Assembly (NCBI RefSeq): GCF_000003605.2 | Contig: NW_003130858.1 | Coordinates: forward strand, 39,819-79,904 | Reading direction: 5' to 3' | DNA: 40,086 nucleotides | DNA from: Saccoglossus kowalevskii | Taxonomy: Eukaryota > Hemichordata > Enteropneusta > Harrimaniidae | Shown here: positions 1-40,086 of the stretch, one piece after another | How positions within the stretch are numbered: the stretch's first letter is position 1 | How the letters are laid out: every line of letters starts with the position of its first letter | The notes under the pieces: model-generated | The model's input: the letters and a program-made list of their open reading frames with translations, nothing else | Databases searched by the model: none | Told to the model about the DNA's origin: nothing | Translations under genes and position numbers: made by a program

Positions 1-353
1 ATAAGGTAGCAAGTATTTAATACAAAATCGACATGAAATACAACATTAATGCATTCAATATTTAAATCAGACTATTTTGTAAGGACGTCGCCGTCTGCTC
101 GCTACGCTAAAGCGCTCGGTCGCTGCGTTTTCTCTAGCACGAGCTTCCAGATTCTGCTGCAATGTCGGCAACACGTTTGTTTTCTGCTTTCCGATGGCCA
201 CAAATACTCTGGTATTAATAACCCATAATTGAATAAAGCTAACGTTATATATGTCCGATAAGTGTACTGTCACCTTTTATGGGTTGAAGGTCGTCTATTA
301 TTGTGCAACAGAGAAGGCAATGCTTTATTACGGAACAAACTAAAATACAAGCA
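1..353. other. no confident gene
   Basis: A minus-strand open frame at 67-273 has an Arg/Ala-rich C-terminal half that reads like protein, and the bases around 85-150 are more GC-rich than the rest. It could be another piece of the retroelement debris that follows. I found no domain, splice-site pair or homology I recognise. Confidence 0.3.
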
Positions 354-1228
354 TTACACCAAAGCGAAGCTGCTGCCAAACATATGTAGGACAAAAATGA
401 ATAAATAAATCGATAAAAAATTTAAAATGATGTCAAATAAAATGTAAAAAATGTGCGAAGCAGGCAGTCTAAATGGGGCAAATCCTCGGCATGTACAATA
501 CAAAAGGGGAAACTGATCAAAATTGAACAGAAGTCCTATAATTTCCCCCATAGCTTGTGTTAAATAGAAACAATGATGGGTGAGAATCGCAATGTAATTG
601 TTGTAAACCATTGACTTCCAGTCTCCTTGTGCTTGTATTAAGTGGCCTGGGACACCGTTAATAGCAGCGAATGTTGCCCCTCCCCTTCGGAAGCTATGTA
701 GTGAATACTGCTGTGTTAATAGATCTGTTGCAGATAGTAGTTGCTTAAACTTGCTGTTAAGTGAGTTGTGTGTTAGTGTTGTCAGTTTGACTGCCTGCTG
801 ATAGACAAAGGCTGGTGCACAGGGAGGTGCTTTAACAAGACGAATCATGTTGCAATAGGGTCTAATTGGACAGGATTTAGGTAGCCGAGAAAGGGCGGTT
901 TAGGCCCACTGTGTGTCTAATAAGTTGGCCCTTAATGGAGAATTCTATGTCAGACCGTCTCAAGTGTTCACAAGTGAACATTTATAGCGAGAAGAAGGCA
1001 CAATGTTTGATTTGCGAATACATGAAAAAAACCCATATGGTTAAGCATGCCCGAACAGTGAAATCATTATCTAGATTTAAGAGCTGCTCAAAAGCAAAAC
1101 AATGTTCAAGGAGTAGTGACTTACGTAGCTGTGGCATGACGTGTAGAGATTTGTCTCACCTGATAGAGTGAGTCTCAAAGTCGCCTAGATTGTAATCAAG
1201 CAATTTGTGCCATGCAGCAATTACTGAA
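354..1228 (-). pseudogene. DIRS-like tyrosine recombinase relic
   Basis: This is the remnant of a retrotransposon tyrosine recombinase, the enzyme DIRS-type elements use for integration instead of a DDE integrase. The C-terminal catalytic part is open from 848 down to 354 and carries HSFRRGGATFAA (the H-x-x-R box), GDWKS (the Trp/His position) and YNNYI with the candidate nucleophile tyrosine. Just upstream, in shifted frames, are SCPIRPYCNMIRLV (about 835-885), HLRRSDIEF (about 940-966) and a core-binding-like AAWHKLLDYN (about 1190-1225). Stops and frame changes separate these blocks, so the gene is dead. It lies downstream of the reverse-transcriptase relic on the same strand, which is the DIRS order. 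A Crypton origin was considered, but the adjacent RT makes it less likely. Confidence 0.72.
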
Positions 1229-1574
1229 ATGTAGTTTTAAATTGATTTTGCGCTTGTAAAAGTTCGTGAGAGTAGGCATGCGAAGGTTTGGATATGTACC
1301 AGAACAAAAAAGCACGTTTCTGTGTTTCTTTAAATTTCTTGAGCAGAGTAACCCATTGACTGTCATTACCTGTTGATGAATTAAATGTCATTGATTAGTT
1401 CAAGGCAGTTGGCGTTAGGTGTTTGCTCACTGGTAATAAATTAACTAGTCAAACAGTCAAAATGCATTTTGTTTGATTTAGATCAACGTGGTGAGAGCAT
1501 ATCCGTGGTCAGCATATCTGTTGTCTGTTCTTTGTATATGTGTGGCTTTGATTTGAATGTTCTCGATTGCTGCC

Positions 1575-1815
1575 ATCAACCAGATATTTTGTGCAATGTG
1601 AAGCAGACTGGATGGTTTCCTCCGGCGAAATCATTGGTTGTACGTTGACAGACCATTACGGCTGTTCGAAGGCCAAATGGAAGTTTGGTGTTGAAGTAGA
1701 AGTTATTGCTCCAGGTAAACCCGTAAAGATGTTAGTCGCAGGGATCTACTGGTATCCATCGACAGCAGCGACGAATATCACACTTATATATGTGGCATCC
1801 TGGACCATAATGATT
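1575..1815 (-). pseudogene. DIRS-like reverse transcriptase relic
   Basis: Minus-strand translation gives a recognisable slice of a reverse transcriptase. GPGCHIYKCDIRR lies at about 1770-1806 and IPVDP at about 1745-1760. After an in-frame stop near 1732 come HLYGFTW and then KLPFGLRTAVMVCQRTTNDF at about 1630-1690. The LPFGLR-x(5)-CQRTTN string is characteristic of DIRS-group RTs. The catalytic YxDD box is not seen, so the slice is truncated before it. RNase H and methyltransferase segments, expected between RT and recombinase in DIRS elements, are not recognisable in the short interval down to 1228, so an internal deletion is likely. The plus-strand open frame over the same bases (1567-1860) is a shadow. 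Confidence 0.7.
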
Positions 1816-2355
1816 ATTATATTATACCAGTATATAGATGGTGTTAATCCATCGATTTGATTGGTCCCAACACAAAATTTGCATATGCAGTTAATGGTAT
1901 ATTGGCTGATAATGCACGGCTAAACCAAGTAGCCCTGGAAGATGAATTGACTACAGGTTTAATACGGAAATACATAAAACCGGTAGTATTTGATTTTTAG
2001 GGGAATATAGTGGTTGAATTTAAAAAAATAATATTGAAAAATTACCGAATTAAAAACATCTGAACAAATTATATAATAATAATATTGCTTTTATTAATAA
2101 CGGGATCCGAGTTGTGAGCGTCGGTCGTTGGGTCATTGTCCTTCGCCACACAAACCTAAACCACCGTCCCTCAACACCGTGAGGTGCCTAAACGAACGCC
2201 AGAACGCTGTTTTCTCCGTATTGTGACTTTGACATGGATTGCGAACCTTCAACAATAAAAACATAATCTTTATGTTTAACTGGTAACCAACTAGATGAGA
2301 TTGAGGGAATGAAGGACAAAAAAATGCAAAAAAACTACGAGTCACAGGCAAAAAT

Positions 2356-2695
2356 GTGTGCCACCGTAGCGGCGTTCGAATTCTATCTGACAAAATTGCA
2401 GTGAAATTGCACCCGGGTTATTGTCATCTGTTTCAAAGAACATGGGACGACGCAGAATTCGACGACGATATATGGTATTGTAATTCCCCACTATGGGTAA
2501 ATAAATTACAGGAGATGATTAAGGTAATTTCGAAAGCTGCAGATTTGTGCAGGACTTGAGACAAGGAATATCATGTACGTCATCAAACTTACCCCAGAAC
2601 AACGACAAAACTTGTCAGGCATACCGCCGCGTCTCAAACTTCTGTCTAACCAAGTACCGCTGAACGTCAAATATCCACAGTTACCAGTAGTATAA
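2356..2695 (+). pseudogene. unrecognised coding-like island, two frames
   Basis: Two plus-strand frames follow one another. The first (2356-2559) contains TWDDAEFDDDIWYCNSPLW. The second starts at the ATG at 2573 and ends with TAA at 2693-2695; it has a charged, proline-containing sequence including LTPEQRQNLSGIPPRLKLL. Both have protein-like composition, and the second continues roughly where the first stops, as in a gene with one frameshift or two exons. A possible donor (AAG|GTAATT, near 2522) lies in the first. I do not recognise the family. It sits inside the span of the DIRS debris but on the opposite strand. Confidence 0.3.
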
Positions 2696-3113
2696 TGAGT
2701 CACAAAACTGGTTTATTTTACTAGTGTACTTTCGATTACAATCCAAATTGTACAAAAACCTGAATGAAAACGTGGAAAATCAGTTGTTTTAATGATCCAA
2801 ACTGTACTCGACCCTGTATTTCAAATGGCGTTGAGTCAGTAAAAGGTGGGGAAGGTAATCTTTTGTTATGCTAATTTTTGTGTTTACGCCGCTCTATTCA
2901 CTGTGGATACGTTTCGTTTTCACGTGGAATAAGAATTAGTGTGTAGTCAATTTGAATTGTGTTGCGTTTGTAATTTTGGTATGCATTCAGTGTACAACTA
3001 CATACTATTCTTATAAATAGTCATGTTCAAGGGCCATAATCATGATCTTATAGTAGATTCAAGATTTTTTTTACTAGTTTTATCGAATTGTCAATATACT
3101 GGAATAATATATT

Positions 3114-3231
3114 AGCAATAACCCTCCGCCAAAGTTGGGTATACCACTTGATATTGCACAATTCACTCCATATATGTCGCGAATTGTGCAATTCCTCGTG
3201 GTATACCCGCCTTTGGCGGGGCGTTATCGCT
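3114..3231. repeat. fold-back hairpin, MITE-like
   Basis: Two 51-base arms (3114-3164 and 3181-3231) are inverted copies that pair at about 42 of 51 positions around a 16-base loop. The best-matched blocks are GGGTATACCAC and ATTGCACAATTC, and both arms contain CCGCCAAAG. It is more GC-rich than the flanks. The structure fits a fold-back transposable element, or a transcribed long hairpin. No obvious target-site duplication is visible. Confidence 0.7.
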
Positions 3232-3800
3232 TAAATAATTGCTCATTGAATTGATGGGTATGAGAGCTTGTAAGGGTGACCTACATATTCAGCGCCTGGA
3301 ATGACGTCGTTTACGGAATGTGCATTTGAAAGGTCTATAACAGTACGCATCTCTGTGGTGTTTTCTTTTGCACTGACAGTAATGGTGAAAAAGTTGCGGG
3401 AATGTTGAATGGGTTCTAGACAAAAGGACTAAGTAGTGCTCCAAGCTGTGTTTTTCCCTTATGATGTAGCTCTCTGTGTGTGATGTGAATGCAATTACGG
3501 ATGCATGGTTGATGTTGAGAGTTGGTGTGCATTACAATTGATGGGCCGACCATACTTTAAGAAGTAAACAATGATGTTGTCTTCGTAACTTATCGAATCT
3601 GAGCTCCATTGTGGAATGATGAAAGTAGAGGGTACTTAAATGCGTTATTTAGGATAGTTATATTTGCCTGAGTTAAAGACTCTATCGTGTGATTCTATCA
3701 AAGCATTGATGTCCAAATTGCATTTAGGTGGCCACGTCCTGAAGATGGCGGTATTGGGTAAGTATCAGTATTTGGTCGATGCAACGTAGAAGGCGAATTA

Positions 3801-4160
3801 TTAGAATAAGAAGATATATTCATAATGGGTGCTTCGCAATTTCGTGGTGTGTGCTAGTTGTGAACTGCTGGAATCAACTCGGGATTTCATAGTAGAGGGC
3901 TTGGTAGATGATACTGTAGTTTCTACATCAATTATGGTATCCATCACGGGGAGAGCGATCTCTGTGTCTGCTTCATAGAATGATGAGATACTTTTGGTTG
4001 GCGGCAAAGCACAATAACAATCGGCGATATTGTCATTTGTGCTATCAAGGTTTTCCTGTGCAGGAATTGGAATGGTGAGTACATGGACCTTTGAGCGCGA
4101 GTCAGAATATACGTCATTGAGTGTAGAGCTGCTGTAATGTTTTGTAAATGATGCATTCAA
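3801..4160 (-). pseudogene. Ser/Thr-rich ORF in retroelement debris
   Basis: A 119-residue minus-strand frame rich in Ser, Thr and Asp with no domain I recognise. It lies directly downstream of the zinc-finger ORF at 4212-4568 on the same strand, so it may be another part of the same gag-like or linker region. It could also be chance. Confidence 0.25.
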
Positions 4161-4211
4161 ACTTGAGGTTATCTGATTGAGACTTGTGTAGGTTTCATAT
4201 CCATTTGGCAG

Positions 4212-4568
4212 TCAGGCTTCTGTAGGTTTAGGCTTGGGTTTTTTTCTTTTGAAAAGGCATGGTCTACAAATATGTAATTCCTTCTCACCATTATTGTCAT
4301 GGTTCTTACAAAAGGTGCATTTCTCATTCTGGAATTCGGAACAATAACGTGGTCTTGATGAAAATTGTTGGTTTTTGGAAGCCCTATGCAATCTGGTGTG
4401 TTGGCAGTGTGCTTTGATAGGCGAGAAATCAGAATTGCATGATAGTCGACCTCGCTCCGGACCAGTTAAAATTTCGCTATAAATTGTCTGACCTTCTGCC
4501 TTGTGTAAATGTATGCTAAATACAGCAGTTGTATGATATGATTGGTTGTGGGTTTCCTGTGTTGACAT
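4212..4568 (-). CDS. gag-like zinc-finger ORF of DIRS-type element
   Basis: A 118-residue minus-strand frame whose C-terminal third has the pattern YCSEFQNEKCTFCKNH, then HICRPC, then a basic tail (FKRKKPKPK). This C-x(7)-C-x(2)-C ... H-x-C-x(2)-C arrangement resembles the cysteine/histidine motif near the end of gag-like ORF1 proteins of DIRS-group retrotransposons. Those proteins are thought to bind the element RNA. Its place upstream of the RT and recombinase relics on the same strand agrees with the gag-RT-YR order. The N-terminal part of gag may continue in other frames at 4466-5428 (minus), but nothing there is diagnostic. It is probably a broken copy; a different host zinc-binding protein is possible. 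Confidence 0.45.
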   Translation of the reverse strand: MSTQETHNQSYHTTAVFSIHLHKAEGQTIYSEILTGPERGRLSCNSDFSPIKAHCQHTRLHRASKNQQFSSRPRYCSEFQNEKCTFCKNHDNNGEKELHICRPCLFKRKKPKPKPTEA

Positions 4569-5429
4569 GGCTCTTCATTGAAAATTATGAATAATTGCAG
4601 CCATACTGAGGTTGATATACTGCAGTTCTGTTTTGCTGGACATAAATGATGACCTTGCCAATTAATGTGGCCATGGGAAAACATAGGAAACATGATCGCT
4701 TGGTCTTCTTGCAGAACCTGATTTTGGACTTTTGTTGCTTATTTTTGGGACGGAACATTTTATAATGAAGATTCATACTGCATTGGATCGATCTTTGGCT
4801 GTGAAGTACTCCACTTCGTCTGAGCTGGTGTTTTACCCGAATCGCATGTGCTTGAATCACAATTCTCTGTCAATAGCTTTTTATTGTTTTTTCTTGACAA
4901 TTTTTGTAGTTTCCTTATCTCGTCTAAGACTGTCTATAGTGAAATTTCCGTCTTCACTTTTGATTCTGCTGCAATTTCTACATTTAGCTTATTTCTTACT
5001 GTTACCTGTCATTTTCCAATCTAATGTTCTGTAACTTAGCATGTTTATGTTTGTCTGAATCAGAAGATTCCTCTTTCCAACTACTTATTAGTTTCCTTGT
5101 CTGGGAAAAAAAATGGAACTTTGGGACGAGTAGCTGGTGTGACGTCGTGCGTGTCACGTGACTTGCTCGAGTAACTTGTCATGTTGTCGACTTGATAATT
5201 TAATGAATTACCAGCGTTTTGCTTACAATTTCTTCCCGAAGGTCCGATGTGTTGCACGAGTGGACCTTGAGACATTGTTGTGTAAAATCTGATTTGCGTG
5301 GAGGACACAGCAAAATGGCTGACTATTACAGGCCCGCTGGGGGCACTGTACAAGACAAAACAAGATGAAAATAAAATGAACTCTAGGGGCGACTTGCTAT
5401 AGGAACAAAGCAATAGCAAATTAAACAAA

Positions 5430-6615
5430 ATTACAGATAATTTATTACAGAATTGTGAATGCGATTTAGTTGTAGCACACGTATAATGTCAAGAACAAGC
5501 TTTAGAAATTTCTATCAATAGCCTAAAAACATTTAATTCCTCTGAAAACAAAGGAATTGCATGGTCATTTGAAGCAAACACAAGTATTCATGCAGCAAGC
5601 AATCATACATCTTTTTTGGTGCTGAACCGTTGCAGAGGCGGGCGATACTGTCGGAGACAGAACTGTACCAAGCATGTATTTTGTGTATCTTAATAAACAA
5701 TAGTTACACGTAATTCATGCGTGGTTAGGTATGTGTAAGATTGACCGGTGTTTATTATTATTTGTACATATAAATATACTGATCCCATCAGTCTAAACGA
5801 TATTTGAAGTAACCGAAATGTGTATATTGATTAAAAACCCACACACGAGGTAGTAACAATATTGAATAGTGTTTTTGGGTTAATATTTGACCCGACCTCG
5901 TGACACCAAAAATGAAATTACTGCAACAATTTTAGTAAATTATTACAAATACGTAGCTCGTATAGGTGGTAATGGTAGAGGTCTATACACCATACCTGCA
6001 TCCAGGACAATACATTATTAGGTTTAATCCCATTGAACATAAATTGTATTTTCATAGAATATGATTCATCAAAATTAAAACTACATTTATTCTGCGGGTC
6101 ATATTTTTACGACAGTTTCACATAAATGTATCGAATTAACGTTTTCATTATTATGGTGATATGATTGAAAAATCATGTTCAATTAGAATATTTGTGATAT
6201 TAACTATATGCTTTAACATTAGAATCTGGAAGATTTTTCAAGATTGTGTTTTTTTATTATATGTATACAGTTTATATGATATTCGTCGAGGGCGGAATTT
6301 TATCACACCACGAGTGAGCGACAACGCTAAATAATGGTTAATACACGATACTATACTATCGTACTAGGTAAGAGGAATCGTACGTAGCCATATTATATCG
6401 GTTTATGTTACATTAGTGTCACCTAAAGCTATATTTGCAGCAGCAATTAATCCCTACATAAACATTAATGTCATAGAACAGATGACTGCACATAGTGTAA
6501 TTAATTCGCTTCGTGGGCATGTAGTCAATATAATTGTATAAATTTATGAATTAAATCGTACTTTAATATATTAATATATATTTAATATCTGAACAAATAT
6601 TTTCAAATTACCAAT
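5430..6615. other. intergenic, nothing recognised
   Basis: AT-rich sequence with no sustained open frame, recognisable domain or splice-site pair on either strand. It separates the DIRS-like debris from the first candidate exon of the receptor gene. Confidence 0.6.
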
Positions 6616-6655
6616 ATGACTTCACTATTTGTGTTGTTGATTGTTTCTCATAGTG
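6616..6655 (+). CDS. candidate signal-peptide exon of the receptor kinase
   Basis: An ATG at 6616 opens a very hydrophobic stretch, MTSLFVLLIVSHS, followed by a possible donor (G|GTAGTA at 6656) in phase 1. Phase 1 is what the first base of every Ig cassette exon needs, so this exon could be spliced to any of them. A stronger donor (CAG|GTAAGT at 6718) lies 60 bases downstream, but the frame from this ATG meets TAA before it. The assignment rests on hydrophobicity and phase only; RNA evidence would decide it. Confidence 0.33.
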
Positions 6656-7001
6656 GTAGTATATTTGTTGACAATATTCACTAAAATGCACGCCTGGGAA
6701 TGTCCACTAATAACAGGTAAGTTGATTTTAATTGCAATGTTATTTATTGTCGACCCGAGATATTACAGAGGGTATATTCATACCTTTAGAATTTCTGTAA
6801 ACATCTAGTGCATTGAAACTGAACAATTTATACACGAATACTATTAGAAATATATGGCTAAAGGCCTAATACACGAGACGAATAACGAGCTAACGCATCG
6901 AACAATACATGGTCAACGCAGATGCCTCACAAGTTGAATAGTGTAAAACGGCCTTTAAAGCTGCCATACAAGGGTAATTAATGAGGCAATGCGTGACTTA
7001 C

Positions 7002-7130
7002 CTGAAAAATTGGTTGCACGAGGCAACTGAAGGCTCGACAAGTCGCCTGAATTACATGTTTTGCCCATTTTTTCAATCGTCCATTCAATGCCGCGCAATG
7101 TCATCCAAAGTTTTTCACTCTGACAACAAA
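7002..7130 (-). CDS. unassigned phase 1-1 exon on the minus strand
   Basis: A 129-base open block on the minus strand has an acceptor-like end (CTAAAG) and a consensus donor (TCAG|GTAAGT) and is phase 1 at both ends. It encodes 43 residues including CCQSEKLWMTLRGIEW and GKTCNS. Symmetric phase-1 exons are typical of extracellular modules. The GIEW...G...C spacing faintly recalls the hormone-receptor (HRM) module of adhesion GPCRs, but the cysteine pattern is incomplete, so I do not assign it. It lies inside the proposed first intron of the receptor gene, in opposite orientation. Confidence 0.35.
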
Positions 7131-7957
7131 CTTTAGATGAAATGTTTATAGTATGCATTATAATACAACTAATAATGATGTGAATTTATGTACGCTAATT
7201 CAAGGTAGAGGTGCAGGGTGCACTCAGAGTGAAATATTTTTTTTGCTTTTTACTTACTCAGACAGTCTTGGCTAGATAGTATTAACATTTTGGAGCTTTG
7301 TCAATATTGAACATACTAAAAAGAAAAACGATTTTAAAATATAGGGATCCAAGTGCGCTTATGTGATTAAAAGTCCCGAAAGTTTGTTTGCGTTGCTCTA
7401 TGATTGACAACTAACGGTTGATGTTATCTACAAATGAGTTGCTGACCTCAGTTACGGGGCAGCGGTGTGTGACCTAATTCCTGATCTGGCTCCATGTTTA
7501 CTTACCTCAAGCATGGTCAACTAGCCTAGAAAATCACAAAAATACAGACAAGACGTAGACGCTTCCAGCATGTAAGCGGAATGAAACAAAACATACATAA
7601 GTGAATGATAAGTAAACTTCAGCCTTATCTCGCAACATGTCAACAACTTCTAGCCTAGCAGCTTCCAGTGGTATACTGTTTAAAATTAGATTTTTTATTC
7701 ATTTTATGTAGGAGGATGGCCCGATAGCGCGATTTAATTTTCACGAAAAAAACAAGGCCACGATTTCTTTTGTTTTATTGGTGCATAGATTTCAAGCTTT
7801 TTTTCATTGGGGCAAAACTTCAAAGGCAATTTTAACACTGAAGTAAACATTTTTTTCGCTGTAACGATCACCGTGCTGATGGAATTGTGATGCAATGGAC
7901 AAACACCACTGATGTCATCGTGTGTAAAATCGGAAATCTACCATTTTCTGTTCATAG

Positions 7958-8080
7958 AACTGAAGAAAGTGGAACTAATTATTGATAATAATTTGGTGCG
8001 TCGAGGTGATAATGTTAAAATGGAATGTGAGAACAACGATTCGGATGTAAAATACAGGTGGAATTTCAAGGGCAAATAAT
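7958..8080 (+). pseudogene. Ig cassette 1, exon a, frameshifted
   Basis: Encodes the first half of an Ig domain: strand-B cysteine in VKMEC and the core tryptophan in YRWNFKG. It is 123 bases where intact copies are 122. An extra A in GGCAAATAAT, against GGCAATAAT in the other copies, creates an in-frame TAA just before the donor. Splicing to exon b would therefore be out of frame. It is either a damaged cassette or a homopolymer sequencing error. Confidence 0.8.
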
Positions 8081-11000
8081 GTAAGTTTGGTAGCTTGCTT
8101 ACCTGTTTGTAGTTCACTTTTGACTTGAAATATTACGGGTACATAATTAATGATATCGAAAATAGAATGTAGCATTTATAATGTCTTTCTCAGTCTTTCA
8201 TTTTTTTATTTTGTTTTTATCGACGTTATTTACAATAGCTGCCGTAATAGTCATTTCTTATTGAGTTCAGTTATTCTTTTCTGATCAGGACACAACGTTT
8301 AACTTACGAGCGAATCAATACAAAATTTATCAGATTTTCAACTTGTCGGATGTTGATTGTGGATACTATACTTGTCAAACATACACCGATTGTGGCATGT
8401 CGTCAATGTCAAATGTGGTGCATTTACAATTACATGGTGAGTATAACAAGGCACAGTTGTTCCTAGATATATACAATGCTGTATTATACATTTACTAAAC
8501 AGGCATAACGAATATCTACGTAGCTTTCTGAAATAATAAAGTGTCGACTGAACAACGATTGGCATTTAACACCTATTTAACACACGTCATCGTGAGTATC
8601 AATTGGAAATCCAACATTTTTTGTTTATAGACCAAAAGAAAGTGGAACTAATTATTGATAATAGTTTGGTGCGTCGAGGTGAAAGTGTTAAAATGGAATG
8701 TGTGGACGAAAATACAGATGTAAAATACAGGTGGAATTTCAAGGGCAATAATGTAAGTTTGGTAGCTTGCTTACCTGTTTGTAGTCCACTTTTGACTTGA
8801 AATATTACGGGTACGTAAGTAACCATTATCTAGGACAGAATGTAGCATTTATAATGTCTCCCTCAGTCTTTAATTTTTTTATTTTCTTATTATCGACGTT
8901 ATTGACAATAGCTGCCGTAATAGTCATTTCTTATTATTTTAGTTATTATTTTCTGACCAGGACACAACGTTTCACTTACTGGCGAATCAATACAGTATTT
9001 ATAGGATTTTCAACTTGTCGGATGTTGATTGTGGGTACTACAATTGTCAAACATTCACCAACTTTGGCATGTCGTCAATGTCAAATGTGGTGCATTTACA
9101 ATTACATGGTGAGTATAACAAGGCACAGTTGTTCCTAGATATATACAATGCTGTATATACATTTACTAAACAGGCATAACAATATCTACGTAGCTTTCTG
9201 AAATAATAAAGTGTCGACTGAACAACGATTGGCATTTACACCTATTTAACACACGTCATCGTGAGTATCAATTGGAAATCCAACATTTTTTGTTTATAGA
9301 CCAAATAAAGTGGAACTAATTATTGATAATAGTTTGGTGCATCGAGGTGAAAGTGTTAAAATGGAATGTGTGGACGAAAATACAGATGTAAAATACAGGT
9401 GGAATTTCAAGGGCAATAATGTAAGTTCGGTAGCTTGCTTACCTGTTTGTAGTCCACTTTTGACTTGAAATATTACGGGTACGTAATTAACGAATATCTA
9501 GGACAGAATGTAGCATTTATAATGTCTCTCAAAGTTCTAAACGTTTTTATTATCAACGTTATTCACAGGAACTTGATGAGATAGCCATTTCTTGTTATTT
9601 TAGTTATTTTTTTCTAATCAGGACAACCCGTTTCGCTTACTGGCGATTGGATATAATATTTATCGGATTTTCAACTTGTCGGATGTTGATTGTGGGTACT
9701 ACACTTGTCAAACATACACCAGAGTTGACATTTCGTCAATGTCAAATGTGGTGCATTTACAATTACATGGTGAGTATAACAAGGCACAGTTGTTCCTAGA
9801 TATATACAATGCTGTATTATACATTTACTAAACAGGCATAACAAATATCTACGTAGCTTTCTGAAATAATAAAGTGTCGACTGAACAACGATTGGCATTT
9901 AACACCTATTTAACACACGTCATCGTGAGTATCAATTGGAAATCCAACATTTTTTGTTTATAGACCAAACGAAAGTGGAACTAATTATTGATAATAGTTT
10001 GGTGCGTCGAGGTGAAAGTGTTAAAATGGAATGTGTGGACGAAAATACACATGTAAAATACAGGTGGAATTTCAAGGGCAATAATGTAAGTTCGGTAGCT
10101 TGCTTACCTGTTTGTAGTCCACTTTTGACTTGAAATATTACGGGTACGTAAGTAACGTATATCTAGGACAGAATGTAGCATTTATAATGTCTCTCGAAGT
10201 TCTATACGTTTTTATAATCAACGTTATTGACAATAACTTATATATATATAAACATTTCGTATTTAGTTTAGTTGTTCTTTTCTGATCAGGACACAACGTA
10301 TCGATTACTAGCGAACAAATACAATATTTATCCGATTTTTAACTTGTCGGATGTTGATTGTGGGTACTACACGTGTCAAACTTACACCGACTGTGGCATG
10401 TCGCCAATGTCCAATATCGTGCATCTACAATTACAGGGTGAGTATAACAAGGCACTGTTGTTGGTTGATATATACAATGCTGTATCATACATTTGCTATA
10501 CATAATGTCGACTGAACTATGCAATCACCATAAGATTGCACCTAGTCATTACATTTGTGAAGTAGTGTCAGTGTCTTGACAATAAGGCTGTCATATATTA
10601 TGTTCTGAATGTTTGTACATAATAGATATAATGGCAATGATTCCTCCACCTCAAGGAGGATCAAGTGAAGATTCAATATCTTTGTTGGCTATCAGTATAA
10701 TTGCAGGGAGCATTGTGGCATCGATGACAACTGCTGTATTTCTTATCATAATTGGGCACAATAAGTACATGCAGAATGTAAGTAGAATAACCATGGTTTT
10801 TGATTCGTTTGGTATTTCATTCATTCCATTTTATTTATTAATTATATATTTGTTTCATTTACAGAAAAATAAGGAACACTCTGAAAATAGACAAGTTATT
10901 GAACAGTCACGACGAGACCAGGAAGGGCTACATACAAGAGAACATCTCTCGGTTAGTGAACTGTTGCTTGTAATCGTACTGATGTAAATATTAGTTTTTA

Positions 11001-14000
11001 ATACGGTACACATGAATGTGTATGTTAACCACGTACTATATCAGCATTCACATTAGATTGAACTCGTAAATTTCCCGATCAATGGCGAATGCCGAATAAG
11101 AAATGACGTGTTGATAGATTCAACAGTTATTGGCGAGGTAAACTATTGTAATATAATAATGAACATTTCATTACCCTGAGGTAGTATTACATAATTTGAA
11201 TATTTAGTCCTTACATACACAAGGGTATTTACAGGCAAACCAGACACTAAATAGAAACAGTATTATGAGTATTCGATAGCATTTGACGTTACGGCGATTG
11301 CCTTACCTACACTGCTGACATTTCTCGATCACAGACAGAAGACTATGGTGCCTGTATGTGACTTACCAAAACTCAAATAACCGCAAAATGTTTTGTTTTG
11401 CCAGACGCTACCGTATTGGGTATGATCAGTTTTTTACAGTCCACCAAAGTATGCTTTCACGGTGTCTCCGCTTTGAATTTAGAACAAGCAAACGCGATGA
11501 CTTCAACTCGTATCACAACTCCTAGATCATCAACATTTCTTGTTACTTCAATTAACACTATACAACTATGTTGTATGNNNNNNNNNNNNNNNNNNNNNNN
11601 NNNNNNNNNNNNNNNNNNNNNNNNNNNTTTTCGAAACCTTTTTTTCACAGCATCAATTTTGAACGCAAATCTGATGATATAAATACACATAGTCCGCAAA
11701 GAGCTTATTATTAGCTACAACTCAGTTTTAACTCCCATTTTAAAAAAATGGAGGCCGCGAACGTGCGTCTATTAATTATAATTAACTACCTACATATATA
11801 TACATAATGTTGTGTTCATCGTGGATAAATTGAAAGTGAATCGATTATTTTTGAGTTTTTTACGGCATTTGCTGTAAATATAAATTTGTACAACGTCGTT
11901 GTTACACATACACATGTAATCAGTTAACATTTGTTCAATTATTTCGATTATTGAAGGTTGACGGGTCTCATCAGAACGAGGAACATCGTTCTGAAAATGA
12001 TGTCGATATTCAAACATTGGCTAACTTTTCACATGCAAAATCATGCGAAGTTTTACAACCATTAATTTGTGATGAGTGGGAATTTCCGCGGCAAATGTTA
12101 CATTTTCAAGGAATGCTGTTAGGCCAAGGTGAATTTGGTGAAGTTCAACTTGCATATGCTGTGGACCCATCAGATGGTGATAAACAGACAAAAGTAGCTG
12201 TTAAATATTTGAGAAGTACGTACCATACAAACAAGTTTTTTAGATGAATGCAATAAATAAATTATCAGATACTCCCGAACTATAATAACAAATATTAGTA
12301 CTATAGTTTCGGCCTATCACTTACACTCCATATTCATTTCAGAAAACGCAACGGATGTAGATCGAAAAGACTTTTTGCAAGAGTTACGATTGATGAAGAC
12401 ATTCACTTCAGCCCATCCTAATGTAGTCTCTTTGTTCGGGTGCTGCACAAGTTCAGGTAAATTTACTTCTTTCAATGTGGTCAGTGCCATAGTCAGTTAA
12501 TGTACATTAATAGTATATTTTTATTTTTTTATTTCTTAGATCCAGTTTATATAATTCTCGAATTCGTGAAAAATGGCTGCTTACAGAATCATTTGAGAGC
12601 AAGCCATTCAGCACTAATCTACCAGAATTTACATCAAAATGTAAAAAATGTAAGCTCCTGGGATCTCTTACATTTTGGCTGGCAAGTGGCCAAAGGAATG
12701 AGTTTTCTTGCATCAATGAAGGTGAGAAGCGTACAATATCTTCTGTGACTTGAAACTATAAGCTTGTACAGTAATACAAGCTTTAGTATTTCTGAATATG
12801 CAAATGTATATGAACTAGGAGTGACATTTTGGTTTAATACTGTATGATAAAGGTATATATGCATAACGACCGTAAAGAAGGATAGTTACTCATTGAAATA
12901 ATTTTGCGAACACACATTCCATGTATGCTTTAGCATTGACTTTTATATGTAACCTAAATTAGAAGGTCACATTAGAAAATGCCCATCAATTGTGAAATAC
13001 TATTGCCACTTTTATTTAGATACTGAACATATATGACGTTACTTTATTGTTTAATATTGCCATGCTGAATGTGTCATATGAAGAACGTGCTCGCCGAGTT
13101 TTTAGCTATTATATTCGTAGATCAGTACAGAACATGCAAAATCACTGTGACTTCCAAAATACATACTCTATGACATTTTGTTATGAAAATGTACACAAGT
13201 GTGTCACATGGAATCACCTCTTTCTTTTATCATATAAAAGGCATACATAAACATATACTGTTGTCTCGATCTTTGTTCCGAAATGTTGCAAGTTCTAGTT
13301 TGTGAAAGCAGTTATCTAGATGTACTATAATATATTTGCGTGGCAAATTACAGGAAGTAGTTACAAACATGGTATATAGATATATATATTTGTTACGTTA
13401 AGTTGCTTAGTGTTGTGCAGTGTTAAAAGAGCTCATGGTACACACAACTGGGTAAATTGTATACTTTTTTTCTATAGTGTATTCATCGGGACCTAGCAAC
13501 AAGAAACATCTTACTCGACGAAAACAACACTTGCAAAATTTCGGACTTTGGCTTTGCTCGTGATGTGAAAGGTACAGACGTCTACCAGAAAAAGACACAG
13601 GTGACACTTATTTGATTATTTTTATCGTTTTTTTTAACTATCAATCGAGAGGAAACTTTTAAATAGTAATAATGTTTAAATTTACCTTTTAAAGGGAAAA
13701 CTACCATTGAGATGGATGGCAATAGAATCATTAAATCACTCATATTATTCTTCAAAAAGTGACATATGGTCCTATGGTATTGTCTTGTGGGAAATTGTTA
13801 CATTGGGTATGGATACTTTCAACTTTAGTATTCTTTCCGATTATACTAACAATTTATTGGATAGTCTCTGCATACATAATTAGTTTTTTGAACTTTACAT
13901 GTCTGTCGTAATTTTTTCAACAACAATGAGGCGAAGCCTAAGTCAATATCTCTCATTCTCAACAAGTAAAATCACTATAATAATTATTAGAAGCAAAAAT

Positions 14001-16139
14001 CAAATCAACCAAATAATGTAATGAATATATAATTATTCATTCATTTGTTGTGATCCATGTTGTTCAGAGTAAACACGACAACAACAAAATATGTGTTGTC
14101 TGTGTCAATACTTTTTTTACTCATATAATATTAAACAAATAACATTACTTCACAATAATCTGACATGTCAAAAAATATAAAAATAGACAATTAACAGCAC
14201 TATAATAGGGTAATAAAAGAGAAGAGAAGGGGGAAACGTGAGAAAAAATGATTAGGGGGTTGTTGTGTTTGTGGGGGGGGGGTGTAGGTTCATTACTTTT
14301 CTTTTACAAATTATTGGATGGCATTGATTTACAATAACTGCAAGGTAAATAAACTTATAAAAATAACTTACAAATATCCTTCAATCACTTGCAGTACTTT
14401 GCCCCATTTTTTTCAAACTTATTTTCAGTTAAAACATATTTGTCAATGTTAATTAAGTTTCTGATTTTATCTTTAATTTATGGAAATATTTATTTTACTT
14501 ACCCATTATCAATTGTATTATGAACATTTTGTTCAATTACATGTACATAGTCGTTAGTTTTTTTCCAATTTGGTGGTATTGCCGAAATAATATATGTCTA
14601 TGTTATAAAATTCACAGCAATATTATATTTGTCAGTAAACTGATCGCAAGTAAGAAATTCATCATTATTATCTAACAAATTACTTATGTATCTTATGTCT
14701 ATGTATGATGTTTCATTTACTGTAATAAACAGAGGTCCCATTTATCAAACTATATAAATATTATTCCAATTTTTTGCGCTACAATTTTATGTACACAACT
14801 TAGTTCTTTCTGCTCGTTTATCTCACTCACAATATCTTATAATATCCATGTAAAAGGAGCTATTTATTTGGCCCCAATCATAATTGTACTGGAGTAAAAA
14901 TCTCAAACCCCCATAATACAGCTGAATACAGCTATATTTTATGTTGTATGTGTGTGTCAATAGTTTGTTACTCGAATTTGAGTTGAATCTCAAATTAGAT
15001 AGTTTATTATATTGAAGCGTTGCTGGTATGGGAGATTACAATTTATATTCTAATCCAGTGTTTTGAAATAAGAGCAATATAAAAAGTGGTTTAAATATGT
15101 TGCTATTTCAAGATACACTACCATATTTTGTGTTATACACCATATAGGATCTACGCCATACGGTACTATGCCATCAGCCCAAGTTATCAACGAAATAAAT
15201 CGTGGATACAGGTTACCAAGACCAACACATTGCAGCCGTGAACTGTAAGTAGAGAATTTGGGCTTAATGTTTCGTTCGAAACAATATTTCGTAGGATTAG
15301 TTACTGAGTTATTTCATCATCACCCAGGTATGACATCATGGTAGGCTGTTGGAATGTGCAGCAGGAAGAAAGACCAACTTTCTCGCAACTTTGTTCACGG
15401 GTTGGGAAACTTGCCGAGAATCATAGACGGGTAAGTTTTTTGGGTAATAATCCCTCTGCATATTGTATGATTTCACCACGTACTATGGCGTGCAATAATG
15501 ATAACTTACACAGTAATTTGATTACTGTACGTGTTAGAACTATATTGTGTTTTCATCAAAACGGAATAGACAGAATATAGAGAAAAAAAATAAGTTTCGA
15601 CTACACTGTTTAACCCCATGTTTAAATATGATATGGTACCATTATTATGCTACCATTATTTTCGGTCCAAGAAAGACTTCGTTCGCATTACTAGGCACAT
15701 TTAAACTGCATTCTATTCTGTTTTCCTGTCTGGTTATGCCCAGAATATTATAAACATATATCGTTATAATTATATATAACAAAAACATTGACTCAGATCA
15801 CCGTACGTTACTTTAAGTATGATTACATAGCACATGGTATAAAATTCTCCAAATGCTATTAACTCGTAAATATCCTATGCTACATATAGTTCGAAATATG
15901 TGGAACATTGCTGACTCTTTATTTTACTGTTCCCGGTTCATTTCGGTTGGCACGCTTCTCGGATGTGCACGAAACATGTAATTATATATAAAGCTAGGAA
16001 TGAAAGTTATAGAAAAAAAGTCAGTTGAATGTGAATATTTTGGTTCTGTTTTCTCCACTAGGAATATTTACATCTGGATATGTTTGAAGAAAACCTATAC
16101 GTGAATATTGATAACAATCACAATGATGAAAAATTATGA
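7958..16139 (+). CDS. Ig-domain receptor tyrosine kinase, whole gene span
   Basis: A membrane receptor with an extracellular Ig module, one transmembrane helix and an intracellular tyrosine kinase. I assembled it by splice sites and phases: Ig exons a/b (four copies), TM exon 10626-10777, juxtamembrane 10865-10951, kinase 11957-12215, 12343-12456, 12540-12721, 13478-13600, 13695-13806, 15148-15244 and 15328-15430, and tail 16062-16139. All junctions from cassette 4 to the stop are in frame. The kinase has all core motifs ([21 protein letters not shown]) and reads as a class III/IV/V-like animal receptor kinase, nearest in feel to FGFR/VEGFR/RET. Cassettes 1 and 3 carry frameshifts, so a productive mRNA must skip them, or the assembly has indel errors. 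The 5' end is uncertain. Confidence 0.88.
8289..8436 (+). CDS. Ig cassette 1, exon b
   Basis: 148 bases, phase 0 in and phase 1 out, open throughout. It carries the second half of an Ig domain: [19 protein letters not shown] holds the D-x-G-x-Y-x-C signature with the strand-F cysteine, plus two extra cysteines. The acceptor is GATCAG and the donor ATG|GTGAGT. Confidence 0.82.
8631..8752 (+). CDS. Ig cassette 2, exon a
   Basis: 122 bases, phase 1 in and phase 0 out, intact. It encodes [19 protein letters not shown], the strand-B cysteine and YRWNFKGNN. The acceptor is TTTATAG and the donor AAT|GTAAGT. This is one of the two cassettes with no lesion. Confidence 0.88.
8961..9108 (+). CDS. Ig cassette 2, exon b
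   Basis: 148 bases, phase 0 in and phase 1 out, intact. [18 protein letters not shown] keeps the strand-F cysteine and tyrosine-corner motif. It lacks the third cysteine found in cassettes 1 and 4 (Phe instead). Differences from the other copies cluster around this F-G region. Confidence 0.88.
9300..9420 (+). pseudogene. Ig cassette 3, exon a, frameshifted
   Basis: 121 bases, one fewer than the intact copies. The missing base is near the 5' end (CCAAATAAAGTGG, against CCAAACGAAAGTGG in cassette 4), which puts a stop a few codons in. The rest of the exon, including the cysteine and tryptophan codons, is preserved at the DNA level. It is either a damaged cassette or an assembly indel. Confidence 0.8.
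9622..9769 (+). CDS. Ig cassette 3, exon b
   Basis: 148 bases and open, but the most divergent of the four. The N-terminal part and the segment after the strand-F cysteine ([10 protein letters not shown]) differ, and the third cysteine is lost. The D-x-G-x-Y-x-C motif is intact. Its partner exon a is frameshifted, so this exon may no longer be used. Confidence 0.78.
9964..10085 (+). CDS. Ig cassette 4, exon a
   Basis: 122 bases, phase 1 in and phase 0 out, intact. It differs from cassette 2 at few positions ([10 protein letters not shown] against [10 protein letters not shown]). It is the copy nearest the transmembrane exon and, with its exon b, gives an uninterrupted reading frame into the rest of the receptor. 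Confidence 0.9.
10290..10437 (+). CDS. Ig cassette 4, exon b
   Basis: 148 bases, intact. It contains [20 protein letters not shown], with the strand-F cysteine in D-x-G-x-Y-x-C and flanking cysteines on both sides. It ends CAG|G with a GTGAGT donor. The last G joins AT of the next exon to give Asp, leading into the membrane-proximal linker. Confidence 0.9.
10626..10777 (+). CDS. transmembrane exon of the receptor kinase
   Basis: 152 bases, phase 1 in and phase 0 out. A short polar linker ([11 protein letters not shown]) is followed by about 25 hydrophobic residues containing [20 protein letters not shown] and then LIIIG, with a basic stop-transfer side (HNKYMQN). This is a classic single-pass segment of a type I receptor. 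The donor is AAT|GTAAGT. The joined Asp codon from cassette 4 fixes the frame. Confidence 0.88.
10865..10951 (+). CDS. juxtamembrane exon of the receptor kinase
   Basis: 29 codons, phase 0 at both ends, with acceptor TTTACAG and donor TCG|GTTAGT. It encodes a strongly charged cytoplasmic stretch ([19 protein letters not shown]) and continues directly from the TM exon. A further juxtamembrane exon could hide in the next intron, which holds the assembly gap, but phase 0 to phase 0 allows direct joining to the kinase. Confidence 0.72.
10988..11956 (+). other. intron with 50-N gap
   Basis: The intron between the juxtamembrane and first kinase exon. It contains an unresolved run of exactly 50 N at 11578-11627, so its length is only nominal. 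An open frame across the gap (11398-11682) depends on the N run and is not credible as coding. Confidence 0.7.
11957..12215 (+). CDS. kinase exon 1: ATP-binding N-lobe
   Basis: 86 codons plus one base. After an acidic juxtamembrane tail comes the receptor-kinase entry motif [12 protein letters not shown], the glycine loop [14 protein letters not shown] and the catalytic lysine in VAVKYLR. The exon begins after TTGAAG and ends AGA|A with donor GTACGT; an alternative donor lies four bases downstream but breaks the frame. The order and spacing are normal for animal receptor tyrosine kinases. Confidence 0.93.
12343..12456 (+). CDS. kinase exon 2: helix C region
   Basis: 114 bases, phase 1 in and phase 1 out. 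It encodes [12 protein letters not shown], with the helix-C glutamate, then [14 protein letters not shown]. It joins the previous exon to complete a lysine codon. The acceptor is ATTTCAG and the donor TCAG|GTAAAT. Confidence 0.93.
12540..12721 (+). CDS. kinase exon 3: hinge to helix E
   Basis: 182 bases. [18 protein letters not shown] is the gatekeeper, hinge and helix-D segment. A short kinase insert follows, then the helix-E motif [19 protein letters not shown]. The insert is only about 20 residues, shorter than in PDGFR/VEGFR-type kinases and closer to FGFR. The donor is AAG|GTGAGA, phase 0. Confidence 0.92.
13478..13600 (+). CDS. kinase exon 4: catalytic and DFG loops
   Basis: 41 codons, phase 0 at both ends. 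It carries the catalytic loop [10 protein letters not shown] and the magnesium motif in [11 protein letters not shown]. The activation segment has one candidate phosphotyrosine, [16 protein letters not shown] (Ala-Thr-Arg) marks it as a tyrosine kinase. The acceptor is CTATAG and the donor CAG|GTGACA. Confidence 0.94.
13695..13806 (+). CDS. kinase exon 5: P+1 loop and helix F
   Basis: 112 bases, phase 0 in and phase 1 out. It encodes [13 protein letters not shown], the tyrosine-kinase P+1 loop with IES in place of APE, then [20 protein letters not shown] with the helix-F aspartate. It ends TTG|G with donor GTATGG. Confidence 0.93.
13900..14945 (-). mobile_element. LINE reverse-transcriptase relic inside a kinase intron
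   Basis: On the minus strand the 1341-base intron reads as the C-terminal part of a non-LTR retrotransposon polymerase. A GGLRF-type segment lies at about 14900-14920. At about 14530-14735 come [20 protein letters not shown] and, after an in-frame stop, [10 protein letters not shown] and DYVHVIEQ. This resembles the region after the RT fingers/palm in LINEs of aquatic invertebrates. Stops and frame changes show it is dead. The part below about 14300 looks non-coding and may be its 3' UTR. Boundaries are approximate. It is antisense to the host gene. Confidence 0.6.
14229..14282 (+). other. G-run cluster in the intron
   Basis: Three G tracts, about five, five and ten bases long, lie within some 54 bases on the plus strand. 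This is strikingly different from the AT-rich intron around it. The ten-base tract can supply more than one G-stack, so a G-quadruplex is possible. On the element strand it is a C-rich stretch of the LINE tail. Confidence 0.45.
15148..15244 (+). CDS. kinase exon 6: helix G region
   Basis: 97 bases, phase 1 in and phase 2 out. [16 protein letters not shown] is followed by [16 protein letters not shown], the standard receptor-kinase helix-G and following loop. The acceptor is TATAG and the donor CT|GTAAGT. Confidence 0.93.
15328..15430 (+). CDS. kinase exon 7: helix H-I, end of kinase
   Basis: 103 bases, phase 2 in and phase 0 out. It contains [20 protein letters not shown], with the conserved CW and RPTF that close the tyrosine-kinase domain, then [14 protein letters not shown]. 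The strong donor CGG|GTAAGT argues against the open read-through that would otherwise run to 15580. Confidence 0.93.
16062..16139 (+). CDS. C-terminal exon of the receptor kinase with YVNI motif
   Basis: After a pyrimidine tract and CCACTAG acceptor, 25 codons and TGA follow in the exact phase (0) left by the last kinase exon. The encoded tail includes [20 protein letters not shown] fits the pY-x-N consensus for Grb2-type SH2 domains and YLHL is a second candidate docking site; both are read from sequence only. An acidic, Asn-rich end (NNHNDEKL) precedes the stop. The tail is very short for a receptor kinase. A retained-intron end at 15580 is the alternative. Confidence 0.68.
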   Translation, partial: EYLHLDMFEENLYVNIDNNHNDEKL

Positions 16140-18700
16140 ACAAATGCAATTTAGAAGTTTTTTTTATTTGCACGATAGTGCTTTGCTGTATCGGGCTGTA
16201 CAGCAATCCCTGGCGATGACTATGCACTTTTTAACCACGCTTTTAATTGAGCTAATAGATGATGAATTTATAATATAAATTTCAGAAAGGTTTTGGTGTT
16301 TGTCTATTTAAGATATGGAAAATGCACGAACCGCTCAACCTACGACAGTTTTTTCACGTACAGATTTTGATAAAGCATCACGGTATTTTTCAAATAACAT
16401 TCGTCATATCAAGGATAGTTAAGTTCAGAAACTAATATAAATTAAAACCTCCTATAGCATGGCAAACCTTTTCAATTATCAAGTGTATTTAAGAGAACAC
16501 AAATTATTTTAGTTTCCGGAAATCAACAAATGTACTAGCTATTTTGCCAAATCAGCCTCTTACTCACAGAATGTCATTTTCAAGACCCAAACAAATCTGA
16601 CATTTTTATCGACTATTCAAAAGTACTGTATTTACTATACTATAAAGATATGCTTCTTGTAAATCATTTGGGTTTCTGTTTTAAAATATGATATAAGATA
16701 AATAACGCAAGATTGAAAGATCATAAATCAGAATTAAACTGAAAACTATGGATAAAAATTCAATTTTCTGTATGTATTATAAATTTTTATACTGTGAATC
16801 ACATTGTTTTCAAGTTGTGCTTCTAAAATTGCAGACAAATATTAGTTGCCAAGCTTCTCATTTGAAAAGCAAATCCTAAATTTTGAATTAATTTCAATGC
16901 GTCTCCAATACTTTCAGCACAAGGGAGTTCTTTCTAAGTTTTTTTTTTTAAATTCGGTACAAGATGGTCGCTTGATAGCCATTTTACTGATCAACAGTGT
17001 TAACACCCCCATAAAAGATAGCATGCATGAACGTGTTTTACAAATTGTCTTAAAGGTGTATTCTGAACGACTATAGAAGTTTCGTTGACATTACAATTTA
17101 CCAAACTAACGCGCTAGATCCGTTTTCAAACTACACTTCGCACATCCCGATAATCTACGCAATCCGTGGTAATTTGCGGTCACGGTAATAACCTATATCA
17201 AACTTCGTAATCATACATATGAAATAGGAGTTATGTTCAAATTTCTATTAATTGAGATGTTTGTTATACAGGTTTTTCGCCATTTTTTGAATATTTAATT
17301 TCAAATATGAAATTTGTTTTTACAATTTGGTCTACCGCGCCTGTCGTCGTCACACAGACATCAAAGACTGCCCGAATTTTCCGCCAAAATAACACTTGAT
17401 ACACCTGTGGTATTACCAGTACTGAATACACTCAAATGATAACAAACCACCATCAATTTCTCTTTCATTCTCGTTTATTTTGAAAAAAAAAGGTTACCAA
17501 GCGTTACCTAACATTCAATTGTCTTGATGTGTTATTACTTTGGACACTCAATATTATATTCACAGTATGCCAATTACAATTATATTTACATATCGACTGG
17601 TCTGCTTGGCCAAATACGCACATTACGAATACCACGTGACCATGACCTTTCTCCATAAAAAGATAGGAATGATTTCATTCTATGGTCGTCCGTTCGTCGT
17701 CGTCATCAATCGGTCATATTATTTAGTCGATGTTGTACAACAACATGTACCTCCAAGTGTAGTCGTGAGGCTGTCCATAGCAACCAACTTGTGTCAACAT
17801 ATTGTACTGTATCTACCGATTAAAACTTTCACAATAAATGGCGTATGGGAAAACCAAAACTATGCCATAGAGTTATTTTTTTTATACAACAGCACCTGTA
17901 GCATATAGCATAGCGACCTATTTTCGTTCTAGAGTGTAATATCGGCGTATATACAACAAACCTATTGAATATGGTGTGTGTTTTATTTGCGTATATTGTT
18001 GTATTACTTGAACGTTGAACTTTGTTTAACCTCATTCAGTGGGAGATACGCATTAGGAACACTGCATTTGGGTGTCGCACACATAACAGGTACATGCAAA
18101 CTGTCGTAGGGGCGACATAGGTGGCCGAAGAATGGGACGATAGGAGTTTATACATATGAAGTGATGTTGTAGTGAATTAACAATTATTTTTGGTTTCACC
18201 CTCAAACAATTTAATCTTCTTTGATTAGTTACGCTTTCATCGTGAAGAACACACTATTATTTCTACCATTTTGGGGAAAACTCTTTTCTACTTGTTGAAA
18301 CCTATCAGCTAAATTGCTAGGATACTTGGCATATAGTTACCCTAGGTTACCTGTCAGGTGTGTTCATTTAGTTCAATTCTTTATTTGTGGCGATTATTTT
18401 TGTCATGTTCGGTCACGATTGTTATTGCTACTGCAATTGCTTTGATATCTGATATATCTTTAATTGGATGGACCTCAATTACATTTTGTCTGTGACATTG
18501 GTCGAACACACAAATATATGCAAAAACAGCGAGGTTATTTCAACCATCGTGTGACTTATTCATAACTGTGTACGCCATTATCGTAGAAATGTAGAGTAGA
18601 AAAGTAGAAATTTAAAGTATTACAAATGAATGATTGTAGCAAATACAAACCAGGTAGTGTTAGCAAACTACTACAATGAGCGATATGATGTGAATGATTA
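16140..18700. other. intergenic, no gene recognised
   Basis: AT-rich DNA downstream of the receptor kinase. The longest frame (17540-17908, plus) has no domain and unremarkable composition. A downstream ATG frame at 16315 reads protein-like for about 34 codons, but it is out of phase with the kinase exons and I do not call it. Confidence 0.55.
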
Positions 18701-18840
18701 TACAAAACTTATATATTTGAAAATGTATTTGATTTGCGACGTGTATCAGTGAAGTCAGCGGTAGAAATAGACAATTAACAACGATATATGTAACTGGGAA
18801 TCTACAGAGCGAAGGCATTTCCCTTCAGAAGATTCTTATA

Positions 18841-19830
18841 GTAACTTGAATTGGCCTCACAAATTATCTTTGCGGCAGGCATGTAAATTTGACGGCGAAT
18901 TTAACGTCTGGTTACACGACATTTTCGCTCAACAGCGCTACGATGTTGTTTGGCCGCAAGATATGCTGACAGTATGTCACTTGGTTTCCGACTGAACTAT
19001 GCTAATGCTTTTCTTGATGGGTGCATACTTGTAATTGCAGAGTATACATTTGAAACTGATTTATGCAAGTCCTGATTGAAGTCAACGTCATTGGAGAAGT
19101 CAGTGTTAGAAATAGAAGATTGACTTATAACTTGGCGTTTACAGAGTAAAGGCTTCTGTAGTTGTAAATGAACAAGAACTGGCCGGTGATTGGAAAGATG
19201 CTGACTGTCAATTTATGTTGAATCTATGAAATCAGAGTTAGTGATAACTAAATCCAAAATATGACCATGAATATGGATTGGCTCACGAAGCTCGAGTAGA
19301 AACTGAGATACAGTGAGTTCATCTCTTTTACTTCGTGGTGGTCGATATAGAATGATAAAGGAGGAAATCATTCGAGCAATAGTTTAATGTGAATATTGAA
19401 TAGTGGGCGACGATACAGAATTGACTGGTAACATTGTAGTTGCGTGTCGTTGAGCTCGCCGTCGGTTGATAGTATCCAAATAATAGCAATTCAATGACAT
19501 GAAATCTCCGAAATTAAAATTGCATTTTGATTTTCGTCATTCATTTCGATATCCTATTGTTGAAAAACAACAGCAATAACTTTGAAAATCGCAGTTAAAC
19601 AAAAAAATTTGATTATTGACCGCCAATTCATCAAAAACCAAAATTTTGCAAAAAACAAAAACGTTTTCATCCAGAAAATATTCACTTGCTTTCATTGATC
19701 CCGATTGTTGCTGACAGAATGGCAGGGTGATTTGATCAGAAAAACGTGAATTGTTGAGGGTGACAAAGAGAAAATCCACCCCTGCCAACCTGATAGACTT
19801 TACCTGTATCTGTGCTGAGTGCACCGGTCA
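18841..19830 (-). mobile_element. LINE endonuclease relic, copy 1
   Basis: Minus-strand translation in several frames gives the second half of an APE-type endonuclease from a CR1/L2-like non-LTR retrotransposon. YRPPRSKRDELTVSQFLLEL lies at about 19290-19350, the catalytic-domain end HILDLVIT at about 19250-19275 and LSNHRPVLVHLQ at about 19165-19200. SNHRPV corresponds to the usual S-D-H box, here with Asn. A more N-terminal piece is at 19537-19824. The post-endonuclease linker (about 18850-19000) contains AAKQHRSAVERKCRVTR. Stops and frameshifts show it is inactive. The extreme 3' part matches 23560-23640. Confidence 0.68.
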
Positions 19831-19859
19831 AACATAGTGTGTTTAACACATATCACCTA

Positions 19860-20440
19860 CTAATGAACGAGGTTACATAGAGTACAATACTCGAACTACT
19901 TCAACGATATACGTAAATAAATAAACATATTAAATACGCTTATCCCATTTACGCTGATAACACACACTAGTCTATGTACACTGCATTGACTCACTATATA
20001 ACAAGACGTATGCACGAATACTCCATTATATGTTGTCTGTCATACTATTAATCACAACAAAAGTACTATACCTGATAGTAAACTGTTTAGTTTTTATCAT
20101 CACTCCATAATCACAAAATGTATCAACAGTATGCCTAATAACGGTTCCCGTAACTCGAACCATCCTATATAATTTATCGTTTCGTCCAGTTGCACAATGT
20201 CAGGGTCAGAGGATTTTGAGACTAAATTTCTCGGTAATGATAAAAGATATCAAAAAATCAAATAAAAACTGTGAGCCCACATTCACGGTGAGTAGAATGA
20301 GCTATGTCCGTTGTGCCTAATTCTAAATTTGGAGAGACAGATACATTTGGCTCGAAGCTATTCAAAAATCATTTTTTGTGGCTGTTGCCGGATTTTTATT
20401 TCAGATATTAACTACTAACTAGAGTGAAGATGTACATGCC
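19860..20440. other. intergenic, nothing recognised
   Basis: AT-rich sequence without a sustained open frame, repeat or recognisable signal. Confidence 0.5.
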
Positions 20441-20445
20441 AAATT

Positions 20446-20640
20446 TTAACAAAATCGACCAAACAAAAGAAAATCACAATACGTCAAAAAACTGGTAATT
20501 ACACATATGAACACACACACACATAAACGTGATTTTAACGGCAATCCTTGCGGAGCGGATCGCCAATAAAAGGTTGTTGGCGCCTGACTAAATGTGTCGA
20601 CATGGGCTGTAGCGACTTTACGTAGTTCCCGGCCAGTCAT
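20446..20640 (-). other. short unrecognised ORF, GC-richer
   Basis: A 64-codon minus-strand frame whose first half (AHVDTFSQAPTTFYWRSAPQ) has protein-like composition and higher GC than its surroundings. A CA microsatellite (20510-20522) interrupts its end. No family is recognised. It may be a relic of a transposon internal region next to the pogo-like end at 20961-21041. Confidence 0.2.
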
Positions 20641-20960
20641 CTTTCGATTTAGCTTAATAAAACTAAGCTATAATAAGTTGAATTTATCTAATATCTAGTA
20701 TTCAACTGAGCAGCATGTCTAAATGAGAGCTATTGCGTTGTCCGAACGTATTAACAAGGATCACGATCTGTGAGACCACTATTCACAAGTGTGTAAAAAA
20801 TGAATAAAAAACTGAGAAAATTTGACAACTGAACATAAAAGGGGCAAACTGAATAGAAAATGTGCGAAATAATCTGGCAGTCTAAACGAAGATAAAGCTC
20901 GGAAGTTTTCAATAAAAAACTTACTATAATGTATGTGCTTTTTCTACATTTTAGATGCAG

Positions 20961-21041
20961 ACCCGTTGGTAAGTCGCGACCATCGATAAGTTGTGGTTTT
21001 TGCCGGGATACCGACACCCGCGACTTAACGAGGGGTCACTG
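20961..21041 (-). mobile_element. pogo/Tigger-like transposon terminus
   Basis: Read on the minus strand, this starts TA|CAGTGACCCCTCGTTAAGTC, closely similar to the CAGT..ACCCTCG..TT ends of pogo/Tigger DNA transposons, which insert at TA. An inverted pair TAAGTCGCG (20970-20978) and CGCGACTTA (21019-21027) lies inside it. I did not find a matching opposite terminus, so the element is partial or a MITE fragment. A 12-G run (21117-21128) follows. Confidence 0.4.
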
Positions 21042-21702
21042 TAGTTGTTCTTTTACGAAGACGGTGATAAAAAGGTGTTATTTTATTAAAATTGAGTTTT
21101 GTGTTAAACAGCGGGCGGGGGGGGGGGGTCGTCAAAAAAGAAAGTTGAAAATCAAGGCAGCATCAGCCCCGTCAATGCCACGACAGTGTTAGACCATAGA
21201 TCGGAGACTTGTTTACAATTAAATCAATTTATATCTTCCCTGATATTTGCCCATAGACAAGGACTTCAAAAACCATGTTCATCGCGAGGAGTTATCAAAA
21301 CATGCTTCGAGAGTATTATTCTGTGCCATAACGTTATCAATGTGTGTAAATTTTAATTTTCAAGTAGGCCAATTTCTGGCGACGCACAAATCACTCGAAT
21401 GACCACTGTGGTCTCTGATTTCTTTTGCCGCTAAATAACAGAACATTCGTCATGTTGCGCTAATTTTGAACATTTACAGCATCGGATGAACTGACTTTTA
21501 CAACAAAACATGGAATCACTTAGTAGCCTTGCAGTATTAGAATTCAAAACTATAAAATATTTGACCCGTATTCGCCCTCGAAAAAGAGGCGAAGTTGTTA
21601 CAGTGCACAGTGGCCCTGCATAACGTTAAATAGTTAGGAAATAAATTACGTCACCTCATTATATATTCAAATCATGTTTACTTGCGAAGCGTAGTCTGTA
21701 AA

Positions 21703-22026
21703 TCATACACTTGCCGTGTCGTTTTCATCATCCATTTCGCCTAAATCAAGTTTAATTTTTCTGAGTTCTGCCGCCGCTTGATTGAACTTTTTTCTAACTG
21801 ACACTCGGCTTCCGCTGCAACTTCGGAAACGGCGTTCTTGTAGGGACCCTTGTAGGTGAGGCGACGATACCACGTAAGACGACAGTTTTTCCAATACCTC
21901 TCCGACCTTTAAGTTTCCCAACTGCACTTTCGGCCAATACAGATTTTCGGTTGATTTCAAACTGTCGCCAGACTTTTTAGAAGACGGAAATTGCCTTTGG
22001 TTTGAACACTCAAACGTGTGTGAATC
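21703..22026 (-). CDS. unrecognised coding island, possible terminal exon
   Basis: A minus-strand frame of 107 codons plus stop, open from an acceptor-like GGTTAG at its 5' side. The composition is strongly protein-like: a Lys/Ser-rich start, LKVGEVLEKLSSYVVSS, a basic middle (SVRKKFNQAAAELRKIKL) and an acidic C-terminus (MDDENDTASV). GC content is higher than in the flanks. There is no ATG at its start, so it would be a terminal exon. The frame overlapping its 5' end (21957-22214) is an alternative reading. I recognise no family. A signal-peptide-like ORF lies 660 bases upstream on the same strand, but I could not join them by phase. Confidence 0.35.
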   Translation of the reverse strand, partial: DSHTFECSNQRQFPSSKKSGDSLKSTENLYWPKVQLGNLKVGEVLEKLSSYVVSSPHLQGSLQERRFRSCSGSRVSVRKKFNQAAAELRKIKLDLGEMDDENDTASV

Positions 22027-22478
22027 CTAACCATGTCGTGTATCCTTGGAAGTTCGTAATTTCCTCTGACATGTGTTTCGGATTCTATGGGGGACCTAAT
22101 TTTAGCATCGTGATAAATCTTCGAATTATATAACAACGAAGGGTTGCAGGAGTCGTAGTAATTACAAGAAATTTCGTTTCTGTTTGATGGCAGTAATATA
22201 ATTGCAGTGATCAATGATAAGGAGCCGGCGGTGATATGATCGCGTCTTCAGTGTGCACTGTTTCCGTCGTTAAAAAAAGTATATACTAATTACGTAATAA
22301 GTAAATGTTATTGTTTGCGGTCAGACTGTTTATCCCAAAAACAAAGTGTACAGTTTCCCGTTACACAGGGGGATTTTATGTATGTTTCATCTTTAAGAGG
22401 TTACTACATCAATTTGAATAAACTGGTCAGAGAATTGAAATGGAACCAGGACGAACTAATTAGTGCCAGATAATGCAG

Positions 22479-22688
22479 TTATTCTAACTTGTATGGGGTT
22501 TTGGAACTAAGCCAGTCATAGCGGTGACTATCTGATACAGAGAGAGAGAGAGGACGGATGACTACAAAGCAAAAATAAACGTACAACCCCGTCACAGTAC
22601 CACAAGGCGCGTCTAGATTACAAGATGCAAAACTGACACCATGAATAAATAGAAGAAAGGTAGCCATCCAGTGTACAATGTATTTCAT
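22479..22688 (-). CDS. signal-peptide-like ORF
   Basis: From the ATG at 22688 the minus strand encodes MKYIVHWMATFLLFIHGVSF followed by ASCNLDAPCG. This is a short basic start, a hydrophobic core and a small-residue cleavage-like site, as in a secreted protein. The frame runs to 22479, but the later part is low complexity over an AG microsatellite (22539-22553), so the true exon probably ends near 22600 (possible donor TGTG|GTACTG). Partner exons are not established. Confidence 0.35.
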   Translation of the reverse strand: MKYIVHWMATFLLFIHGVSFASCNLDAPCGTVTGLYVYFCFVVIRPLSLSVSDSHRYDWLSSKTPYKLE

Positions 22689-23150
22689 TATCACTATATA
22701 TGCAAGAAATTGTTGTCGCTTTGCTAGAGAAAACATTTTAAAAAGCTAACTGATATTATAAATGTGAGGAGGGAGGAGTTACAAAAGGATAATAACATGT
22801 GATATCATGCTTGTTCTTATCTTGTTAATTCATGCAAATAGTGATTGAAATTAGTGAGGCCGTGAGTGGTTATAACATCAGATTATTATGATGTAAATGA
22901 TTTTTCATTGATTTGCGTCAAAGAGAAATGTATCTAGTCCATGTGTTATTCGTTTAAATACAAGCAGTTACAACTGAAAATTGAAAATTCTTCTTCGAGC
23001 TAAACAAAAATCCAGTAAGTTCTGCATGACAATAATCTGTATAGCATAGAATATGCATTCTACTATAATAATAGTATAATATTACACACTATCAGCTATC
23101 AGTAATTCGTCAAAACAATCCTAGAAAGTCCAACCGTTTTTAGAAAAGTT

Positions 23151-23170
23151 ACTCATTTCTAGAAATGAGT
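23151..23170. repeat. perfect 20-bp palindrome
   Basis: ACTCATTTCTAGAAATGAGT is self-complementary over all 20 bases. Its centre TTCTAGAA is a pair of inverted GAA/TTC units, the element recognised by heat-shock factor, although a third unit at the proper spacing is not present. It could equally be a chance cruciform. Confidence 0.6.
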
Positions 23171-23559
23171 TGTCTTAGTGTCAAATCACATATTCTGTCG
23201 TTGAGCTGTGTTCACGCAATTACAACGTAATCTAATATGAATGTACATATGTCTTTTTTGTTTTGGCCGACGCCATGTTTGATTGTTGCTATAGTTCCCG
23301 TGTATTGCTTCAAAATAGCTGCAGTGTCAAAGGTCACTGCTATCGAACTAACGTGTGATAGATCACATTAACTGACACTCAGTTGTCATAGTTGTACGAA
23401 CCGAAAGTTGTAAAAATTGTTTTGAATTTATAAAGAGAGCAGATTTAAGATGAATATTTTATGGAAAGTAATAGAACTGTTTATAGCCTAATTATAGAAC
23501 ATGTCTTATAGATTCACATAATTATGTAATGGTTATTTCGACGAATACAAAGTCGTAAC

Positions 23560-24615
23560 TTGTAGTAACTTGAATTAAAACTATCCTATTAACATTGCGG
23601 CCGGCATCTTTGTAAATTTAACGGCGAATTTTAAGACTGTGTACGCGCTANNNNNNNNNNNNNNNNNNNNNNNNNNNNNNNNNNNNNNNNNNNNNNNNNN
23701 NNNNNNNNNNNNNNNNNNNNNNNNNNNNNNNNNNNNNNNNNNNNNNNNNNNNNNNNNNNNNNNNNNNNNNNNNNNNNNNNNNNNNNNNNNNNNNNNNNNN
23801 NNNNNNNNNNNNNNNNNNNNNNNNNNNNNNNNNNNNNNNNNNNNNNNNNNNNNNNNNNNNNNNNNNNNNNNNNNNNNNNNNNNNNNNNNNNNNNNNNNNN
23901 NNNNNNNNNNNNNNNNNNNNNNNNNNNNNNNNNNNNNNNNNNNNNNNNNNNNNNNNNNNNNNNNNNNNNNNNNNNNNNNNNNNNNNNNNNNNNNNNNNNN
24001 NNNNNNNNNNNNNNNNNNNNNNNNNNNNNNNNNNNNNNNNNNNNNNNNNNNNNNNNNNNNNNNNNNNNNNNNNNNNNNNNNNNNNNNNNNNNNNNNNNNN
24101 NNNNNNNNNNNNNNNNNNNNNNNNNNNNNNNNNNNNNNNNNNNNNNNNNNNNNNNNNNNNNNNNNNNNNNNNNNNNNNNNNNNNNNNNNNNNNNNNNNNN
24201 NNNNNNNNNNNNNNNNNNNNNNNNNNNNNNNNNNNNNNNNNNNNNNNNNNNNNNNNNNNNNNNNNNNNNNNNNNNNNNNNNNNNNNNNNNNNNNNNNNNN
24301 NNNNNNNNNNNNNNNNNNNNNNNNNNNNNNNNNNNNNNNNNNNNNTTTAAATATGAGAGCGATGCCACCACCAGGTGATGTGGTACGTGGAGTATGCTGA
24401 AATGAGTATGCACTTGGAATACACTCTTGAATGACATGACTAACTGTATTTTCTTTCAACCAGGTTTCGGTGACAGCAAGTATGTCAATGTCCTTTTCTG
24501 TGATATAATCACCTATTTGCTGAGCTTTGTTACAAATAGACCTTGCATTCCAGATTGCAAGTAGCAGCTTACACTTACTAGTGATGGGCTTGCATAGCTC
24601 AGGTGTGGTATCCAT
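23560..24615 (-). mobile_element. LINE endonuclease relic, copy 2, interrupted by gap
   Basis: The minus-strand frame starts at an ATG at 24615 and encodes the N-terminal half of an APE-type endonuclease: LLAIWNARSICNKAQQIGDY with the N-terminal catalytic Asn region, DIDILAVTETWLKE with the catalytic Glu, and SPGGGIALIF. An N run (23651-24345) removes the rest. Beyond it only the post-endonuclease linker (VLKFAVKFTKMPAAMLIG) remains, which resembles the same region of copy 1. Jockey/CR1/L2-type non-LTR elements have this domain. Whether the copy is intact cannot be judged because of the gap. Confidence 0.75.
23651..24345. other. assembly gap, 695 N
   Basis: Unresolved bases within the LINE copy. 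Any open frame spanning this interval is an artefact of the N run. Confidence 0.99.
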
Positions 24616-24971
24616 GGTTGTTGTGGTGAAGTCAATGTCCGGTACAAAGATAAATTACAAACTACATGTATTAATATATGCAGTTGAATAGTCGGTACAA
24701 TATCAGAATATCAAACGCATATGATATGTCATACTGTCACGATTTCAACTAAGAGCCAAGGGTGGACAAATTCCCCTATCTTTCTTTGGTTGAACTATTA
24801 AAATATTGACACAAATATATGGAATAATATATTTTACTTTCATTTATAGTACTTGTAGATAACTCAATAATATGGTCATAAACACATAAATGAATATACA
24901 CAACTCAAATATATAAATAAAGTTACATTACAAGATATGCTCTAAGTACAGGAAATAATAGAGTCTACTTA

Positions 24972-25150
24972 TCAAATATATGTCAAGTATATTCCAGCTG
25001 GTCCGAATGGCGTACGAGTCTTCACCACGTGGCCGGTCTTTGTTGTATCACGAAACTTGCAGAGCGACGTTCCTTCGCCTTGATATTGCGTACGAGTACG
25101 GGTACGGACTTCGAGCGGCACTGACGAATTTCGCGGTTCACTGGAACGAC
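24972..25150 (-). CDS. unrecognised exon-like ORF
   Basis: On the minus strand an excellent acceptor (TCTTCTGTTTCAG) opens about 59 codons ending in TGA. The C-terminal part, GHVVKTRTPFGPAGIYLTYI, is protein-like. GC content is high for this window, which also keeps the other strand open (24980-25183), so coding strand and frame are not certain. It lies about 360 bases upstream of the LINE ATG on the same strand and could be part of that element's 5' region, or a host exon. Confidence 0.35.
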
Positions 25151-25199
25151 CTGAAACAGAAGACAACTAAAAACAAGCTTTAAATTCAAAAAGGAAACA

Positions 25200-26150
25200 T
25201 GAGGAAAATAAACTAACTATCCACGTCGACGTCAAACCAAAAGTTAGCAAAATCCTCAGCTTTCTTATGCAAAGCATTGTGGATTCAAAAACGCCACCAA
25301 TGACCAAAACCACATTTAACCAGACACAATGGAGGGCGCTATTGAATTGAATTTCTAAATCAAAATACATTTAAATCTTTTTGTAATATTTTATATTTAA
25401 TTAATGCCTTACATAACACATACACTAATACTGTCAACATGGTGCCAGACATCAATCATTCCTCATAATCACTACTCAATGAGAATAATGTATAATACTC
25501 ATGTAAAGACAATTCACCATGTAAGCAACGAATAAACTATAACAGACTAAGTACCAATAATATACAATTCTGATATCCAATGGGTTGATACCTGCCTGCG
25601 ACTATATCATTTATCTGAGCACCGATCAGGACTATATCAATCTGTCGTAAATGGCACTTCATTTTGCTATTCAACAGTGGCGCTAGACGGCCAAGTGTTT
25701 TGCATTAGTTGTTTCACCACTATTTTTACACTGACATTTCACTATGTAAACTTGAGCATAATATGTAGCTACCAATGATGATCAGACATGTATGTACAAA
25801 ATGTGTGTAATGTAACCACTTACTACCTATTGAAATACAATTAGTGTATAGTAACAAATGCGTAAACAATGCTTGTGATATTTCACATTCCTTGTCCATC
25901 ACGACGCCTGGCATAATAGTCAAGATAATTGATAACAATATATATCATACGAAAACACAGGTACTCGTGTACGAGGGTAAGACAAATTATGATTGATGGC
26001 AGTAACCAATATTCAATATAAACTACATTTTGCAAATATACAATGTTCAAATTTACTTCTTATTGGTTTATCATTCTTCTACATATAAAGTTACCCCTGC
26101 AAAAAAAGTTTTAAGCAGTAACATGGTGGAAATTTACTTTCACGTGCAAT
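25200..26150. other. intergenic or intronic, nothing recognised
   Basis: AT-rich sequence without a supported exon. It precedes the filamin/NXPE-like exon and may include that gene's upstream intron. Confidence 0.5.
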
Positions 26151-26164
26151 ATTTTGTTTTCTAG

Positions 26165-26656
26165 AGTGTATGTGTATGGTAAACGCAAGATATTTAAAAA
26201 GGGAGACACGGTACATATAGTGGTAGAAGCATATGATAAATACTGTAATGCAAGAAAGAAAGGTGGGGACTTCATTCAAACAATAATGTCAAATAAAGAA
26301 CTTGTTAAAAGCATAGCTGGACGAGTATTTGACTATGGCAATGGTACGCATTCTATGTACTTCTATGCTGCCTTGGCTGGGAAGCAATTATTGATGTTAT
26401 TAAGCCATTTTCACGAGAGTTCATACTGTATATGAACAATGTACTGAGGCACAAAGAGCTCCGTTCACCAAGGGACCGCGATTATGGAGATGTAATTCAC
26501 ACATATAAGGGTGTTTGCTTCTTACTCAACGATCGTTCGTGTGTACCTATGAAAAAATCTTGTCTTGATCTTGTGAATGTTACTGCTTATACTACATACT
26601 TACACAGGGTAGCATCCGAAGAAGTGGCAGGTGCTGATTATTTATTCAAGGAGTAA
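26165..26656 (+). pseudogene. filamin/NXPE-like domain exon with a frameshift
   Basis: After a TTTTCTAG acceptor the frame reads VYVYGKRKIFKKGDTVHIVV, EAYDKYCNARKKGGDF and AGRVFDYGNGTHSMYFYAAL: the beta-sandwich of a filamin-type Ig repeat in the form seen in NXPE-family proteins (GDxxxVxVEAxDxxxNxRxxGGDF...G.V.DY.NGTY...F). Shortly after AALAG (near 26381) the frame is lost. The continuation is in the next frame (IIDVIKPFSREFILYMNNVL, then VCFLLNDRSCVPMKKSCLDL) to a stop at 26656. One extra G in GGCTGGGAAGC would restore continuity, so this is either a pseudogene lesion or a sequencing indel. A possible donor (GCAG|GTGCTG, about 26630) has the phase needed by the exon at 29686. Confidence 0.6.
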
Positions 26657-27139
26657 TTATTCAGAAATCTAACATATAATCTTCTTCTTAATTTGTCTAT
26701 GACATACTATTGGCCATTGGTTCAAAACAACAATATATAAGTATTAAATAGACCATCGATGAAAAAATACATAGTATGAAGTAAGAAGAAACGCAACTCT
26801 TTCGTGACAGCGAGGATAATTGGGCAGATTACATATAGTGAAAGTTTCTATTTTTTTCTCGATAAGATTAAGTACAACATTTTGGATGAATGGCGAATAT
26901 GCAGGAAAAACAAAAATTTATTGTCAAACTAAATACTGCTATTTGCGGTGTAAATAATTAGGCCCCTAAGCAAACTCATTTAAGTAAACTGTTCATTTTG
27001 TGTAACATACGTTGTGACAACTTTCCTGGTTCGAACATAATTCTATTTATGTATACTGTGATATAGAGCCTATATATTCTGTTTAGTTTCGTGACGCATT
27101 TAATTTGAAGGCTAGGACATAAATAATTTATGTCTATTT

Positions 27140-28060
27140 TCGGAAAATATTTAATTTTATTGCTAGGTTTTCTATGTATTCTGTATATAATTGGTACACA
27201 TTTAATGCCATTGCTAGGAGCGGTAAATATTCTGTATATAATGGGAACATATATAATATCGTTACTAAAACCAGTACATAATATGTATATAATGTGGTCA
27301 TGTATATTGTCAATCCAAGGACCAGTATGTAATCTGTATATAATTGGGATACATTTAATATCACCACTAGGACCAGTATATAATCTTAATATATTGGGGA
27401 CATATTTAATGCCATTCCTAGGTCCAGCATATGATCTGTATATAATGAGAACACATTTAGTGTTATTCCTAGGCCAGCAAATAAGATGTGTATAAAGGGT
27501 ACACATTCAATTTCGTTGGTATAACCAGTATATATATATAATGGCGATATATTTGATGATATCGCTATGACCATAATACAATCTGCATATATGCGAACAT
27601 ATTTAATGTTATTGAGAGGACAAGTTAATAACGTTTATATAATGGAATATATATAATCTTATTGATATGACCAGTATGTAATCTGTATATAATGGGAGAT
27701 ATTGAATATCATTGCTAGAAAAAGTATATAATTTGTATATAGTAGGGACATATTTAATGTCATTGCAAGACCTGTATATAATCTGTATATAATATTTAAT
27801 GTCATTGCCAGGACCAGTATCTAATATGTAAATGATATGCACATGTTTCATGGCATTGCTAGACCTATATATAATCTGTATATAATATGACAAAATTAAT
27901 GTCATTGCTAAGACCTGTATATAAACTGTATATAATGTGGACATATTTAATATCATTGCTAGAAATAGTATATAAATCGTTGTTAATGAGGACATATTTA
28001 ATGTCATTGCTAGACCTACCATATAATAAGTATATATTATTTATTAGTATATCTCATGAC
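27140..28060 (+). repeat. AT-rich minisatellite, block 1 (~50-bp unit)
   Basis: About 18 imperfect tandem units of roughly 50 bases, built on GTATATAATCTGTATATAAT, then GGACATATTTAATGTCATTG, then CTAGGACCA. Frames stay open on both strands across long parts because the unit has few stops. These are not genes. Confidence 0.88.
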
Positions 28061-28490
28061 CATGACAGCCAATAAAAGAAGCGCATTACAGGTACACATA
28101 TTCGTTATGTCGACCTGCTGTCATATTCGTATGTCTACCATCACCGTGTACCTTCCTTCCGAATTTACCTGATTTACACCAATAGTTTGTCAGGGAAACA
28201 CGATACGCAGCAATATCCATGAACTGATTAGTCGGCCAGTTTTGCGTTCACTATTTGATTATCTTATTAGAAAGCAAACTGGTATTTTGTAGCAATTTCG
28301 CGTAATTTTTAGTCATTAGTCGCTCTTGCAGTGCGATTCGCCAGCACGCTCAGCTACGCACTTTGGGACATTCAATCTGCGATTGCAGCTGTGGACATAC
28401 AGTTTTAGAGGCTCTCAGAGCCCACCGTCAACCTCGGTTTCGCCTTGGTTGACAATGAGCTCTTCGGGATGAACATTTGTTTAATGTCAT
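28061..28490. mobile_element. GC-richer insert splitting the minisatellite
   Basis: About 430 bases of unrelated, GC-richer sequence between two blocks of the same minisatellite. It contains two adjacent hairpins near its 3' end: GGCTCT-C-AGAGCC and GTCAACC...GGTTGAC. The contrast suggests insertion of a small non-autonomous element. I see no coding frame and did not identify terminal inverted repeats. Confidence 0.4.
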
Positions 28491-29575
28491 TGTATAATGT
28501 AATGTGTACTTGAGGAAGACATTTTTAATGTCATTGCTAATACCTGTATATAATCTGTATATAATGTGGACATATTTAATATCTTTGCTAGAAAGATACA
28601 AAAAATGTCGTAATGTCGTTGCTAGGACTAGTATATAATCTGTATATAATATTTAATTTTCATTGCTAGAACCGTTATATACATTTAGTGTCATCGCTTG
28701 AGTCGGTATATAATCTGTATATATATATTGAAATATTTAATGTTATTGATTGGACCAGTATACAATCTGTATATAATGAAATACATGTTATGTCATTGTT
28801 AGGCCCAGTATATAATCTGTATATAGTATTTAATGTCATTGCTAGGACCAGTATATAATATGTATATGACGTGGACATATTTAATATCTTTGCTGGAAAG
28901 ATTTAAAAAAAAATATATAGTAGGGACACATTTAATGTCGGTGCTAATATATAATATTTAATTTCATTGCTAGAACCGTTATATACACTTAGTGTCATCA
29001 CTTTGGTCAGTATACAGTCTGTATATAATGAGATACATTTAATGTCATTGCTATGACCAGTATCCAATCGGTATATGTTGTGGAAATGTTTAATGTCATT
29101 GCAAGTATCTGTGTATAACTTTCGTATAATGTGACATATTTAATATCAATGCGGGAAAGAGTATATAATTTGTATATAATAGGGACACATTTAATGTCAT
29201 TGTTAGGCCCAGTATATAATCTGTATATAATGAGATACATTTTATGTCATTGATAGGACCAGTATGTAATCTGTATATGATGTAAACATACTTAATATCA
29301 TCACTAGAGCCGGTAAATAGTCTGTATATAATTGGGATATATGTAATGTCATCGCTCTGACCAGTTCATTATCTGTATATATTGGGAACATATTTAATGT
29401 AATTGTTGAGACTAGTATATAATCTGTTTTTAATGTGAAAATATTTAATATCATTGCTAGGGCCGGTATATATTCTGTATATAATTGGGATACATTAAAT
29501 GTCATCGCTATGACTAGTTCATTATCTGTATATAAGAGATACACTTTGAACGAATTGATAAGACCTGTATAAACG
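28491..29575 (+). repeat. AT-rich minisatellite, block 2 (~50-bp unit)
   Basis: About 21 further units of the same repeat. Well-aligned examples at 29170-29320 measure 51, 50 and 50 bases. Unit variants lack parts of the GGACATATTTAATGTC segment. The block lies between the filamin-like exon and the downstream plus-strand exons, so it is probably intronic. Confidence 0.88.
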
Positions 29576-29685
29576 CTGTATTTTGACTGTGAAGCTGACA
29601 TTAACACACGTGACCAGTCACACGCTGTGTTAAAACATAATCGTATAATACGCCATAGTGATTTATGTTTTGTTTTGTTTTATAG

Positions 29686-29733
29686 ACGAAGACAATCAAT
29701 TTGCAGGAACGCCATTGACGATCAACGTACAGG
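29686..29733 (+). CDS. short exon, end of a filamin-type repeat
   Basis: 48 bases, phase 1 at both ends, with acceptor TTTTATAG. The residues EDNQFAGTPLTINVQ match the final strand of filamin/ABP280 repeats (the GSPF-x-V-x-V pattern). Its phase fits a donor in the filamin/NXPE-like exon near 26630, so it probably belongs to the same gene, with the minisatellite in the intron. The donor (G|GTTTGT) is only fair. Confidence 0.5.
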
Positions 29734-29978
29734 GTTTGTACGAGTCTAAAATAATTCTAATAAATTTCTAACTTCAGTTGGGTGAATTTGAATGAGATAT
29801 TCCGGATATGTTATCTGGGAAAATACGATATTCAAATCACAGTTATTTAGTGACATCAGATTTATATGTCTGTTCATATACATCGTCATATAAATTATTG
29901 AATATATTAATTTCTTAGTAAGTTTAACAATTCTGCTGAAAGGCAGACATGCTAATTTTGAAACATCACTGTTTCTAG

Positions 29979-30033
29979 ATGCAACTCCGGAAAAGTTAAA
30001 CCTACCTCTATGTGTTAAAAAAGTGTCCTACCG
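29979..30033 (+). CDS. short exon following the filamin-type strand
   Basis: 55 bases, phase 1 in and phase 2 out, with acceptor TTTCTAG and donor CG|GTAAGA. Joined to the previous exon it encodes Asp followed by ATPEKLNLPLCVKKVSY. No domain is recognised. The support is splice sites and phase continuity. Confidence 0.45.
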
Positions 30034-30346
30034 GTAAGATGTTTTTATGTCTTCTCATCCAAGGGACAATATCGACCGAGTGCAAACTTTGCATAGTAGC
30101 AATGTCATTTTTTATGATTTTGTTCGCATGATACGACGTATTTTTGAAGGGATGTGCGTTTACTTTCTTGATGTTTGGAACATGTCGTTATCTCACCTTT
30201 CTGAACTCAATGTTCATATGGATATGTGTGTAGTAGTGCAGCAAGCACACTTACTGTTATCCTATGTCCCGATTTGGTTGAATAATATGAGCATATATAA
30301 TTGTACTAGCGTTTTTATGTAATTTTTTTTACTAAATATTGTTTAG

Positions 30347-30536
30347 ACTTTACGATGTGTGGTCGTTTTTCGCCTTCGTTAACCAGACCTCAACAGCTCT
30401 GTTGTGGATGCATTCTTCGGCACTATCTGCTAGTACATATTCACCGAATTTTCCAAGTTGCATTGCATTTGTTATATGGGGTGTAAACAACTCTAGTTTC
30501 TATATAATTTATACTTTTGCAAAATATAATATATGA
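30347..30536 (+). CDS. possible terminal exon of the filamin/NXPE-like gene
   Basis: After a pyrimidine-rich GTTTAG acceptor, the phase left by the previous exon gives an open frame of about 62 codons to a TGA, containing YDVWSFFAFVNQTSTALLW. All three frames are open for some distance here, so openness means little. No domain is recognised. Confidence 0.22.
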
Positions 30537-31860
30537 TAGAATTATTTGATTGAATTGTGGAGCTTCCTAAAATGTTAGTTGCTGAATTTTAAACCTAAAT
30601 CAACAATACAATAGACAGTACCACTACATTATAGAAGATATTCAGCTTCCTGTATTGTTTTCGTAATTCAGGGCACGCCATCGTGACACCTACTATCTAG
30701 CAAAACTCACCTTCACTTGCGTGTCTTTCATGTAACTGTTGAAAAACATCCGCCCTCACCAATTTTTAAATCATTAATTATTTATGTATTTTAGCATAGT
30801 GATGTTTTGTCAGGTTTATCATACTTTATTTGCCTGTGCACAACGCCACGACGTTGATCGTTAAATCATTTTATTTTTTTAAACTACTCCAATGTCTCGA
30901 TAATTGACTAAAATGCATTGAAAAAAAGAGACTTATTACGGTTAGTGTTTATCACATGCGATTCAAACCCTCAGCGCCTTCTTTGCGTGTCACAGTGTAA
31001 GGCCTGCTTATCGCTAATGAGAGAGAACCCACATAACTCACACTGGTCTGGGGGTTCTTACACTGCTAGAATTGGGTAATAGTACTGGAAATGAAATACA
31101 CATACACCAAAATATCGAGTTAAAGCTCCTGGCTTTAATACCTCTCAAAATATTTACAAGAAATAAAGCACAGACAAATACAATGAATAGAGTCACTAAA
31201 ATAGGAGATTGTTTTGGAAAGTGTGCATTGGTGATAACTTACAGCAGTTCCAATGATGTAAACATGGATGACAATGAATGGCTTCGGCAACACAACAACG
31301 AAGAAATACAGGAGTCTTGCTTGCAGAGGAACGCTTTTTTGGAGAGCACCGCTGGAAGCAGGGAATTGCAGAGCAGTTCATACAAGTCTCACAGAATGAT
31401 GGTTAAAGCCTGTATCACTTGATTCACAATATCGCAGTAGCTACACACAGGATATACAGTAGAAATGATGGACCCCAACTATCCTCAGTCTGTCTAATTC
31501 ATAGGCATGATTCAGTGACATCATCTGGGTTTCCACATGAGCCAATCAGAATGTGATTGTGTCGCATCCTTTGTTATTCAAATAACAGCACACCTGGTAG
31601 ATTCCAATTCTCCTTCCGAGGTTGTAAACACCCTTTGTTACGTGAATCACAATCAAAACTGGTAGATTCCAACTGTTCTTCCAGAGTTAAAAACAAGTAT
31701 GACCTGTCAATCACCTTTATGACAGTTATCACACGGCAATGCACACCGTTTCTTCCCATGATTCCATGCACACTTCTATTTGCAGGGTTTGAGGTACTAT
31801 GAAAACAACTCATAAAATAAAGGATGCTGACACACGCCATGACCTAGTTTAAAACGCACT
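30537..31860. other. region with short repeats, no gene recognised
   Basis: An inverted pair CAGTGTAAG (30993-31001) and CTTACACTG (31057-31065) encloses 55 bases. An exact direct repeat CTGGTAGATTCCAA occurs at 31594 and 31659 with similar flanks. GC content is higher than around it. The open frame at 31072-31422 has no recognised domain. The features suggest an old non-autonomous transposon rather than a gene. Confidence 0.35.
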
Positions 31861-31901
31861 ACCCGTAGCGAAACCCCACTGATGATCATTTTCTTCAACA
31901 T

Positions 31902-32117
31902 GTGCTTGTCTTTGTTACCGCTATTATCATTTTGTTGTCACGTCTGTTCAATCTTATTAGTAATGTCTTAATTTTCTTCATTGTTATTTGTATACGAATT
32001 CGTATAAATCGAACAAAAGATCCCAACGGAAGGTCATATATTTTTCAACCAATTCGTGTGTTGGTACGTCTTTTGGAATTGTTGCTATTAAAAACTGAAG
32101 TCCGCCCAGTTGAGTGA
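31902..32117 (+). CDS. small hydrophobic ORF, unrecognised
   Basis: A 71-codon frame with a strongly hydrophobic N-terminal half (FVTAIIILLSRLFNLISNVL), followed by a basic stretch (RIRINRTKDPNGR) and then VRLLELLLLKTEVRPVE. It would be a small membrane protein or a fragment. No promoter, splice site or homology supports it. Confidence 0.25.
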   Translation: MLVFVTAIIILLSRLFNLISNVLIFFIVICIRIRINRTKDPNGRSYIFQPIRVLVRLLELLLLKTEVRPVE

Positions 32118-32992
32118 TATAGTCGAAACACACACAAACACCTCCAGATTTTTTCAGCGATGTAAGGATTTTATTATAATTAATTGTAATTTATAATTTA
32201 ACTTACCATTATCTATAGTTATTTCCTAACGTTGCCAGCCTGAAAAGTTGTTATTTTCTGTTTAATATGTATTTGATTTTATGTATGCGTGCATTGCTTG
32301 GCTTTGTGCAAAATAATAGCATAATAAATGTTTTAATAATTTATTTGGGCGTGTCTCTTCCATCTGTGTATCATAACCCTCATTTCTACATTGTGCGTCA
32401 CTGGTGAATGCATTGCATTTATGTCGTGTGCCTGAATTGATAACCTATTTGACATGGGACCCATTAGTCGGTACTTAAGTTAGCCGATGCCGCTGATGTG
32501 TACTTAGAGTTTAAACATTATCAGGGATTAAATACAGGTTAAATACTCGAGTAGGAGGGTCCCGGATATCACAGTCTAACATGACCGCATGATTACCCCT
32601 TACTACTCTCGTGTATAACTGTAGAACTATAAACAAATACAGTATGTTTTAGCTATAAATAAAAAAAAATGAAAATTGAAAGGAACACCAAGAGGTTTTT
32701 GAAAGAATATCGCTCAAAATAAAAATACTAAGTTCAGCTCAAAGCTGGCAATAATCAAATGTTAATCAATTGTATAATTTATTGATTTCTCAATAGTAGT
32801 CGACTAAGTTTAAGCCTTCATATACGATATTTTCAGGATCTGGATACACGATGAACATGAATGACCCAATTTCTCAACTACATCAACACCCAACATCCCA
32901 CTACCAAATTTACCGCCGAATGATCAAGAAGAAAAGTTACATTTTTAGTGTGGTGTACTATTTTATCCTACACTCCAATTATTGTAATCATC

Positions 32993-33325
32993 ATTAGCCA
33001 TTTCAAATTATACACTATTAATATTGGATTTATGAAATTATTTCGGCAACCTAGCGACTGAGGGCTATACCGGAAGGGGTACGTGTCACCCAACCCATTG
33101 TTGCCACTTGGCACTATGAGTAACAACCGAAATACTTTAACTACTGCCAGTGAATGAGACACTTCCTATCATCATGTGTTACATTGGCCATTTCAAATTA
33201 TGCACAATAAATATTGGACTTATAAAATTATGTTGGCAACCTAGCGGCTGAGGGCTATACCGGAAAGGGCATGTGTCCCCAACCTACTTTTGACACTATG
33301 GGTAACAACCTAAATATTTCAACAT
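32993..33325 (+). repeat. direct repeat, two copies 190 bp apart
   Basis: Copy 1 starts near 32993 and copy 2 near 33183. Shared blocks include CCATTTCAAATTAT, GGCAACCTAGCG and CTGAGGGCTATACCGGAA. The copies differ by substitutions and small indels, so the duplication is not recent. Ordinary tandem duplication or a SINE-like element are both possible; no Pol III box was recognised. Confidence 0.75.
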
Positions 33326-35570
33326 TATTCTATTTCCATATATTAGTTAATTCATATATTTGCAATAAAATTAGGGGTCGTCACTTCCAGGACGCACTCC
33401 TTTGCAATGCCTCACTTGGGTGCCGACGTATCCGTGCTACAGTTTTAGTAATTATGATTTGTAGAGCCGACACCTGCACGAGTCGTCATTGTGTGCCCGC
33501 TTATTTATTGGCAGAAATTATGTCTGGTGTAAATTGCCTATGCCTTATTCCCACTGTTGTTCGAGTGGTGTTAACTCACGAATATGACTATGTACAAAAT
33601 AATTCAGCAACATATCTAGTATACAATACACTATCCATAAGTCATTGACCCCAATGATGAGAGTCACAATGTCACATAAATAATTAATGATTTAAACAAG
33701 TAAACACTAGACTTCTAACTACTAACCTTCGACACAACGGTATGTGTGTTTGATATAAGTTGGTACAGAACTACTTTTGTAAATAATTTTGTAAATACAC
33801 TACTAACACAGTTTATTCATCTATCAAAGTATTTCGATATAACTTCAAACTTCAAAACCCAAAAGTGATGAAATATATATTCAGCAAAGAATTAGTCGAG
33901 ACTGTCAAACTGTAAGAGTTCATTGCCACTGTTATTTATATGTATCTTAAATCATGATAAAACGATAAAATGACTGCATATCTATATTACGCCTGTCTGC
34001 AAAAAAATACTTGTTCTGTTAACATATATTTAGGCCCAACTATATTGCGATTAAATGTACACATACAATGTACGCAGTAATATTTATAGCTACATTTTTA
34101 GACGTTCTGCCTTCAATGCCACGGTGTTATGTCGTATGACTGGCCCGGCTCTCACGTTATTGTTTACTATGACTTGAATAATATAGTGATCAATCATTGT
34201 CAGTTCTTTTCACATATCGAATGCTTATTCAAACACTATTACTTCAAACTTTTGATATTTCTGAAAGTGGATGTGAAATGTTGAAAAATACACTAGGGTG
34301 TATTAAAACAAAGCTCATGCTCAAAATATATCATGACGTTTGATTATTTTATTTATATGTACACAAAACAAGGAAATTGGATAAATTAAAATTTAACTCA
34401 TTCAGCAAATTGGCAAATATAATGACTAAAATACCACAATCAGGTGACTGATTTTGTATAAACGATTTGTATTAAACGATATGGAAAATCAATTATTGTT
34501 AATCGTGCATAACCCAACAACAAAATATAACCATGTTGGTTATAGTTTGCGGCTGATTTGTATGATTTATATATTCCAATTGCTTCGTTCCGGATGTGTT
34601 GTACAGTTCCCAATAATATTATCTCATTTTATATTATAGCTTATACGCAAATATGTGAGATATGTGAATAAGAATTTGAGAAATACGAAGATCAATAGGT
34701 GAAGAACGTATAACTAATTATCTCATCGTTATTTATTTATTTGTCGGTCATAACAAGAAGTATATTTAGGAATTTTAAAACATAAATTGAGAGGATGAAG
34801 TTCAACTCAAGCTACATATTCAAATATATTCTATTATATACATACTTAGTGATACATAATCACAAACATCATTATATTATTCTATAATTACGTGATAGCA
34901 ACTCGTTAAAAATTATTTTGATACAAAATCGTTGAGTTTAGGCAATGAAATAAACATCGATATCATTTAACACGATATAATGGGCATGATTGTAATGTTA
35001 ATTATATCAATGAATAAAAATTAGTTATCCCATGTGACATAAAATATCCTTATTGTAAAAAAATAGAAAATAGATGGATAACTTTCAGTGTGACAAATCA
35101 TCAAGTAAAAAAGAACTCAAAATACAACAAAAGTCAAATATGATCTTCAGTTTCAACTCTACTTCACTGTCATTGACCAAGTAAAAGCAGGCATTTCATT
35201 ATTGATGTTAACCATGTCCTAGCACAATGGCTTAATAATAACGTACCATTATTATATCTTATTTTCGTCACTTCTTGTCTTTACCATCTACAGTACAATA
35301 ATTATGGAGTGGTGATGTAGAATTAAACAAATAATCGGTAAGTAAGTGTTGCTGAAAATAAAAACGTTATGATTAAAACCACATATCCTCGCCATTACGT
35401 ACTGCAGGGCAGGGAATGTAATACCACACAAAAGGTTGTACAGCATTTTAATTTCGCATTTTAATATAAGCTCATGAAAAAATGTTAAACTGAAACACTG
35501 CATTCTCAGAAAATAAGACTTTAATATTCAACATAACTCAGAAAGAGATTATGTGGGTTTGTTATTTTTG
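33326..35570. other. intergenic, no gene recognised
   Basis: Mostly AT-rich. The plus-strand frame at 33271-33648 (125 codons) overlaps the second direct-repeat copy and has a GC-richer middle, but I recognise no domain and its cysteine-rich stretch does not fit a known module. I do not call it. Confidence 0.45.

Positions 35571-35573
<3 letters not shown>

Positions 35574-35613
<40 letters not shown>
35574..35613. repeat. (AT)n microsatellite
   Basis: About 20 uninterrupted AT dinucleotides just downstream (in minus-strand sense) of the death-effector-domain exon. Confidence 0.95.
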
Positions 35614-35617
<4 letters not shown>

Positions 35618-35672
35618 TCAGAAAATGGTTGAAAATATTTTGTAAACCAGTTAATTCACACAACTCACTCAC

Positions 35673-35906
35673 CTACTTCTTCAAACCTTCCCATATATTT
35701 GGTATTTGTTGTGCTAAATCAGCCCGATCAATTAGGTTTAAATATTTCACAAGACGCGTGAAATTGTCACGTTGACTATTAATGATTCCGTGCTCATGAA
35801 GCTTAATTATAAAGTCTACGCCAGTCTTTATGTCTTCTCGGTTATTCTTTTTTATGTCGTTTATGATTAACGCTTTCAGATTGTTGAGTTCACTTGTACG
35901 AAACAT
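35673..35906 (-). CDS. death effector domain exon
   Basis: The minus-strand frame encodes helices 2-6 of a death effector domain, an adaptor module of caspase and apoptosis or innate-immune signalling. Read in order: ELNNLKALIINDI (helix 2), DIKTGVDFIIKLHEHGII (helices 3-4), NFTRLVKYLNLI (helix 5) and DRADLAQQI (the R-x-D-L motif and helix 6). The frame ends with TAG after EGLKK; a GTAGGT at the same place could instead be a donor. ATG at 35906 gives a start, but helix 1 would then be missing. A helix-1-like segment lies in the exon at 36015-36077. An acceptor-like CAAG sits inside the ATG region, one base out of phase with that exon. Confidence 0.7.
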   Translation of the reverse strand: MFRTSELNNLKALIINDIKKNNREDIKTGVDFIIKLHEHGIINSQRDNFTRLVKYLNLIDRADLAQQIPNIWEGLKK

Positions 35907-36014
35907 TGCATTTGTTAAACAAAATTAATCACCCTAACTTCTTTCAATAGTACAAATAATTGTAGATTACGTTAATGAAATTAACACTACATAAAATCAA
36001 TATATTGCTCTTAC

Positions 36015-36077
36015 GTTCGCCTAAATCTTTTCCGACCTCAAGTGCAAACTCCCCGATTGGATTGCGACAGTGATGTC
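36015..36077 (-). CDS. upstream exon with helix-1-like segment of the DED gene
   Basis: 63 bases, phase 1 at both ends, with minus-strand acceptor AAAACTAG and donor GAAC|GTAAGA. It encodes HHCRNPIGEFALEVGKDLGE. EFALEVGKDLGE has the pattern of DED helix 1, so together with the exon at 35673-35906 it could complete the domain. The phases, however, miss by one base at the only AG near the downstream exon. Either a small exon is missing, a different site is used, or the gene is damaged. Its 5' half is duplicated at 36249-36268. Confidence 0.5.
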
Positions 36078-36430
36078 CTAGTTTTGAGGAAGAACAAGTG
36101 AAGGAACAAAACTTACGTACTTTGATTGTCTGTTATTCATGCTTCATTGTTTGCCTGTTTTATTGAGTCTAATGCTAATACAAGTTATACTACAATAGCA
36201 GCTTTTATTGTTTGCAATTTTATTTCATTAATTGTATTATTCGATTGGATTGCGACAGTGATGTCCTTGTTTTGAGGAAGAACAAGTGAAGGAACAAAAC
36301 TTACGTACTTTGATTGTCTGTTATTCATGCTTCATTGTTTGCCTGTTTTATTGAGTCTAATGCTAATACAAGTTATACTACAATAGCAGCTTTCATTGTT
36401 TGCAATTTTATTTCATTAATTGTATTATTC
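36055..36430. repeat. 188-bp tandem duplication
   Basis: Two head-to-tail copies, 36055-36242 and 36243-36430, differ at only two or three positions (for example CCTAGTTTT against CCTTGTTTT). The unit starts inside the small exon at 36015-36077, so the second copy contains the acceptor and only the 5' part of that exon. In the second copy the acceptor reads CAAG instead of CTAG. Confidence 0.92.
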
Positions 36431-36719
36431 GATTAGCTGAATATACCGCAACAATGTGGATATGTTTACCTGTATCTGAGGAACTGTCATGTGGTGTAGC
36501 TGGTATATTAATTGATGTTCCAGATTGTATAATTCATTATTGTCTTGAAACAAAGTTTAAAAATAAAGCAAAAAAAAACCCATAGGCATAATACATGAAA
36601 AAGTTTTTTAGATATAAATGGTAGTTACGCTATTCCATGTTTTTACGTATCACTGCATGACATCGAGTTTATAAAGAATAACCGTGCGTAACCGTCGCGT
36701 AACCATCAGATTATCCGAT

Positions 36720-38255
36720 GGGGTAACCGTCGCGTAACCGTCAGCGGAATCACTTTGTTTGTCGTTCGATTCGTTCAAAGTAAATCAACGGAAATCTTTG
36801 AAAAAAAAAACGCCGATTTCGACTCAACGTTTATAGCGCATACTTCTAAATAACCGCTGATTAGATTGGACGGAAGAAACGTAAAAGCAGAAATACACGC
36901 CAATTTACGTTGAAATTGAAACGACATGTGTGGCACCAATGTCAGACAAAACCAAGTAAGATTTGTTTTCTCTGAGATGATTGGACTTACAAACATAATT
37001 TAGTGGTCATAGGTTTAGCGAAGATGTGGGTTAAACCCAAAAAATATCAAAGGCCACTTTACAAAATGTCAATAGTTCAAGTGTTCAATAGACAAACATA
37101 CACAATTTAGCCTGAAAAGATAAGGACTGTAGAGGGCGCAAAACTATTTAATCGTGTAAGCCATGACATTGTAAAGCATGAATTGTACGGTGTAACTGGA
37201 CATGTGTTCGGCGAAGGCGCAATAACAGAAATAATTTTGTAAAAAGGCACTACGAATACGTATGTTATAAATTATTATTATACATCTGTCAACGTAACGC
37301 CATATTTATAGCGTGCCGTACATTTGCGGTATTTTACGGGGTATTTCCATCATAACATATAAGGAAATGTGAACATGGAATGATTATCCGCGTAAGCTGC
37401 GCGTCGGTCGATACTCCAGCTGCACTGTCTTCGTGAATACTCTGAAGTAATCACGTAATAATCTCATATTATATGTCGCTATGTTGGCATGTTTATGTAA
37501 TGTATATTTACAGTCGCTGAACAAGCACTCCGCCACGATCGTATCAATGCGTATTAGTTCCAAACAGCATATACAACACCATCAAACACATGTGCACCTA
37601 ACACACAAATATATAGTTGATGCACGGACGATGACCATAAATTAGTAAATTATAAATTGATTAGTTTGAAATATATTTCTAGAGTCTTTAAACCAGACCG
37701 CGCAAGCAGGTTCATGTGAAAAGTGAATGATAACTATCATGCTAAAGCATTAGCGCCGCAGTACTGGGGTATTTCTGATAAATAAGTTGAACGTAAAACA
37801 ACGACACACACTGAGTTGCCGGTCAATTTACGCTGAAAGTATAAAACGGGCAACTTAAGTTCAGTGTAAAACGACAGCAAATTTAGGAATTTTCACTGTT
37901 TACGCTGAACGTATAAAGCGCACAACTTCGAAATTTACGTTTCAGTTTCGACGGTTACGCGACAGAAATTCGAACGTATATTTATCCAAATGTTTACAAC
38001 GGTTACGTGATAAAACATGTCGCAATCCGGCAAGCAGTTACGACGGAAATTTTAATTTTAATACAATGCATGTCAAATCATTGACAACTGTCTGAACAGT
38101 TTTTAATATAGAAATATTCAATATATAATATTTACAAAAGTCGCTATTTGCACTCCCTTTTGAATTGACATTTTTGGACTACATAACACCAGCTGAAATG
38201 TTTTCTTCATCAATGAGTGGTACTTTTTTAGGTGCAATAATAAAACAAGTGTTAC
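36720..38255. repeat. 1.8-kb tandem unit, copy A
   Basis: Starts GGGGTAACCGTCGCGTAACC and recurs at 38521 with offsets of 1801-1803 bases. Within it the left end (GTAACCGTCGCGTAACCGTC) and sites near 37960-38045 (GACGGTTACGCGACAG, ACGGTTACGTGAT) are inverted to each other. Short motifs such as TTTACGCTGAA and GTATAAARCG recur inside. This looks like a non-autonomous DNA transposon or complex MITE that was duplicated together with its right flank. No transposase is recognisable. Open frames inside, such as the minus-strand frame at 36775-36996, are not conserved as proteins. Confidence 0.88.
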
Positions 38256-38292
38256 ATGAAAACAATTTTCAGAAGAAATCTTTACAATTTAC

Positions 38293-38403
38293 CTTTTGCT
38301 TCTTCACGAACTCTCAACGCTAGTTCAATGCCATCCTCACTTTTGTCTGGATATGACTGTAACGAAGCTTCTCTGTCAGTTTCATTACACAGAGAATGTT
38401 TGT
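38293..38403 (-). CDS. phase 1-1 exon of the DED-type gene
   Basis: 111 bases on the minus strand, acceptor TTTATCAG and donor AAAG|GTAAAT, phase 1 at both ends. It encodes KHSLCNETDREASLQ and GIELALRVREEAK. The last segment resembles IGEFALEVGKDLGE of the exon at 36015-36077 in pattern (E-[LF]-A-L-x-V), so it may be a duplicated helix or linker. Its last G joins GA of the next exon in frame. It lies between the two 1.8-kb copies and is absent from copy B. Confidence 0.5.
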
Positions 38404-38473
38404 CTGATAAATAAGAAAGATGTAATATTATTTTATGAATACTTGAGAATCACCCATAATCTGAATAACTAAC

Positions 38474-38515
38474 CTATTTCTGACCGACAATTTGTAAGTG
38501 AGATTTTATATGCAT
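38474..38515 (-). CDS. candidate mini-exon of the DED-type gene
   Basis: 42 bases on the minus strand, acceptor CAACAG and donor ATAG|GTTAGT, phase 1 at both ends. It encodes AYKISLTNCRSEI and joins in frame to the exon at 38293-38403. NCRSEI recalls HCRNPI in the exon at 36015-36077. It is short, so support is limited to splice signals and phase. A copy with one base deleted occurs at the very end of the window. Confidence 0.3.
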   Translation of the reverse strand: MHIKSHLQIVGQK

Positions 38516-38520
38516 CTGTT

Positions 38521-40086
38521 GGGGTAACCGTCGCGTAACCGTCAGCGGAATCACTTCGTTTGTCGTTCGATTCGTTCAACGTAAATCAACGGAAATCTTT
38601 GAAAAAAAACGCCGATTTCGACTCAACGTTTATAGCGCATACTTCTAAATAACCGCTGATTAGGTTGGACGGAAGAAACGTAAAAGCAGAAATACACGCC
38701 AATTTACGTTGAAACTGAAACGACATGTGTGGCACCAATGTCAGACAAAACCAAGTAAGATTTGTTTTCTCTGAGATGACTGGACTTAAACACATAATTT
38801 AGTGGTCATAGGTTTAGCGAAGATGCGGGCTAAACCCCAAAAATATCAAAGGCCACTTTACAAAATGACAATAGTTCAAGTGTTCAATAGACAAACATAC
38901 ACAAGTTAGTATGCAAAGATAAGGATTGTAGAGGGCGCAAAACTATTTAATCGTGTAAGCCATGACATTGTAAAGCATGAATTGTACGGTGTAACTGGAC
39001 ATGTGTTAAGCGAAGGCGCAATGACAGAAATAATTTTGTAAAAAGGCACTACGAATGAGTATGTTATAAATTATTATTATACATCTGTCAACGTAATGCC
39101 ATATTTAGAGCGTGCCGTAAATTTGCGGTATTTTACGGGGTATTTCCATCATAACATATAAATAAAGAAATGTGAACATGGAATGAATATCCGAGTAAGC
39201 TGCGCGTCGGTCGATACTCCAGCTGCACTGTCTTCGTGCATACTCTGAGGTAATCACGTAATAATCTCATATTATATGTCGCTATGTTGGCATGTTTATG
39301 TAATGTATTTTTACAGTCGCTGAACAAGCACTCCGCCACGATCGTATCAATGCGTTTTAGTTCCTACAGCATATACAACACCATCAAACATATATGTAAC
39401 AAACAACAAATATATAGTTGATGCACGGACGATGACCATAAATTAATAAATTATAAATTGATTAGTTTAAAATATATATTTCTAGAGTCTTTAAACCAGG
39501 CCACGCAAGCAGGTTCGAATGAAAAGTCAATGATAACTATCATGCTAAAGCATTAGCGCCGCAATATTGGGGTATTTCTGATAAATAAGTTGAACGTAAA
39601 ACAACGAAAAACACTGAGTTGCCGGTCAATTTACGCTGAAAGTATAAAACGGGCAACTTAAGTTCAGTGTAAAACGACATCAAATTTAGGAATCTTCACT
39701 GTTTACGCTGAACGTATAAAGCGCACAACTTCGAAATTTACGTTTCAGTTACGACGGTTACGCGACAGAAATTCGAACGTATATTTATCCAAATGTTTAC
39801 AACGGTTACGTGATAAAACATGTTGCAATCCGGCAAGCAGTTACGACGGAAATTTTAATTTTAATACAATGCATGTCAAATCATTGACAACTGTCTGAAC
39901 AGTTTCTAATATAGAAATATTCAATATAGAATATTTTCAAAAGTCGCTATTTACACTCCCTTTTGAATTGACATTTTTGGACTACATAACACCAGCTGAA
40001 ATGTTTTCTTCATCAATGAGTGGTACTTTTTTAGTGCAATAATAAAACAAGTGTTACCTATTTCTGACCGACATTTGTAAGTGAGA
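38521..40086. repeat. 1.8-kb tandem unit, copy B
   Basis: A close copy of 36720-38255 with scattered substitutions and small indels (for example the A-run near 38602, eight against ten in copy A). Near 40055 it jumps from CAAGTGTTAC directly to CTATTTCTGACCGAC, which in copy A are separated by about 220 bases containing the exon at 38293-38403. The window ends in the sequence that precedes the next unit start in copy A, so a third unit may follow. Confidence 0.88.

Follow-up and report, generated by a model that had tools for sequence, protein, structure and literature searches.

Four tandem Ig units ahead of a tyrosine kinase

In a gene of Saccoglossus kowalevskii, four tandem copies of one two-exon immunoglobulin (Ig) unit lie ahead of a putative transmembrane (TM) exon and a tyrosine kinase, with nearly identical junctions between neighbouring units and clearly diverged cores within them. 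On balance, the sequence leads us to favour modestly a receptor kinase in which the tandem-duplicated Ig modules would be spliced constitutively, the junctions having been homogenised and the second exons kept different. The analysed window comprises 40,086 nt (34 % GC, two N runs) and corresponds to C2265:39819-79904 of a 572-Mb assembly in 4830 contigs. Within it, positions 7914-10502 contain four direct repeats with a spacing of 661-673 nt, upstream of the TM exon and the kinase. Self-comparison by blastn at a shift of one unit aligned 7914-9834 with 8586-10502 at 91 % identity over 1932 columns, which rules out chance repeats. Every unit represents one Ig domain on two exons, A followed by B:

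7958..8080, plus strand: unit 1 exon A, 123 nt, with an additional A and, as assembled, a TAA in frame
8289..8436, plus strand: unit 1 exon B, 148 nt, open, entered in phase 0 and left in phase 1
8631..8752, plus strand: unit 2 exon A, 122 nt, intact, entered in phase 1 and left in phase 0
8961..9108, plus strand: unit 2 exon B, 148 nt, open
9300..9420, plus strand: unit 3 exon A, 121 nt, lacking one base and, as assembled, with a TAA in frame
9622..9769, plus strand: unit 3 exon B, 148 nt, open
9964..10085, plus strand: unit 4 exon A, 122 nt, intact
10290..10437, plus strand: unit 4 exon B, 148 nt, open

Exon A thus measures 123, 122, 121 and 122 nt in units 1 to 4, and exon B has a constant length of 148 nt. 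The canonical unit of 270 nt is entered in phase 1, interrupted in phase 0 and left in phase 1, with an exon A of 122 nt (phase 1 to 0) and an exon B of 148 nt (phase 0 to 1). The three inter-unit introns span 191-194 nt, the inner introns 201-208 nt.

A hand-assembled protein of units 1 and 2 matched Pfam Ig_3 at E=3e-12 (Ig_3 and Ig_2 above the cut-off), and unit 4, as part of a hand-assembled unit-4/kinase protein, gave a Pfam Ig match below the cut-off (E=2e-4). In the PDB, unit 4 retrieved titin (E=1e-7) and neurotrimin (E=2e-4), and a search with the Ig unit returned no FGFR at E up to 10. Among ten single-exon ORFs scanned alone against Pfam, three exon B ORFs had no family, and the unit 3 exon A ORF reached Ig_3 only at E=0.065. 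Three of the four upstream ORFs had no Pfam match, and the fourth (6641-6805) had two DUF matches with E between 0.05 and 0.08. Rfam returned no match at the gathering score, and tblastn confirmed no relative among four pattern matches in IMG/VR and 24 in GTDB contigs. An earlier sequence-only reading of this DNA had proposed an array of Ig cassettes in a receptor tyrosine kinase, and the array itself is real, with four tandem copies, each of them Ig-like.

Leader, transmembrane segment and kinase

The remaining parts of the gene were delimited as follows:

6616..6716, plus strand: candidate leader (signal peptide) exon or exons, by eye, uncertain
10626..10777, plus strand: transmembrane exon, entered in phase 1 and left in phase 0, by eye, in agreement with tblastn
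10865..10951, plus strand: juxtamembrane exon, by eye
11957..12215, plus strand: juxtamembrane / first kinase exon with glycine loop and VAVK, boundaries by eye
12343..16139, plus strand: remaining kinase exons and C-terminal tail to the stop TGA, with HRD, DFG and WMAIES, boundaries by eye

Positions 10626-10777 encode, by eye, a hydrophobic stretch between the Ig units and the kinase, which we regard as the putative TM segment. The leader admits two competing readings by eye, with the donor between 6655 and 6656 or between 6716 and 6717, both of which end in phase 1. The earlier expectation that the array is flanked by phase-1 boundaries stands, by eye, for the entry into the TM exon, and stays uncertain for the leader. 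A gap of 50 N (11578-11627) lies in an intron of the receptor gene and could hide an exon.

The kinase domain matched Pfam PK_Tyr_Ser-Thr at E=1.6e-93, its catalytic motifs are present by eye, and it looks intact and FGFR/RET-like. Among the best 60 of 773 rows of the PDB comparison, FGFR1 scored 272 bits, FGFR2 262 and RET 258, the top of the list being a chain with two EGFR kinase domains of 175 bits each. A genome-wide search with the kinase listed at least 104 matches, 10 on the window's own gene and 94 outside, and these many related tyrosine-kinase-like exons suggest a large kinase family. Among the matches listed, two contigs carried the closest gene-like groups elsewhere, C2390 with 57-72 % and C4445 with 38-71 % by piece. 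An Ig-like stretch was seen by eye ahead of the kinase on C4445, and 4.1 kb upstream of that kinase contained no copy of the Ig unit; no copy was found either in 5.4 kb upstream of the C2390 kinase, 3633 bases of which are N.

A single-copy relative elsewhere in the genome

Throughout the 572-Mb assembly, with the best candidates scored, the only other copy of the Ig unit was found on contig C4141, where it has the same two-exon layout:

C4141, 37338-37459: exon A, 122 nt, open frame
C4141, 37601-37748: exon B, 148 nt, open frame

Its inner intron has 141 nt, and by eye an open stretch of hydrophobic, TM-like character lies downstream of it. A tblastn search with the kinase of the present receptor over the whole 63.6-kb contig gave nothing at E up to 0.01, and C4141 is absent among the 104 matches listed in the genome-wide kinase search, for which 97 of 200 first-look candidates were scored. 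The C4141 copy is likely to be a kinase-less, one-Ig receptor using the same module. On C2265 itself, neither the Ig unit nor the kinase recurred in 1-39900 and 79905-189904. The comparison of C4141 with the four units covered exon A, the inner intron and exon B; they differ by 17-20 % in exon A, 20-21 % in the first 64 columns of the inner intron, 18-31 % in the rest of that intron (82-83 columns align) and 9-15 % in exon B.

Near-identical junctions and diverged cores

Divergence within the array is mosaic. Three segments that join neighbouring units are almost the same sequence:

8437..8812, plus strand: junction segment 1/2, comprising the inter-unit intron, unit 2 exon A and the first 60 nt of the inner intron
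9109..9480, plus strand: junction segment 2/3, in which four one-base deletions (9156-9307) and two substitutions are private
9770..10145, plus strand: junction segment 3/4, from the alignment of the junctions

Thus, 8437-8812 is ~99 % identical to both 9109-9480 and 9770-10145, and the junctions of units 2-4 differ pairwise at 3/372, 4/376 and 3/372 sites (~1 %). The cores of the same units, taken as the inner intron from alignment column 65 onwards together with the initial 108 nt of exon B, show 41/244, 42/244 and 41/244 differing sites (~17 %). This disparity is highly significant (Fisher 1e-14; 1e-11 to 3e-10 for noncoding sites alone). Across all four units, the cores are 12-21 % apart pairwise, and the edges of the array, namely unit 1 exon A and the end of unit 4 exon B, were not homogenised with the rest.

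It had previously been stated that the introns are almost as similar as the exons. Such uniformity does not exist, since the inner introns are 9-17 % apart and the three inter-unit introns are separated by no more than one substitution and by three one-base deletions. Likewise, the description of the array as young applies to the junctions but not to the cores, and a uniformly young array can be rejected, as the cores of units 2-4, with their ~17 %, approach the distances to the C4141 copy in the inner intron and exon B. Since core divergence is close to that distance and the junctions differ by about 1 %, the copies look old, with junctions that would have been homogenised recently. Furthermore, both exon A and the start of the inner intron have diverged from C4141, so that their identity among units 2-4 points to homogenisation rather than slow mutation. 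We propose that repeated unequal crossing-over or gene conversion keeps the inter-unit intron, exon A and the inner-intron start nearly identical, a process that we infer from its product.

Near-identical junctions of ~375 nt, one of them with a cluster of deletions, may also raise suspicion of an assembly artefact, in which the copy number or order of the units would be wrong through collapsed, expanded or haplotype-mixed repeats, and the N gap further on in the receptor gene adds to this. However, four distinct cores with 12-21 % pairwise divergence are hard to obtain by duplicating one stretch, and the genome searches, with the best candidates scored, gave no unit beyond that on C4141. We regard a wrong number or order of units as highly improbable.

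Reading frames and one-base lesions

As assembled, units 2 and 4 are intact, and units 1 and 3 are broken in exon A. The additional base of unit 1 leads to a TAA just before the donor of the exon, the missing base of unit 3 to a TAA near the exon start. Exon B is open and free of indels in all four units. The proposal that all four units begin and end in phase 1 is hence correct for units 2 and 4 and fails for units 1 and 3, and symmetric 1-1 modules before the TM exon of a receptor tyrosine kinase (RTK) are to the same extent present in two units as assembled and disrupted in the other two. The 1-1 symmetry was nevertheless probably the original design of all four, because every exon B is open and indel-free and the C4141 relative shows the same layout of 122 + 148 nt. 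By hand count, six in-frame ectodomain products can be made from the assembled sequence: A2B2, A2B3, A2B4, A4B4, A2B2-A4B4 and A2B3-A4B4.

The two lesions have different surroundings. Junction 2/3 carries six private differences with respect to the two other junctions, i.e. four one-base deletions and two substitutions. The deletions cluster at 9156-9307, and the last of them is the frameshift of unit 3; one of the substitutions adjoins this frameshift, at a site that differs in all three junctions. Junctions 1/2 and 3/4, in comparison, are four substitutions and no indel apart. As a control for indel rates we used a separate 1.5-kb duplication in the window, in which one-base deletions or indels account for 3/65 events and indels of any size for 6/65. 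At the control rate, at least four one-base deletions among six differences have P ~6e-5, or 9e-4 if any indel is counted, for a cluster that was noticed first and tested afterwards. Since the lesion of unit 3 sits within this cluster, it is a probable consensus error. In unit 1, the extra A is an isolated lesion that has no counterpart in the sibling units or the C4141 relative, and it could be real.

These lesions are also what would be expected of a decaying array with real frameshifts, in which units 1 and 3 are skipped pseudo-modules and the receptor displays two Ig domains (units 2 and 4) or uses an A2-B3 join. In-frame stops in exon A of units 1 and 3 speak for such decay, as does the absence of the unit 1 insertion from the C4141 relative and the siblings. 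Against it, exon B of units 1 and 3 has an open frame without indels, although it diverges by 9-19 % from that of the other units. Moreover, both units have splice sites that appear intact by eye, so that regulation would be needed to skip them, and the one-base deletions near unit 3 form a cluster of technical appearance. We consider decay quite improbable. In the serial-Ig receptor that we favour, the number of Ig domains would be up to four if both one-base lesions are consensus errors; should the assembly be correct and units 1 and 3 be skipped, two domains would remain, those of units 2 and 4.

Substitution pattern of exons A and B

Positive selection on exon B as a whole found no support, as its pooled pN/pS was 0.53 (bootstrap 0.30-0.96); single pairs nominally reached 0.95 and 1.53. 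When changes were polarised with C4141, 28 unit-by-codon replacements fell on 18 of 49 codons, some of them common to two or three units. None was inferred in any of the four units at the 12 codons 16-27, and the chance of sparing these codons is 1.5e-3 counted by distinct codons or 4e-4 counting every cell, the stretch having been chosen after the data were seen. In the alignment with titin, codons 16-27 cover the region up to Y-x-C of what we take to be the F strand, and the replacements in the units flank them, before (presumably the C'/D region) and after (presumably the F-G region and the G strand). Codons 16-27 are not inviolable, because the C4141 copy itself carries replacements at three of them (codons 19, 24 and 26); either this copy may be relaxed, or these codons may not be strictly fixed. 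The pattern of exon B fits ordinary structural constraint combined with free or diversified loops, and is no proof of selection by ligands. A comparison of indels in exon B and the inner intron was a weak test (Fisher p=0.07).

Exon A of unit 1 differs from that of units 2-4 by 9-10 nonsynonymous changes to 1 synonymous change, and against C4141 the units have a pN/pS of ~1.1-1.4 with small numbers. This nonsynonymous excess is suggestive. If the Ig domains are displayed in series, their exon A halves would be alike in units 2-4 and their exon B halves different, and the C'/D and F-G regions of exon B could give each domain a distinct face.

Constitutive splicing or choice among units

We suggest that the RTK ectodomain grew when a single two-exon Ig module with phases 1-0-1 was duplicated in tandem, and that the units are most likely spliced constitutively into a serial, putatively ligand-binding Ig stalk before the TM helix and the kinase. 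By eye, the splice sites are strong-looking and alike across the units, with donors GTAAGT and GTGAGTATAAC and acceptors TTTATAG or TTCATAG and TCAG/CCAG. As no visible sequence signal would choose one unit, the default expectation is that all intact units are included.

Alternatively, as the earlier reading envisaged, one or some of the Ig units may be selected by regulated splicing, which would yield ectodomains with different ligand faces or lengths. The 1-0-1 units are flanked by a candidate leader that ends in phase 1 and a TM exon that is entered in phase 1, and this symmetry is what cassette choice requires. In addition, the cores stayed different while the junctions were homogenised, and the identity of each unit resides in exon B, the counterpart of the half that is alternatively spliced in chordate FGFR IgIII (from the accessible part of PMC5703972). 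However, all units have similar splice sites, two are unusable as assembled, which leaves the six in-frame products, and two-exon units need coordinated choice, since the inner intron is in phase 0. We also looked for RNA pairing of the selector/docking type in four duplex comparisons with 30 mononucleotide shuffles each, a crude test in which none fell outside the shuffle range; three were within 1 sd of the shuffle mean, and the inner intron of unit 4 paired with the upstream intron ~2 sd more strongly, which would be in line with choice. From these features, regulated choice appears rather unlikely. We are equally doubtful of a cassette-array RTK in the broader sense, where interchangeable frames (exon A and the introns) would be held identical by gene conversion and the exon Bs kept different, the number and choice of spliced units would vary, and copy number would differ between individuals.

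Other features of the window

The window contains further repeats and ORFs. Positions 36713-38255 and 38514-40057 form a direct duplication of 1.5 kb (95.5 % identical), 36054-36434 is a tandem duplicate of a 188-nt unit (98-99 % identical), and two blocks of a ~51-nt satellite repeat occupy 27147-28036 and 28706-29535. An imperfect palindrome of 130 nt with 78 % self-complementarity is located at 3108-3237. On the minus strand, the ORF 35676-35924 scored above the cut-off for a death effector domain (Pfam DED, E=3e-9), and the ORF 357-899 has a weak phage-integrase-like match (E=0.006, below the cut-off) and is perhaps a tyrosine-recombinase transposon. A weak neurexophilin-like match (E=3e-5, below the cut-off) was obtained for the ORF 26115-26432.

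Comparison with known systems

With extracellular Ig, a TM-like segment and a tyrosine kinase, the gene resembles Ig-domain RTKs such as FGFR, PDGFR/VEGFR and the RTK of Geodia cydonium. FGFRs possess three diverged Ig domains; here, in contrast, the genome carries the Ig units as a tandem series of near-copies without a recognisable IgIII, in keeping with the lack of an FGFR match in the PDB. The Geodia cydonium RTK bears an Ig-like domain in its extracellular part, as cited in an available section of PMC12018476. Ig-bearing RTKs of marine sponges are upregulated after grafting (excerpt of PMC2248247), and one survey dates the kinase subgroup of FGFR/PVR to after sponges had branched off (PMC8662651, partial text).

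A closer parallel is the IgIII domain of FGFR, which is encoded in two halves, the second being alternatively spliced in chordates, with independent events in other Bilateria; the accessible text of PMC5703972 describes this region as a recurrent hotspot of alternative splicing across Bilateria. Both systems, as far as that text describes IgIII, have a TM-adjacent Ig domain in two halves with a variable second half, but in FGFR a half-exon is duplicated and chosen, whereas here the whole two-exon unit is repeated.

The arrays of arthropod Dscam1 and chelicerate sDscam are likewise made of tandem Ig-coding units, with symmetric phase in units 2 and 4 of the present array, although they belong to another gene family and here the array is part of a kinase receptor. 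In sDscam, two-exon cassettes encode one Ig domain and are each preceded by their own promoter, and excluding or multiply including some of the variant exons would keep the frame (available part of PMC4835542). In the present array, units 2 and 4 have no ATG before exon A in the stop-to-stop frames entering them. A further difference concerns the exon arrays of Dscam, for which the available text of PMC3236188 reports no sign of gene conversion among paralogous exons, unlike the homogenised junctions of the present array. The accessible parts of PMC11999971 and PMC8242945 contain nothing on tandem arrays, and the literature searched, in which subscription papers were mostly missing, yielded no description of an RTK with Ig cassettes arrayed in tandem.

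Serial Ig domains of receptors are usually too diverged to reveal their origin. With a single-Ig relative of the same exon layout and a four-unit array in one genome, the growth of an RTK ectodomain becomes directly readable, as does the opposition between homogenised junctions and the retention of different, putatively ligand-facing halves. If the units were indeed chosen by splicing, a signalling kinase would here be coupled directly to a diversity system of the Dscam kind.
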